A DNA stretch of 55,012 nucleotides, taken from NCBI RefSeq assembly GCF_004323185.1, contig NZ_NAPS01000001.1, positions 2,701,396-2,756,407 of the forward strand, in the 5' to 3' direction. Position 1 is the stretch's first letter. Each line of letters starts with the position of its first letter. This stretch comes from Westiellopsis prolifica IICB1. Lineage in GTDB: Bacteria > Cyanobacteriota > Cyanobacteriia > Cyanobacteriales > Nostocaceae. The notes beneath the pieces were generated by a model. It saw only the letters and a list, made by a program, of their open reading frames with translations, did not search any database and was not told where the DNA came from. The position numbers and the translations under genes were made by a program. Below, in pieces: positions 1-55,012 of the stretch.

Positions 1-114
1 CAATACGGTTCGGTTAAGAATTTTTCGTCATAATTTTGGATATGTAGAGACGCGATATATCGCGTCTCTACAGGATTTAAATGCCAATCGATTTGTCTTA
101 TCCGAACCGTATTG
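1..114. repeat. MITE-like element with terminal inverted repeats around an AGACGCGAT palindrome
   Basis: The first 19 bases (CAATACGGTTCGGTTAAGA) are matched in inverted orientation at 96-114 with one mismatch. Between them, at about 44-72, sits the perfect palindrome GTAGAGACGCGATATATCGCGTCTCTAC, which recurs across the window. The architecture (near-perfect terminal inverted repeats, no gene, about 114 bp) is that of a MITE. A partial copy (palindrome plus the right-end motif GAACCGTATTG) lies near 51104-51148. The element begins at base 1, so its true left edge could lie outside the window. Confidence 0.6.
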
Positions 115-155
115 GGGGTGGGGTGGGAATTATAAGTAATCAAGCGAACCTGATA

Positions 156-1007
156 TTAATGTTCTCTATGAAGTTGTAAATAATCTTTTACAGTTTGATT
201 AAAGGCTTCAGGTTGGGTCAAAAATGGCCAATGATTACCGGGAACTCGGCATAGTTGTAAGTTTTTGAGGTATGTTTTATAAGGTTTAAGTTGCCATTCT
301 TGGCGGTTAACACCTTTTTCTGGCTGGACAAATAAGGTAGGAATATGAATTGGGACTGTTAAACCGGGAACCTGCATCACTTCCTCAAAAATGCGATCGC
401 GTGCAACAATAGGAAACTTGCTACCCCAACTACCATCAGGTTTTTGTTCGATACCAGCTTGGAAAACTTTTTGTTGTAAGCGACTCCAGCCTTTGTATGC
501 TGTTAATTGACGGGCTTGTGTTTCTGCTGCTTCGTAACTGGTGAATGGCCCCATTGCTTTGAGAAACGACAGGAAGCGGTACAAAATTGGAAATGTCATC
601 TTCAAGAAACTGGGCATTTGCCAGATAAAAATCGGATCGACTAAAATCATACTCCGCAATCGTTCTGGATTTTGTCTAGCCCAGATGCAAGCTAATTTAC
701 CACTCCAGGAGTGGGCGAGGACATGAGTACTTGTCCATCCTAATTTATGCATCAATGCTTCCAGATCTGCGATCGCACTCTCAAAGCTATAATCTTTTTC
801 TGGCTTACTACTTTCACCATGACCGCGTAGATCAGGTGCAACTATGTGATACTGTGGCGCTAGGTAATCTCCCAAGCTAGACCAAACCAAGGCGTGGTCA
901 GCTAAACCATGAAGTAATAATAAAGGTTCCTGATCTTGAGTTTGGTTCCACTCCAAATAAGAAAGTTGAATATCAGGCTTTGCTAAAGTTTGACGTACAG
1001 GGATCAT
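156..1007 (-). CDS. alpha/beta hydrolase
   Basis: This 283-aa cytoplasmic protein has an alpha/beta-hydrolase fold. An HG oxyanion turn lies at residues 33-34 (LLLLHGLADH). The DLRGHGES strand-loop typical of the family is near 59-66. A nucleophile elbow AHSWSG puts the candidate serine at S100, and the late catalytic histidine is H259 in GNHWPF. The elbow has Ala and Ser where the family usually has Gly, which is tolerated in some members. No signal peptide or membrane segment is visible. The substrate cannot be told from sequence; related proteins are esterases, haloalkane dehalogenases or C-C hydrolases. The gene stands alone, with repeats downstream and a 400-bp intergenic stretch upstream. 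Confidence 0.85.
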   Translation of the reverse strand: MIPVRQTLAKPDIQLSYLEWNQTQDQEPLLLLHGLADHALVWSSLGDYLAPQYHIVAPDLRGHGESSKPEKDYSFESAIADLEALMHKLGWTSTHVLAHSWSGKLACIWARQNPERLRSMILVDPIFIWQMPSFLKMTFPILYRFLSFLKAMGPFTSYEAAETQARQLTAYKGWSRLQQKVFQAGIEQKPDGSWGSKFPIVARDRIFEEVMQVPGLTVPIHIPTLFVQPEKGVNRQEWQLKPYKTYLKNLQLCRVPGNHWPFLTQPEAFNQTVKDYLQLHREH

Positions 1008-1078
1008 TGGAGAATTCTTGGTGAAGAGGTTGCTTCCGGTTTCAATGGTACAGGACTGATGCCAAATCTTTGATCAAG

Positions 1079-1109
1079 AAAAAAAGAGCGCTCCCAAGGA
1101 AGCGCTTTT
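1079..1109 (-). terminator. intrinsic terminator-like hairpin
   Basis: A GC-rich stem built from AGCGCT arms with a short CCAAGG loop is followed, on the minus strand, by a run of seven T residues. It is oriented to end minus-strand transcripts entering from purB or from the PIN remnant. The AAGCGCTT stem resembles the paired hairpins at 12947-13142. Confidence 0.5.
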
Positions 1110-1653
1110 GTTAAGCAATCATAGAACAATAAACTTAAGTTTAATATTAAAGGCCCTATTTTTAGATTACAGAAATTAAAGCAACAAAATTATTAAGAGA
1201 ATTTATCTAGCTTGTATTTATGGATTTATATCCAGTAATTATTACAAGTCCTTGAGAGCTAATTACGAACAGATTCACAAAAAGTAATTAATAGACTTTT
1301 AGAAGCAAGCCCTAACTTAGGCGATGCTATTCCTGGTAGAACATCCTGGAATTGACTACAAAAGTTGTGGTTCTCTAGATAAAGCGACACCGTCTATGGT
1401 GCTATAGTAGTGTCATGTCTACCGCACCATTACTTCGAGTTGTCATTGATACCAACGTTGTCTTTGAAGGCTTAACCAAGCAAGGCGGGTCTGCGGATCT
1501 GATTATTGATGCAATTCGTCATCAAAGAGTGGAATCCCAAAAATAACAATAATTTTGGGGCTATAATCTGGCAAAAATTTCAAGAAGCGATCGCTGCTCT
1601 CGTAGATTAATCAAGTAGAGGCGAACGGTCGTTCGCCCCTACCAACCACTAAA
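1110..1653. other. intergenic region with a gene remnant
   Basis: Between the hydrolase and purB the only recognisable gene material is the PIN-like fragment at 1415-1546. The rest is AT-rich and shows no further coding signal. A HIP1 site (GCGATCGC) lies near 1588, and a short repeat (GGCGAACGGTCGTTCGCC palindrome) lies at about 1620-1637. Confidence 0.5.
1415..1546 (+). pseudogene. truncated PIN-domain toxin (N-terminal fragment)
   Basis: A 43-codon frame begins ATG and encodes MSTAPLLRVVIDTNVVFEG, then LTKQGGSADLIIDAI. The pattern hydrophobic strand - DTN - hydrophobic is the metal-binding N-terminus of VapC/PIN-family ribonuclease toxins, which are normally about 130-150 aa. The frame ends abruptly at 1544-1546, and no later PIN acidic residues follow in any frame that I can see. 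I infer a decayed toxin gene. No antitoxin gene is visible upstream. Confidence 0.55.
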
Positions 1654-2949
1654 CTAAATCCCCAAACGTTGATACACTTGATCTAAATGTTGCAAATGAT
1701 GTTGTGGATCGAAGCATCCTGCAATTTCTGTTGATGATAATTTTGCACTCACACGGGGATCTTTGCTAATCAACTCGCGGAAATTTCCTTCCGGTTTGTT
1801 CCAAGCGGTATGAGCATTTTCTTGAACGATTTTATAAGCTTCTTCACGGGTGATTCCCTTTTCTACCAAGGTGAGTAAGACTCTTTGGCTAAAGACGACG
1901 CCGCCATAAACGTTCATATTCCGCGCCATATTTTCTGGATAAACCAGTAGATTCTGTATCAAGTCAGTTGTCTCTACCAACATAAAATGTGTCAGAGTGC
2001 AAGTATCTGGTAAAATTACTCGTTCTACAGAACTGTGGGAAATATCCCGTTCGTGCCAAAGGGCAACATTTTCTAAAGCTGCAACAGCATGACTTCTGAT
2101 AATTCTGGCCATACCTGTGAGGCGTTCGGAACGAATGGGGTTGCGCTTGTGAGGCATAGCAGAAGAGCCTTTTTGCCCTTTGGCAAAGAATTCTTCGACT
2201 TCCAAAACATCGGTTTTTTGGAGGTTGCGAATTTCCACGGCAAAACGTTCGATGGAAGCTGCAAGTAAAGCCAACTGTTGCACAAAGTCGGCGTGGCGAT
2301 CGCGTGAGATTACCTGTGTTGAGGCTGCATCGGGTTGGAGTCCGAGTTTTTGGCAGGCGATCGCTTCCACGCGTGGTTCAATATTGGCATAGGTTCCCAC
2401 TGCACCAGAAATTTTACCGACAGCGATCGTTTTGTGCAGAATTTGCAGGCGTTCTTGATGGCGCAACACCTCCGCTAACCACCCAGCTAGTTTAAAACCA
2501 AAGGTGATCGGTTCAGCGTGAATCCCGTGGGAACGTCCGATCATCACTGTGTAGCGATGTTCTTTGGCCTTTTGACGAATGACATCAATTAATGCTTGCA
2601 GATGTTGCAATAACAAATCCAAACTAGCAACCAATTGCAACGCTAAAGCTGTATCCAACACATCGGAACTAGTTAAACCCAAATGAATATAGCGTCCAGC
2701 ATCACCTACATATTCATTGACATTTGTCAAGAAAGCAATGACATCGTGACGGACTTCCGCTTCAATTTCTAACACTCGTTTGGGATCGAAATTCGCCTTA
2801 GCTTTAATTTCTGCAACCGCCTGAGCTGGAATATAACCTAATTCCGCCTGTGCTTCACAAACAGCGATTTCTACTTGCAACCAGGTTTTAAACTTATATG
2901 CATCTGTCCATAAATTGCCCATCTCAGGCAAGGTATAACGCTCAATCAC
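1654..2949 (-). CDS. purB: adenylosuccinate lyase
   Basis: This 431-aa enzyme cleaves SAICAR to AICAR plus fumarate and adenylosuccinate to AMP plus fumarate, in purine biosynthesis. The fumarase/aspartase superfamily signature is present at residues 261-271 (GSSAMPHKRNP), and its Ser262/263 loop carries the catalytic base. TSSDVLDT at about 93-100 and GRSHGIHAEP at about 138-147 (general-acid His region) are also intact. Length and the N-terminus (MIERYTLPEMGNLW) match the bacterial PurB family, which supports the start at 2949. The gene is monocistronic here. purH, of the same pathway, lies 10 kb away on the same strand but is not linked in an operon. Confidence 0.97.
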   Translation of the reverse strand: MIERYTLPEMGNLWTDAYKFKTWLQVEIAVCEAQAELGYIPAQAVAEIKAKANFDPKRVLEIEAEVRHDVIAFLTNVNEYVGDAGRYIHLGLTSSDVLDTALALQLVASLDLLLQHLQALIDVIRQKAKEHRYTVMIGRSHGIHAEPITFGFKLAGWLAEVLRHQERLQILHKTIAVGKISGAVGTYANIEPRVEAIACQKLGLQPDAASTQVISRDRHADFVQQLALLAASIERFAVEIRNLQKTDVLEVEEFFAKGQKGSSAMPHKRNPIRSERLTGMARIIRSHAVAALENVALWHERDISHSSVERVILPDTCTLTHFMLVETTDLIQNLLVYPENMARNMNVYGGVVFSQRVLLTLVEKGITREEAYKIVQENAHTAWNKPEGNFRELISKDPRVSAKLSSTEIAGCFDPQHHLQHLDQVYQRLGI

Positions 2950-2999
2950 AGTCCGTCACAGAGTACAACGGTCATATTGTACAGTGGTCTGTGGGTTAA

Positions 3000-3145
3000 A
3001 GGATCGGGGATCGGGGATTGGGGATCGGGGATCGGGAAGAGACTTGTTAAATAATTCCCCCCACACTTCCAGACGCGATGAATCGCGTCTCTACATTACT
3101 CCCCACACTCCCAGACGCGATGAATCGCGTCTCTACATTATTTCC
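3000..3145. repeat. GATCGGG heptamer array plus two AGACGCGAT palindromes
   Basis: Bases 3001-3037 are tandem 7-bp units of the GATCGGG type. They are followed by two direct copies (about 40-bp period) of a unit containing CCAGACGCGATGAATCGCG, each with an internal palindrome (AGACGCGAT / ATCGCGTCT), near 3070-3096 and 3112-3136. Both repeat classes recur many times in the window. The array separates the convergent ends of transcription around purB and the YihY gene. Confidence 0.85.
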
Positions 3146-3154
3146 CACACTCCC

Positions 3155-4072
3155 CTATTCCCCGCGTCTATGTTTCCTCTTGTCGTCTTTGTTTATTTCA
3201 TTTAGAGAAACTGCATAATCGGCTGGAGTAATGCAAGAACCATATCTGCGGGCGTAAACTTGGGTAAATTCTGCGCCAAAAAACAAGATTTGAGCAGTAT
3301 AGTAAACCCAGACTAAGATGACTACTATTGAGCCAGCAGCCCCATAGGTAGAGCCAAAAGTATTGTTACCGAGATATTGTCCGAGCGCATACCTACCAAA
3401 GGAGAACAAAAGTGAGGTTAAAGCAGCTCCTATTAAAACATCCTTCCACACAATTTTGGCATCTGGCAAAACTTTAAAAATTAGCCCAAATAATAAAGTG
3501 GTAATGATAAAACCAAGAGTGAAGTTAACAATTTGCCAGAGAAAATCAACGCCTGGTAATAAATGTTGAAAGTAGTTAATTAGCGCTGCCAATGCTGTAG
3601 TAATTACCAAGGAAACTAGCAGTAAAAAACCAATAGCTAATACCATCGCAAAAGATAAAAATCGTTGGCGAACCATGTTTTTTACGACTTTTCCTGGTTT
3701 TGGTTTCACTTCCCAAATTGTATTGAGAGAATCTTGTAATTCTGTAAATAAACCAGTTGCACCAAAAATCAAAACAACGATACTAATCAGTGAGGCGATA
3801 GTTCCTGCTCGTGGTTGGCTAGCGCTTTCAATTGCATTTTGAATAACTTCTGCACCCGCAGGGCCAATTAATCCTTGAAGTTGGGTAAAAATTGCGTTTC
3901 TGGCTGCTGCTTCTCCAAACACTGCACCTGCGATCGCAATGACAATAATTAATAATGGAGCAATAGAAAATATTGTGTAATAAGCTAATGCAGCTGCTAA
4001 CCGCGATGCTTTATCTTCCTGCCATTCGTTAAATGTTTCTTTGAGTAAATCCAAAATTACTTTTAGGTTCAT
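3155..4072 (-). CDS. YihY/virulence factor BrkB family inner-membrane protein
   Basis: This 305-aa polytopic protein opens with the family hallmark, a short amphipathic lead followed by ASRLAAALAYYTIFSIAPLL at about residues 22-41. About six hydrophobic segments follow, up to ALGQYLGNNTFGSTYGAAGS and VWVYYTAQILFFGAEFTQVY near the C-terminus, which is the usual BrkB ending. The length matches the family (about 280-320 aa). It is a plasma-membrane protein. A transport or membrane-integrity role is proposed for the family, but the substrate is unknown. The charged C-terminal tail runs to the edge of the repeat array at 3150. Confidence 0.9.
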   Translation of the reverse strand: MNLKVILDLLKETFNEWQEDKASRLAAALAYYTIFSIAPLLIIVIAIAGAVFGEAAARNAIFTQLQGLIGPAGAEVIQNAIESASQPRAGTIASLISIVVLIFGATGLFTELQDSLNTIWEVKPKPGKVVKNMVRQRFLSFAMVLAIGFLLLVSLVITTALAALINYFQHLLPGVDFLWQIVNFTLGFIITTLLFGLIFKVLPDAKIVWKDVLIGAALTSLLFSFGRYALGQYLGNNTFGSTYGAAGSIVVILVWVYYTAQILFFGAEFTQVYARRYGSCITPADYAVSLNEINKDDKRKHRRGE

Positions 4073-4335
4073 TCACTAAGTCTCCTCTAGCAGGATGTTT
4101 TAACCTCCAGATTAAAAACATATAGAATTTTTTGTGTGTAAAACATCTTCCTTCGGATGCTTATATTTTATCCTAGAGGTAGAATTGATCGTGCCAACTC
4201 TGATTTTTCTCTTGCTTATATCTGGCTAGACAGCATCATACATCTACCAAATACAGTTTTCGTCCGATAAAATCTAGTATTTTAAATACTCTAAATTTAG
4301 CAGAGTTAGCGCGGACAATATCTTTGTAAAGAGAA

Positions 4336-5394
4336 TTGCTCTACAGTGCAGAGGGACACGCTACAGGTACGGAATGCAAAATTGAATATGCACAACCAAA
4401 TAAAGAACGAGTTGTATTGACTTTTTTAAGTGAAGCAGAAATCAGAGAACAGGCTGTTTTTCTATGTCAGCAGCTAGGGTTTACAAATATCACCAATATC
4501 AATCAAAAAGAAGTTATCTATCAGGTGTCTTCTGATAGTCTGACAATTATTAAACAAGAGGGTGGGGAAAGTAAATCAGAAAGAGCAAAACAAGCAAAAG
4601 CGTTGATTTTGTTGTTAGAAGGGTATGTGACAAATCGCCAACACATCCACACGGTAAATCATGCTACATATTCGATGGAGCAGTTTAATTTTACCAATCT
4701 CAAGGAAGCTGCTAGTTATGCACGACGTGGAAGTAATAGCGCGGTTTTAAAGCGAATTGAATATTATTGTCATCATCCGTTATTAGAAGATGGTAACGTG
4801 ATTATCGACACGCCGGGAATTGATGCACCTGTGGAGAAAGATGCACAGTTAACCTACGCCAAAATTCAACACCCGGATACTTCTGCGGTGGTGTGTGTAC
4901 TGAAACCTGCGTCTGCGGGTGATATGACGAAGGAAGAAACCGAACTTCTAGAGATGATGCGGAAAAATGCAGGAATACGCGATCGCGTTTTCTACGTTTT
5001 CAACCGTATTGATGAAACTTGGTACAACACCCAGTTACGTCAACGACTCGATGATTTGATTAATCAACAGTTTCGGGATACGACAAGGATTTATAAAACT
5101 AGTGGATTGCTGGGATTTTACGGTAGTCAAATTAAAAATACCCATGGTGGGGATAGGTTTGGGTTAGATTCGGTGTTTGCTGAGAGTGTTAAAGGTGGAG
5201 ATGGAAAAGAAGAAACACCGCAATTTGTCAAACAATTGTCACAAATCTATTTCAACGCAAATAGCTGGCAAAAAGGTAAGATTAAAATAAAATTACAAAT
5301 ATCAATTGAGTTTTGTCCTGATGAACCAGAAATAACTCAATCAGAATCGTCTCTTGATGATCTTCGTCGTAAAATCAATGAATTCAATTCATAA
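4336..5394 (+). pseudogene. dynamin-like GTPase, truncated at the N-terminus and with an unrelated C-terminal tail
   Basis: The frame opens with a TTG directly behind an in-frame TAA (4327-4329). Its protein shows the middle of a bacterial dynamin-family GTPase: a G3 motif DTPGIDAP at about residues 157-164, then VVCVLKPASAGDMTKEE and the G4-like FNRIDETW at about 224-231. The P-loop (GxxxxGKS) that must precede these is absent here and in the 260 bp upstream, so nucleotide binding is not expected. Intact bacterial dynamins run 550-800 aa. After about residue 305 the sequence becomes a short charged tail with no dynamin stalk. I read this as a gene broken at both ends, perhaps by deletion. 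Confidence 0.65.
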
Positions 5395-5437
5395 ACTAGT
5401 ACTCCAGCAAATTGGTTTTGATAAGTCGCGGGTGTTC

Positions 5438-5470
5438 AGATCCCCGACTTCTTAGAGAAGTCGGGGATCT
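5438..5470. repeat. CCCCGACTT hairpin repeat
   Basis: An inverted repeat AGATCCCCGACTT / AAGTCGGGGATCT surrounds a short loop. It is one of five closely related hairpins in the window (also 45440, 45657, 52377 and 53300). Such a hairpin downstream of a gene can serve as a bidirectional terminator, but the family recurs in many contexts. Confidence 0.75.
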
Positions 5471-5510
5471 ATGACCCTTGATAATCTACAATATAAAATC
5501 TTTCAAAAAT

Positions 5511-5756
5511 ATGCACAAAAACCCCCGCATACGTATTCCTGTGGAAGTGAGAAAATACGTACATCAACGAGATAATTATCAATGTCAAAGTTGTGGTCAA
5601 ACAGCTAATGAAACTCATCTAACTATTGACCATATTATCCCCTTGGCGCGTGGTGGTACAAACGATATCAGTAATCTACAAACACTGTGTTTTACCTGCA
5701 ATCAGCAGAAAACAGACAATATTGATCCGCGCTTTCGGCGTTATTTTGAGTCTTAG
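5511..5756 (+). CDS. HNH endonuclease
   Basis: This 81-aa protein consists of little more than one HNH (beta-beta-alpha metal) nuclease domain. A first zinc knuckle CQSCGQ is near residues 26-31, then the HNH core DHIIPLARGGTNDISNLQ with the catalytic DH pair and the Asn, and a second CxxC (CFTC). The ATG at 5511 (MHKNPRIRIP) is preferred over the TTG at 5478, because it begins where stand-alone cyanobacterial HNH proteins begin. It probably nicks or cuts DNA. Similar genes are common as free-standing copies in cyanobacterial chromosomes, and no restriction or phage partner is adjacent. Confidence 0.88.
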   Translation: MHKNPRIRIPVEVRKYVHQRDNYQCQSCGQTANETHLTIDHIIPLARGGTNDISNLQTLCFTCNQQKTDNIDPRFRRYFES

Positions 5757-5784
5757 GCTAAGATCGATTGTTAGTTGATCATCA

Positions 5785-6042
5785 ATGTACCGAATGCCGA
5801 AAAAATTGCATCACAATTCCCAAAATTGGACTCAAGCTTTTTTCAAACTCCTTCCAAGTGGCTTGATTTTTATTGCTGTTTTTATCGCATTGTTTCCATG
5901 GTTGTATGAAGTCAAAACCAAAGCTGGAATTAACATATCATCCAAGTATCATGCTGGGCCTTTTTTTGAAAAGCACACTCACGGATTATTTAAATGTGAG
6001 TGGCTTTATCCTTACCATTGCGATCGCCCAATCAGAAATTAG
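5785..6042 (+). CDS. small hypothetical protein with one membrane segment
   Basis: This is an 85-aa frame, or 82 aa if it starts at the second Met, MPKKLHHN (5794). It has a basic/aromatic lead, one hydrophobic helix at about residues 26-44 (SGLIFIAVFIALFPWLYEV), and a polar tail with two Cys (FKCEWLYPYHC). Its composition is protein-like. The frame ends just before an array of repeats, so its last residues may have been altered. I do not recognise a family. It follows the HNH gene by 28 bp and could be cotranscribed. Confidence 0.45.
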   Translation: MYRMPKKLHHNSQNWTQAFFKLLPSGLIFIAVFIALFPWLYEVKTKAGINISSKYHAGPFFEKHTHGLFKCEWLYPYHCDRPIRN

Positions 6043-6043
6043 A

Positions 6044-6240
6044 ATCGGGGATCGGGGATCGGGGATTGGGTATTTGAATAAATTCCTCCTTGTCTCCCCA
6101 CACTCCCAGACGCGATGAATCGCGTCTCTACATTACTCCCCACACTCCCAGACGCGATATATCGCGTCTCTACATTACTCCCCACACTCCCAGACGCGAT
6201 ATATCGCGTCTCTACATTACTCCCCACACTCCAAGCACTC
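6044..6240. repeat. heptamer array and four tandem AGACGCGAT palindrome units
   Basis: GATCGGG-type heptamers at 6044-6070 are followed by three to four direct copies of a roughly 40-bp unit (CCCCACACTCCCAGACGCGA..., palindromic core AGACGCGAT(G/A)(A/T)ATCGCGTCT, then CTACATTACT) to 6235. The central two bases of the palindrome vary (GA or TA) while the arms stay complementary. The block sits immediately 3' of the GH57 gene. Confidence 0.88.
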
Positions 6241-6247
6241 TCCCTTG

Positions 6248-9073
6248 TCATCCCATCTGATTCAACCAGTAACTAACGTCAACGGCTAATTTTTGTCCTA
6301 ACTTTAATAACTGTCGATACTTTGTGATGTCTTCATTACTCGCGATCGCGATTTGACATTGAGGGATAATCTTGTTGTACAAACAGCTAAAGTATAGTTC
6401 TTGAGGTCTATTCAAAGTGATCCCGACATTTAGCTGATACCCAACATCTATCAATCTTTCCAAGCGCTGAATATCTGCATCAAATGTACCATTGGGATCG
6501 TGCAATAACTGCCAAAGTAATCGCAAAATCAACTGTTCTAACATCTGCTTACCTTCGGGAATATTTAACCGACAGCGCAGTTGTTTCGCTTCATTGGCGA
6601 TCGCTTTTAGCTCCAGGATATGATTTATACTCAATTGAGGTTCGCTAATATCTTGCTCTAAGGCGCGCAGTATGGTCATACACCGATAGGTCAAAGCTAT
6701 TTCGGCTGCGACTTGTAATTCTTGGGGTGCTGCTAATTCATCCCGATGGAATGCCATCAGAACCCCGTAATTATCCCGGTAGGTTTGTGTATAAAGTTGG
6801 TCTAATCTTGTCAATGTTTCCTGACTCAACAATTGCATCAGACGGTGGCGTTCTTCAGCGAAGAGATTTTCTAAGCTAAACGCTTGATCCCCGAATAACT
6901 GCATCATTACTAAGATAGTGTTTGCGGCACTAGCTTTTTGTAGTGATGCCAATAATTGTTCTTTGATTTGACTGTAATGACGCCTTCCTTCAAATGGTTG
7001 AATGCAACAGTGGAAATCCCAACCTCCTAAATGCAGCACTGCAAAGACTAAATGTTCAGTTTCCCAGGTGATTTCTGAGATTAACTTTAAGTGTCCGACT
7101 GCTAGTGTCAAGCTTCCCAGACGTTGCAGATGGTAATCTAATTCATGAACGTTATAGCAATAAACCCGTTTTTGGTAGGAATGGGAATGCTTGACAGTAC
7201 AGTAATTGGGTGAAGTACCATTGCCATTGCGGGTTTCGCCTTTGTGATTGTTAAACAAAGAAGCGATCGCGTGATGGGCTGCAACTTGCTTAAACGTGAT
7301 TTGTGAAGTTACCACCAGTTGGCGATAAACTTCCCCACCATGTCCGAAAATATCAATATTACTGGGAGCAATGGCAAGACGTTTGAGGAATTCTTTTTCT
7401 AGTTGCACACCTGCTACATCTGCTGCCAATTCTATAGCACGGGCGGCGTAGCGCAGAATCTGTGTTCCTTCCGGACGGGATATTTCCTCAAAAAACCAAC
7501 CGCAACTTGTAAACATCAACAAAGCATGACGCTGCATTTCCAGCAAGCGTAAAGCGTCTATTTGTTCTGTATCCTTGAGTTCGCTTTTTTGATGGCGGGC
7601 GAGGAAGCGGTGAATATTGTTTGGTGAACGATCCAGAATTACCTTAATATATTCGTCTCGTGCTTGCCAGGGATCAAGGAAAAACTGTCTACCGTGTTCT
7701 TCATACACTTGCGTTAGGCGATCGCGTAACCAGTTTAAGGTATTTCGTAATGGACGACGCCATTTTTGATGCCATTCACCACCACCACCACAACCGCAAT
7801 TATCTTGCCATCTATCTACACCATGGGCGCAACTCCAAGCGGTAACAGGCTTTAACTCTACCTCCCAGCTAGGAGGATTCAAGCTGAGATAATGGGCAAA
7901 GTTGGTAACAGTCCAACCCCGGTGGGAAAATTCTTTGGTAAAGGCGTATGCCAGAGTTTTCTCTGTTCCTCCCTTATGATGTCCAAAGGTTTCCCCATCT
8001 GTGGCTACAGAAATTAACTGTGCAGGACGATGATCCCCGCGTACCGCCGAACCAATCCGTCCTGCTAAATGTCCCGAATTGAACAGAACATCACTAAAAC
8101 CCATATCCCGCGAAATCGGGCCATCGTAGAAAAAGATATCGATATAAGGAAGGGATTGGTGATCAGGGATTGGTGATTGGGAAGTCAAATTTTCTATCTC
8201 TTGCTCCCCGATCCCCGATTCCCGATTCCCGATTCCCGATCCCCGATCCCCGATCCCCGATCCCCGATCCCCGATCCCCGTTCCCCGACCCACCATACTC
8301 AAAGGAGAAGATGCTGTACTGAGTGTGGGTTTGAGATAGCAACGATAGGGACGGGTGGGATCAATCTGACTACCGCCGACTTCGTGCCATTCTGGATGGG
8401 GATTGTCTTTGGTAGGTAGGAGACGACAACGCTGTGCTTGGGAGGGTGCTAAGACGATAAAGCGAATTCCTTCTTTGATCAAGGCTTCGAGGGTGGCGTA
8501 GTCTACAGCAGTTTCCGCCAACCACATACCTTCGGGATCGCGTTGAAAGCGGGATCGGAAATCTGCTTTACCCCAACGAATCTGCGTATATTTGTCGCGA
8601 TCGTTGGCTAGAGGCATGATGATATGGTTATATACTTGCGCGATCGCGTTGCCATGTCCATGCAAACGTTCACAAGATTTGCGATCGGCCTCTAAAATTC
8701 GCTGATACACTTCTACGTCGTGGCGTTCTAGCCAGGACATCAGGGTTGGACCAATATTAAAGCTCAAATACTCGTAATTATTAACGATCCCCACCAGTTC
8801 GCCCCGATCATTTAGCACCCTAGCAAAGGCATTTGGGCGATAACATTCATGATGAATGCGTTCATTCCAATCATGAAATGGTGCTGCACCCGGTTGGCGT
8901 TCGATCGCATCCAAATATGGATTTTCCCGTGGTGGTTGGTAAAAATGACCATGTACAGTCACGTAAACACCCGTAGCCGTCGTCAAGGGATTAGGCAATT
9001 TGGCGTTTGGAGAATTTTCTTGTGATGTCAAATTTACGCCAGTTTGACCTGGCAATTCAGCAGCAGAAGTCAT
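6248..9073 (-). CDS. glycoside hydrolase family 57 protein with C-terminal DUF3536
   Basis: This 941-aa protein starts with the GH57 module. HGHFYQPPRENPYLDAIERQ is at about 41-60. GMWLAETAVD at about 182-191 has E187 in the place of the GH57 nucleophile. VATDGETFGHH at 356-366 has D359 as the candidate acid. The second half matches the DUF3536 architecture that accompanies these cyanobacterial proteins. Family members act on alpha-glucans, so a role in glycogen or starch-like polymer turnover is likely but unproven. Residues about 262-306 are an insertion, encoded by a GATCGGG heptamer array (8156-8290), that reads through in frame as GIGDRGS-type repeats between the two catalytic blocks. 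The rest looks intact. Confidence 0.9.
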   Translation of the reverse strand: MTSAAELPGQTGVNLTSQENSPNAKLPNPLTTATGVYVTVHGHFYQPPRENPYLDAIERQPGAAPFHDWNERIHHECYRPNAFARVLNDRGELVGIVNNYEYLSFNIGPTLMSWLERHDVEVYQRILEADRKSCERLHGHGNAIAQVYNHIIMPLANDRDKYTQIRWGKADFRSRFQRDPEGMWLAETAVDYATLEALIKEGIRFIVLAPSQAQRCRLLPTKDNPHPEWHEVGGSQIDPTRPYRCYLKPTLSTASSPLSMVGRGTGIGDRGSGIGDRGSGIGNRESGIGEQEIENLTSQSPIPDHQSLPYIDIFFYDGPISRDMGFSDVLFNSGHLAGRIGSAVRGDHRPAQLISVATDGETFGHHKGGTEKTLAYAFTKEFSHRGWTVTNFAHYLSLNPPSWEVELKPVTAWSCAHGVDRWQDNCGCGGGGEWHQKWRRPLRNTLNWLRDRLTQVYEEHGRQFFLDPWQARDEYIKVILDRSPNNIHRFLARHQKSELKDTEQIDALRLLEMQRHALLMFTSCGWFFEEISRPEGTQILRYAARAIELAADVAGVQLEKEFLKRLAIAPSNIDIFGHGGEVYRQLVVTSQITFKQVAAHHAIASLFNNHKGETRNGNGTSPNYCTVKHSHSYQKRVYCYNVHELDYHLQRLGSLTLAVGHLKLISEITWETEHLVFAVLHLGGWDFHCCIQPFEGRRHYSQIKEQLLASLQKASAANTILVMMQLFGDQAFSLENLFAEERHRLMQLLSQETLTRLDQLYTQTYRDNYGVLMAFHRDELAAPQELQVAAEIALTYRCMTILRALEQDISEPQLSINHILELKAIANEAKQLRCRLNIPEGKQMLEQLILRLLWQLLHDPNGTFDADIQRLERLIDVGYQLNVGITLNRPQELYFSCLYNKIIPQCQIAIASNEDITKYRQLLKLGQKLAVDVSYWLNQMG
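8156..8290. repeat. GATCGGG heptamer array inside a coding region
   Basis: Roughly a dozen tandem CCCGATC/CCCGATT units plus a looser flank (8156-8215) lie inside the GH57 gene. Because 3 x 7 = 21, three units encode a seven-residue GDRGSGI period and keep the host frame without a stop on the minus strand. Confidence 0.9.
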
Positions 9074-9682
9074 GTAGTGTATCCAAAATCAAAAATACTT
9101 GCAATTGTGCCGACAAATATATGCGTTTACTTTGTATAGCGGCATTTCTGGTAAATATTAGCGCAGGTAGACAACAACAACCAGATGAATGCACTTCAGA
9201 GTATAGCTCATAAAATTACGGGCAATCTGCATCATCAAGCAGTCGTTTCCCGAAATACAGGAATAAAACAGCCAATTGAAAAAGACTGATGAAGTTTTTT
9301 CCACTGGCAGTACTAAAAATTTAATTGTCTTTTAATATATTAAACATTATTTTTGGTGTAAAATTTTTAGCTTAATAAAAACTTTTGCAAAGAAAAGTTA
9401 TTAATACTCTTTAAAACTCCAATTTATTTTACAAATTTTACCATCTGTATGTAAACAGAACTATTTCGGAACAATTTAAAGAGTAGAAAAAGAAGACAAG
9501 GAAGTGTGGGGAGAGGTGGGAGACAAGGGGGACAAGGGAAGGGGGACAAGGGAGACAAGGGAGAAAGCAGAAAACCAACCACTAAAATCCAAAATCCAAA
9601 ATCCAAAATCCAAAATCGATTGACCCTTGACGATTGACCCTTGACGATTGACCATTGACAATTGACCATTAACTATTAACAA
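9074..9682. other. intergenic region with heptamer arrays upstream of the Ca2+/H+ antiporter
   Basis: Bases 9074-9480 are AT-rich without a supported gene. From 9480 the region is low complexity: purine-rich GGGGGACAAGG runs (about 9490-9570), then five AAAATCC heptamers (about 9584-9619), then alternating ATTGACC(C/A)TTGAC units (9617-9675) right up to the antiporter start. Any promoter must lie within or upstream of these repeats. Confidence 0.7.
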
Positions 9683-10774
9683 ATGTCAGGTAAAAACATT
9701 CTCTTTTTAGTTCTATTGCTGTTTATTCCAGTTTCTGTAGCGGCTCACTTTTTACACTGGGAAGATTTAATAGTATTCATTGCAGCTGGATTAGCAATTT
9801 TACCTCTAGCTGCTTGGATGGGAACAGCAACAGAAGAAATCGCTGTGGTAGTAGGTCCTACTTTAGGAGGATTATTAAATGCTACTTTTGGTAATGCCAC
9901 AGAATTAATTATTGCGATCATTGCCTTAAAAGCAGGATTAGTGGACGTAGTCAAAGCCAGTATCACCGGCTCAATTATTGGTAATTTGCTGTTGGTGATG
10001 GGTTTGGCGATGTTATTAGGCGGATTGCGTCATAAAGAACAGACATTTCAACCGATAGTAGCGCGGATGAACTCATCTGCCATGAATTTAGCGGTGATTG
10101 CTATTTTATTGCCAACAGCAATGAACTTTTCCTCGCCAGGTATTGGTGAAAAAACCCTGCAAAATCTTTCTTTAGCAGTAGCTGTTGTCTTAATCCTGGT
10201 TTATGCTTTGACACTGCTATTTTCGATGAAAACTCACTCCTATCTTTACGATGTCGGTCTAGCAGAAACAGAAGGTTTGGAAGTGAATGATCACAAACCT
10301 AATATTTGGTTGTGGGGCGGGGTGTTGTTGGTATGTACTCTGTTAGTAGCAATAGAATCAGAACTACTGGTGGATTCTCTAGAAGCAGCCACCTCTGAGT
10401 TAGGCTTGACAGCGTTATTTACAGGGGTGATCCTTGTCCCTATTATTGGCAATGCTGCTGAACATGCTACAGCCGTAACTGTAGCCATGAAAGACAAAAT
10501 GGATCTTTCCCTTTCCGTAGCGGTGGGATCAAGTATGCAGATTGCTCTGTTTGTTGCTCCGGTGTTAGTGATTGTAGGGAAGTTTTTCGGTCAACCAATG
10601 GATCTAGATTTTAGCCCGTTTGAATTGGTGGCTGTAGCTGTATCAGTATTAATTGCTAATTCTATTAGTTCTGATGGTAAATCAAATTGGTTAGAAGGCA
10701 CGTTACTTTTAGCGGCTTACATACTTTTAGGATTTGCTTTTTACTTCTACCCAGTAGTTGATGCTATGAGTTAG
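9683..10774 (+). CDS. cax: calcium/proton antiporter (CaCA superfamily, CAX type)
   Basis: This 363-aa protein has about 11 membrane segments and the two duplicated cation-exchange repeats of the family: GNATE at residues 70-74 (c-1, followed by LIIAIIALKAG) and GNAAE at 256-260 (c-2, followed by HATAVTVAMKDK). It is expected to export Ca2+ from the cytoplasm in exchange for H+, either in the plasma or thylakoid membrane. The acidic linker DVGLAETEGLEVNDH at about 190-204 separates the two halves. It starts at the ATG directly after a heptamer array, and a strong inverted repeat follows the stop (10814). Confidence 0.93.
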   Translation: MSGKNILFLVLLLFIPVSVAAHFLHWEDLIVFIAAGLAILPLAAWMGTATEEIAVVVGPTLGGLLNATFGNATELIIAIIALKAGLVDVVKASITGSIIGNLLLVMGLAMLLGGLRHKEQTFQPIVARMNSSAMNLAVIAILLPTAMNFSSPGIGEKTLQNLSLAVAVVLILVYALTLLFSMKTHSYLYDVGLAETEGLEVNDHKPNIWLWGGVLLVCTLLVAIESELLVDSLEAATSELGLTALFTGVILVPIIGNAAEHATAVTVAMKDKMDLSLSVAVGSSMQIALFVAPVLVIVGKFFGQPMDLDFSPFELVAVAVSVLIANSISSDGKSNWLEGTLLLAAYILLGFAFYFYPVVDAMS

Positions 10775-10813
10775 AGACAGGACTGACGCAAGTAATAACT
10801 GAAACTATGATTT

Positions 10814-10851
10814 ACACAGTAGGGGTAATTGATCATTTGCCCCTACTGTGT
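10814..10851 (+). terminator. inverted repeat, probable terminator of the cax gene
   Basis: Perfect 12-bp arms ACACAGTAGGGG / CCCCTACTGTGT flank a 14-base loop, 40 bp after the cax stop. The T-run after the stem is weak (TATAGTTTTG), so this could instead be a repeat element. Confidence 0.5.
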
Positions 10852-11336
10852 ATAGTTTTGCATAAGCCGCAAGAGAATCATGAGTAATCGGTGATCAGTA
10901 ATAAAAATGTGAATTATCTATCACTAATTACCAAAATAGTGTAGGTGAATAAATGAAGGGTGACACCCCTCAACCCCCTGATTCTTTGGCTTAACAAGGG
11001 AACTGAGCTATTTAGTAGCAAATTATAATTCCACTAACTTGAACGCTACTTTAACAGTATTAAATTTAAAATTTAAGTGTAAGAATAATAAAGTATACTA
11101 TGGTTTACGTCTTTTTGTTTTTGGTTTCAAAGGGACTTGATATTACACATATATCCACTCTATCTGAAATTTTACTCAGATTTTTATTTGCCATCTATCA
11201 AAGGAGGCGATTCTGAATATCGCACCGATTTTTTGAAGAAAATAACTAAATTTTTTAGTTAGAAATACGCACTATTCCGGAGGATGAACTCTTTGGTGTG
11301 TGAAAGAAAATATGGGCGTTAGTAAAATGAAATACA
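10852..11336. other. intergenic region upstream of the peptidoglycan-binding protein
   Basis: No gene is supported. The stretch is AT-rich. An AAAGGAGG sequence near 11199-11206 looks like a ribosome-binding site but has no start codon at proper spacing. The actual leader of the downstream gene is probably in the last 150 bp. Confidence 0.4.
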
Positions 11337-12113
11337 ATGAGTGATATGGGTCTACTGATAACAGGCGTGTTAACAACAGGACAACCTTCTTTACCTAATA
11401 CTCAGGTGAATTCACCGATTCAGCTAGACAATGACATAAACAAGTCAGAAGAAAATCAGTTATCTGAAGTTGTTGTTGCAAATCAAATCACACCCCCTGA
11501 ATTCATCACAGAGGATAAGCAAGTTTCTGTGATCCCGCCTGCGATCGCACCGGATGTAGGTGATAATAATCATCAAGCTCAAACTATCAAACAAAAACTG
11601 CAAAAATTTGATGAATCCAGAGATTCCCCAGTTGTCACAGAAGATACTGCTATAGATAGTGTTGATGGCTCAAATGTACAGCCAGAGTTTACTTCCATTT
11701 ATGAAGGAACAACAACTGAGGACAATTTTTTACTTGCTTTTACTTCCACAACTCAGGCTCAAGATATAAATAAATATACTGCCGTTCCACGAAAATCTGT
11801 TCACCACCAGCCCCAATATATTGCAGGGGGACTTGGAGAACGGCCTCGTGTCAGAAATAAACAACCCACAAACAATACACGGGTAACAAAAGTTGCTCAA
11901 ACTAGTCCGGTTTTACCAATTCTCGGTTTTGGTAATAGGGGTGATGCTGTCAGAGTGTTACAACGGGTCTTAAGATTTAACGGTTATACTGTGCAAGTCG
12001 ATGGAATTTTTGGTGCTTTAACAGAATCTGCTGTCAAGGCTTTTCAAAATCGCCGAAATTTAGTTTCAGATGGAATAGTCGGTCAAAAAACCTGGCGGGA
12101 GTTAACAAGATAG
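11337..12113 (+). CDS. peptidoglycan-binding domain protein
   Basis: This 258-aa protein has a long, low-complexity, acidic and Thr/Gln-rich N-terminal region (about 1-190) and a C-terminal PG_binding_1 module (about 193-258). The module shows the family repeat pattern GDAVRVLQRVLRFNGY, VDGIFGALTESAVKAFQ and DGIVGQKTWREL. It probably anchors to the cell wall. No clear signal peptide is visible at this start. The ATG at 11337 overlaps another possible short frame from 11312, so the true N-terminus is uncertain. Catalytic partners are not encoded next to it. Confidence 0.8.
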   Translation: MSDMGLLITGVLTTGQPSLPNTQVNSPIQLDNDINKSEENQLSEVVVANQITPPEFITEDKQVSVIPPAIAPDVGDNNHQAQTIKQKLQKFDESRDSPVVTEDTAIDSVDGSNVQPEFTSIYEGTTTEDNFLLAFTSTTQAQDINKYTAVPRKSVHHQPQYIAGGLGERPRVRNKQPTNNTRVTKVAQTSPVLPILGFGNRGDAVRVLQRVLRFNGYTVQVDGIFGALTESAVKAFQNRRNLVSDGIVGQKTWRELTR

Positions 12114-12337
12114 TTCATGGTCAAATGTCCATTGTTAAAGATATAGAGAATTTAAAATTGACCATTGATTATTTATCTATAAATATTTATTGCAACAAAA
12201 GTTCAATTATTTGATATTAATATTATTCTCAATTTGAACATCAGTGAACATAAATCAAGTTTTTTATGATACTACAAATTTACCCAGTTCACTTATTTAT
12301 AATAACAGCATGAGAATTGAAATTTGGGTGGGTCATT

Positions 12338-12451
12338 ATGAGTGAACAAACACACCAATCAACACAAGATCATAGTGTAGCCAACATCATGATCATCTCT
12401 TTGCTTGCCTTGTGTGGACTAACTGCTATATTTCTACTAGGAATTTTTTAG
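12338..12451 (+). CDS. 37-aa single-span membrane protein
   Basis: A short ATG frame encodes a polar lead MSEQTHQSTQDHSVANIMII and a hydrophobic helix with sequence SLLALCGLTAIFLLGIF ending at the stop. Small one-helix proteins of this shape are common in cyanobacteria, often as subunits of larger membrane complexes, but I cannot assign a complex. A GGGTGGGT stretch 5-12 bases upstream could act as a ribosome-binding site. It is isolated, and an AT-rich hairpin region follows. Confidence 0.5.
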   Translation: MSEQTHQSTQDHSVANIMIISLLALCGLTAIFLLGIF

Positions 12452-12596
12452 TTGAGTTAGGATTCAAAAATCTTGGATTTGTTAAAATTTATCTTCAAAC
12501 AGCAGCCTAGAAATTATCAAGATTGGGCTGCTGTTTTGCATTATTTGGTTGTTGCTTTAAAGACTAATGGTTAAACAAGCCTAAAATCCTTAGCAA

Positions 12597-12635
12597 TGAC
12601 CAATGACCAATGACCAATGACCAATGACCAATGAC
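12597..12635. repeat. CAATGAC heptamer array
   Basis: Five to six tandem 7-bp units (ATGACCA phase) followed directly by the AGACGCGAA palindrome. The same unit, in either orientation, occurs at 25500, 46528 and other places. Confidence 0.9.
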
Positions 12636-12724
12636 AACCTCTACCAGACGCGAAATTTAGCGTCTGGTACATTTGTGCCGACCTACTTATACCAATTATT
12701 TATGAAGATGCACAGAATATGAAA

Positions 12725-12895
12725 AAACTAACCGCCATAGACGCGCAAGCGGCTACTTACCCTACCTTCGGAACCCTCTTCGAGGGAACGGGAACCCTTT
12801 CTCTTAACAGAAGCCACTACCTACGGAAGCCGCAGAAGCGTCTACGTGTCTACCGGAACGGTAGACGCCAAGACGCCAAGAGTGGAGAGTTAGTC
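12725..12895. repeat. GC-rich interspersed palindromic repeat block
   Basis: The block contains several short inverted pairs (GGAACCCTCTTCGAGGGAAC, CGTCTACGTG/TACCGGAACGGTAGACG, ACGCCAAGACGCC) and differs sharply in GC content from its surroundings. A 60-codon frame runs through it, but its protein has no family features and follows the repeat. I treat it as non-coding. Confidence 0.55.
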
Positions 12896-12946
12896 ATTTA
12901 GTGCGGCTTCACATTAAATTGGTATTAGTTAAAAACCTTAAAAAAC

Positions 12947-13025
12947 AAAAAGCGCTTGGGAGTGTTGCCGTGTTTCCACCCCAGGCGCTTTTCGTTTTAC
13001 ACTTGCTCCTCACACACAATTAAAA
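12947..13025. ncRNA. hairpin unit A with Yfr1-like core (tandem copy 1)
   Basis: A stem AAAAGCGCTTGGG / CCCAGGCGCTTTT (12947-12993) is followed on the plus strand by GCTCCTCACACACAATTAAAAG at 13005-13026. The 11-base core of the cyanobacterial sRNA Yfr1 is ACUCCUCACAC, and here the first base differs. The same block recurs about 148 bp downstream. On the minus strand the stem followed by T-runs could terminate purH. The assignment to a small RNA is an inference. Confidence 0.35.
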
Positions 13026-13093
13026 GATATCACTACTTTTAGATGATGACAAGTACTTAAGATAAAAATTTTTTCTCCTCAATAATTTGCCAT

Positions 13094-13170
13094 TAAAAAA
13101 GCGCTTGGAGTGTTACCACGTTGCCACTCCAAACGCTTTTTACTTCAAACTTACTCCTCACACACAATTA
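13094..13170. ncRNA. hairpin unit B with exact Yfr1 core motif (tandem copy 2)
   Basis: A stem AAAAAGCGCTTGGAGTG / CACTCCAAACGCTTTTT (13094-13142) is followed by ACTCCTCACACACAATTAAAG at 13153-13173, which includes the full 11-base Yfr1 core. Known Yfr1 RNAs carry the core between two hairpins. Here a clear second hairpin after the core is missing on the plus strand, so the match may be only partial or coincidental. In the minus direction the stem plus CTTTTTTAA is a good terminator for purH, 78 bp upstream. Confidence 0.4.
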
Positions 13171-13247
13171 AAGATTAACATTGTGTTTATCTATCTACAA
13201 GCATAATATAGACACTTTGGCAAGTGTAACATCCTACTTAAGATAGA

Positions 13248-14783
13248 TTAATGTAAAAAGTGACGTACACCTGTGAAAACCATGACTAAACCAAGCTCAT
13301 TTGCAGCTTGTATCGAATCTTGATCTCGCAAACTTCCACCTGGTTGGACTACCGCCATAATTCCCGCCGCTGCGGCAGTTTTTACAGAATCATCGAAGGG
13401 GAAAAATCCATCACTAGCAAGAACTGCACCTTTAGCTTTTTCACCAGCTTGTTCAAGGGCAATTTTCACCGAACCAACGCGGTTCATTTGTCCTGCACCA
13501 ACACCTAAAGTTGTGCGATCGCTACTGACAACAATAGCGTTAGATTTGACGTGTTTGCAAACTTTCCATGCGAACAGTAATTCTGCTAATTCTGTGGGTG
13601 TGGGTTGGCGTTCGGTGACAATTTGCCATTGGCTGGTATCGGCGACAATATCATCTGAAGCTTGGACTAGGAAACCACCTGCGATCGCTTTGACTGTTTC
13701 TGTGGGGCCACTACTTAAATCTGGTAAAATCAAAATCCGTACCTTCGACTTTGCAGCCAGAATTGCTTTTGCGTCCTCTTCACATCCTGGTGCGACTACA
13801 CATTCTAAAAATGTTTTTGTTAACTCAGTTGCGGTTGCAGCATCAATTGGACGGTTGAGGGCAACGATACCACCAAAAGCAGACACAGGATCAGCATTGA
13901 AGGCTTTTTGGTAAGCTGCGGCGATCGTGCTACCTTGAGCTGTACCACAGGGGTTAGTATGTTTGATAATCGTTGCAGCCGGACTGTCAGTGAATTCGGC
14001 GATGATGCGGCGTGCTGCTTCTAAATCAACTAAGTTATTGTAACTGAGTTCTTTCCCTTGCAATTTAGTAGCAGCAGCCCAACCTGTAGAATTTGCACCA
14101 CTTTGATACCAAGCTGCACTTTGATGGGGGTTTTCACCGTAGCGTAAAGATTGTAGTTGTTTTCCTGAAAGAGTGAATGTTTCTGGTATTTCTGTTTGTT
14201 GTGTTTCGAGCAGATAAGATGCGATCGCTTGATCATAACTAGAAGTATGCAAAAATCCTTTCAAGGCACACTTTTGGCGAAATTCAAACGATGGTTCTGT
14301 GTGTTGGCGTAATTCCTGTAAATACTCGTCATATTGGCAGGGATCACACAACACCGTTAAATGAGCAAAGTTTTTGGATGCTGCCCTCAGCATAGCAGGA
14401 CCACCAATATCAATTTGCTCGATTGCTTCTGCTAATGTGACATCGGGTTTAGCAATAGTTTCCTCAAAAGGATAAAGATTTACCACTACTAAATCTATCG
14501 GACGAATTTGGTTATCTGCCAAATCCATCATATCTTGAGGAATATCCCGACGCGCGAGAATTCCACCGTGAATGCGCGGATGTAGAGTTTTCACACGACC
14601 ACCTAATATTTCTGGTGAGCCTGTGTAATCTGCGACTTTTTTTACTGGTAATCCCGCATTTTTGAGAGTTTGAGCAGTACCACCACTACTAATTAATTCA
14701 AAGTCAAATTCTTCTACTAAGCTACGGGCAAGTTCAATTAATCCAGTTTTATTTGATACACTCAACAGTGCTAGACGTGCCAT
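13248..14783 (-). CDS. purH: bifunctional AICAR formyltransferase/IMP cyclohydrolase
   Basis: This 511-aa enzyme catalyses the last two steps of IMP synthesis. The N-terminal MGS-like cyclohydrolase domain begins MARLALLSVSNKTG and includes ELISSGGTAQTLKNAGLPV and the GGRVKTLHPRIHGGILARRD signature. The AICAR transformylase half has YGENPHQ, the catalytic KHTNPCG, SAFGGIVALN and the C-terminal DGFFPFDDSVKTAAAAGI plus QPGGSLRDQDSI. All are intact. The ATG at 14783 is chosen because the family starts with this strand; an in-frame ATG at 14816 would add 11 atypical residues. A REP/transposase insertion lies directly upstream and may influence the promoter. Confidence 0.97.
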   Translation of the reverse strand: MARLALLSVSNKTGLIELARSLVEEFDFELISSGGTAQTLKNAGLPVKKVADYTGSPEILGGRVKTLHPRIHGGILARRDIPQDMMDLADNQIRPIDLVVVNLYPFEETIAKPDVTLAEAIEQIDIGGPAMLRAASKNFAHLTVLCDPCQYDEYLQELRQHTEPSFEFRQKCALKGFLHTSSYDQAIASYLLETQQTEIPETFTLSGKQLQSLRYGENPHQSAAWYQSGANSTGWAAATKLQGKELSYNNLVDLEAARRIIAEFTDSPAATIIKHTNPCGTAQGSTIAAAYQKAFNADPVSAFGGIVALNRPIDAATATELTKTFLECVVAPGCEEDAKAILAAKSKVRILILPDLSSGPTETVKAIAGGFLVQASDDIVADTSQWQIVTERQPTPTELAELLFAWKVCKHVKSNAIVVSSDRTTLGVGAGQMNRVGSVKIALEQAGEKAKGAVLASDGFFPFDDSVKTAAAAGIMAVVQPGGSLRDQDSIQAANELGLVMVFTGVRHFLH

Positions 14784-14812
14784 AATTCCCCAGTTTTCTT
14801 TGATTAAGATAA

Positions 14813-15060
14813 GCAATATCCCGCCTTGGAATTGATTCCAAGGCTAAAAGCAAAAGTCGGCTTCAGCCGACTAGGAGATTTTGATTAATTGTTATATTCT
14901 CCAATATTTGGAACTTAGAACACAGTCGGCTAAAGCTTGAGTTGAGCTATTAGCCTCAAAATTAATTTTGAGGTGGACTCGGCGAAAAGCAATATCCCGC
15001 CTTGGAATCGATTCCAAGGCTAACAGCAAAACTCGGCTGAAGCTGACTAGAAGAAATCAA
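14813..15060. repeat. REP-like palindromic block, left side of the transposase
   Basis: Palindromes TTGGAATTGATTCCAA (14826-14841), GTCGGCTTCAGCCGAC (14857-14872), CCTCAAAATTAATTTTGAGG (14954-14973) and TTGGAATCGATTCCAA (15002-15017) are joined by conserved linkers (GCAATATCCCGCC, GGCTAA.AGCAAAA.TCGGCT). The same modules occur right of the transposase and once more at 43065. Confidence 0.85.
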
Positions 15061-15130
15061 AATCAGTTAATTCTTATGGCGTTCGCGGGAATACTAAGTG
15101 CAAAACATATCAAATACAAAAAGCACTTTC

Positions 15131-15601
15131 ATGTCTTTGTGGCGACTTTACTATCATCTTGTGTGGGCGACAAAAGAACGCCAGCCGTTAATCACCACCG
15201 ATATCGAAACCCAACTTTATAATTACATTATTGGCAAAGCCGATCAATTAGATACCATTATCCATGCAATTGACGGGGTAGAAGACCACATTCATTTAGT
15301 AGCTTCAATTCCGCCTAAACTTTCCATTTCTAATTTTGTCCAAAATATCAAAGGTAGCAGCGCTCATTATCTCAATCATCTACCTTCTTCCAAAGAAGTC
15401 TTTACTTGGCAACGGGGATATGGCGTTTTTTCGTTAGGTGGTAAACAACTTGAGCAAGCTGTTGCTTACGTGAAAAATCAGAAAGCTCATCACATGAACG
15501 GAACCACGATTTCATCTTTAGAAAATCATGCTCATGAAGATGATAGTCCAAACTTTCATCTTCATGAGCAATATCCTGCTTGGAATCAATTCCAAGGCTA
15601 A
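15131..15601 (+). mobile_element. IS200/REP-associated (Y1) transposase gene
   Basis: This 156-aa protein belongs to the Y1 single-strand transposase (IS200/TnpA_REP) family. The N-terminal strand is SLWRLYYHLVWATKERQPLI, the metal-binding HxH is in DHIHLVASIPP, and the catalytic tyrosine is in AVAYVKNQKAHH on the last helix. The family length is 130-170 aa. The ATG at 15131 (MSLWRLYYHL) is chosen over an upstream in-frame ATG that would add 11 residues. It sits between REP-like palindromes, and its last codons (PAWNQFQG, stop) are themselves the palindrome TTGGAATCAATTCCAA plus GGCTAA, so element end and gene end coincide. It looks intact. Confidence 0.88.
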
Positions 15602-15815
15602 TAGCAAAAGTCGGCTTCAGCCGACTAGGAGATTTTGATTAATTGCTAGATGCTTCAATATTTGGAGCTTGGAATATAGTCAGCTTTAGCTGAGTTGAGC
15701 TATTAGCCTCAGAATTAATTCTGAGGCGGACTCGGCTGAGTTGAACTATTAGCCTCAAAATTAATTCTGAGGCGGACTCGGCGAAAAGCAATATCCCGCC
15801 TTGGAATCGATTCCT
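15571..15815. repeat. REP-like palindromic block, right side of the transposase
   Basis: Palindromes TTGGAATCAATTCCAA (15580-15595, overlapping the transposase stop), GTCGGCTTCAGCCGAC (about 15611-15626), CCTCAGAATTAATTCTGAGG (15707-15726), CCTCAAAATTAATTCTGAGG (15753-15772) and a half-copy TTGGAATCGATTCC (15801-15814). The last copy is cut just before the next gene's leader. Confidence 0.85.
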
Positions 15816-15865
15816 GTGAAGGTGGTTAAAACGGTCAATAATTTGATTAATATCGATAAAGAGAG

Positions 15866-16519
15866 TTGAATCATGGGAGAAAATATCTGTCTTTAGAATT
15901 TATTCAGGTTCCCCAAAGAACAGGAAAATCACCTAAAGGATTAATCGTCGCTTTGCATGGTTGGGGTGCAAATGCTGAGGATTTAACATCTTTAGCACCA
16001 TACTTAAATTTGCCTGATTATCAACTTCTGTTTCCCAATGCACCTTTTCCTCATCCTCATTCGCCTATAGGAAGAGCGTGGTATGATCTGAGCGCGGAGA
16101 ATATGTATGAGGGATTAACACAAAGTCGGCAATTACTGACAGATTGGTTGCTCAGTTTAGAAAGTAGCACTGGTGTACCGCTTTCGCAGACGATTTTAAG
16201 CGGTTTTTCCCAAGGTGGAGCAATGACTTTGGATGTCGGATTAAAATTGCCCTTTGCAGGTTTAATTGTCATGAGTGGCTATTTGCATCCCGGTGCAGCA
16301 GAGACATCGCTTGCAACTTCTCTACCTGAGGTTTTAATCATGCATGGCAGATATGATCAAGTAGTACCATTACCAGCCGCACTCAATGCTAAACAAACTT
16401 TAGAGTCGCAAGGAATTAGAGTACAGTACTATGAATTTGATACGGGTCATGAAATCCAACTACCAATGCTAGAGTTAGTACGTAATTTTGTGATTAATAC
16501 TCAAGTCACTACAGAGTAG
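15866..16519 (+). CDS. phospholipase/carboxylesterase family alpha/beta hydrolase
   Basis: This 217-aa protein matches the short serine carboxylesterase (Abhydrolase_2) family. It shows an LHGWGAN oxyanion loop at about residues 28-34 and PNAPFPHPHSPIGRAWYDL typical of the family. The nucleophile motif is GFSQGG (Ser at about 111), with MSGYLHPG, the acid in HGRYDQVVP and the histidine in DTGHEI. Only a TTG (15866) offers an in-frame start upstream of the conserved region; an ATG seven bases later is out of frame. The leader abuts a truncated REP copy, so an original ATG may have been lost by the insertion. The substrate is unknown, but esters or lysophospholipids are likely. Confidence 0.88.
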   Translation: MNHGRKYLSLEFIQVPQRTGKSPKGLIVALHGWGANAEDLTSLAPYLNLPDYQLLFPNAPFPHPHSPIGRAWYDLSAENMYEGLTQSRQLLTDWLLSLESSTGVPLSQTILSGFSQGGAMTLDVGLKLPFAGLIVMSGYLHPGAAETSLATSLPEVLIMHGRYDQVVPLPAALNAKQTLESQGIRVQYYEFDTGHEIQLPMLELVRNFVINTQVTTE

Positions 16520-16695
16520 CTTGTTGCAAGATTTTGTCTCATCCCAGTTACAAAAGTTTTACAAAATCCGGTATATATCCGGAAAAATTTCACGTAATTA
16601 ATGCTCTCAAATGAGTAATATATATTGGGTGGCTGCGTCGGGCGCAAACAAACCCAAGCTGGATGCAAATGCTGCTAACGGGAGGGGCGAGCATT

Positions 16696-16908
16696 ATGAA
16701 AACTCTAAGCATTTCCAAAAAAGAAATTGCTACCATGACTCCACAAGATGTAGAAAAACTAGCTACACGCTTGGAGCAGGATAACTATAGCAATGCTTTT
16801 GAAGGTTTGGATGATTGGCACATGCTACGTGCGATCGCATTTCAACGCCCAGAGTTAATTGAACCATATATTCATCTTCTAGATTTAGAACCCTACGATG
16901 AAGCCTAA
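16696..16908 (+). CDS. DUF2555 family protein
   Basis: This 70-aa protein is characteristic of cyanobacteria. The conserved stretch runs MTPQDVEKLATRLEQDNYSN, then FEGLDDWHMLRAIAFQRPEL and EPYIHLLDLEPYDEA at the C-terminus, which I recognise as DUF2555. Its function is unknown to me. The ATG at 16696 is preferred over 16663 because a strong GGGAGGGG ribosome-binding site lies just upstream, and the family starts near this position. AT-rich TTTTAGA heptamers follow the stop. Confidence 0.85.
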   Translation: MKTLSISKKEIATMTPQDVEKLATRLEQDNYSNAFEGLDDWHMLRAIAFQRPELIEPYIHLLDLEPYDEA

Positions 16909-16914
16909 AAATTT

Positions 16915-16955
16915 TGGATTTTAGATTTTAAATTTTAGATTTTAGATTTTAGATA
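16915..16955. repeat. ATTTTAG heptamer array
   Basis: Five to six tandem 7-bp units (GATTTTA / AATTTTA) lie directly after the DUF2555 stop. The complementary motif (AAAATC(C/T)) recurs at 17038-17066 at the very start of coaBC. Confidence 0.8.
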
Positions 16956-17028
16956 GTGGACTGGATTGGTGAGCTGTATCTTTCCTCAACTGTTAAGTAT
17001 CAATTATCAACTTTAAGCCATTACCTCA

Positions 17029-18264
17029 ATGCTAAATCCAACATCTAAAATCCAAAATCTAAAATTGCAAAGGGTTCTGATTGGTATCGGCGGCGGGATC
17101 GCCGCCTACAAAATTTGTGAAGTTGTTTCCACATTATTTAAAAGTGGTGTGGAAGTTAGAACTATTCTGACTAATTCCGCCCAACAATTTGTCACACCTC
17201 TGACTTTTTCTACTCTCTCACGCTATCCTGCCTTTACAGATGAAAATTTTTGGCAACCAATTTACTCTCGTCCTTTACATATAGAATTGGGCGAGTGGGC
17301 AGAAGTATTTTTAATCGCACCTTTGACAGCTAATACATTAGCAAAATTAGCTCACGGAATGGCTGATAATTTGCTTACAAATACTGTCTTAGCTTCCACT
17401 TGTCCTGTGGTGTTAGCACCAGCTATGAACACCGATATGTGGGAACAACAGTCGGTACAGCAAAATTGGCAAAATCTCTTAAAAAATAATCGTTTTCATA
17501 GTTTACAACCAGGATCGGGATTACTAGCGTGCGATCGCGTCGGTACTGGGAGAATGACAGAACCTCCAGAAATCATTGCTTACGTTCAATCTTTACTCCA
17601 CACCAGAGGTCAGCGGGATCTAGCAGGAAAACGAATCTTAATCAGTGCTGGGGGAACACGGGAGCATTTTGATCCCGTGAGATTTATTGGCAATCCTGCC
17701 ACTGGCAAGATGGGGTTAGCTTTAGCACAAGCAGCACTATATAGAGGCGCAACGGTGACTTTGGTACACAGTCCGATGAATGCTGATCTACCTTTGGGAG
17801 TCGAAGCAGTTCCTGTGGTCAGTGCTGAGGAAATGCGCTCTGCTATACTACGTAATTATTCTAATTCAGATGTCGTAATTATGTCGGCCGCAGTTGCAGA
17901 TGTGAAACCACGAGAGTACCATGACGAAAAATTGCCCAAGCGATCGCTTCCAGAATCTTTAGCTTTAGAACCTGTACCCGATATAATCGCAGAATTGTCC
18001 CAACGCAAACAAGATCATCAATTATTAATCGGATTTGCTGCTCAGACAGGAGATATTATCACTCCCGCTTGGGAAAAATTGCACAGAAAAAATTTAGACG
18101 CTATTGTTGCGAACCCAGTAGATAAACCTGATAGTGGTTTTGGCAGCGACAATAACCAAGCAGTATTTTTAGATAGACAAGGTCGTCAGCTAGAAATTTC
18201 ACCATGTACTAAATTGCAGCTAGCTCATTATCTATTTGATTTTATTAGTGATTTTAGTAGTTAG
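17029..18264 (+). CDS. coaBC: bifunctional phosphopantothenoylcysteine decarboxylase/phosphopantothenate-cysteine ligase
   Basis: This 411-aa CoaBC (Dfp) makes 4'-phosphopantetheine for coenzyme A. The N-terminal flavoprotein (CoaC) half shows [16 protein letters not shown], the catalytic His in [23 protein letters not shown] and the [15 protein letters not shown] segment. The CoaB half has [29 protein letters not shown], the Lys region KLPKR and [17 protein letters not shown]. Both halves are complete. The first 14 residues are encoded by an AAAATC(C/T) repeat, so the native N-terminus may have been extended; [13 protein letters not shown] marks the family start. Confidence 0.95.
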
Positions 18265-18365
18265 TTGGATAACTGCTTCACTCTAGCTGTATGAGTGTCC
18301 AAGACCAAGAAATTTCCAAATTATATTAATCAATCATGATATAAAAGGGTGCAAGCTACGGCATA

Positions 18366-19595
18366 ATGATTGCGAGCAGAGCAGAATTGCCACAAATGAT
18401 ACTAACAAGGCTAACTGAAGAATTAGACAACCTAAGTAAAAATGGTAGTAACGGAATACTCATCTTATACAACCACACAGTCGTTTGGAACCTTTACTTT
18501 AATGGCGGAAAGTTGGTCTATGCTACAGGTGGAATGCATCCTGTCAGACGCTGGAATAGAGCTATAAAGCAGCATTGTCCTAATTGGCAATGGAGTGTTG
18601 AGTCTCCTGTATCGTCCGAAAATCAATATTGGGAATGTCACCTCCTTGCTCAAGGAATTAGCCAAAGACAATTGAGTCCAATCCAAACCAAGTTAGTCAT
18701 TCGTAGTATTGTTCAAGAATGTTTTTTTGAAATAAGTAACTATAGAGACCTAAAAAATAACTGGACACCTACTCAAAAAGATATATTTCAGTTACCGCAA
18801 CTCATAGCCTTGTCTTCCTGGGAAATACTGTCAGTGTTCACCAAAGCAACGAACACACAACAAAAATGGCAAACTGCTGGTTTAGATCACCTTAGTCCTA
18901 GTCTCGCTCCAGTATTGATGTCAACGGTAGACTCTCAAGTCATCCCAATTTCCGAACAGAAATATTTCAACAGTGATTTCACCCTATGGGATATTGCCTT
19001 AGAGCAAGAAAAATCAGTGACAGAGGTGGCTCTCTCTTTGATACCTTGGGTTGATAAGGGTATACTAGAACTCCAAAAGATTCCAGATTTACCATTACCA
19101 ACTATCAAAAAAATAGTAGCAGCAACGCATCCCGAATTAGAAAATAAATCTATTACATCTGTTCCAAAATCTGCTCAAGAATCTGTTCATAAACCTATTC
19201 AAGAATCTATTGATAAATCTACCCAAAAACAACCTTTAATTGCTTGTATTGATGATAGTCCAGTGTTAGCTTATGCTTTAAGAAAAATATTAATCCCCGC
19301 CGGATATCAAATGTTGAGTATTCCAGAGCCGATGCGAGGATTTTCTCAACTCATCGAACACAAACCTGATTTAATCTTGTTAGACTTACTCTTACCAAAT
19401 GCTGATGGTTATAGCATCTGTAAATTTTTACGCGATACCCCCACTTTTAGAAATACACCCATTATTTTCTTAACAGAACGGAATACCCCTATTGATCGGG
19501 CCCATGCTATGTTAGTCGGTGCCACTGAATTTTTAGGTAAGCCACCACAGCCAGAAGAATTATTACAAATGGTTCATAAATATCTTAGGCAGTAA
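18366..19595 (+). CDS. PATAN-domain response regulator (PatA/TaxP1-like)
   Basis: This 409-aa protein has an N-terminal PATAN/DUF4388-type region (GILILYNHTVVWNLYFNGGK and LVYATGGMHPVRRWNRAIKQ, residues about 30-70). A Ser/Lys/Gln-rich linker with internal QESV/QESI repetition follows at about 260-285. A C-terminal receiver domain spans 293-409, with acidic pair D296-D297, phosphoacceptor D340 (LILLDLLLP) and K392. No DNA-binding output domain is present. In cyanobacteria such proteins work with CheA-type kinases in phototaxis or pilus control and, as PatA, in heterocyst patterning. It faces the che operon convergently across only 21 bp, so a joint role is likely but unproven. Confidence 0.88.
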   Translation: MIASRAELPQMILTRLTEELDNLSKNGSNGILILYNHTVVWNLYFNGGKLVYATGGMHPVRRWNRAIKQHCPNWQWSVESPVSSENQYWECHLLAQGISQRQLSPIQTKLVIRSIVQECFFEISNYRDLKNNWTPTQKDIFQLPQLIALSSWEILSVFTKATNTQQKWQTAGLDHLSPSLAPVLMSTVDSQVIPISEQKYFNSDFTLWDIALEQEKSVTEVALSLIPWVDKGILELQKIPDLPLPTIKKIVAATHPELENKSITSVPKSAQESVHKPIQESIDKSTQKQPLIACIDDSPVLAYALRKILIPAGYQMLSIPEPMRGFSQLIEHKPDLILLDLLLPNADGYSICKFLRDTPTFRNTPIIFLTERNTPIDRAHAMLVGATEFLGKPPQPEELLQMVHKYLRQ

Positions 19596-19616
19596 ATAAA
19601 AAGATCACTAGAGCAA

Positions 19617-20711
19617 TCAAACCGCCTCATCAACAATTAAGCCACCTTTCAGGAAAATTTTAGGTATATCCAGAATGCTCATAATTTTTTCCTGATAGGG
19701 AGCAGCACCTTGACAAAATTGAGCATTAATTGAATTGATTGTAGTTGGTATTGCTGTTACTTTTTGTAAGTTCAGGGAAAACATCACATCGTAAATTTCT
19801 TCGACTATTACACCAGCAACTATACCCTCAACTTCGATCACCATTGCTTTAGAACCAACTACTATACCCTTTGGTGTTACATTGAATAGTAATCCACGTA
19901 TATCAACTAAAGTAAGTATCTCACCTCGCAGATTCATATTACCGATGATATGTGATGGGCAACAAGGAATAGGAGTTACATGATAGATATCAGTAAACTC
20001 CCGCACCATTTCTAAATCAACGCCAAAAAGATAGTCATTTAAAGTAATAACTGCTAAAGTTTTAAAGTTCTTAAAATCATGAGTTTTTGTTGAAATTCTA
20101 AGATGATCTGCTCTTTGTTTAAAAACTTTTCTTTCTTCTAAAGTTGCATTCGGACAAAATGTAGAGTTTTTTAGCAGTAAAGGTTCAGAATTTTTCGTTT
20201 GAATATCGTCTAGATTAGAGTTATCTAAAATATCCTGTTGCAGATTGCTTTGCAAAAATAAAATCTGTTGTATTTCGTCAAAACATAACCAATTTTTTGG
20301 ATGACTTAAAATTAAAATATCATCGCAAAAATTGGCAACACCAGTAATAATATTTTTTTGCTCAACTACTACTAATTCTCGTTGTTCATGAAATTTAGTA
20401 GCAATTTCCTCTAAAGATATTTCTCTAATTTCATGAATTTTATTAACAAGAATCCCTAGTCGTAATTCTTCATACTTTAAAACTACTACACTATCTGTCA
20501 AGTGATAATCTGGTGACAGATAGCCTAATTTCAGATTCAAATCTATGACGGGCAAAATCTCGCCTCGGAGATTAACAAAACCAATAATTCCATTAGGAAG
20601 TTCTGGAATCGTTGTCAATTCTGGCAGATTGAAAATCTCTTCTACGAAAACTGTGTCAATTCCGTAGAGATGGTTATTTAAGCTAAAAGTGAGATACAGA
20701 TTTTTTTTCAT
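19617..20711 (-). CDS. tandem CheW-domain protein
   Basis: This 364-aa protein is made of two CheW (SH3-like) domains. The first is at about 4-145 with GIDTVFVEEIFNLPELTTIP and GFVNLRGEILPVIDL. The second is at about 218-355 with GVDLEMVREFTDIYHVTPIP and GNMNLRGEILTLVDI. A roughly 60-residue polar linker joins them. CheW domains couple receptors to the CheA kinase, and a double version could bridge two receptor or kinase units. It is the last gene of a minus-strand che operon, 11 bp after cheR. Confidence 0.93.
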   Translation of the reverse strand: MKKNLYLTFSLNNHLYGIDTVFVEEIFNLPELTTIPELPNGIIGFVNLRGEILPVIDLNLKLGYLSPDYHLTDSVVVLKYEELRLGILVNKIHEIREISLEEIATKFHEQRELVVVEQKNIITGVANFCDDILILSHPKNWLCFDEIQQILFLQSNLQQDILDNSNLDDIQTKNSEPLLLKNSTFCPNATLEERKVFKQRADHLRISTKTHDFKNFKTLAVITLNDYLFGVDLEMVREFTDIYHVTPIPCCPSHIIGNMNLRGEILTLVDIRGLLFNVTPKGIVVGSKAMVIEVEGIVAGVIVEEIYDVMFSLNLQKVTAIPTTINSINAQFCQGAAPYQEKIMSILDIPKIFLKGGLIVDEAV

Positions 20712-20722
20712 TTTTTGATTAT

Positions 20723-21571
20723 TTACTTTTTAATATAAACAAGGGATTCTGGGAATAGTTTTATGTGAAAATTACTCATGTTTTGATTACAAAGTTCTGT
20801 ATGTCCTGTAATTAAATACCCTAATGGTTGCAGAGTGTGATAAAATTTTTCTAAAATTTTTGCAATTATTGTAGGTTCAAAGTAAATAAAGACGTTTCGA
20901 CAAATAACTAAATCCATATCTCGAAAATCGGAATATGGATGAATAAACAAATCTTTGACTAAATTTGTATATTGAAACTTGACCATTGTTTTGATTTGTT
21001 CGTCTAGATAATAATTATTGTTAAAATTTATAAAATATTGATCAATTATTTTCGGATCAACATTTCTTAATGACCAAGCTGTATAAATTCCTTCTTTTGC
21101 TTTTTTCAATGCTTCTTTGTTGATATCTAAACCCAGAATAGTCAAATGCCATTCCTCTAAATTGGGAATCAGTTCTTTTAAAAGAATAGCAATAGAATAA
21201 GGCTCATCACCTGTTGAACATCCAGCGCTACAAATACGAAGAGTTTTATAATTATGTTTACGTTTAATTATTTGCGGAAGAATCTTATTTCGTAATAAAT
21301 TAAATTGTCCCTTGTCTCTAAAAAAGTAACTTTCAGTATTCGTCAAAATAGCAATGAATTTTTGCCATTCTATGTAGCTATATATAGTAGAAGATGCTAA
21401 AATTTTATAATATATTTCTGGATAAATGATTTTCAGATATTTCATACGCAAAAATATTTTTTGGATTAAATTTGCTTGATCACGCTCTCTAATTTGTATT
21501 CCGGTATGCTTGGCAATTAATCGAATAAAAGCCTTGGTTAGCCCTACACTTAAAGTCTCTGCTTCTGACAC
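20723..21571 (-). CDS. cheR: chemotaxis protein methyltransferase CheR
   Basis: This 282-aa SAM-dependent methyltransferase methylates glutamates on chemoreceptors. The N-terminal helical domain precedes TNTESYFFRDKGQFNLL (family signature for substrate entry), then RICSAGCSTGDEPYSIAILL (SAM loop) at about 107-126. ILGLDINKEAL and MDLVICRNVFIYFEP follow in order. All key elements are present and the length is normal. It lies 21 bp downstream of cheB, with the two likely co-translated from one mRNA. It is markedly AT-rich compared with flanking genes. Confidence 0.94.
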   Translation of the reverse strand: MSEAETLSVGLTKAFIRLIAKHTGIQIRERDQANLIQKIFLRMKYLKIIYPEIYYKILASSTIYSYIEWQKFIAILTNTESYFFRDKGQFNLLRNKILPQIIKRKHNYKTLRICSAGCSTGDEPYSIAILLKELIPNLEEWHLTILGLDINKEALKKAKEGIYTAWSLRNVDPKIIDQYFINFNNNYYLDEQIKTMVKFQYTNLVKDLFIHPYSDFRDMDLVICRNVFIYFEPTIIAKILEKFYHTLQPLGYLITGHTELCNQNMSNFHIKLFPESLVYIKK

Positions 21572-21592
21572 TTTGACTCCTAATTATTGTCT

Positions 21593-22660
21593 TCACAATT
21601 CAATAAAATTATTTTGCAACAGAGCCAGCAATCTTGGCGCGATCGCCTGAATTGGTAAAACTTGTTGCGCGGCTCCTAACTCAACTGCTGCTTTTGGCAT
21701 TCCAAAGACTACAGAAGAAGCTTCATCTTGAGCGATGGTAAAACCGCCAGCTTGAGCGATCGCCTGCATTCCTTCTGCTCCATCTCTACCCATCCCAGTT
21801 AACAAGATTCCCACACATGCTTGACGATAAAATTTGGCAACAGATGCAAATGTAACTGTCACCGAAGGACGATGTCCTGCTATTGGTGGTGAGTCAGAAT
21901 AAATAAATCTACCCCTTTGATCAAGTTCTAAATGTTGTTGTTCTGGCGGAAAATAAATTCTCCCTGGTTGTGGTATGTCCCCTAATTGAGCAATTTGAAT
22001 TGGTAATCGACAATCAACAGCTAACCAATCAATTAATCCTTGCAAAAAACCAAGATAAATATGTTGTACACAAATCAGTGGTAAGGGAAAATTTGATGGT
22101 AATTTAGTTAATATCTCTTTCAGGGCTTGGGGACCACCTGTAGATGCACCAATCACTACTAGTTTTGGTTTAGCTAAGGATCTAGAAGATAAACCAGCAA
22201 GATTTTCTGCTTGTAAACTCTGTCTTTGTGTAGTCAGTTTTCGCTTTTTCCGAAATACTTTTACTCCAGAAAGAATTTTTATCTTGTTAATCAACTCCTG
22301 TTTGAATTCCTCATCATCTGCTACCAATCCTATACTTGGCTTGGGAAAAATATCCACAGCCCCTGCTTCTAAAAGCTGAAAAATATTTTTGGAATCATCT
22401 GTTTGTACAGAAACACTAATTACTAAAATTGGTCGTGGATAGAGTGCCATAACTTCAGTTGTTAACTCTAAACCATTCATATAAGGCATATGAAAATCTG
22501 TACAAATGACATCTGGTTCAACTTTAGGAATCAATTCCAAAGCTTCTAAACCAGTACAAGCTTCTCCAACCACCTCAATTTCTGGTGATGAGGTCAAAAC
22601 TCTTTTTAAAAGTACCAGAGCAATTTGTGAATCTTCAACTAACAAAACTCGAATTGGCAT
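21593..22660 (-). CDS. cheB: chemotaxis response regulator protein-glutamate methylesterase CheB
   Basis: This 355-aa protein has a receiver domain at about 1-120 (E9-D10, phosphoacceptor D55 in ICTDFHMPYMNG) and a C-terminal methylesterase domain. The catalytic triad is in place: S173 (IGASTGGPQAL), H200 (CVQHIYLGF) and D293 (LLTGMGRDGAEGM). It removes receptor methyl groups when phosphorylated by CheA, opposing CheR. It is encoded between cheA and cheR in one operon. A short TGGTTGG repeat fills the 55-bp gap to cheA. Confidence 0.95.
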   Translation of the reverse strand: MPIRVLLVEDSQIALVLLKRVLTSSPEIEVVGEACTGLEALELIPKVEPDVICTDFHMPYMNGLELTTEVMALYPRPILVISVSVQTDDSKNIFQLLEAGAVDIFPKPSIGLVADDEEFKQELINKIKILSGVKVFRKKRKLTTQRQSLQAENLAGLSSRSLAKPKLVVIGASTGGPQALKEILTKLPSNFPLPLICVQHIYLGFLQGLIDWLAVDCRLPIQIAQLGDIPQPGRIYFPPEQQHLELDQRGRFIYSDSPPIAGHRPSVTVTFASVAKFYRQACVGILLTGMGRDGAEGMQAIAQAGGFTIAQDEASSVVFGMPKAAVELGAAQQVLPIQAIAPRLLALLQNNFIEL

Positions 22661-22715
22661 TGATTATTTTTTGGTGGTTGGTGGTTAAACAAGGAAAAAA
22701 TCTCAACACATATAT

Positions 22716-25511
22716 TTAAATTAATCTTCCTAATATTTCTAAAAGAACATCTTGATTAAAATTACTTTTAATAATATAAGCATTAGCCCCAACATCAGCT
22801 CCTCTTGTTTTATCTGCCTCGGAAGCAAGGGTTGTCACTAGAATAATTGGCAATGTTTTATATTCTGGATGCTGACGTATTTTGGCAGTAAGTGACAATC
22901 CATCAAGATTGGGCATTTCGACATCAGAAATCATCGCATCAAATTTCCGAGTTTGGAGTTTGTTATAGCCATCTAGTCCATCTTCCGCGATTACTACTTC
23001 ATATCCGGCTTTTTCTAAAAGTCGTTTTTCTTGGGTGCGAACAGGGATAGAATCTTCTACCAAGAGAATAACTGGTTTGGTTTTTACTATTTTTCTTTGT
23101 TTGGCAGAAACTAAAGATGTGGTTTGCTGGTGCAAAGATTTGAGCAAATCGGAGGGGTTAAGAATCATGCACACTTCTCCAGAACCGAGAACTGTGGCGC
23201 CACTGACATTACGCACCCGTTTTAATAACTGAGTTTGAGGTTTAATTACTACTTCTTGAGTTTGCATGAGGCGATCAACAAACAATCCAAATAGTTCTTC
23301 TCCTACTTTGATTAAAATACAAGGTTGTTGAGTGTGGTTTTGTTGCTCAAATTTGGCAACTTGAGCATAAGCAGGAGAGTTGTAAAGCTCCAGCAAATCA
23401 GCAAGATTCGCAACCAAAATACTTTGTTCATCCAAGTTAATAGTTGTGCGATATTCATTAGTAAAAATTTGCTGGGGAGAGATAAATAAAGTCCTCTGGA
23501 CAAACTCAATCGGTAAAGCATGAACAATACCTTGAACTTCAAACAGGAGTACATTGTTAATCGCCAAACTTGTATTTAACTGAATGCGGAAGGTACATCC
23601 TTGAGTGGGGATTGATGCGATTTCAATATTACCTTTGAGTCGTTCGATACTTGTCCGTACGACATCTAAACCGATTCCTCGACCAGAAATTTCTGTAATA
23701 AAAGTTTGGGTGGAAAAACCAGGAGCTAAGATCAAAGCATGAAGTTGGCTAGGAGTCATATTTTCCAGTTCTTTATAACTGTACAATCCACGTTTGAAGG
23801 CAGTTTGTTTGATTTTCTCAATGTTTAGTCCCCGTCCATCATCTGCTACTTCAATGACAATTTTGTTCGCCATTTGATAGCCTTTCAACCAAATAGTGGC
23901 GACGGGAGATTTGCCAAGTTTTTCTCGTTCACCAGGAGTCTCAATGCCATGATCGATAGCATTACGAATCATGTGCATCAGAGGATCTTTGATTTCTTCG
24001 AGAATACGTTTGTCAGTGGTGATTTCTCCACCGGAAATGATTAATTCCACTTGTTTTGATTGTTGTTTGCCTAAATCTCGAACGGTGCGAGGAAGTAATT
24101 CAAACACGGTGGATAGTGGTAAAAGCCGGAGGGTACGAATTTTGTCTCTTAATTCTCCAGTAACAAAGTCTAATTTAGTATTGTGTTCTTGAATTGTATT
24201 TCTTAAAGAATAGATAGTTTTTTCTAAGCGTTCTGTGTAGGAATCAATGTTTAATGATGATGACTCAGCAACTTTTGTTTGGTTATAAAAAGCTTTCCAC
24301 TCTTCCCAGAGGTTTGTCATTTCCTCAATTGCAGTGGCGGTATGAGCTATGGCGTTTTTAGTGAGAGTTAGTTCCTCGGTGTGTGTAATTAAAGCATCTA
24401 AATGAAGAGTTTGCACCCGAATTGTGTCGATGTGATAGGGTTGAGTTGCTCCTTGAGGGGGAAGGGAGAAATCTTGAATTACTGGTTTGACAGCAATTGG
24501 GGTAGGAAGTGGCGAGAGTTCAGGAAGAATTGGTAAAGATTCCGGGGTTGTGGATGGAGTCACAACTCCCACTAAATTGTTAAGGATTTCGGCTGTATTC
24601 ACTCCAGTTGCTTCACCAGTTACAGCTTCGTATACCAACAAGCCGATCGCATCCAATCCTTGATAAAGGCGATCGCTCACTTCTGGAGTTAAGATCATTT
24701 CTTGACGTTTGATTCCCAACAAAATATCTTCTAATTGATGGGTGAGGGTGACTACATTTTCTACCCCTAAACTGCGGGAGTCTCCTTTCAAACTGTGAGC
24801 TTCTCGCAGCAATTGTTGTAAAGTGGCTTCATCTTGTGGTTGCTTTTGCAAGTGTAGTATACCTGCTGCCAGGGTCTGCAAATGTTCTTCGCTAGTCGTT
24901 TGATAAATTTCACGCAGTTCTTTGTCTTCGATCAAAGAAAATTGTGGTTGATGAGTATTGCTGTTATTTGCTGTATAGACAAGCGATGGCGCGTCTTTTA
25001 ACTCATTAGTGCTTGTTCTAGATTCATTCTCTTGTGCAACTAATTCTTGCGGAGTGACAACTAGTTGTACTTGTTCTAAGAGTTCCTGTTTTGGCAGTTT
25101 TGACTCTGCAACGACTACCATTAACTGTTCAAGTATGTCAGCTGTATCTACCCCAGTTGGTTCACCAGTCACGGCCTCGTATACCAAAAAACCGATCGCA
25201 TCCAATCCTTGATAAAGGCGATCGCTCACTTCTGGAGTTAAGATCATTTCTTGGCGTTTAAGGCTCAACAGAATCTTTTCCACTTGATCACTGAGAGTTA
25301 CTACATCTTCTACACCAATAATTCTGGAGTCACCTTTGAGACTATGGACTATCCTGGCTAACTTTTCTAAAGTAGCTTCAGCCTCATCCTTTGGCTTTTG
25401 TTGTAGATGTAGTAAACCATCTGTCAGTTTTTGTAAATTTTCTTCACTGGAAATTTTATACAATTCCCGCAGTTCTTCATCTTCTATAAACATAATTTGG
25501 TCATTGGTCAT
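22716..25511 (-). CDS. cheA: CheA-type hybrid histidine kinase with two Hpt domains and a C-terminal receiver
   Basis: This 931-aa kinase has Hpt1 at about 10-130 (phosphoacceptor H56 in VHSLKGDSR) and Hpt2 at about 193-310 (H239 in AHSLKGDSR). A dimerisation region lies at about 365-450. The HATPase has N-box HMIRNAIDHGIE, G1 VADDGRGLN and G2 SGRGIGLDVVR. A CheW-like domain (about 640-790) and a receiver at 813-931 (D863 in MISDVEMPNLDG) follow. It phosphorylates CheB, its own receiver and probably the neighbouring PATAN regulator. The two Hpt domains share a nearly identical stretch (RQEMILTPEVSDRLYQGLDA), and the DNA is almost identical there too, which suggests recent duplication or conversion. 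Confidence 0.95.
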   Translation of the reverse strand: MTNDQIMFIEDEELRELYKISSEENLQKLTDGLLHLQQKPKDEAEATLEKLARIVHSLKGDSRIIGVEDVVTLSDQVEKILLSLKRQEMILTPEVSDRLYQGLDAIGFLVYEAVTGEPTGVDTADILEQLMVVVAESKLPKQELLEQVQLVVTPQELVAQENESRTSTNELKDAPSLVYTANNSNTHQPQFSLIEDKELREIYQTTSEEHLQTLAAGILHLQKQPQDEATLQQLLREAHSLKGDSRSLGVENVVTLTHQLEDILLGIKRQEMILTPEVSDRLYQGLDAIGLLVYEAVTGEATGVNTAEILNNLVGVVTPSTTPESLPILPELSPLPTPIAVKPVIQDFSLPPQGATQPYHIDTIRVQTLHLDALITHTEELTLTKNAIAHTATAIEEMTNLWEEWKAFYNQTKVAESSSLNIDSYTERLEKTIYSLRNTIQEHNTKLDFVTGELRDKIRTLRLLPLSTVFELLPRTVRDLGKQQSKQVELIISGGEITTDKRILEEIKDPLMHMIRNAIDHGIETPGEREKLGKSPVATIWLKGYQMANKIVIEVADDGRGLNIEKIKQTAFKRGLYSYKELENMTPSQLHALILAPGFSTQTFITEISGRGIGLDVVRTSIERLKGNIEIASIPTQGCTFRIQLNTSLAINNVLLFEVQGIVHALPIEFVQRTLFISPQQIFTNEYRTTINLDEQSILVANLADLLELYNSPAYAQVAKFEQQNHTQQPCILIKVGEELFGLFVDRLMQTQEVVIKPQTQLLKRVRNVSGATVLGSGEVCMILNPSDLLKSLHQQTTSLVSAKQRKIVKTKPVILLVEDSIPVRTQEKRLLEKAGYEVVIAEDGLDGYNKLQTRKFDAMISDVEMPNLDGLSLTAKIRQHPEYKTLPIILVTTLASEADKTRGADVGANAYIIKSNFNQDVLLEILGRLI

Positions 25512-25640
25512 TGGTCATTGGTCATTAGACGTGATTAATCACGTCTGTACAATAGTCATTTATCATTAGTTTCCCCCTTGTCCTCCTTGTCCCCCTTGTC
25601 TCCCGTGTCTCCCTTGTCTCCCCCCTCTCTCCCCTCTCCC
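25497..25640. repeat. GGTCATT heptamers, ACGTGATTAATCACGT palindrome and CCCTTGTC run
   Basis: Four GGTCATT units (25500-25527) begin at the cheA start region and are followed by an AGACGTGATTAATCACGTCT palindrome. A pyrimidine tract of CCCCCTTGTC-type units fills the rest of the MCP-cheA intergenic gap. The cheA start codon is only a few bases from the array. Confidence 0.8.
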
Positions 25641-25651
25641 TTGTCTCCTAC

Positions 25652-27568
25652 CTAAACGATTTCTTTGAGGGTTAAAGCAACTGCACTGAGTTGTTCAGTA
25701 CCCAGTTTGGTTTGATTGATACCAGTAGCAGTTTCTTTTGCTCCTCTGTTGATATTGTCCATTGCTTGGACAACTTGTTGAATAGCATCTAATTGTTGCT
25801 TGAGATTGAGTGATATTTGTTGATTATTCACGACCATATAATTAATTGCTTCTGCTACTCCAACAAAAGCTTGATCTGATTTTTGAACATTTTCCACTCC
25901 TGTTTTTACGATCTTGGTGCCTTCTTCTGTCACCATGACAGTTGAATTAATAGCTTTTTGGATGTTAGAAACGAGGATATTAATCTTGTCGGCAGATTTT
26001 TGACTTTGATCGGATAATCTGCGAATTTCATTAGCAACTACAGCAAAACCTTTTCCATATTCTCCAGCTCGGACTGCTTCCACTGAGGAATTGAGCGCCA
26101 ACATATTAGTTTGATTTGCTAAGTCAGAAACAATTTGGGAAATACTAGCAATTTGACTAGCTTGGGCGCTGAGATGGACAATTTGTTCGGCGATCGCAAC
26201 TACTTTCTTTTCGAGAATAAACATACTTTCGAGGGTTTCTTTCACAGCTTGACTACCATCTTCTGCGGTTGTGAGAGCTTGCTGTGCAGCGGTAGTGGCT
26301 GATTTTGCTTGTTGAGCTGACTGGCGACAAGAAGCTTCTAGCTCATCCATCGTTGTTGTAGTTTCATGTACCGAAGCTGCTTGCTGTCCAGCTATACGTG
26401 CTTGCTGATCCAAGCCAGAAAAAGTTTGCTGAATAGAAGCAGATATTACATTTACCAATTGCTTGATCAGATGTACAACTTGACGTGTCCTGAAAATTCC
26501 CAGGGACAGCACCACAGCTAAAGAAACAAGAATAATCAAAATGGTGACAATTTTTAATGAATTGACAGTAGCAAAAACACTATTTTTAGGAACTCTATTA
26601 ATTACTACTAAAAATTCTGGTTGATTCGGACTAGGATCGACTCGACGGAATGCAAACAGATAATCTCCTTGCTCAACAAATCCTTTTTCACTACTTAATA
26701 AATTTTTAGCTAATTCTGGAGAATTATCTTGAGCTAAGTTGTCATTTTTTTGAAATTCAAATCCCCACTCTTTTGCAACATTAGGATGGGAAATGTAAAA
26801 TCCATCTTGATTAACAATGAATTTTTCTTGATTTTGATATATAATATTTCCATCATTTCCTCGTTGACTATCACCCTCTTTAAAAGCTTTGATAAATTTA
26901 TCAGCAAATACATTAGCGACGATTATTCCCTTTTTTTGTCCAGATGAATTCAGAATCGGTACACTGTAAATAATATTTGGTTTATAAGGTTTTTCAATTT
27001 CACCGTTTTCTTGATTCAGAACAACAGGAGAAACATAGATATTGTTAGGTGAAAGTTTTATCGTCTCTGTAAAAAATTGTCTATCTCTCTGTTGTTGTAG
27101 TTCTCCTTCAGGGACAACTTTGCTTTTAGAAGCATCGGCATCAACTCGCACTACTTCTTTGCCATTTTCATCTATATAACTGAGTTTCATATAATGAGGC
27201 TTTTGTTCCATCATGGCAACAAAATTAGCTTGTAACTGTCCAATCCAAGCGTTGTAAGATAAATTACCTTGCCCGTCTAATCCACCATTATCTTTTGCTC
27301 GGATGATACCTTGAATTGAGGGAGATTTGCTTAAGAAAAAAACGTCATCACTAACACCATTGAGAAAGTTATTAATCTTATTAGCTTCTTTGTTTGACTC
27401 AGTCTCCATATTATTTTTTGCAACTTCTGATAGGCTGTTGCTGGAAGCATAAATTCCATATAAGCCCACAATCGAGACAGGAATCATAGTGCTGAAAACA
27501 AGCAACATGATAAATTGCTCCTGAAGCTTTAATTGATTCGGCAATTTTTTGAAAATTTTATTGAACAT
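25652..27568 (-). CDS. methyl-accepting chemotaxis protein with extracytoplasmic sensor domain
   Basis: This is a 638-aa receptor from the preferred ATG at 27568 (MFNKIFKKLP); an ATG at 27607 would add 13 residues read from a heptamer array. A first membrane helix at about 20-40 and a second at about 335-355 enclose a dCache-like periplasmic domain of about 290 residues, with YIDENGKEVVRVDAD and FYISHPNVAKEWGFE segments. The cytoplasmic signalling hairpin tip reads [20 protein letters not shown] and FAVVANEIRRLSDQS. The ligand is unknown. It signals to the CheA encoded just downstream and should be a substrate of CheR/CheB. Confidence 0.92.
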   Translation of the reverse strand: MFNKIFKKLPNQLKLQEQFIMLLVFSTMIPVSIVGLYGIYASSNSLSEVAKNNMETESNKEANKINNFLNGVSDDVFFLSKSPSIQGIIRAKDNGGLDGQGNLSYNAWIGQLQANFVAMMEQKPHYMKLSYIDENGKEVVRVDADASKSKVVPEGELQQQRDRQFFTETIKLSPNNIYVSPVVLNQENGEIEKPYKPNIIYSVPILNSSGQKKGIIVANVFADKFIKAFKEGDSQRGNDGNIIYQNQEKFIVNQDGFYISHPNVAKEWGFEFQKNDNLAQDNSPELAKNLLSSEKGFVEQGDYLFAFRRVDPSPNQPEFLVVINRVPKNSVFATVNSLKIVTILIILVSLAVVLSLGIFRTRQVVHLIKQLVNVISASIQQTFSGLDQQARIAGQQAASVHETTTTMDELEASCRQSAQQAKSATTAAQQALTTAEDGSQAVKETLESMFILEKKVVAIAEQIVHLSAQASQIASISQIVSDLANQTNMLALNSSVEAVRAGEYGKGFAVVANEIRRLSDQSQKSADKINILVSNIQKAINSTVMVTEEGTKIVKTGVENVQKSDQAFVGVAEAINYMVVNNQQISLNLKQQLDAIQQVVQAMDNINRGAKETATGINQTKLGTEQLSAVALTLKEIV

Positions 27569-27705
27569 GGCTGATGAGTGATAGTTAGAGATTTTGTCAT
27601 TTGTCATTTGTCATTTGTCATTAGGTAAGTACTCAGACGGGATTAATTACACACGTTATTCTCTGTTCTCGGTTAAGAGTTCCCTGTTCTTGAGCAGCTG
27701 TATTT

Positions 27706-29175
27706 TTACACTAAATTCTTCAGGTTCTGAACGATTTTGTTGAGGTCGATAGTAGCATTTTTGACCATAGTGATACCAATAGCTGTTTCTTTTGCTCCTG
27801 AGTTGATATCATTTACGGCTGATACGACTTGTTGTACAGCAACAGCTTGTTGTTTAGCAGTGAGAAAAATTTGTTGGTTGTTGATAAATACCTTGTTGAC
27901 GGCGTCAGTTATGTTTGCAAATACATCACCCGTTTCTTGAGCTAATTTGATACCTTCTGTCGCTTTCTTGGTACCTTCATCAGTTACCATGACAGCAGAG
28001 TTGATAGCTGCTTGTACTTGATTCACCAGGGAATTAATTTGGTCTGCTGACTTGCGGCTTTGATCAGCCAGTTTACGAATTTCACTAGCTACCACTGCAA
28101 AGCCTTTACCCTGATCACCTGCACGGGCTGCTTCGACTTCAGCATTTAAAGCTAACATATTGGTTTGGTTTGCCAATTCTGCGACTAAATCAGAAATTGT
28201 AGAGATTTGAGTAGTCTGTTCGCTCAAGTGCGTAGTTTGATAAGCGATCGCCATTACCTGATCTCTTAACTGCGAGATCCCTTCAATCGTTAGCCCAACT
28301 GTTGTACTTCCTTCCTTAGCTAGAGTTAATGCTTGTTTGGCTCTGTTTGCAGAGTTTTCAGCTTGTTCGGCTGACTGGAGTGCAGAAGTCCCGACTTCAT
28401 CGATGGTAGTAGTGGTTTGATTTACGGATGCAGATTGTTGCAAAATGATACGTTCCTGCTCAAACACGCTGGTAGCAATATTTCCAGATGAAGTTGCGAC
28501 TGCATAGGCAACTTCGTTGATTGGCTGCATGATGCGGCGAATGACGTAAAACGAGATATAAATTCCAGCCCCAACATTAACAAGCCATCCACCCCAAGTA
28601 ATTACACTTGATAATAGCTGAAATTGATCTGATGCCTTTTCTAGCTGCTCAAAATTTCTTTTTTCTTGTTGATCCATTGCAGCAAGTGTAGCTCTGATGT
28701 CACTGCTAATTTGTTCACTCTTATCGGAAGTTAAGACAGCAGAAATTTTTTGTTCTTGTCCAGTTTTTTTGAAAGCAATAGTTTCTTCTAATTCCGCAAA
28801 TTTCGTTTGAGCTAATTGTAGAAATCGATCAGTTTTTTGGCTTTGGGATGGATTAACATTAACTAACTTTTTTAATTGCTCAGTATGTTCTTTAAAATCG
28901 TTTTGTGCAGTTCCATAGCTTTGTAGATAATTTTCTTTTCCAGTGAGCAGAAATCCCCGTTGTCCCGTCTCAGCAACTACTATATCTTTCTCCAACTCCT
29001 CTAATAGCAGCTTGATTTCATATGTACGCTCCTCCTGATCATGTATTTGTCTTAACTTCGCCTTAGAAATTTCCGAAAATGTCGTTACAATACCTGTCAA
29101 TATCAGAACTACACCAAAACCTACAGGGACAATTTGGTTGACCTTCAAAGGGCGTTGCACTTGCTTTTGCGTCAT
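27706..29175 (-). CDS. methyl-accepting chemotaxis protein with CHASE3-type sensor domain
   Basis: This 489-aa receptor starts from ATG at 29175 ([10 protein letters not shown]); a TTG at 29190 would add five residues. A membrane helix at about 15-35, then a helical CHASE3-like sensory region with the typical [17 protein letters not shown] signature (about 70-90), and a second helix at about 190-210. The signalling tip is [20 protein letters not shown] and [20 protein letters not shown]3 domains are widespread but their ligands are largely unknown. It is the first gene of the che operon, 98 bp upstream of the second receptor. Confidence 0.92.
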
Positions 29176-29444
29176 TTTTCTGGCTCTCAAACTATGAAAA
29201 TATGATTTTTATAAAAAGTGGCACCCTGATGTAGCTTCTTCATTGACTCTTAACTATTTTGAGATAAATCTTTATAGATTAGACAAAAAAAATTGCCTCT
29301 TAACCATAAGTGAATTGGTTCAACTGGCAAATAAAAAAACATCACTATGAAAATATATCAGTCTTAATAATTCTCAATAACCAATATCTTGTTTGCAGTA
29401 ACACAGTTTCGTTGTGATGACGCGATCGCTATGTAATTTTTACA

Positions 29445-29540
29445 GTTGTGTTGCCAAAAGGGTTATGCTCTGATAAATGTACTTAAGTATCTACCGTCAG
29501 ATTTTTACAATACAGCAGTAATTCCCTGGGTGCAATACCG
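29445..29540 (+). repeat. upstream direct-repeat copy 1 (leader-like)
   Basis: The block shares GTTGTGTTGCCAAAA, TGCTCTGATAAAT, TACTTAAGT, AATACA(A/G)CAGTA and CCTGGGTGCAA in order with 29878-29973. About four bases in five agree by eye. Copy 2 ends about 32 bp before the PstS-like start codon; copy 1 has no gene after it. Confidence 0.75.
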
Positions 29541-29718
29541 CCAGTCTAAAAGATCTGATTTGAAGACGGGTGTAGGAATGTAAGGGTTTAGGGGTGTAGG
29601 GGTGTAGGAGGAGTTCTATTTTCATGCTTGGTTGTGAGATTTTCTCATGAATAGCTGACTTGGAAAATGGGATGAGCGATCGCATGAAAATCATAAATTA
29701 GGTTGGATCAAACACAAG

Positions 29719-29789
29719 TAGACCTCTCCAGAAATGAGATATCGACCCTGATTATACAAGGCTTGTATATTCTTTTTCGGAGATGTCTA
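29719..29789. mobile_element. 71-bp MITE, copy 1 (TA-flanked, IS630-like ends)
   Basis: The left end TAGACCTCTCCAGAAA and the right end TTTTCGGAGATGTCTA are imperfect inverted repeats bounded by TA on both sides, as expected for IS630/Tc1-mariner-type elements that duplicate TA. The internal sequence ATATC...TGA.TATA.AAGGCTT is shared with 37490-37558. No transposase is encoded. Confidence 0.65.
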
Positions 29790-29877
29790 GTGAGATCCAA
29801 CAAAATCGAAATTTTTGGGTTGAAATGCAGATATCTTGAACTATGCTGTCACTTTGGCTTTTCCAGATTTAGGAGGA

Positions 29878-29973
29878 GTTGTGTTGCCAAAAAGTTAATG
29901 CTCTGATAAATCTACTTAAGTGTAAATTTGAGACTTTGTAAAATACAACAGTAGTCTCCTGGGTGCAACACCG
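29878..29973 (+). promoter_or_regulatory. leader/promoter region of the PstS-like gene (direct-repeat copy 2)
   Basis: This is the second copy of the roughly 96-bp direct repeat. It ends just upstream of a TTAGGAG ribosome-binding site and the ATG at 30006. That a duplicated block directly precedes a gene suggests it carries the promoter and 5' leader; this is an inference, and no consensus operator was recognised. Confidence 0.4.
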
Positions 29974-30005
29974 TAAGTACAAACATCTACCTTAGGAGAA
30001 TAATA

Positions 30006-31178
30006 ATGAATAATGAATTTATAGTATGTAAGCATTGTGGCTATGATACAAATCCGATTACAGCTACACAATGTCTAAAATGCGGTCAAAAACTGGATGT
30101 TCCAGTTAAAAATATTAATATGGATACCAAACTCAAGTCTAAATCTTTAGGTGATTGGCTGTTTACACCTTGGATGATTTGGCTTGGTTGTGGTTTGTTG
30201 TTTGTGCTTGTGAGTGGGTCAATATACTTATTATTCTCAACTTCCAGCAGTGTCAACAATCCTAATGGTGTGGGAGTTTATGGTTCTGGTGACAGCAATC
30301 AGAATATCCCCCCTGATGTTAAACTCTACGATTCAATCAAAGATGTACCGAAAGTGCCAGAAGGTACATTTAATTACGGTGGTGCGATCCTTTTTGCAAC
30401 TCTGACTGCTAACGGCTTAAACGACGCGATTACCAATGCTCACCCTAATTTTCGCCTCCGTTACACTGAACCGAGAGACAGTCAACCTGGTGGTCGAGAG
30501 GGTATAACTATGCTGATCAAAGGTCAACTGAGCTTTGCTCACAGTGGAGGGCCTCTTAGGGATGTTGATTATAGCAAAGCGAAAGAACGGGGTTTTCAGT
30601 TAAAACAAGTGCCAGTGGCAATTGATGGGCTTGTTTTTTTTACTCATCCAAATGTTTCTGTTCCTGGAGTTTCAGTTGACCAACTTAAAGACATATACAA
30701 AGGTAAAATAACCAATTGGAAAGAGGTCGGAGGAGCAGATTTAGCGATCGTACCTTTTGCCAGAGATCCAAAGGTTGCTAATTTATTGAATGAACTTCTT
30801 GGTCAAGATTCTGACCAAGTAAGCCCCAGAGTCAACCTCATCCGTGATTATACAGATGCTATTCGTAAGGTTGCATCGACACCTGGAGGAATTTCTTTTG
30901 GAGGAAATGCACCACTTGTTGGTCAACGAACAATCCGCCCCCTTCCTGTTGCTAAAGCTAAATCCCAAGAATATATACAACCATTCATAGATAATGGCAG
31001 GCAGCTTAATATTGTTGCAATGAGAGATGGAACTTACCCCATCACCCGACGCCTATTTGTTATTATTCGCGAGGACAGCACTTTGGATCAGCTCGCTGGA
31101 GAAGCCTATGTCAATATGTTACTGTCTAAAGAAGGTCAGAATATTGTACAAAAGTCGGGACTAGTTCCCTTGCGCTAA
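30006..31178 (+). CDS. zinc-ribbon, membrane-anchored PstS-like substrate-binding protein
   Basis: This 390-aa protein has an N-terminal cytoplasmic zinc ribbon (C8-C11, C23-C26), one membrane helix at about 50-78 (WMIWLGCGLLFVLVSGSIYL), then a periplasmic PBP-like domain. The domain shows the phosphate-binding-protein style: VDQLKDIYKGKITNWKEVGG, then IVPFARD, TPGGISFGG and a C-terminal EGQNIVQKSGLVPLR. Classical PstS is secreted or a lipoprotein with no zinc ribbon. This arrangement instead suggests a sensor-like or tethered protein facing the periplasm. A TTAGGAG ribosome-binding site precedes the ATG. No pstCAB genes are adjacent. Confidence 0.85.
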   Translation: MNNEFIVCKHCGYDTNPITATQCLKCGQKLDVPVKNINMDTKLKSKSLGDWLFTPWMIWLGCGLLFVLVSGSIYLLFSTSSSVNNPNGVGVYGSGDSNQNIPPDVKLYDSIKDVPKVPEGTFNYGGAILFATLTANGLNDAITNAHPNFRLRYTEPRDSQPGGREGITMLIKGQLSFAHSGGPLRDVDYSKAKERGFQLKQVPVAIDGLVFFTHPNVSVPGVSVDQLKDIYKGKITNWKEVGGADLAIVPFARDPKVANLLNELLGQDSDQVSPRVNLIRDYTDAIRKVASTPGGISFGGNAPLVGQRTIRPLPVAKAKSQEYIQPFIDNGRQLNIVAMRDGTYPITRRLFVIIREDSTLDQLAGEAYVNMLLSKEGQNIVQKSGLVPLR

Positions 31179-31300
31179 GAGTGTTAGCTATTCTTATATA
31201 AGCTTTGATGTTTCACTTTGGCTAAATCCCCTAACTAGTGAAATTTATTAAGTAAGTCGGCGGGAAAAATTCAATGTATATGAAGAAATATAAATTAGCT

Positions 31301-31377
31301 GTAGGGTGCGTTGTCGCACAGCGCAACGCACCTTGAATTCTTGACTGTGCGTTAGCCTACGGCATAACGCACCCTAC
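31301..31377. repeat. GTAGGGTGCGTT...AACGCACCCTAC interspersed palindrome
   Basis: A 77-bp block has terminal arms GTAGGGTGCGTT / AACGCACCCTAC and internal GCGCAACGCACC / GTGCGTTAGCC pieces. It is a familiar kind of intergenic cyanobacterial repeat and separates the PstS-like gene from the convergent oxygenase operon. The remaining 31179-31515 sequence shows no gene. Confidence 0.8.
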
Positions 31378-31515
31378 ATTGAAATTTCTTAACATAGCTA
31401 TAAATATTAGCGCCAACTTACTTATAATCAATTCTTCTGTTAGGGGAAATCGCTTTTTAATTATCTAACTCCTCATGCTATAACCATTTATTTTCGTAAC
31501 TTCTTGCTCTATTGG

Positions 31516-32382
31516 TCAGATTTTTACCTTCTGTAAACTATAAGAGTGAGGTTGAAAACCGAACTGAATTTCACGAGCGTATTCTGAATCCCCTTCAAAC
31601 CATAGTTTATTTATTTTGCGAGTTTCATCTTTAGGAAAAGATGTTCTTCCATGTAAGACACTCGTATTATCAAATATTAAAATTTGATTAGCACTAAGCT
31701 TGAATACAATTTGATTATTTGGATCTTGAATGTAGTTTTGGAAAAGATTAAAAGCTTTCTTTACTTCAGGTAAAACTTCCGTTTTCACATATTCATCATA
31801 TCTAAAACGTACTAATATTCTGCCTTCTTTTTCTGTAAATATTGATCGTTGAGATGTTTGATTATCTTTAGTTATGGTAAATGAACCTGGAGTAAACAAC
31901 GTCTGCATTTCTTGGGGATAATGTTCTGCAAAGTAATTATAAACAGATTCAGCGTAGACAATTTGAGAAAGTCCTCCGTTCTCAGCAGCGATTTCACATT
32001 GTAAAGCAACAACTTTGGGAGGTTCATCATAAAAAGTTCCATCTGTATGTATTGGATGTATTTTATTTGTATTACTAATGTCCTTTATAGAATTGATATC
32101 TCTGATCGTCTGAATACCATTTTCGTCAGAATTTTTATGATGCCTTCTGACAGTTCCAAATAACTTCTTTAAAGCTAATACATTTTCATGAATATTTGGC
32201 AAAGGTTCACAATCTAGTATGACAAATTTAAATGATTGGAATATATCAAATATTCTTTGCTTCTCTAGTTCTGAAATTTCTATGACTCTACTAATTTTTA
32301 AAGTTAAGTCGTTTGGATCGATTTTAGAAATTTCTAGATTTTTTTGATTCTGTAAAGAGGTATCTAAATTTAGATTTCTCAT
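31516..32382 (-). CDS. TauD/TfdA-family Fe(II)/2-oxoglutarate dioxygenase (second in operon)
   Basis: This 288-aa cytoplasmic oxygenase has a complete iron triad: H112-x-D114 (HPIHTDGTF) and H244 (FDNTSVLHGRTSF). A candidate 2-oxoglutarate-binding Arg lies at 255 (ETRKINKLWF). The N-terminal 90 residues are more divergent. The TauD superfamily hydroxylates, desaturates or cleaves small carboxylates, amino acids, sulfonates or carrier-bound substrates; this one is not close enough to any to name a substrate. It is the last of six minus-strand genes with short gaps, 71 bp after the ChrA C-half. Only moderate similarity to the first oxygenase is visible, so they probably act on different intermediates. 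Confidence 0.88.
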   Translation of the reverse strand: MRNLNLDTSLQNQKNLEISKIDPNDLTLKISRVIEISELEKQRIFDIFQSFKFVILDCEPLPNIHENVLALKKLFGTVRRHHKNSDENGIQTIRDINSIKDISNTNKIHPIHTDGTFYDEPPKVVALQCEIAAENGGLSQIVYAESVYNYFAEHYPQEMQTLFTPGSFTITKDNQTSQRSIFTEKEGRILVRFRYDEYVKTEVLPEVKKAFNLFQNYIQDPNNQIVFKLSANQILIFDNTSVLHGRTSFPKDETRKINKLWFEGDSEYAREIQFGFQPHSYSLQKVKI

Positions 32383-32453
32383 ATTTGTTTCCCCTGATCA
32401 AGAATTAAGAAGAGTGAAAATCTGCACAAGAGGAAGGTCATCTTTATAATTAC

Positions 32454-32981
32454 TTAACCTAAAAATATGACCTTAAGAGCGCCTATAAGGGCTGCTAAAA
32501 GTACTATCCAAGTGGAAGCAACCAATTGTTTGAAGGTTAATAATGTAGCTATTGTGCAGATACAAACCCAGAAAATATCCTCCATCTTGCCCTGTCCAAG
32601 CCTCCAGGCGGCAGCTGCCAATAAACCAATAGTTACAGGATTCAAAGCACCGTGAAAACGCTTAATCCAGTTAGGAGGACGTGACCTTTTAGTAAGCATT
32701 GCTACGCCAGCAAGAACCAAGGAAAACGGACCAAACAAACCAAGTCCTGCCGCCAATGCTCCTGGCAAACCAGCTGCCTGATAGCCAATAAGAAAGATTT
32801 GATGCAAATTTGGACCTGGTGCTAACTGACTGAGTGCATAAGCTTGTACAAAATCTGCATGGCTCATCCAACCGTGGGCAACAACCAGGCGTTCCATCTC
32901 TGGAATTACAGTCTGAGTACTACCAAAGCTAATTGTTGCTAGGTAAGCAAAGGTTAAGAATAGATCAAACAGTACCTTCAT
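32454..32981 (-). CDS. chromate transporter (ChrA) family protein, C-terminal half gene
   Basis: This 175-aa membrane protein has one CHR domain. FGSTQTVIPEMERLVV at about 18-33 is the conserved first loop, followed by SQLAPGPNLHQIFLIGY at about 51-67 and several hydrophobic segments. Its ATG overlaps the stop of the preceding CHR gene by four bases (ATGA), so the two are translationally coupled and probably form the split (short-chain) type of ChrA transporter. The family moves chromate or sulfate-like oxyanions. Inside a biosynthetic operon it may instead export a product or import an oxyanion precursor. Confidence 0.9.
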   Translation of the reverse strand: MKVLFDLFLTFAYLATISFGSTQTVIPEMERLVVAHGWMSHADFVQAYALSQLAPGPNLHQIFLIGYQAAGLPGALAAGLGLFGPFSLVLAGVAMLTKRSRPPNWIKRFHGALNPVTIGLLAAAAWRLGQGKMEDIFWVCICTIATLLTFKQLVASTWIVLLAALIGALKVIFLG

Positions 32982-33622
32982 CTTTTACCTGTGTCTCCTC
33001 TGTTCAAGCAGTAAAGGATAAGCCCGATAGACACAATAACCAAGTAGATGGGTACTCTGAAAACACCCACTAGGACGAATGTAACGACTGCGGCTAACAG
33101 GCGCATAGGCTCAGTCAGCGCTTTTGCTGACAGACGACCTACTGCACCTAATAACAACCCAACTGCTGCTGCTGCTACCGAATCAAGTGCGCCTTGAATT
33201 ACTGGCTGTTGAGGCATCCTTGCCAATAATCCAGATGCCAACAAAACCATAGTTGCACCTGGCAGTAATAGGAAGATAGGGCAAAGTAAAGCGCCCCAAA
33301 ACCCTTTAAAACGCCATCCAAGAAAGCTTGAGAGATTGGAAACATTAGGCCCTGGCAAACACTGACACCAATTGAAGGCTTCCAGATACTCTTTTTCATT
33401 TAACCAGCCACGTCTGGAAAAACTATCCAAAATATGAATGGGTACTCCTCCACCGAAAGCTGTCATCCCGATGCTGGCGAACACACTGACAAGTTGTAAT
33501 AAGGAAACTTCTTTAGTGACTGGTTCTCCTTGTAACTCGGAGGTCTGTTCGTCTGACTGGGCGATCGCCATAGCTTTGTCAGAAGCTATTTGATCTTTTT
33601 TTGTAGCTTCCAAATCATCCAT
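32978..33622 (-). CDS. chromate transporter (ChrA) family protein, N-terminal half gene
   Basis: This 214-aa protein has a polar, charged N-terminal extension of about 40 residues, then one CHR domain. GMTAFGGGVPIHILDSFSRR is the signature loop, and CQCLPGPNVSNLSSFLGWRF the conserved PGPN segment; about five membrane helices follow. The loop reads FGGGVPIH where most chromate exporters have FGGP.AH, a deviation that might reflect another substrate. It is coupled by overlap to the second CHR gene and lies 55 bp after the diiron oxygenase gene. Confidence 0.9.
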   Translation of the reverse strand: MDDLEATKKDQIASDKAMAIAQSDEQTSELQGEPVTKEVSLLQLVSVFASIGMTAFGGGVPIHILDSFSRRGWLNEKEYLEAFNWCQCLPGPNVSNLSSFLGWRFKGFWGALLCPIFLLLPGATMVLLASGLLARMPQQPVIQGALDSVAAAAVGLLLGAVGRLSAKALTEPMRLLAAVVTFVLVGVFRVPIYLVIVSIGLILYCLNRGDTGKR

Positions 33623-33677
33623 TTGCTTTTCAGTAAAACTTTATCTCTACAAAAGCTGCTTTTAGTCTGCAATTGGC

Positions 33678-34679
33678 TTATGTAATTAGAGAAGCTTGAT
33701 CACGACGTGAAAAAATCCCCCTAAGAATGCCGTCATACAGGTTTACACGAGCTTCCAATATCCGCATGGCACCCGCAAACACCTTCTGCAAATCTTCTGA
33801 ATTACATACAAATGGCATTCCAGCAGCAAACCACCCCTCTGCGTGATCTCCATCAATTTCGCAATGGATCTCAAAAAACTTCACCAGTTCTTTGCTTAAT
33901 CCACGACGCAGTAGGTGAGCTAGAATTTGACTGTGCTGTAACGGCACTGACATTTCCAAAGCACCCATCCCACCAATGCCATAGTGTAGACCATCAGCAA
34001 ACCAACACAAATTCACCTGAGTGTTGAAAAAGTAACAGGTTTCTGGATTAATATCTTCTGGGTGTGCGCCACCAAAGTAATTTAATAGCGGTAAAAATAA
34101 ATTTGGATGCGCCTCTTGAAAATTACATCTACCCATTTCATCATAGATATTCCTAAACAGTTCTCCACGCATCTCAAAAGGCACATAAAGACTGTAAGCA
34201 GCAATGTGTAGATGAAAGTTTTGTGTATATACCCAGTGATTGGCGAGAAAATAACGTATTTCCTCATCACTTAGATCATCATTTTCAAATAATAAAAATA
34301 GAGGATGATAATTGACCCGATGATTTTGAATCTGCTGTTTGAGCCATGGCAAAAATAGTTGCGTGTTATTGATTTCTTTGGGCAATTGTTGTGGTGGTAA
34401 ATACTGCTGTTCAACCCTTTCAATTGTGTCACGTATTACCCATTCTTTAAAGGAACGAGATGTACCTAATCCGTAACCTTTTTGAAGTAAGCACTGGTTC
34501 AGTTCATATAACATGTACTGTAATTGTTGCCAATCAATACTATTTTTATTCTTGAAAGCTTGCTGGGCAAACTTTTCTAAGGTCTGTATGTGTTCAGGAA
34601 GATTTGCTATTTTTAAATCTTCTAATAATAAGGTTTGATTATTTCCAGATGCTTTATTTATTAATTGTGTAAAGCTCAT
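33678..34679 (-). CDS. haem-oxygenase-like diiron oxidase/oxygenase (iron-containing redox enzyme family)
   Basis: This 333-aa protein begins at the ATG 34679, chosen because AGGGG lies six bases upstream; an ATG at 34709 is also in frame. It is all-helical and shows the HDO pattern (numbering from 34709): E191 in YDEMG, H201 in EAHPNLF, E252 in GMGALEM, and H282, D286 and H289 in IHCEIDGDH. These are spaced as in characterised HDO enzymes (UndA, BesC, SznF central domain), which oxidise fatty acids, amino acids or N-containing groups using two irons and O2. The first ligand helix at about 150-168 (HWVYTQNFHLHIA) supplies further candidates. The gene overlaps the aldolase gene upstream. The substrate is unknown. 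Confidence 0.82.
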   Translation of the reverse strand: MSFTQLINKASGNNQTLLLEDLKIANLPEHIQTLEKFAQQAFKNKNSIDWQQLQYMLYELNQCLLQKGYGLGTSRSFKEWVIRDTIERVEQQYLPPQQLPKEINNTQLFLPWLKQQIQNHRVNYHPLFLLFENDDLSDEEIRYFLANHWVYTQNFHLHIAAYSLYVPFEMRGELFRNIYDEMGRCNFQEAHPNLFLPLLNYFGGAHPEDINPETCYFFNTQVNLCWFADGLHYGIGGMGALEMSVPLQHSQILAHLLRRGLSKELVKFFEIHCEIDGDHAEGWFAAGMPFVCNSEDLQKVFAGAMRILEARVNLYDGILRGIFSRRDQASLIT

Positions 34680-36063
34680 CATTTGCCCCTGATTTGTAAT
34701 TATGAGCAAGCAAATCTATCATTTGCTCTTCGGTAAAAAATGCACTATGCAATAGTTGATAATAGTGAGATATTGCATCTTGAACATCAATTGACAATTT
34801 TTGGCTGCGTGAATGCCATTCATTAACTATGAAAGAAAAAATTTCCTCAGCTTGTTCCTCATTGACATTAATCCCAAGACTTTGTAGTTTTTCCTGGTTA
34901 TTCTTCAAAAACCAACGAATACCATCCTTACCGCTACGAACACCGAAGCTTTTATTCAATTTAGAACCGATAAAACCAGGATCAATAACATCGTAGATAG
35001 TAGGTGCTTTTTTTAGCACTTCGTTCCGACTGCTGCTATAAATGCTATGAGTAATTACCCCTGTTATGGCTTGGGTTGGACACTCCATTAACCCATAGGT
35101 TTTTTCCAGCAAACGGCTAAGTCCATATAGCTTGTCGTAGTGAAAATCTGGTAAAGTAACGCCATATAAATCGTGCAATCCTAACGCTATCTCAGCTAAG
35201 GGTGGATGTCCAGCACGACTTGCAAAACCCCCTACTGAGACATCGACTCCTTTTAGTCCACAAGACAAACCCAACATTGCATTACCTGTGGCCATACCAA
35301 AATCATTATGGAAATGACCCCAGAAGGATATTTGCGGATATGCTTTCACCAGCGACGCAACGTAAACTTCGATTTGTTGTGGTAAGCATGTACCTGCTGT
35401 ATCGACTAATCTAATCTGTTTGATTCCGTGTTCAGCAGCAATATCAATTACTTTCCTCGCATGATTAATCTCAGCACGGAATATATCTAATAAACCTAAA
35501 ATGATACCTCCACCTTGGAACTGCTTGAGTGTAGGCAAAAAATCTTTAAACCAGTGAAGGTGTATTTGTTTTTGTTCTTCTAGAGTCAAAGCACTCCAAT
35601 TTTCACTATTCCAAACTGCTTGAGGTTCCCTAGCAAGAATTTTCCAGAAAATATGCTTAATCTGTTGATCAGACACAGTATGGACAGCAATAACCCACAC
35701 ATTTTTTAACGATTCTCCTAGTTCTTCATTCAGGAGTTGGAATGACCGACGTAGATCTTCTCCGACATAAGATAGAACAATGAACCGAGTTTTTTGAGAG
35801 ATTTCCCCTTGTTTTTGTAATTCCAGCAACCTCTTTAAAAGTTCAATGGTGTGAGGTACATAGGGTAAAAAACCGATGACTATGGAACGGACACCAATTT
35901 CTGAGATTTTTTGTCCAAGCTTGCATTTATCATCTAAGCTAGGTGAGATACTCGATCTTTCAGCACCCTCACGTAGAGTTTCATCCATCAGATCGATAGA
36001 GTTTTGAAAATTTAAGACAATCTGATCACTGAGAACTTGATTCGCTAGAGAAGTAGAAACCAT
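34654..36063 (-). CDS. DRE-TIM metallolyase (HMGL/isopropylmalate synthase-like)
   Basis: This 469-aa protein has a TIM-barrel HMGL-like domain. The metal Asp and the active-site Arg/Glu sit in LMDETLREGAERSS (D27, R31, E32), and the metal-binding HxH is H250-H252 in GHFHNDFGMATGNAM. The barrel end reads GGFASRAGHPPLAEI, where Claisen-condensing relatives usually carry a GxGER.GN motif, so the CoA-ester binding mode may differ. A C-terminal helical segment of about 150 residues follows and is not clearly the LeuA allosteric domain. It probably makes or cleaves a C-C bond on a 2-oxo acid. It lies 29 bp after the first TauD gene. Confidence 0.85.
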   Translation of the reverse strand: MVSTSLANQVLSDQIVLNFQNSIDLMDETLREGAERSSISPSLDDKCKLGQKISEIGVRSIVIGFLPYVPHTIELLKRLLELQKQGEISQKTRFIVLSYVGEDLRRSFQLLNEELGESLKNVWVIAVHTVSDQQIKHIFWKILAREPQAVWNSENWSALTLEEQKQIHLHWFKDFLPTLKQFQGGGIILGLLDIFRAEINHARKVIDIAAEHGIKQIRLVDTAGTCLPQQIEVYVASLVKAYPQISFWGHFHNDFGMATGNAMLGLSCGLKGVDVSVGGFASRAGHPPLAEIALGLHDLYGVTLPDFHYDKLYGLSRLLEKTYGLMECPTQAITGVITHSIYSSSRNEVLKKAPTIYDVIDPGFIGSKLNKSFGVRSGKDGIRWFLKNNQEKLQSLGINVNEEQAEEIFSFIVNEWHSRSQKLSIDVQDAISHYYQLLHSAFFTEEQMIDLLAHNYKSGANDELYTINK

Positions 36064-36092
36064 AATTCCTCGTTGTGGAGTATGCTAAGTTA

Positions 36093-37067
36093 TCACTTTT
36101 GCACTGCTTCCGATTCAAGTTTGATACCAATTTGAAGTGGACGAAGTCTTTTATGTCCTAACTCTAAATTTTTAGGAAGATATACGTTGTATGCTTGGAA
36201 GTGTTTCATCTCTGGGGGTGTGTCCATAAGGCGCAGTAGGTTATCTGTTGAGTCATCCCATATCCAAGCTTTATACAAAGTTCGAGGATGATTAATATCG
36301 TGCGAAGTAATTACATCGCGACCGTGCAACATCCGATGATTATCTACAATTATGATTTGACGTTCGGTGAGAAGATGATGTTTTTGGAACTTAGGATTAA
36401 GGAAATAGTTATCAATCACGTATTTCACTGAAGAATAGGCCCAAGGCTCGACAAACATCGTATCGTGACGAAAACGAACTCGCCATCTCCCGGATGGAAG
36501 CTGCTCGAAAAGAGGACAGTAATTTGAAAAGTATTTGGACTTGCAATAACTTAAAACTCTGGGTTGAGTAACAATTTTAAAATGTTCTGGTTCTTCCTGC
36601 CAAAGCCTTTGTAAAATTTCTTGACCATCGACTAAAAAGTTTGCTCCTCCTTGTTGTGCTGGTTGGACACACAGAAGTAAAAACAAGCTTGGTGGAGCAA
36701 TTCTTATAACTTTGCCATCGAGAAATGCGACACCATCAATGTGGGAAGCGTCTGTGTGTAGCCCAAGTTCATCTGTATATCCATAGTGATATTCACGAAA
36801 GTTATTCGAGTTGCTTTTATGCTCGCTTATTACATGTTCGGTTACTAGTTTATTAATCCCTGTATCATCGGCGTTAGGGTGATTTTTGATGTAACCAAAA
36901 TACAAAGAAATCTCTTCTAAGATAGATTGTGATGCATCCCAGGCTTGAATGATTGTAAATCCGTCTTTTTCAATTCGCTCATAGATTAAAGGAAGTTTAA
37001 CTTGAAAGTCATCCATACTATTGCAGTTGATGACATCAAGACCTTGGAGATCAGAAGTGGTGATCAT
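36093..37067 (-). CDS. TauD/TfdA-family Fe(II)/2-oxoglutarate dioxygenase (first in operon)
   Basis: This 324-aa oxygenase has an intact iron triad: H104-x-D106 (LGLHTDASH) and H248 (VDNHRMLHGRD). R262 (HPRTLYKAWIW) is placed to hold 2-oxoglutarate. The preceding EYHYGYTDELG stretch and the PSLFLLLCVQPAQQGG segment are typical of clavaminate-synthase-like members that act on small amino-acid-derived substrates. It heads the six-gene minus-strand operon; its promoter must lie in the 37068-37500 region, which also holds a MITE. The substrate cannot be assigned. Confidence 0.88.
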   Translation of the reverse strand: MITTSDLQGLDVINCNSMDDFQVKLPLIYERIEKDGFTIIQAWDASQSILEEISLYFGYIKNHPNADDTGINKLVTEHVISEHKSNSNNFREYHYGYTDELGLHTDASHIDGVAFLDGKVIRIAPPSLFLLLCVQPAQQGGANFLVDGQEILQRLWQEEPEHFKIVTQPRVLSYCKSKYFSNYCPLFEQLPSGRWRVRFRHDTMFVEPWAYSSVKYVIDNYFLNPKFQKHHLLTERQIIIVDNHRMLHGRDVITSHDINHPRTLYKAWIWDDSTDNLLRLMDTPPEMKHFQAYNVYLPKNLELGHKRLRPLQIGIKLESEAVQK

Positions 37068-38160
37068 AGAACTATAGCTCCATTAATAGGTTAACAAACT
37101 CTTTAAAAGAGTTTGTAATCAGGTTTCATACCTTGATGAAAGTAATTAGTTGTTAATAAGGTTTAAATTTTATAGGTATTGACAATAAGCTATGTTTTGA
37201 GAGATTTAACAGCATTTTTTGTTCTCATAAAATAATCATGCTATCTGCAATAGATCCTTTTACAGGTTTGAGTATTAATCCCGTTACAATGATGTAAACA
37301 TTGTGTAAAAAAACATATGCTAGTAGCTGAATAGAATCGAATCAGCGATAGTCAATAGTCGGTATAAGCCAGCTTATTATATTGAAATCTTGAGTTTTTC
37401 CTGATTTGATAATTAATAGCCATGCAAACATACATGTAATAATATGCGTTGATATTATTACATCCTCCTGCTGCTTTGTATCCCTACTATATATCTCTAG
37501 AAAAAGAATATCAATCTTGACTATATAAGGCTTTTCTGTTCTTTTTTACAGATGTCTATTGATAAACCTAAAGAGTGTTTTTCACTCTACACCACAGCCC
37601 TCCGATATAGCTGATTCTATATTCCCAATTTCTCACACACACAATTGTGGAGATATAAAAATCCAGTTTGATTTATGAACTTACTCGTGAAGATTGAAAC
37701 AGAGAACATAAAGTGTGCAGAGTGTTTCAAAAATCAAATAGGAATTTTTTAGTTAGCAGATATCAAGCAGATAGAAACTTCTACTTTGTTTTTACCAGAA
37801 TATGTACTTACAGAACAACTGGGGCAATCTGGATCAATAGTCGAAAATCTGATACTTGCTCACAAAAGAATCACTATCAATATATCTTTTGAAAAGCTTA
37901 TCTACAAATCTTTCACAGCCAAAACTATTAAAACCAAAATTGTATTAATTGAAACTCTACAAACTGAATAACTTCGTATTTATGTAAAATAAAAATTAAC
38001 AATGAATACCATTTTAAAAAAGAATGCGACAAAAAAAAGATTGTAGAGACGCTTCAAACAGCATGTCTCCACATGATGATGTGTTGCAAACGTTGTTAAA
38101 ATTGGTACGGTCATTATTCTAAAATTTACAACCCCCAAAAGGAAGATTTTTTGAGGCGAA
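37068..38160. other. long intergenic region between the oxygenase operon and the acyltransferase
   Basis: The region is AT-rich and holds the operon's promoter region on the minus strand, a MITE copy (37490-37558), and a decayed AGACGC-type palindrome near 38041-38070. An open frame at 37751-37971 encodes about 72 residues from LADIKQIETSTLFL onward. It lacks an ATG and follows an in-frame stop, and I cannot place it in a family; it may be a gene remnant. Confidence 0.45.
37490..37558. mobile_element. 69-bp MITE, copy 2 (same family as 29719-29789)
   Basis: The left end TATATCTCTAGAAAAAGAA and the right end TTCTTTTTTACAGATGTCTA are imperfect inverted repeats. The centre ATATCAATCTTGACTATATA closely follows copy 1 in order and spacing. 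The two copies flank the PstS-like gene and the oxygenase operon, 7.7 kb apart, in the same orientation. Confidence 0.6.
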
Positions 38161-39039
38161 ATGCCAACACAGATGTCACAAAAACAATCTCTACAAACCA
38201 AACTCGGTTGGTCTTTGGATCAGCGAGACCCGCAATTTATCAAATTTTTGATGCCTTTTTGGGAGTGGGTGTATAAATACTATTTTCGAGTCCAGACTAG
38301 TGGCTGGGAAAACATTCCCGCCAACGAAAAAGTTTTATTGGTTGGTTCCCACAATGGCGGACTTGCTGCTCCTGATATGCACATGATGATGTATGACTGG
38401 TTTAGACGCTTTGGTGTGGAACGACCAATTTATGGTTTAATGCATCCGGCGGTTTGGAAGGAGTGTCCAGATGTAGCACAAGTAGTGGCTAAAGCTGGAG
38501 CCATTATAGCCCATCCAAAAATGGCTAAAGCAGCATTGCATTCTGGAGCCAGCGTCCTTGTGTATCCTGGGGGTGCAGAAGACGTATTTCGTCCTCACTC
38601 TTTGCGTAATCAAATTTATTTTGCTGAACGCCACGGGTTTATCAAACTAGCACTACGAGAAAAAGTGCCGATAGTCCCATTAATTTCCACTGGCGCCCAC
38701 GATACACTGATTGTGCTGGCTGATTATTACAAAATAGTCCAACAACTGCATGAATGGGGAATGCCTTGGTTATTTGGTATCGATCCAGTAGTCTTTCCTA
38801 TTTATTTAGGATTACCTTGGGGATTAGCGTTTGGGCCTTTACCTAATATTCCTTTACCAGTGCCTATTCGTACACGAGTTTGTCCACCAATTGTATTTGA
38901 AGACTACGGTAGAAAAGCAGCAAGCGATCGCCATTACGTTAAAGCTTGCTACGAACTCGTCCGCAGTCGAATGCAGCAAGAATTGGATGATTTGGTGATC
39001 GGGGATCGGGGATCGGGGATAAGGGATCGGGGATTATAG
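38161..39039 (+). CDS. lysophospholipid acyltransferase family protein (PlsC/DGAT-like)
   Basis: This 292-aa acyltransferase has the variant block-I motif GSHNGGLAAPDMHMM (His with Asp eight residues on) at about 61-75. YPGGAEDVFRP at about 139-149 stands in place of PEGTR, and VPLISTGAHDTLIVL at about 180-194 follows. Such proteins transfer acyl groups to lysophospholipids or diacylglycerol at the membrane. A GAGGCGAA ribosome-binding site precedes the ATG. The last 14 codons or so (VIGDRGSGIRDRGL) come from a GATCGGG heptamer array, so the natural C-terminus has been replaced or extended. Confidence 0.88.
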   Translation: MPTQMSQKQSLQTKLGWSLDQRDPQFIKFLMPFWEWVYKYYFRVQTSGWENIPANEKVLLVGSHNGGLAAPDMHMMMYDWFRRFGVERPIYGLMHPAVWKECPDVAQVVAKAGAIIAHPKMAKAALHSGASVLVYPGGAEDVFRPHSLRNQIYFAERHGFIKLALREKVPIVPLISTGAHDTLIVLADYYKIVQQLHEWGMPWLFGIDPVVFPIYLGLPWGLAFGPLPNIPLPVPIRTRVCPPIVFEDYGRKAASDRHYVKACYELVRSRMQQELDDLVIGDRGSGIRDRGL

Positions 39040-39186
39040 ACGGGTATTGGTTACTCTCCTTTGTCCCACCTGCTCCCTGCTTCCTTGTTCTCCTTGTCCC
39101 CCGTGTCCTCCTTGTCCCCGATCCCTTGTCCCCGATCCCCGATCCCCAATCCCCGATCCCCGATCCCTTATCCCCAATCCCCGATC
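38996..39186. repeat. inverted heptamer arrays between convergent genes
   Basis: A GATCGGG array (38996-39036) and a CCCGATC array (about 39117-39186) point toward each other, separated by an 80-bp pyrimidine-rich CCTTGTCCCC spacer. They can pair into a long hairpin between the convergent acyltransferase and permease genes, perhaps acting as a bidirectional terminator. Confidence 0.85.
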
Positions 39187-40300
39187 ACCTCTCCAAACTC
39201 CGGGGATCAAGGGCATCTCTGAGTCCATCTCCCAGTAAGTTGAATGCCAAAACTGTTAAGATAATTACCAGTGCTGGCGGCCAAATTAACCAAGGTTGTA
39301 ATACTAGTATCGAAGCATTTGTTGCTAGAGATAACATGTTGCCCCAGGAAGGGTCTGGTTGCTGAATTCCTAAACCAATCAAACTGAGTACTGCTTCTGC
39401 ACCGATAAAACTGGGAACCGCAAGAGTTGCAGAGATGATAATATATGTTGCAGTTTGTGGTAAAACATGACGAGTAATGATATACAATGGCTTACCACCC
39501 ATAGCTCGTGCTGCTTGTACAAATTCGCGTTCTTTGATGGATAATACTTGACCACGAATTACTCGTGCTAACCCAGCCCAACTAATAAACGACGTAATCA
39601 AGACAATTAATAAAAATCGCTGGGTACTGCTTAAGCCTGGTGGTAACACAGCACCCAAGGTGACTAATAAATATATGCTAGGAAAGGTCATCAGTACTTC
39701 AGCTAGGCGCATGATTGCAGCATCAATCCAGCCACCGAAATAACCAGAAATCCCGCCTATGATCATTCCTAGAGGAAAAGTCAAGGCTACTCCTACAATT
39801 CCAATAAATAGACTGATGCGACCTCCATACAATAAGCGACTAAATTGATCCCGTCCTTGGTCATCAGTACCCAATATATTAATTCTGGCTGGATTAGTAG
39901 TACCAAACAAATGCCAATTTACAGAAATTCCAGGAAAAATAGTTACTTCATCCCACTTGGGAGGTAAGGGAACACTCAACTTTAAAAGGCGATATTCTGG
40001 CCCTTGTACAAATAATTGTAAAGGTGAAGGTTTGCTTTTATCTACAATCAGTTGGCGATCGCCTGTTTCTAAATTTGTATCTCCCTGAATCGTCGGATAA
40101 ACATGAGGTCCGATAAACTTCCCTGAAGTCGAAAACCAGTAAATTTTCGTTGGTGGTAATAAGGAACCATTTGCTTGCGGAATATAAGGGTCATAAGGCG
40201 CAACAAAATCCGCAGCAATTACTGCTATGTAAAAAATTATGAGCAAAATTGCCCCAAATTGCGCCAAAGGATTTTTCTTTAATCTTTGCCACCAATTCAT
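39185..40300 (-). CDS. ABC transporter permease, oligopeptide/dipeptide type (OppC/DppC family)
   Basis: This 371-aa inner-membrane subunit shows the OppC_N helix at about 13-35, a long periplasmic loop (about 36-150), the BPD_transp motif LGTDDQGRDQFSRLLYGGRI, GIVGVALTFPLGMIIGGISG, then the EAA cytoplasmic loop EREFVQAARAMGGKPLYIIT and IGLGIQQPDPSWGNML. It ends LGDGLRDALDPRSLER, the usual OppC C-terminus. It imports peptides or similar solutes with DppB, binding protein and ATPases, none of which are in the window. GGTCAAG heptamers lie just upstream. Confidence 0.93.
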   Translation of the reverse strand: MNWWQRLKKNPLAQFGAILLIIFYIAVIAADFVAPYDPYIPQANGSLLPPTKIYWFSTSGKFIGPHVYPTIQGDTNLETGDRQLIVDKSKPSPLQLFVQGPEYRLLKLSVPLPPKWDEVTIFPGISVNWHLFGTTNPARINILGTDDQGRDQFSRLLYGGRISLFIGIVGVALTFPLGMIIGGISGYFGGWIDAAIMRLAEVLMTFPSIYLLVTLGAVLPPGLSSTQRFLLIVLITSFISWAGLARVIRGQVLSIKEREFVQAARAMGGKPLYIITRHVLPQTATYIIISATLAVPSFIGAEAVLSLIGLGIQQPDPSWGNMLSLATNASILVLQPWLIWPPALVIILTVLAFNLLGDGLRDALDPRSLER

Positions 40301-40309
40301 AGTTAGTCA

Positions 40310-40362
40310 AGGGTCAAGGGTCAAGGGTCAAGGGTCAAGGGTCAAGGGTCAAGGGTCAAAAA
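40310..40362. repeat. GTCAAGG heptamer array
   Basis: Seven near-perfect GGTCAAG units follow the permease start on the minus strand (i.e. lie in its 5' region), with looser GACTATA/GACTCTT units to about 40398. Confidence 0.92.
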
Positions 40363-40383
40363 CTTTAGACTATAGACTCTTGA

Positions 40384-41262
40384 CTATGGACTCTTGACTA
40401 TATCAACAAAATATAACTTTTCGTCTTGAGGAACTTCATGTTCGACAACAAAAACATGAGAGTGGAGATTAGCAATAATTTGTTTACCTTGCTGTGTCAG
40501 AGCTAGATAACGTAGTGCATCTTGGATATATGGGTAGACTCCATGCCAGTAGAATTTAGCATAATTCTTGCGTAAGTCAGCAGGTGTTTGGTAGCCCAAA
40601 ACCTTATTTATACCAGTTTCTTCAAATTCGTAAAATAAAGAAGTAATCTTTTTTAAGTAGCGGGGATCGCTTAATTGTCCAATTAAATCAGCAGCACGAA
40701 CCAAGCCTGCATAGTTATTTGTACATTGATGATCCTCAGCAGCAGGTACTGGAAAGCGAGTCAATTCAATATTGGTCTTAATAGCTTCAGAGTCTATTAA
40801 TTTGTGACCACCAAAGCGCTCATCAATAAAAAGTTTTGCTCTATCTACATGATAAGGAGTCAAACTAGCATCAGAAGCCCCAGAAGGGAGAGAAATCATT
40901 TTGTGATCTTTACCTGTAGCATACAAGGCTTTTTCCTCACGGTCTTCTCGACACACGCCTTTGACATAACCAATGTCATGACACAATAGGGAAATAATAA
41001 AGTGCAGCCAGTCTTCACTAGAAACACCTCCTTCTCGAATGTGTTTGCCGCGTAAGATTTCTTGTCCTACTAAAGTCACAAGAATTGAGTGTTCTACATT
41101 ATGATACAGGGCGTCACTGTTGGCAATGTTTTCTAAAGCCATGTTTCCCGCCCAAGCAATTATGTCTTGATAATCGGTTTTGAAGCAGCCGTAGGTACGA
41201 CGGTAGCCTTCTCGAATTTGTCCTACAAAAGCATCTATTAATATTTCTGTGGCATTGAACAT
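40384..41262 (-). CDS. HD-domain metal-dependent phosphohydrolase
   Basis: This 292-aa protein has the HD superfamily metal site. The first His is in LYHNVEHSILVTLVGQEIL (about 52-70), the HD pair in ISLLCHDIGYVKG (about 90-102), and later DRAKLFIDERFGG and RAADLIGQLSDPRYL (about 188-202, with the final Asp). Relatives are nucleotide or cyclic-nucleotide phosphodiesterases. The length is typical for a stand-alone member. Its last codons run into a GACTCTTGACTAT repeat. The substrate is unknown. Confidence 0.85.
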   Translation of the reverse strand: MFNATEILIDAFVGQIREGYRRTYGCFKTDYQDIIAWAGNMALENIANSDALYHNVEHSILVTLVGQEILRGKHIREGGVSSEDWLHFIISLLCHDIGYVKGVCREDREEKALYATGKDHKMISLPSGASDASLTPYHVDRAKLFIDERFGGHKLIDSEAIKTNIELTRFPVPAAEDHQCTNNYAGLVRAADLIGQLSDPRYLKKITSLFYEFEETGINKVLGYQTPADLRKNYAKFYWHGVYPYIQDALRYLALTQQGKQIIANLHSHVFVVEHEVPQDEKLYFVDIVKSP

Positions 41263-41924
41263 ACTAGTTACTCAGTCGGAAAACTAAAATTACTGATGCA
41301 TTTATACCAAAATAGCCAAACACCTTGGCGTGAATAAAATTAAGCATAATGCTCATGTCTTATTGTAGTGATGATCACAGATTGGACTGAAATAATATCA
41401 ATATAGTTACATCACAATCAAATCAAAATCAGTGATTGCTGCTGCTATTATGCATGGCACAATTAATGGAGTTGCTGTACTTCCTATTTGACTGATTAAG
41501 AGAGGAAACGATTTAACAGTTGGTATTGGTGGTTTGGCAGGATTTCTTGCGATCGCGATCGTAATTATATGTCTTTTCGCTTACGATTATTTTTTAGCTA
41601 AAGAGCCTTTAATGTCAAAGTGAAGGTTGTTTCGCTGTAAACTTTCAAGTCTGGTTCTGAAGCCGAGCATGGGGGGTGGCTCCGATGCTTAAGTAAATCT
41701 TAAGAATAAAAATCATAAATTTTATTTTTACTTAATAAGTGACATTTCAAAAATTATAGGTTTAGATATTATTTACAAATTTGAGGCAAAGTCACTAAGT
41801 ATTACTACGGAAGTGATGATTTTTGCCTTCAGAAGTTTTTCTGTATGAGGAAAAAACCAAGGTTTTATTCATAAATAAAACCTCATTTTTTGCTGCCAAA
41901 AAAATTAAATACGAATTCATGACG
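41263..41924. other. intergenic region upstream of the ethylene-forming-enzyme homologue
   Basis: It contains the CPBP remnant (41432-41623) and about 300 bp leading to the EFE-like gene. A TGACATTTC / TATAGG pair near 41741-41760 could be a weak promoter, but I cannot support it strongly. No NtcA-type GTA-N8-TAC site was seen. Confidence 0.4.
41432..41623 (+). pseudogene. CPBP-family intramembrane protease remnant (C-terminal)
   Basis: An in-frame GTG at 41432 opens a run of 63 codons encoding VIAAAIMHGTINGVAVLPI, then a TGA, then LIKRGNDLTVGIGGLAGFLA and a hydrophobic end LAIAIVIICLFAYDYFL. The HGTxN pattern followed by a membrane helix is how CPBP (Abi) proteases end. The internal TGA and the missing first 200 residues mark it as a dead fragment. 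Confidence 0.6.
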
Positions 41925-43007
41925 ATGACTAATTTGCAAACTTTCTACCTACCCAAATCCATTACTGCAACTCAATCCAATATTGACTTAGGACACCAAA
42001 TGATTCAGTCCTGGAGGACTGATGGAATCTTTCAAATAGCGACTAGCACAATACAGGATAGAAAAGTCCAGAATGCATTTGAAGCCAGTAGAAGGTTCTT
42101 TCGTATGCCGTTGGGGTTCAAATCCCAACGCATCAGTGATCTTACCTATAGCGGCTATATTGCTTCAGGCGAGGAAATCACAGCAGGAGAATCGGATTAT
42201 TCCGAGATATTTACTCTCTGCAAAGATGTTCCCTTAGATGATGTATGTGTACAAAAGCAATGGCCATGTCATGGACCAGTACCTTGGCCGAATCATGATT
42301 ACCAGCAAAACATGACAATATTCATGGATGAACTGGGCTTGATAGGTGAGAAGTTACTGAAACTGGTAGCTTTGGGCTTGGAAGTTGACATGAATACTTT
42401 TGATTTCACGCTCAATGGTTGGCACCACATGCGTGTCTTGCGATTCCCACCAATTTCAAAAAAATCGGCGAGGGGAATCGGCGCACACACTGATTATGGA
42501 CTATTGGTGATTGCAGCTCAGGATGATGCCGGTGGTTTGTATGTACGTCCTCCAGTGGAAGGAGAACAGAGAAACCGGAATTGGCGTTCAGATGAAAGCT
42601 CCGCAGGTATGTATGAAAATGAGGAACCCTGGACTTTTGTGAAGCCTGTACCAAATGTACTGACGGTATTTCCTGGTGATATCCTTCAGTTCATGACTAA
42701 TGGCTACCTACTCTCAACTCCACATAAAGTCAGGCTGAATACAAGAGAGCGATTTGCTTTAGCGTACTTTCATGAACCAAATTTCAACGCTTGTGTCCGT
42801 CCTCTGTCTAATCCATCAAGCAATGAATATATTCACTACGGAACGCACTTTACTAACATGTTCATGAGGTGTTATCCAGACCGAATCACGACACGGCGTA
42901 TTCAGGACGAAGACCGCTTATCAGTTTTGGCTCTTTTAAGGAATCAAGCTTTAGCTAATACCTACTCATTTCGTGAAGCTAGAAGCTACCAGTCAAGCCA
43001 GAGATAG
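41925..43007 (+). CDS. efe: ethylene-forming enzyme (2-oxoglutarate/L-arginine-dependent) homologue
   Basis: This 360-aa Fe(II)/2-oxoglutarate oxygenase begins MTNLQTFYLP; Pseudomonas syringae EFE begins MTNLQTFELP. Upstream in-frame starts exist at 41919 and 41823. From memory the two are well over half identical, in long blocks such as WPCHGPVPWPN, GIGAHTDYGLLVIAAQDD and FTNMFMRCYPDRITT. Functional residues align with a one-residue shift: iron ligands H188, D190 and H267, 2-oxoglutarate Arg R276, L-Arg-site E84, R170, Y191 and R315, and F282. In Pseudomonas, EFE turns 2-oxoglutarate into ethylene plus CO2 and also hydroxylates L-arginine. The gene is monocistronic, between a CPBP remnant and a REP copy, with cyanobacterial codon use. 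Confidence 0.93.
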   Translation: MTNLQTFYLPKSITATQSNIDLGHQMIQSWRTDGIFQIATSTIQDRKVQNAFEASRRFFRMPLGFKSQRISDLTYSGYIASGEEITAGESDYSEIFTLCKDVPLDDVCVQKQWPCHGPVPWPNHDYQQNMTIFMDELGLIGEKLLKLVALGLEVDMNTFDFTLNGWHHMRVLRFPPISKKSARGIGAHTDYGLLVIAAQDDAGGLYVRPPVEGEQRNRNWRSDESSAGMYENEEPWTFVKPVPNVLTVFPGDILQFMTNGYLLSTPHKVRLNTRERFALAYFHEPNFNACVRPLSNPSSNEYIHYGTHFTNMFMRCYPDRITTRRIQDEDRLSVLALLRNQALANTYSFREARSYQSSQR

Positions 43008-43064
43008 ATTTAAAGATGCGTTAACACCTTGGTCTACAGTCAGCGCTATTTCATTCTCATCCAG

Positions 43065-43118
43065 CCCGCCTCAGAATCAATTCTGAGGCTAGTAGCAAAA
43101 CTCGGTTAAAACCGACTG
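43065..43118. repeat. REP-like palindromic module (same family as 14813-15815)
   Basis: CCCGCCTCAGAATCAATTCTGAGG (palindrome at 43069-43088) is followed by GCTAGTAGCAAAACTCGGTTAAAACCGAC. These are the same modules that flank the transposase at 15 kb. It lies between the convergent EFE-like gene and cnfR. Confidence 0.8.
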
Positions 43119-43145
43119 TTGAGTCTATAATGCATCTTGCTAAAT

Positions 43146-44738
43146 TCAGGCCGAATTCAAACCCAACACCTTACGTAAAACTACTTGGTCTTCTAATTTA
43201 ACCTTCAAGCGACCTTTTTCAATATCGCGAATCCAACTTTGACTTTTACCTGCGAGTTTAGCTAAATCTCTTTGGGAGAGATTGAGGTTTTTGCGCGCCC
43301 GTAAAATTTGTTCGCCCAGTAAATCACCAGTCGTTTTGATTTTTCTTTTGTTTTTTGTGATTCGTTGCTTTTTTTCTGAGTCAACTGTTTGCTTCTCCCA
43401 GTCTGGTGGTAGGCTGAAAGATAAAATTCGGGCGTTCATCAACAAATTCCACTTACCACGGGGGCTGACGTCTGTCAAACGTGATGTACCGCTACCGTCA
43501 TTAATCCAAAATTCTAGTGCTTCGTCTGGGTCTTCGGGAATATCAACCAGTCTCGCCCACAAAGGTTGGATTGTTGGCGGGTAGGTGACTGGATCAAATT
43601 CTGATTTCATCCCGTGGTGATTGAGAACTTCTAAATCATGTTCAAAAGTCCGCAACAGGCGTTTGCGTTCTTCTCTTTGGCGACATGCTTGAGCAATTTT
43701 CTCCTCACCATAAGCGACGCGCATCAATGTCGGAACTGTAATCCGTTGAGCGGCACCCATTTTGGTTTTAAATAGTAACCACAGCATTAATCGTGCTGTA
43801 CCTTCGTGTTGTTGCCAAATACTCATAACTGTGGTTAATAGAGATTTTGGCAGGCTACCGTATTGATAAAACGCAGTTCGTTCTTTACATGCTTGTTTGT
43901 TGAGGAAATACTGCGCCCAGATTCCAGCTCGAATTTTGAAGGTTAAGCCAACAAGATATTTACATCCAAGATTATCTTCTTGGAAGTGGCGTTGAACTTG
44001 GACTAGTTCCCACAAACGGCTTGGTTGTAGAGAGAATCCTTTGAGCATACCTTGCTGGGGCCAGTCGATGGAAACGACAAGTGAGCAAGCTTGCTGAATT
44101 AAGTTGTTAATCAAAGTCAGCTTGACATTTTTGCTTAAGTCCTTGCGCTTTTCTAAGCCCAAGTATTTCTCAATTTGTCGTTCATCAATAGTAAACTCTT
44201 GTTCCCAAGGTCGGTCTTGGGTTGTTGCATAAGCTGCAAAAATCAGATGTAAACAAGCGGATCTGATATCTAGTGTCTCTATTGCTGCTAATTCTGTGAC
44301 AAGTTCACTGCTTTGGGGTGATTTGCTCAGATGAAATGCGATCGCCCCTTTTCCTTGATTGACTTGGCGACGATAGCACAAATTTCCTTGTTCATCTGTT
44401 TGCCAAGGTAATGATGTTCGTTGGGAGAGCAAATTGCAAGCTTCCCAAATCACAATTGCTGAAGCAAAGGGGTTACTCTTACCGTTGGAAAATAAATCTG
44501 GACTAGTTACCTCGCGTAAATCAACTTTGCATCTTCCCCTTTTGGCGTGCCAAGGTATGGGAGAATTGGTTGGGCAAGCTACCACACATTGTGGTTCAGG
44601 ATAGTAACCCTCACAGTTGTTACAAAGACAAGGGTCAATCCAATATTCATCGTTTTCAAGTTTAATAGCACCTGTAGGACATTGAGGACGGCAGTTGTCA
44701 CATCCAACGCAACTATTATTAGGTATTGTGTAAGGCAT
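43146..44738 (-). CDS. cnfR: nitrogenase transcriptional activator CnfR/PatB (ferredoxin-HTH fusion)
   Basis: This 530-aa protein fuses an N-terminal bacterial ferredoxin domain (two 4Fe-4S Cys sets: C10, C13, C16, C20 and C37, C39, C42, C51/C55) to a C-terminal HTH of XRE type (SQRDLAKLAGKSQSWIRDIE, about 487-506). About 400 residues lie between them. This is the CnfR (PatB) architecture and length. In cyanobacteria CnfR switches on nif genes under micro-oxic conditions, and PatB mutants affect heterocysts. Its divergent neighbour is fdxB, followed by cox genes, as I remember from Anabaena. Paralogues exist, so PatB versus CnfR2 cannot be settled here. Confidence 0.9.
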   Translation of the reverse strand: MPYTIPNNSCVGCDNCRPQCPTGAIKLENDEYWIDPCLCNNCEGYYPEPQCVVACPTNSPIPWHAKRGRCKVDLREVTSPDLFSNGKSNPFASAIVIWEACNLLSQRTSLPWQTDEQGNLCYRRQVNQGKGAIAFHLSKSPQSSELVTELAAIETLDIRSACLHLIFAAYATTQDRPWEQEFTIDERQIEKYLGLEKRKDLSKNVKLTLINNLIQQACSLVVSIDWPQQGMLKGFSLQPSRLWELVQVQRHFQEDNLGCKYLVGLTFKIRAGIWAQYFLNKQACKERTAFYQYGSLPKSLLTTVMSIWQQHEGTARLMLWLLFKTKMGAAQRITVPTLMRVAYGEEKIAQACRQREERKRLLRTFEHDLEVLNHHGMKSEFDPVTYPPTIQPLWARLVDIPEDPDEALEFWINDGSGTSRLTDVSPRGKWNLLMNARILSFSLPPDWEKQTVDSEKKQRITKNKRKIKTTGDLLGEQILRARKNLNLSQRDLAKLAGKSQSWIRDIEKGRLKVKLEDQVVLRKVLGLNSA

Positions 44739-45439
44739 AAGGCTATTGCCAATGTACTCGTTGAGATGTCTGGCTCGGATTTCCCCTGGATGTGTCCCCT
44801 CTTTTCACCACTCACAACCACACAATTCGGGCAACACTATAAATTGTTATTGCCGTACTCACCACCCACATCTATCTTCGGACTTTCCATCCAATTGAAA
44901 GTTACTCTATGCTCATAACCTAGCCGAGCCTTATTAAATTCTTAATTATCTATACTTTTCACAGATATTGTTGTAGGTTTGTTCATCATGAGCGAAAGAT
45001 AAATTTTGTTAATTTTTTGATTTTCAGTAATTTCCACTCTGTTTATTGCTCAACAAAACCTGTTGTAGAAATTTGTTTGTTGTTTGAGCAACACTCCCCA
45101 ACTCAGAAATACTGTATAAGCAATACAGTTAAGTTAAGGGTAAAGAGTAAGGGGTAAAAGAATTCCTTTATTCCTTGAACCCTGTCCCTTTAATCTTTTT
45201 CCTATTAGGACTCTGAGATAATTATATGCTTATCCAAATCATATCAACTGTATGGACATTTGCATAACATCTTCCTTATGGCGGGTAGTTTGTGTCAGAG
45301 CAATTTTATATTTGACACGAAGATACGTGTTTGAATATTTCACCCATCTTGGGAAATAGGATTATTAATAATATTAATATTTAACAAAAATTATTATCTG
45401 TTAATTGGTTTACATTTTTAGTTGTTTTTCATCAAAAAC

Positions 45440-45474
45440 CAGATCCCCGACTTCTTTAAGAAGTTGGGGATCTG
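45440..45474. repeat. CCCCGACTT hairpin repeat
   Basis: Arms CAGATCCCCGACTTCTT and AAGAAGTTGGGGATCTG are nearly perfect inverted repeats around a 1-3-base loop, in the cnfR-fdxB spacer. Confidence 0.8.
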
Positions 45475-45656
45475 GAACATTTCTGTATCTCTTAATACTT
45501 TATATAGCTTTTTGATTTTATTGATATTTACTGCAAATGAATATCATCTTTGTTGTTGAATTTAAAATGCTGAAAATATAATAATCGTAGTTTATTGTTC
45601 ATGATTTATTATTGATATATAGCAATTGTATATGATTTGTGATTATCGCAGAGCTT

Positions 45657-45690
45657 AGAACCCCGACTTATCAACATAAGTCGGGGTTCT
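45657..45690. repeat. CCCCGACTT hairpin repeat
   Basis: Arms AGAACCCCGACTTAT and ATAAGTCGGGGTTCT surround a short loop. The stem with a following TTGTCTTTTATT could end transcripts, but its family also occurs elsewhere. Confidence 0.8.
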
Positions 45691-45890
45691 TGTCTTTTAT
45701 TAAATGTTATTAGCAAAGAATTTCATCTAGATTTAAAAGATAGTAAACAACCCAATAAATGTTGCAAAGTTATGGAATTTTGACTATGTAAATCGTTAGA
45801 TTTGAACATTAAAAAAAGCTAATTACAGTTATGTTAGTATGAGCGTTAAAGCGCCAATCTAGTTGTAGATGAATTCTGGAAGGTAAGTTC

Positions 45891-46184
45891 ATGGCAGTAC
45901 TCACAGGATTGACATTTGGTGGTAAAACTTGGACACCCAAATTTGCACAATCAATTGATGAACACAAATGCATCGGCTGTGGCAGATGCTTTAAAATTTG
46001 CGGACATGATGTGTTGGTATTAAGACCAATGAATGAAGAGGGTGAATTTGTAGATGATGAAGATGATGATGAAATCGAAAAGAAAGTGATGACAGTTGCT
46101 CATCCAGAAAATTGTATTGGCTGTGGTGCTTGTTCTAGAATTTGCTCGAAAAACTGTTACACTCATGTTGAATTGAATAACTAA
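45891..46184 (+). CDS. fdxB: nif-associated 2[4Fe-4S] ferredoxin III
   Basis: This 97-aa ferredoxin has two cysteine sets: C27, C30, C33, C37 ([11 protein letters not shown]) and C75, C78, C81, C85 ([11 protein letters not shown]). An extra C89 and a very acidic loop ([11 protein letters not shown]) lie between the sets. The [18 protein letters not shown] start and the acidic loop are hallmarks of FdxB, which co-occurs with nif genes and probably feeds electrons to nitrogenase or to cofactor assembly. A GGAAGG ribosome-binding site precedes the ATG. It is divergent from cnfR and likely to be controlled by it. Confidence 0.93.
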
Positions 46185-46527
46185 GTAAGTAAGTTGGCAC
46201 AAATGTTCCAGACGTGCCATAGCAGGTTTGGTACTAGTTGGGGTCGTCATTTGTCAAAAGTCATTTGTCATTGGTAAGGGTTTGGTACATGTCTACTTTT
46301 TGTAACATCCCTATATTCCTTTCCGCCGACTTAGTTAGAAATCATGAACTTGTTTATTGATACTTAGGAAATGAGATTTTGTTGTTTAAGGCGAGTTCTT
46401 TGTCAAAAAAGGAACTGTTTATCAAGGAAATAAGTTCAATAGAAAAAGATAAGTAGAGGGGATTTCTCTATATTTATAGGGAATTTATAAGTAAATCGGC
46501 ACAAATCAAACTAACTAGTTGAGGTTG

Positions 46528-46585
46528 TCATTGGTCATTGGTCATTGGTCATTGGTCATTGGTTATTGGTTATTGGTTATTAGAG
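46528..46585. repeat. GTCATTG/GTTATTG heptamer array
   Basis: Four GTCATTG and three GTTATTG units in tandem abut the AGACGCGAGTAACATCGCGTCT palindrome, an arrangement also seen at 12597 and 25500. Confidence 0.9.
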
Positions 46586-47038
46586 ACGCGAGTAACATCG
46601 CGTCTGTACAATAGTCATTGGTCATTTTTAGGTATGCTTACTTTTCGGTAAATAGTTATTGGTGAACAGATCTGTGTAAGCTAAATGTGAATTATTAACT
46701 AATTAAATTTGGCTAATTAGATAAAATTGTTTGACTAAATTAAAAGTAATTTTTATTGAACGTTGCTCATAATCCAATTTAATTGATTAAAATATTTTGG
46801 AAATCAACAGAAGTTAAAACAAGTTTAAATTATCCCCACATAGATAATTAAAAGCCGACAATTGAGAAGTAAGATAAATTGGGTTTTATTGGTTTTGTGT
46901 TTAAGATAAAACCCATGTCACAACAAGTGAAAAGTCAAAAGTAAAAAGACAAAAAACAAATTATATTTAGTTCTCAAAAAGCTGGAAGTTCACTATGAAC
47001 CTTTGACCGATATCCTTAATGGTAAAAGCCGTAAAGTC

Positions 47039-47198
47039 GGGAACATCCCAAATGTTCAAAAAACCCTACGATTGAAATCGCAGTCTCATAGCTAAAGTCT
47101 GCTTAAGCAGACTGCTTGATTTATTTGAGTTGTATGAAGACGACTTGTGCTATTAGCTAAGGGTTTAAACCTATATTGAAAAAAATGGGATGCTCCCC
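47039..47198. repeat. 160-bp MITE-like element
   Basis: The ends GGGAACATCCCA (47039-47050) and TGGGATGCTCCCC (47186-47198) are imperfect inverted repeats. Inside are paired ACCCTACGATTGAAATCGCA / AGCTAAGGGTTTAAACC and a perfect palindrome GTCTGCTTAAGCAGAC. There is no gene inside. This is a non-autonomous element by architecture. Confidence 0.55.
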
Positions 47199-47374
47199 CA
47201 AATTCCATAGGGAACCAATCCAAAATCCAAAATCTAAAATTGGATGACTCTACAAATCGGTTCAGATAATAGTGCCATAACCATTGCCTGCTTTTTACTT
47301 TTTACTTTTTACTTTTAGCTTTTAACTGGAAACTTAGCGACGGTTACACCTGGAACGACGTTATCCCGAAATGT

Positions 47375-48349
47375 ATGCAACAAATTCCTGTTTCACTGTT
47401 AACCTTAGTTGCTGGGGTATTAATCACACTCTTCAGCCTTTGGGTAGGTCAGCACCATAGTCTACTACCAATTCAGGCATCGGAACAAGCGCCTTTAGTA
47501 GACGGTTTTTTCAATGTGATGCTGATTATTGCTACTGCTTTATTTGTGGTAGTTGAAGGAACGATTTTGATTTTTTTGGTGATGTTTCGTCGCCGTAAAG
47601 GTGATGATACAGATGGTGCGCCCATTGAGGGTAATTTACCTTTAGAAGTCTTTTGGACAGCAATCCCTACTGTAATAGTTCTGGGTTTGGGGATTTACAG
47701 TGTCGATGTTTATAGCAGAATGGGAGGGTTAGAACCGGGTGGTCATAGCCACACTCCAGTTCATGTTACCCACCAGATGCCAGGAAGTGCAATTGCTGCA
47801 ACTCTGGGTGATGCTTCTGGAATGACACAACAAACAGCCACTTCAGTAAACGATGCCAATATTGGTATTGGTGCGGGTGCTAACGAACAAGGTAAATCAC
47901 CTGACTTAGTTGTTGATGTTACGGGAATGCAGTTTGCTTGGATTTTCAACTATCCTAATAGCGGTGTTACTGCTGGTGAGTTGCACGTACCAGTGGGTAC
48001 TGATGTACAACTCAACTTAGCCTCTACAGATGTGATTCACTCGTTTTGGGTACCACAATTCCGCCTCAAACAAGATGCAATTCCTGGTATTCCCACAAAA
48101 CTACGATTTGTTGCGACTAAAGTTGGTACATATCCTGTAGTTTGCACAGAACTGTGTGGTGGTTATCACGGTTCGATGAGATCACAAGTAGTAGTTCATA
48201 CACCTGAAGAATACGAAAGCTGGTTGACAGAAAATCGCATCGCTCAACAGCAACAAGGATTACAACAAGCTGTAGCAATTAACCCAGCAGAATTATCTGT
48301 ATCAGAATATCTCGCGCCCTATGCAAAGAAGATGGGGATCGGGGATTAG
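47375..48349 (+). CDS. coxB: cytochrome c oxidase subunit II
   Basis: This 324-aa subunit has two membrane helices (about 5-25 and 45-70) and a periplasmic/lumenal CuA domain. The CuA ligands are in DVIHSFWVPQ and C257, E259, C261, H265 and M268 (VCTELCGGYHGSM). It accepts electrons from cytochrome c or plastocyanin. The final codons read KKMGIGD and stop inside a GATCGGG heptamer array; relatives end in a longer, unrelated tail, so the array has probably cut the native C-terminus. It is first in a coxBAC operon and part of the nif-linked block. Confidence 0.95.
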   Translation: MQQIPVSLLTLVAGVLITLFSLWVGQHHSLLPIQASEQAPLVDGFFNVMLIIATALFVVVEGTILIFLVMFRRRKGDDTDGAPIEGNLPLEVFWTAIPTVIVLGLGIYSVDVYSRMGGLEPGGHSHTPVHVTHQMPGSAIAATLGDASGMTQQTATSVNDANIGIGAGANEQGKSPDLVVDVTGMQFAWIFNYPNSGVTAGELHVPVGTDVQLNLASTDVIHSFWVPQFRLKQDAIPGIPTKLRFVATKVGTYPVVCTELCGGYHGSMRSQVVVHTPEEYESWLTENRIAQQQQGLQQAVAINPAELSVSEYLAPYAKKMGIGD

Positions 48350-48648
48350 GGATCGGGGAGTGGGGAGTGTGGGAAGTGTGGGAAGTGTGGGAAGTGTGGG
48401 AAGTGTGGGAGTAGGGAACAGAGAGCAGGGAGACAAAGGAGAATAACCAATGCCCAATGCCCAATGACGCCAGGTGCTACAACGGAGGAGCCACTGCGGT
48501 GGACGGGTTTCCCGGCATAAAGCACGTGGCGTGGAACCTCCAAGGGCGCACTGGCTCCCCAATGCCCAATGCCCCATGCCCAATGCCCAATGCCCAATGC
48601 CCAATGCCCAATGCCCAATGCCCTGACAAATGACAGAGGACTAAAAAC
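48325..48648. repeat. heptamer and 9-mer arrays plus an inserted GC-rich palindromic element
   Basis: GATCGGG units (48331-48358) overlap the coxB end. They are followed by GGAAGTGTG 9-mers (about 48361-48412) and a CAATGCC heptamer array (48447-48466 and 48557-48621). The heptamer array is split by a roughly 90-bp GC-rich insert (48467-48557). All of this lies between coxB and coxA. Confidence 0.85.
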
Positions 48649-50343
48649 ATGACTCTTGATATACCACCGAATCATCCACCTGGAAAGGAAGCCACAATTG
48701 TGGTGACTGAAAGTACTCATCATCATCCGCAAGCGTGGAAATGGTATGACTATTTTACGTTTAATGTTGACCACAAGGTGATCGGTATTCAATATCTGGT
48801 GACGGCGTTTTTGTTTTATCTGATTGGTGGACTGATGGCGATCGCCATGCGTGCTGAGTTAGCAACACCAGATGCTGATTTAATCGATCCGAATCTGTAT
48901 AACGCTTTCATGACCAATCACGGAACGATCATGATTTTTTTGTGGATCGTTCCCAGTGCAATTGGGGGATTTGGTAACTTCCTAGTACCGTTGATGGTGG
49001 GTGCTAGGGATATGGCTTTCCCAAAATTGAATGCGATCGCCTTTTGGTTGAATCCACCCGCAGGCTTACTAATTTTAGCTAGTTTCTTTTTCGGCGGTTC
49101 CCAATCTGGTTGGACAGCTTATCCCCCTTTAAGTTTGGTGACTGCGCCGATCGCCCAATCAATGTGGATACTTGCTATTGTTTTGGTGGGAACTTCCTCA
49201 ATTTTGGGTTCGCTAAACTTTGTTGTCACCATGCTGTTTATGAAAGTTCCTAGCATGAAATGGGATCAACTTCCCCTATTTTGCTGGGCAATTATGGCAA
49301 CTTCTGTTTTAGCATTGGTATCTACACCAGTGTTAGCAGCAGGTTTGGTACTGTTGTTGTTTGACCTCAATTTTGGGACTTCGTTCTTCAAACCAGATGC
49401 AGGTGGTAACGTTGTTATTTACCAACACTTGTTCTGGTTCTACTCACATCCGGCAGTTTATTTAATGATTCTGCCCATTTTCGGCATTATGTCGGAAGTG
49501 ATTCCTGTCCATGCGCGTAAACCGATTTTTGGCTATAAAGCGATCGCCTATTCGAGTTTGGCGATTTGTGTTGTCGGTTTGTTCGTTTGGGTACACCACA
49601 TGTTTACTAGTGGTACACCCGGTTGGATGCGGATGTTCTTTACCATCTCCACCTTGATTGTTGCTGTTCCCACTGGTGTGAAGATTTTTGGTTGGGTTGC
49701 AACCCTCTGGGGTGGTAAAATCCGTTTTACCAGCGCCATGCTGTTTGCGATCGGCTTATTAATGATGTTTGTTATGGGCGGTTTAAGTGGCGTGACGATG
49801 GGAACAGCGCCTTTTGACGTTCATGTCCACGACACATATTATGTAGTTGCCCACTTCCACTATGTTTTGTTTGGTGGTTCTGTGTTTGGTATCTACGCCG
49901 GGATTTATCACTGGTTTCCCAAAATCACTGGACGGATGGCGAATGAAACTTTGGGTCGAATTCACTTCATTTTGACCTTTATTGGTACGAACTTGACTTT
50001 TTTACCAATGCATGAATTGGGATTACAAGGAATGCCGCGGCGTGTGGCGATGTATGATCCACAATTTACCCACCTTAATGAGATTTGTACAATTGGTGCG
50101 TATATTTTGGGTCTATCAGTGGTTCCTTTTGCCATCAATATGATTTGGAGTTGGATGGCTGGGAAGCAAGCTGGTGATAATCCTTGGAATGGTTTGAGTT
50201 TGGAGTGGACTACTAGTTCTCCACCTGCTATTGAGAATTGGGAAGTTTTACCTGTGGTGACTCATGGCCCTTATGACTATGGGATGAATGGTCATGGTAT
50301 AGCTTCGCAAACAGGTGATACTACTGTTGCAGCTAATGGTTAA
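48649..50343 (+). CDS. coxA: cytochrome c oxidase subunit I
   Basis: This 564-aa haem-copper oxidase core subunit has 12 membrane helices. The haem/CuB site carries the His-Tyr pair in WFYSHPAVYLMILP (about 266-279) with the HH pair in HHMFTSGTPGW and the haem histidines in HDTYYVVAHFHYVLFGG. The N-terminus MTLDIPPNHPPG is polar and long, as in other cyanobacterial CoxA. It reduces O2 to water and pumps protons. Near cnfR and fdxB, it may help lower O2 around nitrogenase, as proposed for heterocyst oxidases. Only the coxB-coxA gap is expanded by repeats. Confidence 0.97.
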   Translation: MTLDIPPNHPPGKEATIVVTESTHHHPQAWKWYDYFTFNVDHKVIGIQYLVTAFLFYLIGGLMAIAMRAELATPDADLIDPNLYNAFMTNHGTIMIFLWIVPSAIGGFGNFLVPLMVGARDMAFPKLNAIAFWLNPPAGLLILASFFFGGSQSGWTAYPPLSLVTAPIAQSMWILAIVLVGTSSILGSLNFVVTMLFMKVPSMKWDQLPLFCWAIMATSVLALVSTPVLAAGLVLLLFDLNFGTSFFKPDAGGNVVIYQHLFWFYSHPAVYLMILPIFGIMSEVIPVHARKPIFGYKAIAYSSLAICVVGLFVWVHHMFTSGTPGWMRMFFTISTLIVAVPTGVKIFGWVATLWGGKIRFTSAMLFAIGLLMMFVMGGLSGVTMGTAPFDVHVHDTYYVVAHFHYVLFGGSVFGIYAGIYHWFPKITGRMANETLGRIHFILTFIGTNLTFLPMHELGLQGMPRRVAMYDPQFTHLNEICTIGAYILGLSVVPFAINMIWSWMAGKQAGDNPWNGLSLEWTTSSPPAIENWEVLPVVTHGPYDYGMNGHGIASQTGDTTVAANG

Positions 50344-50492
50344 TAGTTAATTTTTAACTATTAAGTTACTAAGCGTTGCATAAATAAGGGATGAAGAATG
50401 AACCGCCAAGTAGCCAAGAACGCCAAGAATTCAATTTTAATTATCCCGAAAATATGCAACGTTAATTACCTAACAATCAACAATTACACAGT

Positions 50493-51083
50493 ATGGCGAT
50501 CGCAACAACGACGAGTCCAAGTCATCATGAGGAACATCAGGATTTACGAGTTTGGGGATTGTTGACGTTCCTCATTTCGGAGTCTTTAATGTTTGGTGGG
50601 TTTTTTGCTACTTATTTGTTTTTTCGCGGTAGTACAGAGGTATGGCCGCCGGAGGGAACGGAAGTAGAGTTATTGGTACCGACAATTAACACGATTATTC
50701 TGGTTTCGAGTAGTTTCGTTATTCACTTTGGTGATACGGCGATTAAGAAGAATGATGTCAAAGGGATGCGGTTTTGGTATACTATTACCGCAGTTATGGG
50801 GGCAATTTTCTTATTAGGTCAGGTTTATGAATACATGACCTTGGGATATGGTTTGACTACTAATGTCTTTGCTAATTGTTTTTATCTCATGACTGGGTTT
50901 CACGGTTTGCACGTGTTTGTGGGACTGTTATTAATATTAGGTGTATTGTGGCGATCGCGTCGTCCTGGTCACTATGGTGCTACTAAACATACTGGCATTG
51001 AGATGGCAGAGATTTACTGGCACTTTGTAGACATTATTTGGATTATTCTCTTCACGCTGTTGTACATTCTGACTTTGTTTTAG
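50493..51083 (+). CDS. coxC: cytochrome c oxidase subunit III
   Basis: This 196-aa subunit has five hydrophobic segments. LRVWGLLTFLISESLMFGGF, then FFATYLFFRGSTEVWPPEG, GFHGLHVFVGLLLI and EIYWHFVDIIWIILFTLLYI are the family order. It stabilises subunit I. It is the third gene of the coxBAC set. The 149 bp from coxA to coxC hold an AT-rich spacer with CCAAG repeats but no hairpin strong enough to separate them. Confidence 0.96.
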   Translation: MAIATTTSPSHHEEHQDLRVWGLLTFLISESLMFGGFFATYLFFRGSTEVWPPEGTEVELLVPTINTIILVSSSFVIHFGDTAIKKNDVKGMRFWYTITAVMGAIFLLGQVYEYMTLGYGLTTNVFANCFYLMTGFHGLHVFVGLLLILGVLWRSRRPGHYGATKHTGIEMAEIYWHFVDIIWIILFTLLYILTLF

Positions 51084-51103
51084 GAAATAGTTAGTGGTTA
51101 GTT

Positions 51104-51148
51104 TATGTAGAGACGCAAAATTTTGCGTCTCTAGACAGAACCGTATTG
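51104..51148. repeat. AGACGCAAAATTTTGCGTCT palindrome with MITE right end
   Basis: GTAGAGACGCAAAATTTTGCGTCTCTA is followed by GACAGAACCGTATTG, matching the palindrome-plus-right-terminus of the element at 1-114. It sits in the coxC-TPR spacer. Confidence 0.75.
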
Positions 51149-51180
51149 ACTAATCACTAACTAATATCAAGGAGATTTTT

Positions 51181-51669
51181 ATGCAAATTGATGCAGAAAG
51201 ATTTTCCTGGTTTCAAGTACCAGAGGAAATCAAAGAATTATTAATTTTGGCGGCTGATCATTGGGAAAATACGTCAGAGTCGGAAAAGTATATGCATCAA
51301 GCTTTAGCCAAAACAGGCGATAATCTAGAAGTTTTGGTAGCGGCTTATAGATATTTTTATTACAAATATAATTACAAAATGGCACTGCAAACAGCAGTGA
51401 AAGTTATCGACAAAATTAAAGAATCTGAGAAATTACCTGATGATTGGCAAGAATTACAGCCAATCTTAATTAAGAGAAAAGAAGATGAACAAATTCGTTT
51501 GTATTTAAATGCTTATGCTGCTTCAGGATTAGTATTAGCCAAACTTGGAGAACTAGAAAAAGCCAAAGAAATTAGCTCTAAAGTTAAATCTATTGATGAT
51601 AAAAATGACTTTGGTGCTGGAATATTACTTGATATTTTGACTCGACCCGCAGAAGAAGATGAAGAATGA
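51181..51669 (+). CDS. TPR-like helical protein in the nif/cox neighbourhood
   Basis: This 162-aa all-helical, acidic protein begins MQIDAERFSWFQVPEEIKEL. It carries at least one TPR-like repeat at about 115-150 (AYAASGLVLAKLGELEKAKE), preceded by NLEVLVAAYRYFYYKYNYKM. The C-terminus is highly acidic (RPAEEDEE). It has no signal peptide. A GGAGATTTTT ribosome-binding site precedes the ATG. I remember related genes next to nif or cox genes in diazotrophs, but I know of no defined function; scaffolding of nif assembly is a guess. Confidence 0.8.
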   Translation: MQIDAERFSWFQVPEEIKELLILAADHWENTSESEKYMHQALAKTGDNLEVLVAAYRYFYYKYNYKMALQTAVKVIDKIKESEKLPDDWQELQPILIKRKEDEQIRLYLNAYAASGLVLAKLGELEKAKEISSKVKSIDDKNDFGAGILLDILTRPAEEDEE

Positions 51670-51755
51670 GACACTACAAATCAATATGCTACCAGGGTAT
51701 AAGGGTTTAAGCGTGTAAGAATAAACAAAAATTTTTCTGAAATTAAGCATAATTC

Positions 51756-52367
51756 ATGAAACAAAGAGATTGGCATGTCAATGGAGATGGAGAGTATCAA
51801 GCTTGTAATTCAGCCAGAGCATGGGACTTACTTGAAGATAATTATCGCCTTTATCGATTCTTGACTGAACTCGAAGATATTCTTAATAATGTTGAAGATG
51901 AAACTAGTCGCCTACCAGAAATTCAAATGTTAGTTAGGCGCTTACTTGTAAACTCTTATTGGGTGCAAAGTCAATACCTAGAACCTCATCAAAAAACAGG
52001 AACATCAGTTTTAATTCTCTACGATGAATTAGGCTTTCCCCTGACAGTACAAACAGTAACATTTGCACCAGGCACAAAATCTAATATTCATAATCATGGC
52101 ACTTGGGGAGTAGTAGCCTTATTAAAAGGCAAAGAAAAAAATACATTTTGGCGACGTAATCCTAACCAAGAATTCCCAGACAAAATTGAACAAACAGGTG
52201 AATTAATTTTATTACCTGGTGACATTATCAGTTTTACACCCGATGCAATTCATTGTGTAGAATCAGTGGGTGATGAACCAACAGTTACTTTTAATATTTA
52301 TGGCGAAACTGACCCAAAACAAAGATTAGAATATAATGTACTTTCTCATACAGCAAAGAACTTTTGA
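51756..52367 (+). CDS. cupin-fold metalloprotein (cysteine-dioxygenase-like)
   Basis: This 203-aa protein has a central cupin. The metal-binding motif is SNIHNHGTWGVVALLKGKEK, with a His-x-His pair at about 110-112, and the second cupin motif is in LLPGDIISFTPDAIHCVESV (His at about 168). It belongs to the cysteine dioxygenase-like group of cupins, which oxidise thiols using Fe and O2. A role in sulfur supply to nif cofactors is possible from context but not shown. It lies 86 bp after the TPR-like gene and is followed by a hairpin. Confidence 0.8.
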   Translation: MKQRDWHVNGDGEYQACNSARAWDLLEDNYRLYRFLTELEDILNNVEDETSRLPEIQMLVRRLLVNSYWVQSQYLEPHQKTGTSVLILYDELGFPLTVQTVTFAPGTKSNIHNHGTWGVVALLKGKEKNTFWRRNPNQEFPDKIEQTGELILLPGDIISFTPDAIHCVESVGDEPTVTFNIYGETDPKQRLEYNVLSHTAKNF

Positions 52368-52376
52368 CGAATACAT

Positions 52377-52410
52377 AGAACCCCGACTTTTTTTAATCAG
52401 TCGGGGTTCT
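52377..52410 (+). terminator. CCCCGACTT hairpin with T-run after the cupin gene
   Basis: Arms AGAACCCCGACTTTTTTT... / AGTCGGGGTTCT are followed by TGCTTTTC, 10 bp after the cupin stop, so it is a plausible terminator as well as one of the five hairpin repeats. Confidence 0.6.
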
Positions 52411-52492
52411 TGCTTTTCATAATTTGTAATACCAAATAACTTGTATTTATCATTAAAATTTAATTATGATCTAAATCTGTAGTCAGTGCTAA

Positions 52493-52630
52493 GAGGTTAT
52501 TTATAAAGTAAAAATTAAATTACTGTAGTGTGTGTTAGGCTGAAGCCATAACACAACGGCAATAAAGCGGGAGGAACATCCACGCCGCTTTTTGCCTCCC
52601 CTACTTAAGATTTACTTTATAAATAGTCTC
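52493..52630. mobile_element. 138-bp MITE with 26-bp terminal inverted repeats
   Basis: Left arm at 52493-52518 (GAGGTTATTTATAAAGTAAA...) and right arm at 52605-52630 match in inverted orientation at 22 of 26 positions. Inside is a GTGTTAGGCTGAAGCCATAACAC palindrome and a GC-rich GCGG...CCGC stem. No gene is contained. It lies upstream of the ArsC-like gene. Confidence 0.7.
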
Positions 52631-52699
52631 TAAAGTACTAATTACGAACCTTTCATCATTTGCAGTAGAGGGGAAATATTTTGTTGCGTATAAAACTAC

Positions 52700-52785
52700 G
52701 TTAAATCAGTGAACAGTCAACAGTGAACAGTGAACATAAATAAACACTGATAACTGGTAACTGATAACTGATAACTGTTAAATAG
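52700..52785. repeat. GTGAACA and ACTGATA heptamer arrays
   Basis: GTGAACAGTCAACAGTGAAC-type units (52707-52735) and five ACTGATA/ACTGGTA units (52747-52778) lead straight to the ribosome-binding site (TAGGAGAT) of the ArsC-like gene. Confidence 0.8.
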
Positions 52786-52796
52786 GAGATACTGCA

Positions 52797-53246
52797 ATGG
52801 CAAGAGTAATTTTTTATGAAAAACCTGGCTGTAAGAATAATACAAAACAAAAAACTTTGCTGACAGCCGCAGGTCATGAAGTAATCGCGTATAACCTACT
52901 AACAGAATCTTGGACAGCTGAACGTCTACATTCATTTTTTGGCGATCGCCCCGTAGTCGAATGGTTTAACCGCGCTGCTCGCCGTGTACAATCAGGTGAG
53001 ATTATTCCCGAAAAAGTAGACCCACAAACAGCTCTAGTGATGATGCTCAAAGATCCACTGTTGATTCGCCGTCCATTGATGGAAGTAGGCGATCGCCGGG
53101 AAGTGGGTTTTGATACAGAAAAAATAGATGCTTGGATTGGCTTAAAATCTAAAGATGAAACTCTTCAAGAAATCACCGACAAACTGAAGAATCAAGATTT
53201 ACAAACTTGTTCTCACAAACACGGACATGGACATGGTCAGCATTAA
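52797..53246 (+). CDS. nitrogenase-associated ArsC-like (thioredoxin-fold) protein
   Basis: This 149-aa protein has an ArsC/Spx-like fold. The N-terminal strand and motif VIFYEKPGCKNNTKQKTLL contain a single candidate redox Cys, C12, where arsenate reductases have CxxS. WFNRAARRVQSG, then LMLKDPLLIRRPLMEVGDRR are typical. It matches the nitrogenase-associated subgroup (NifO-like). The C-terminus (HKHGHGHGQH) is histidine-rich, fit for binding a metal. The role in nitrogen fixation is indirect and unproven. Confidence 0.88.
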   Translation: MARVIFYEKPGCKNNTKQKTLLTAAGHEVIAYNLLTESWTAERLHSFFGDRPVVEWFNRAARRVQSGEIIPEKVDPQTALVMMLKDPLLIRRPLMEVGDRREVGFDTEKIDAWIGLKSKDETLQEITDKLKNQDLQTCSHKHGHGHGQH

Positions 53247-53299
53247 TCAACTAAGATTTAGCAGCTAGTAGTCCACCACATTGATTTTGATGGGCTGTC

Positions 53300-53332
53300 A
53301 GATCCCCGACTTTTTTCAAAAGTCGGGGATCT
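53300..53332 (+). repeat. CCCCGACTT hairpin repeat / terminator
   Basis: Arms AGATCCCCGACTTTT and AAAAGTCGGGGATCT surround a short loop, 54 bp after the ArsC-like gene. It could act as a terminator. A GTAGAGACGCGATATATCGC-type palindrome (about 53388-53415) follows before the next gene. Confidence 0.7.
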
Positions 53333-53572
53333 AGTTCCTCGCAACCCCTCATACCATTTGACGTTAATCGCAATACACATAAATTATGTAGAGACGCGAT
53401 ATATCGCATCTCTACTTTTAAAGGAAATTGGTATAAGACACCAAGAAAAATTTTATTTAAATAATTAAAGTTTTCGTTAAGACTACATAAGCATACTTGT
53501 ATACTATTGAGTAAATTGGTTATTTTGTTTTAGCTTGAACAACAATAGTTATACAAAGAACTGGGTGGTGCG

Positions 53573-54895
53573 GTGTCCAGTCTTGTCCAAAAAGCTGACA
53601 GTGAATATACGACCTTAGTCAAACAGCATCAATCCTATGAGCAAATTGTCTGCAATGTCATGCTGCGAATGGTCGCAGTTGATGATGGAAAGTTAAGACG
53701 CAGACAAGTTCCTTTATCTGAATTGGATTACCCAGAACCAGCAAATATCCAAGTACAAGAAGTAATTCAACGTTTTTGTGCAGCAGGTTTGCTAGCAATT
53801 TCAAAAGATGGTGAGGGTAAACCCTATGTAGAAGCAACGGATGATGCTTTGATTAACAAATGGTGTCAATTAGTGGAGTGGAAGCAAAAATACGAGGAAA
53901 GTTTAATTTTACAAAGACGGTTGACACCTGCGGCAATGAAATGGAAAACAGAACAAAAAGCTAAATTACTTTGGAATGGCGATCGCAGTCTGAATTTGCT
54001 GAAACAGGTACTTCATTGTGATGACAATTGGTTAAACCAGGTGGAAACAGAGTTTGTCCACCAAAGTGTTGTGCAAAGACGCAAAAACTTGGCTGTACGT
54101 GGAAGTTTTGCTTTTGGTTTTGGTTTATTGGCTATTTTTGCTTTCGTTGTTTACAGACAATCTTTGATTAGTGGAAGTTGTAGTTCGGAAAAATCTGATA
54201 GTAGCGATCGCCAATCTTTATCTACACCCCTGCTCTCTTCAAATCCTTGTCCTCCGCTGTTTGTTTCCAAGACAACCACAGTTACCACCGCACAGAATCA
54301 ACCAATTCAACCTCCTCTACCTCAAACGATCATCATTGAAGATTTCTACACCAGAGGAAACGAAAAAATCAACAAAAGCGAGCAACAAAAAGTTATTCAA
54401 ACTTACAATCGAGTGATTAGTAAAAATCCTGGTGATATAAATGCTTATATAAATAGAGGAATTGCTTACTACAGACAAGACCAATACAACCAAGCTATTA
54501 CTAATTATACCCAAGCTCTTAAGATTAATCAAAATATTCATGCTTATATAAATAGAGGCATAGCCTACCACAGAGTAGGTAAATATGAATTAGCGATCGC
54601 TGATTACAACAAAGCGCTCAGTATAAATAGTAATAGCGTGGATGCTTATATAAATAGAGGTATCACTTATCGGAGACAGGGTAAATATAAGCTGGCGATC
54701 GCTGATTTCAACAAGGCTATTAGTATAGATGCTAACAACGGCGATGCCTATTATGCCCTTGGTCTTACTTACACGCAATTAGGAAATCAACAAGCAGCGA
54801 TCGCGAGTTATCGCCTTGCGGTACATCTTTACCAGCAAAAAGGAAAGACAAGTTATCAAAATAGCGCAGTAACAAGAATCAAGGGACTTCAGTAG
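53573..54895 (+). CDS. TPR membrane protein derived from the C-terminal part of an nSTAND ATPase
   Basis: This 440-aa protein starts at GTG (53573). Residues 1-170 (VSSLVQKADSEY, RRRQVPLSELDYPEPANIQV, LILQRRLTPAAMKWKTEQKA) match the segment that normally follows the NTPase in nSTAND/WD40 proteins. Homology extends nine codons upstream (LYKELGGA) to a TAG at 53546, so the ATPase half is missing. A membrane helix follows (about 178-198), then at least three TPR units (about 285-395) encoded by near-identical DNA. It may be a signalling remnant or a neofunctionalised protein. Confidence 0.75.
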   Translation: MSSLVQKADSEYTTLVKQHQSYEQIVCNVMLRMVAVDDGKLRRRQVPLSELDYPEPANIQVQEVIQRFCAAGLLAISKDGEGKPYVEATDDALINKWCQLVEWKQKYEESLILQRRLTPAAMKWKTEQKAKLLWNGDRSLNLLKQVLHCDDNWLNQVETEFVHQSVVQRRKNLAVRGSFAFGFGLLAIFAFVVYRQSLISGSCSSEKSDSSDRQSLSTPLLSSNPCPPLFVSKTTTVTTAQNQPIQPPLPQTIIIEDFYTRGNEKINKSEQQKVIQTYNRVISKNPGDINAYINRGIAYYRQDQYNQAITNYTQALKINQNIHAYINRGIAYHRVGKYELAIADYNKALSINSNSVDAYINRGITYRRQGKYKLAIADFNKAISIDANNGDAYYALGLTYTQLGNQQAAIASYRLAVHLYQQKGKTSYQNSAVTRIKGLQ

Positions 54896-54899
54896 GGGG

Positions 54900-55012
54900 A
54901 ACGGGGGTGTGGGGAGTAATGTAGAGACGCGATTCATCGCGTCTGGTAGTGTGGGGAGTAATGTAGAGACGCGATTCATCGCGTCTGGTAGTGTGGGGTG
55001 TGTAGGGTGTGT
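54900..55012. repeat. tandem GTGTGGGGAGTAATG + AGACGCGAT palindrome units
   Basis: Two direct copies (about 40-bp period) of GTGTGGGGAGTAATGTAGAG with an AGACGCGATTCATCGCGTCT core end the window, the inverse arrangement of the arrays at 3070 and 6100. Confidence 0.85.

Follow-up and report, generated by a model that had tools for sequence, protein, structure and literature searches.

The gene efe, which lies in a stretch of 55,012 nucleotides from Westiellopsis prolifica IICB1 (the whole of this stretch is referred to here as the window), very probably encodes a functional ethylene-forming enzyme (EFE), with catalysis ascribed to it by analogy with active relatives. Our assessment draws on identity to the PK2 EFE of Pseudomonas (68%), on active-site agreement with that enzyme (26 of 29 positions) and with a Nostoc homologue (29 of 29), and on the phylogenetic tree, Foldseek comparisons, the Ka/Ks ratio and the published activity of cyanobacterial EFEs. 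Weighing against it are the substitution C280L, the report that cyanobacterial EFEs were the weakest in cells (PMC9101411), the failure of our searches to find guanidine genes in the genome, a Ka/Ks above that of neighboring genes and the lack of an assigned NCBIfam family. By analogy with the known enzymes, the protein would bind Fe(II) through H188, D190 and H267, with R276 and a hydrophobic pocket holding 2-oxoglutarate. L-arginine would sit beside 2-oxoglutarate, whose breakdown would yield ethylene and CO2; arginine would also undergo hydroxylation as a side reaction and would then fall apart into guanidine and pyrroline-5-carboxylate (P5C). The features of the locus are collected in Table 1.

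Table 1. Features at and around efe, in window coordinates.
Feature	Position	Strand	Basis
efe, probable 2-oxoglutarate/Fe(II)/L-arginine-dependent ethylene-forming enzyme, 360 aa	41925..43007 (stop codon included)	+	translation, phmmer, residues, tree, fold
Upstream region common to the window and PCC 9431: promoter-like boxes, then predicted folded 5' leader	41691..41924	+	alignment, by eye
Predicted leader hairpin 1; retained in PCC 9431, where one pair is changed on both sides	41780..41833	+	RNA folding, alignment
Leader hairpin 2 (predicted), followed by T run; terminator-like, A+T-rich	41861..41891	+	RNA folding, alignment
Stretch without counterpart in congeners G244 and G292	41402..43132		congener comparison
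83-bp dispersed repeat with palindrome, near right edge of efe-bearing stretch	43040..43122		congener comparison
Left neighbor, Npun_R2479 family HD-domain metalloprotein	40384..41262	-	present in three congeners
Right neighbor, 4Fe-4S ferredoxin-like start and helix-turn-helix end	43146..44738	-	present in three congeners

Translation of efe gives a single intact open frame whose product begins with MTNLQTF, the start that the first-pass annotation had likened to that of P. syringae EFE; translation could alternatively begin at the in-frame ATG at 41919, six bases further upstream, or at a TTG at 41823. The same annotation described the protein as a close homologue of the Pseudomonas enzyme. 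This description is borne out by the pairwise identity to P. syringae PK2 EFE, by fold and tree, and by a phmmer comparison with all PDB chains, in which the top match is a PK2-type EFE (E 3e-162, residues 1-339). The Penicillium EFE (9eir) ranks second at 2.5e-122, after which the E-values fall sharply, to 2.4e-30 for the ancestral reconstruction 9ovh and 1.9e-23 for PaIPNS (6jyv). The resemblance to EFE is far beyond chance, and sequence could hardly make the identification more secure. ACC oxidase was considered as an alternative identity and rejected, the best ACC oxidase chain reaching 1.2e-9 in the same search. Identity as some other oxygenase was likewise rejected, given that the PDB matches, active-site residues, tree and fold are all those of EFE.

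The active site was compared with PK2 EFE at 29 positions (PK2 numbering is used for these), 23 of them taken from the ligand-site list of PMC9101411 and six added in the present analysis. Differences from PK2 are confined to V85I, W247L and C280L, while the window protein equals the homologue of Nostoc sp. ATCC 43529 (L004) at every position and that of Scytonema sp. NIES-4073 (L005) at 28. The His-Asp-His triad for Fe(II) is present in the window protein as H188, D190 and H267. The 2-oxoglutarate arginine and its hydrophobic pocket (R277, F175, A279, A281, F283 and L206) are identical to PK2, and the L-arginine site (E84, V85, T86, D91, R171, Y192, R316 and C317) is identical save for V85I, an isoleucine also present in the assayed enzymes Efe_NS and Efe_RS (PMC9101411). 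Position 280, near the 2-oxoglutarate site, is leucine in the window protein as it is in L004 and L005. The nine residues that the first-pass annotation had named (E84, R170, H188, D190, Y191, H267, R276, F282 and R315 in window numbering) are all identical in PK2.

Structural prediction agrees with this picture. The AlphaFold2 model of the window protein, built from 21 aligned sequences, has a pLDDT of 87.9 and a pTM of 0.88, and its predicted fold is that of EFE. EFE chains fill the first 34 of the best 50 PDB matches listed by Foldseek (26 PK2-type and 8 Penicillium), with an rmsd to the model of 1.3-1.5 Å for 23 of the 26 PK2 matches listed; PaIPNS ranks after the EFE chains at 24% identity.

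A scan of species genomes based on two seven-residue patterns, and for that reason not exhaustive (the published Microcoleus enzyme is absent from its list), returned 57 loci of the family, spread over cyanobacteria, actinobacteria, myxobacteria and proteobacteria. Cyanobacteria account for six of them, and the best-represented groups besides are Streptomyces (12), Lentzea (11), Pseudomonas (5), Myxococcus/Pyxidicoccus (4) and Frankia (3). The three Frankia genes (L009, L011 and L024) belong to a genus known for root-nodule symbionts. After exclusion of seven loci that were fragments or had interrupted frames, the tree comprised 56 rows, namely 50 loci, the window protein, PK2 and four distant homologues, with 21 of its 53 inner branches left open. 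The window protein joins that of Fischerella sp. PCC 9431 with support of 100/100, and both fall within a five-member cyanobacterial clade (97/92) together with two Nostoc copies and one Scytonema copy, L004 and L005 among them; the copies from Oculatella and Pleurocapsa lie outside it. This clade holds two published active enzymes, and the tree groups the window protein with EFEs that have been assayed while separating it from other oxygenases. Grouping with non-ethylene oxygenases, the outcome that the first-pass annotation had named as contrary to its reading, did not occur. Three of the four distant homologues (L002, L064 and L065) are placed outside all EFEs. The fourth, L063 from S. clavuligerus, sits among the EFE rows beside L054 in a join flagged as a possible long-branch artifact. 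Both L063 and L054, EFE relatives from Streptomyces at 40-50% identity, show altered letters at the iron site when aligned and may have another function.

Experimental knowledge of cyanobacterial EFEs comes from Cui et al. (2022), who purified the enzymes of Microcoleus asticus, Scytonema sp. NIES-4073 and Nostoc sp. ATCC 43529, monitored the conversion of 2-oxoglutarate in vitro and quantified the ethylene given off by E. coli cells (PMC9101411). All produced ethylene, and the in-cell yields of these three were the lowest among the six EFEs tested in E. coli (PMC9101411). L004 is very likely the assayed Efe_NS because it carries I85 and D158-A-L-T161, as that paper states for the enzyme (PMC9101411), while for L005 the strain name is the only link to Efe_SS. 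The window protein shares 79% identity with Efe_NS and 76% with Efe_SS; these two differ from it in having been expressed and found active (PMC9101411), and their gene neighborhoods within 8 kb are not shared with the window. The closest relative, the EFE of Fischerella sp. PCC 9431 (L003, NZ_KE650771.1), is 87-90% identical depending on the stretch compared, and its strain is listed under the same genus as the window genome. Among the structurally characterized enzymes, P. savastanoi/syringae PK2 EFE (PDB 5V2Y, 6VP4) shares the Fe, 2-oxoglutarate and L-arginine residues. Penicillium digitatum Pd1 EFE (PDB 9EIR, 9EIS) shares the EFE fold at 48-52% identity (Foldseek) and has Ile at position 85 like the window protein, but carries Phe 280 and Asn 317 (PMC12329707) where the window protein has Leu and Cys.

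The first-pass annotation implied that an EFE in a cyanobacterium would be new. The novelty is modest, given that the activity of cyanobacterial EFEs was already reported in 2022 (PMC9101411). Native ethylene from an efe-carrying cyanobacterium did not appear among the literature matches listed (titles and abstract starts of open-licence papers), a search of the open-licence literature for EFE with Fischerella gave no paper titled on the window gene, and the string "cyanobacter" had no match in the 2023 EFE review by Hausinger (PMC10467617).

The gene is rare. Counted at an E-value of 1e-30 and with the window genome included throughout, efe occurs in 2 of the 4 genomes available for the genus, in 5 of 192 of the family sample (one of these being a 38% homologue), in 1 of 195 of the order sample (the window genome itself) and in 2 of 386 of the phylum sample. 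A HetR domain is also present in the window genome. In the efe-less congeners G244 and G292, the same two flanking genes are adjacent, separated by 812 bp and 681 bp, respectively, and tblastn detected no efe remnant in the interval between them. This interval (L082 and L083) contains, as read from the sequence, a tandem repeat of ~20-bp units. The 83-bp repeat of Table 1 has many full or partial copies in the three congeners, the scoring having covered up to 40 candidates in each genome. The efe block of PCC 9431 (corresponding to window positions 41691-42965, 90% DNA identity) lies elsewhere in that genome, where the two genes that flank efe in the window are ~600 kb apart. The neighbors of the PCC 9431 efe occur at two locations in the window genome, both distant from the only efe there. 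Consequently, efe occupies different chromosomal sites with different neighbors in the two congeners.

An operon or conserved neighborhood for efe was rejected as well. No other window ORF of at least 70 aa occurs near efe across the six cyanobacterial loci, for which the flanks covered were 8 kb in five cases and 3.4 kb in all for L031. Individual loci gave a 44% protein match to a gene that lies 38 kb from efe in the window (L013) and weak receiver-domain matches to window proteins (L004 and L005).

The age of the gene was approached through substitution rates. Between the window and PCC 9431, the Ks of efe is 0.284, compared with 0.237-0.304 for four neighbor genes and 0.112 for a fifth, which suggests that the gene is about as old as the split between the two strains. 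Ka/Ks for the same pair is 0.23 (0.05-0.18 in the five neighbor genes), well below 1, and 0.10-0.13 against the three Nostoc/Scytonema copies, the latter values being imprecise because Ks exceeds 1.1. These ratios suggest purifying selection. The argument in the first-pass annotation that cyanobacterial codon use speaks against a recent transfer did not hold, as efe has the poorest codon fit among the ten genes of the window that were compared (z -4.9; the next is -2.4), measured against its nine neighbors and not the whole genome. Codon fit and Ks point in opposite directions on recent transfer, and we gave Ks more weight. The window flanks slightly more closely resemble those of G244 and G292 (91-95%) than those in PCC 9431 (89.6%, long pieces), so the pattern of efe within the genus would need losses or a move. 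Possible histories are vertical inheritance followed by loss of the gene in G244 and G292, or transfer within the genus. We infer that efe is an accessory gene that entered cyanobacteria by transfer and moved at least once within the genus.

The region upstream of efe is shared with PCC 9431 at 84% DNA identity over 228 columns, a value that suggests more conservation than expected of unconstrained sites at a Ks of 0.28. Among the sequences compared, this stretch was found only in PCC 9431, the one exception being a 33-nt match in L057 that looks like chance. The promoter-like boxes GTGACA (41739-41744) and TAGATA (41763-41768), on the + strand, were read by eye; the promoter scan reported no + strand site in the upstream region, and the terminator scan did not report hairpin 2. 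Folding of the leader gave z-scores of -2.75 and -2.43, with two hairpins, the second followed by a U run, in both the window and PCC 9431. Of the 47 leader pairs predicted in the window, PCC 9431 breaks five and changes one on both sides. A folded leader RNA predicted from two sequences is a lead and not a result. The nitrogen-control motif GTAN8TAC is absent from 41201-43200, in which the looser GTN10AC occurs once, at 41629. At gathering score, an Rfam search of the window and L066 gave Cyano-1 only (12943-13019, - strand, in the window) and no family for the leader, and all 15 matches of the E-value search were below their gathering scores.

Three other readings of the gene or its role were weighed. 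That the protein is an isopenicillin-N-synthase-like oxygenase of other function, only resembling EFE, could be argued from its Pfam domains, which are the general 2OG-FeII_Oxy and DIOX_N alone, and from the lack of any family in NCBIfam; we consider it highly improbable. Residues separating PaIPNS from EFE are given in an ancestral-reconstruction study (PMC12329707), and at all such positions compared (175, 279, 281, 84, 86, 313, 314, 316 and 317) the window protein carries the EFE letter. Where PaIPNS-type proteins have Tyr, Ser and Pro at 175, 279 and 281 and are without an EFE-like L-arginine site, the window protein has Phe, Ala and Ala and retains that site. PaIPNS (PDB 6JYV) shares the superfamily fold but differs in its L-arginine site and hydrophobic 2-oxoglutarate pocket (PMC12329707), its match is far weaker than that of EFE, and both tree and fold place the window protein with EFE. 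The second reading accepts a functional EFE and holds that its role in vivo is mainly that of an L-arginine C5-hydroxylase yielding P5C and guanidine, with ethylene a by-product without a role. We find this doubtful, even though EFE runs both reactions, active reconstructed ancestors do so at near-uniform ratios (PMC12329707), and no neighbor in the other efe carriers examined points to ethylene use. The ethylene/P5C ratio is ~3.5 in PK2 EFE, and ethylene exceeds P5C in the active ancestors quoted as well (PMC12329707); moreover, the 2-oxoglutarate-pocket residues, to which ethylene formation has been linked (PMC12329707), are kept in the window protein. Searches of the window genome also found no dedicated guanidine-handling gene: neither a riboswitch of the Guanidine-I class (150 of 165 candidates scored) nor a clear guanidinase was found, and the sole arginase-family protein scores 142.3 bits against an NCBIfam agmatinase cut-off of 174.3, its substrate being uncertain.

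The third reading, also compatible with a functional EFE, is that the ethylene acts as a gaseous signal of autocrine or paracrine type, perceived by ETR1-type proteins that the cell itself encodes. The window genome encodes three ethylene-receptor-type proteins with an ETR1_N domain: a histidine kinase (L060), a hybrid kinase with a receiver (L061) and a PAS-GAF-GGDEF protein with a diguanylate cyclase domain (L062). The Asp, Tyr, Pro, Cys and His positions are conserved in two of the three (L060 and L061); the roles of these residues, with Cys and His as copper ligands, we take from work on ETR1. Synechocystis is reported to respond to ethylene at concentrations down to 1 nL/L (PMC6682694). 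Ethylene made by the cell could possibly be sensed. Nevertheless, ETR1_N is present in 146 of 190 genomes of the order sample and efe in one of 195, so their co-occurrence is expected by chance and the domain in the window genome constitutes background. No receptor gene lies beside efe, and the nearest, that of L062 at ~68 kb, has lost the conserved His. Synechocystis itself has a receptor and is described as producing no ethylene unless methionine is added, the gas being discussed as externally sourced (PMC6508509). We regard this signaling role as unlikely. A more elaborate proposal, a self-contained circuit in which 2-oxoglutarate (the nitrogen-status signal) and arginine would give rise to ethylene sensed by the cell's own ETR1-type kinases, with the folded leader perhaps setting efe expression and the gas informing filaments or plants of nitrogen and carbon status, is speculative and quite improbable.

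Under the preferred reading of efe as the gene of a functional EFE, the combination of an EFE and receptor-type proteins in the window genome with two congeners that do not carry efe makes the use of its own ethylene by a cyanobacterium testable. In biotechnology, the by-product guanidine destabilizes engineered Synechococcus (PMC8390497), and how EFE is tolerated in a photosynthetic cell may be learned from a native carrier. Elsewhere in the window, at 34654-37067, adjacent genes encode an HMGL-like enzyme and a TauD-type oxygenase; the best NCBIfam matches of the former are isopropylmalate/homocitrate synthases, at scores well under the cut-offs.
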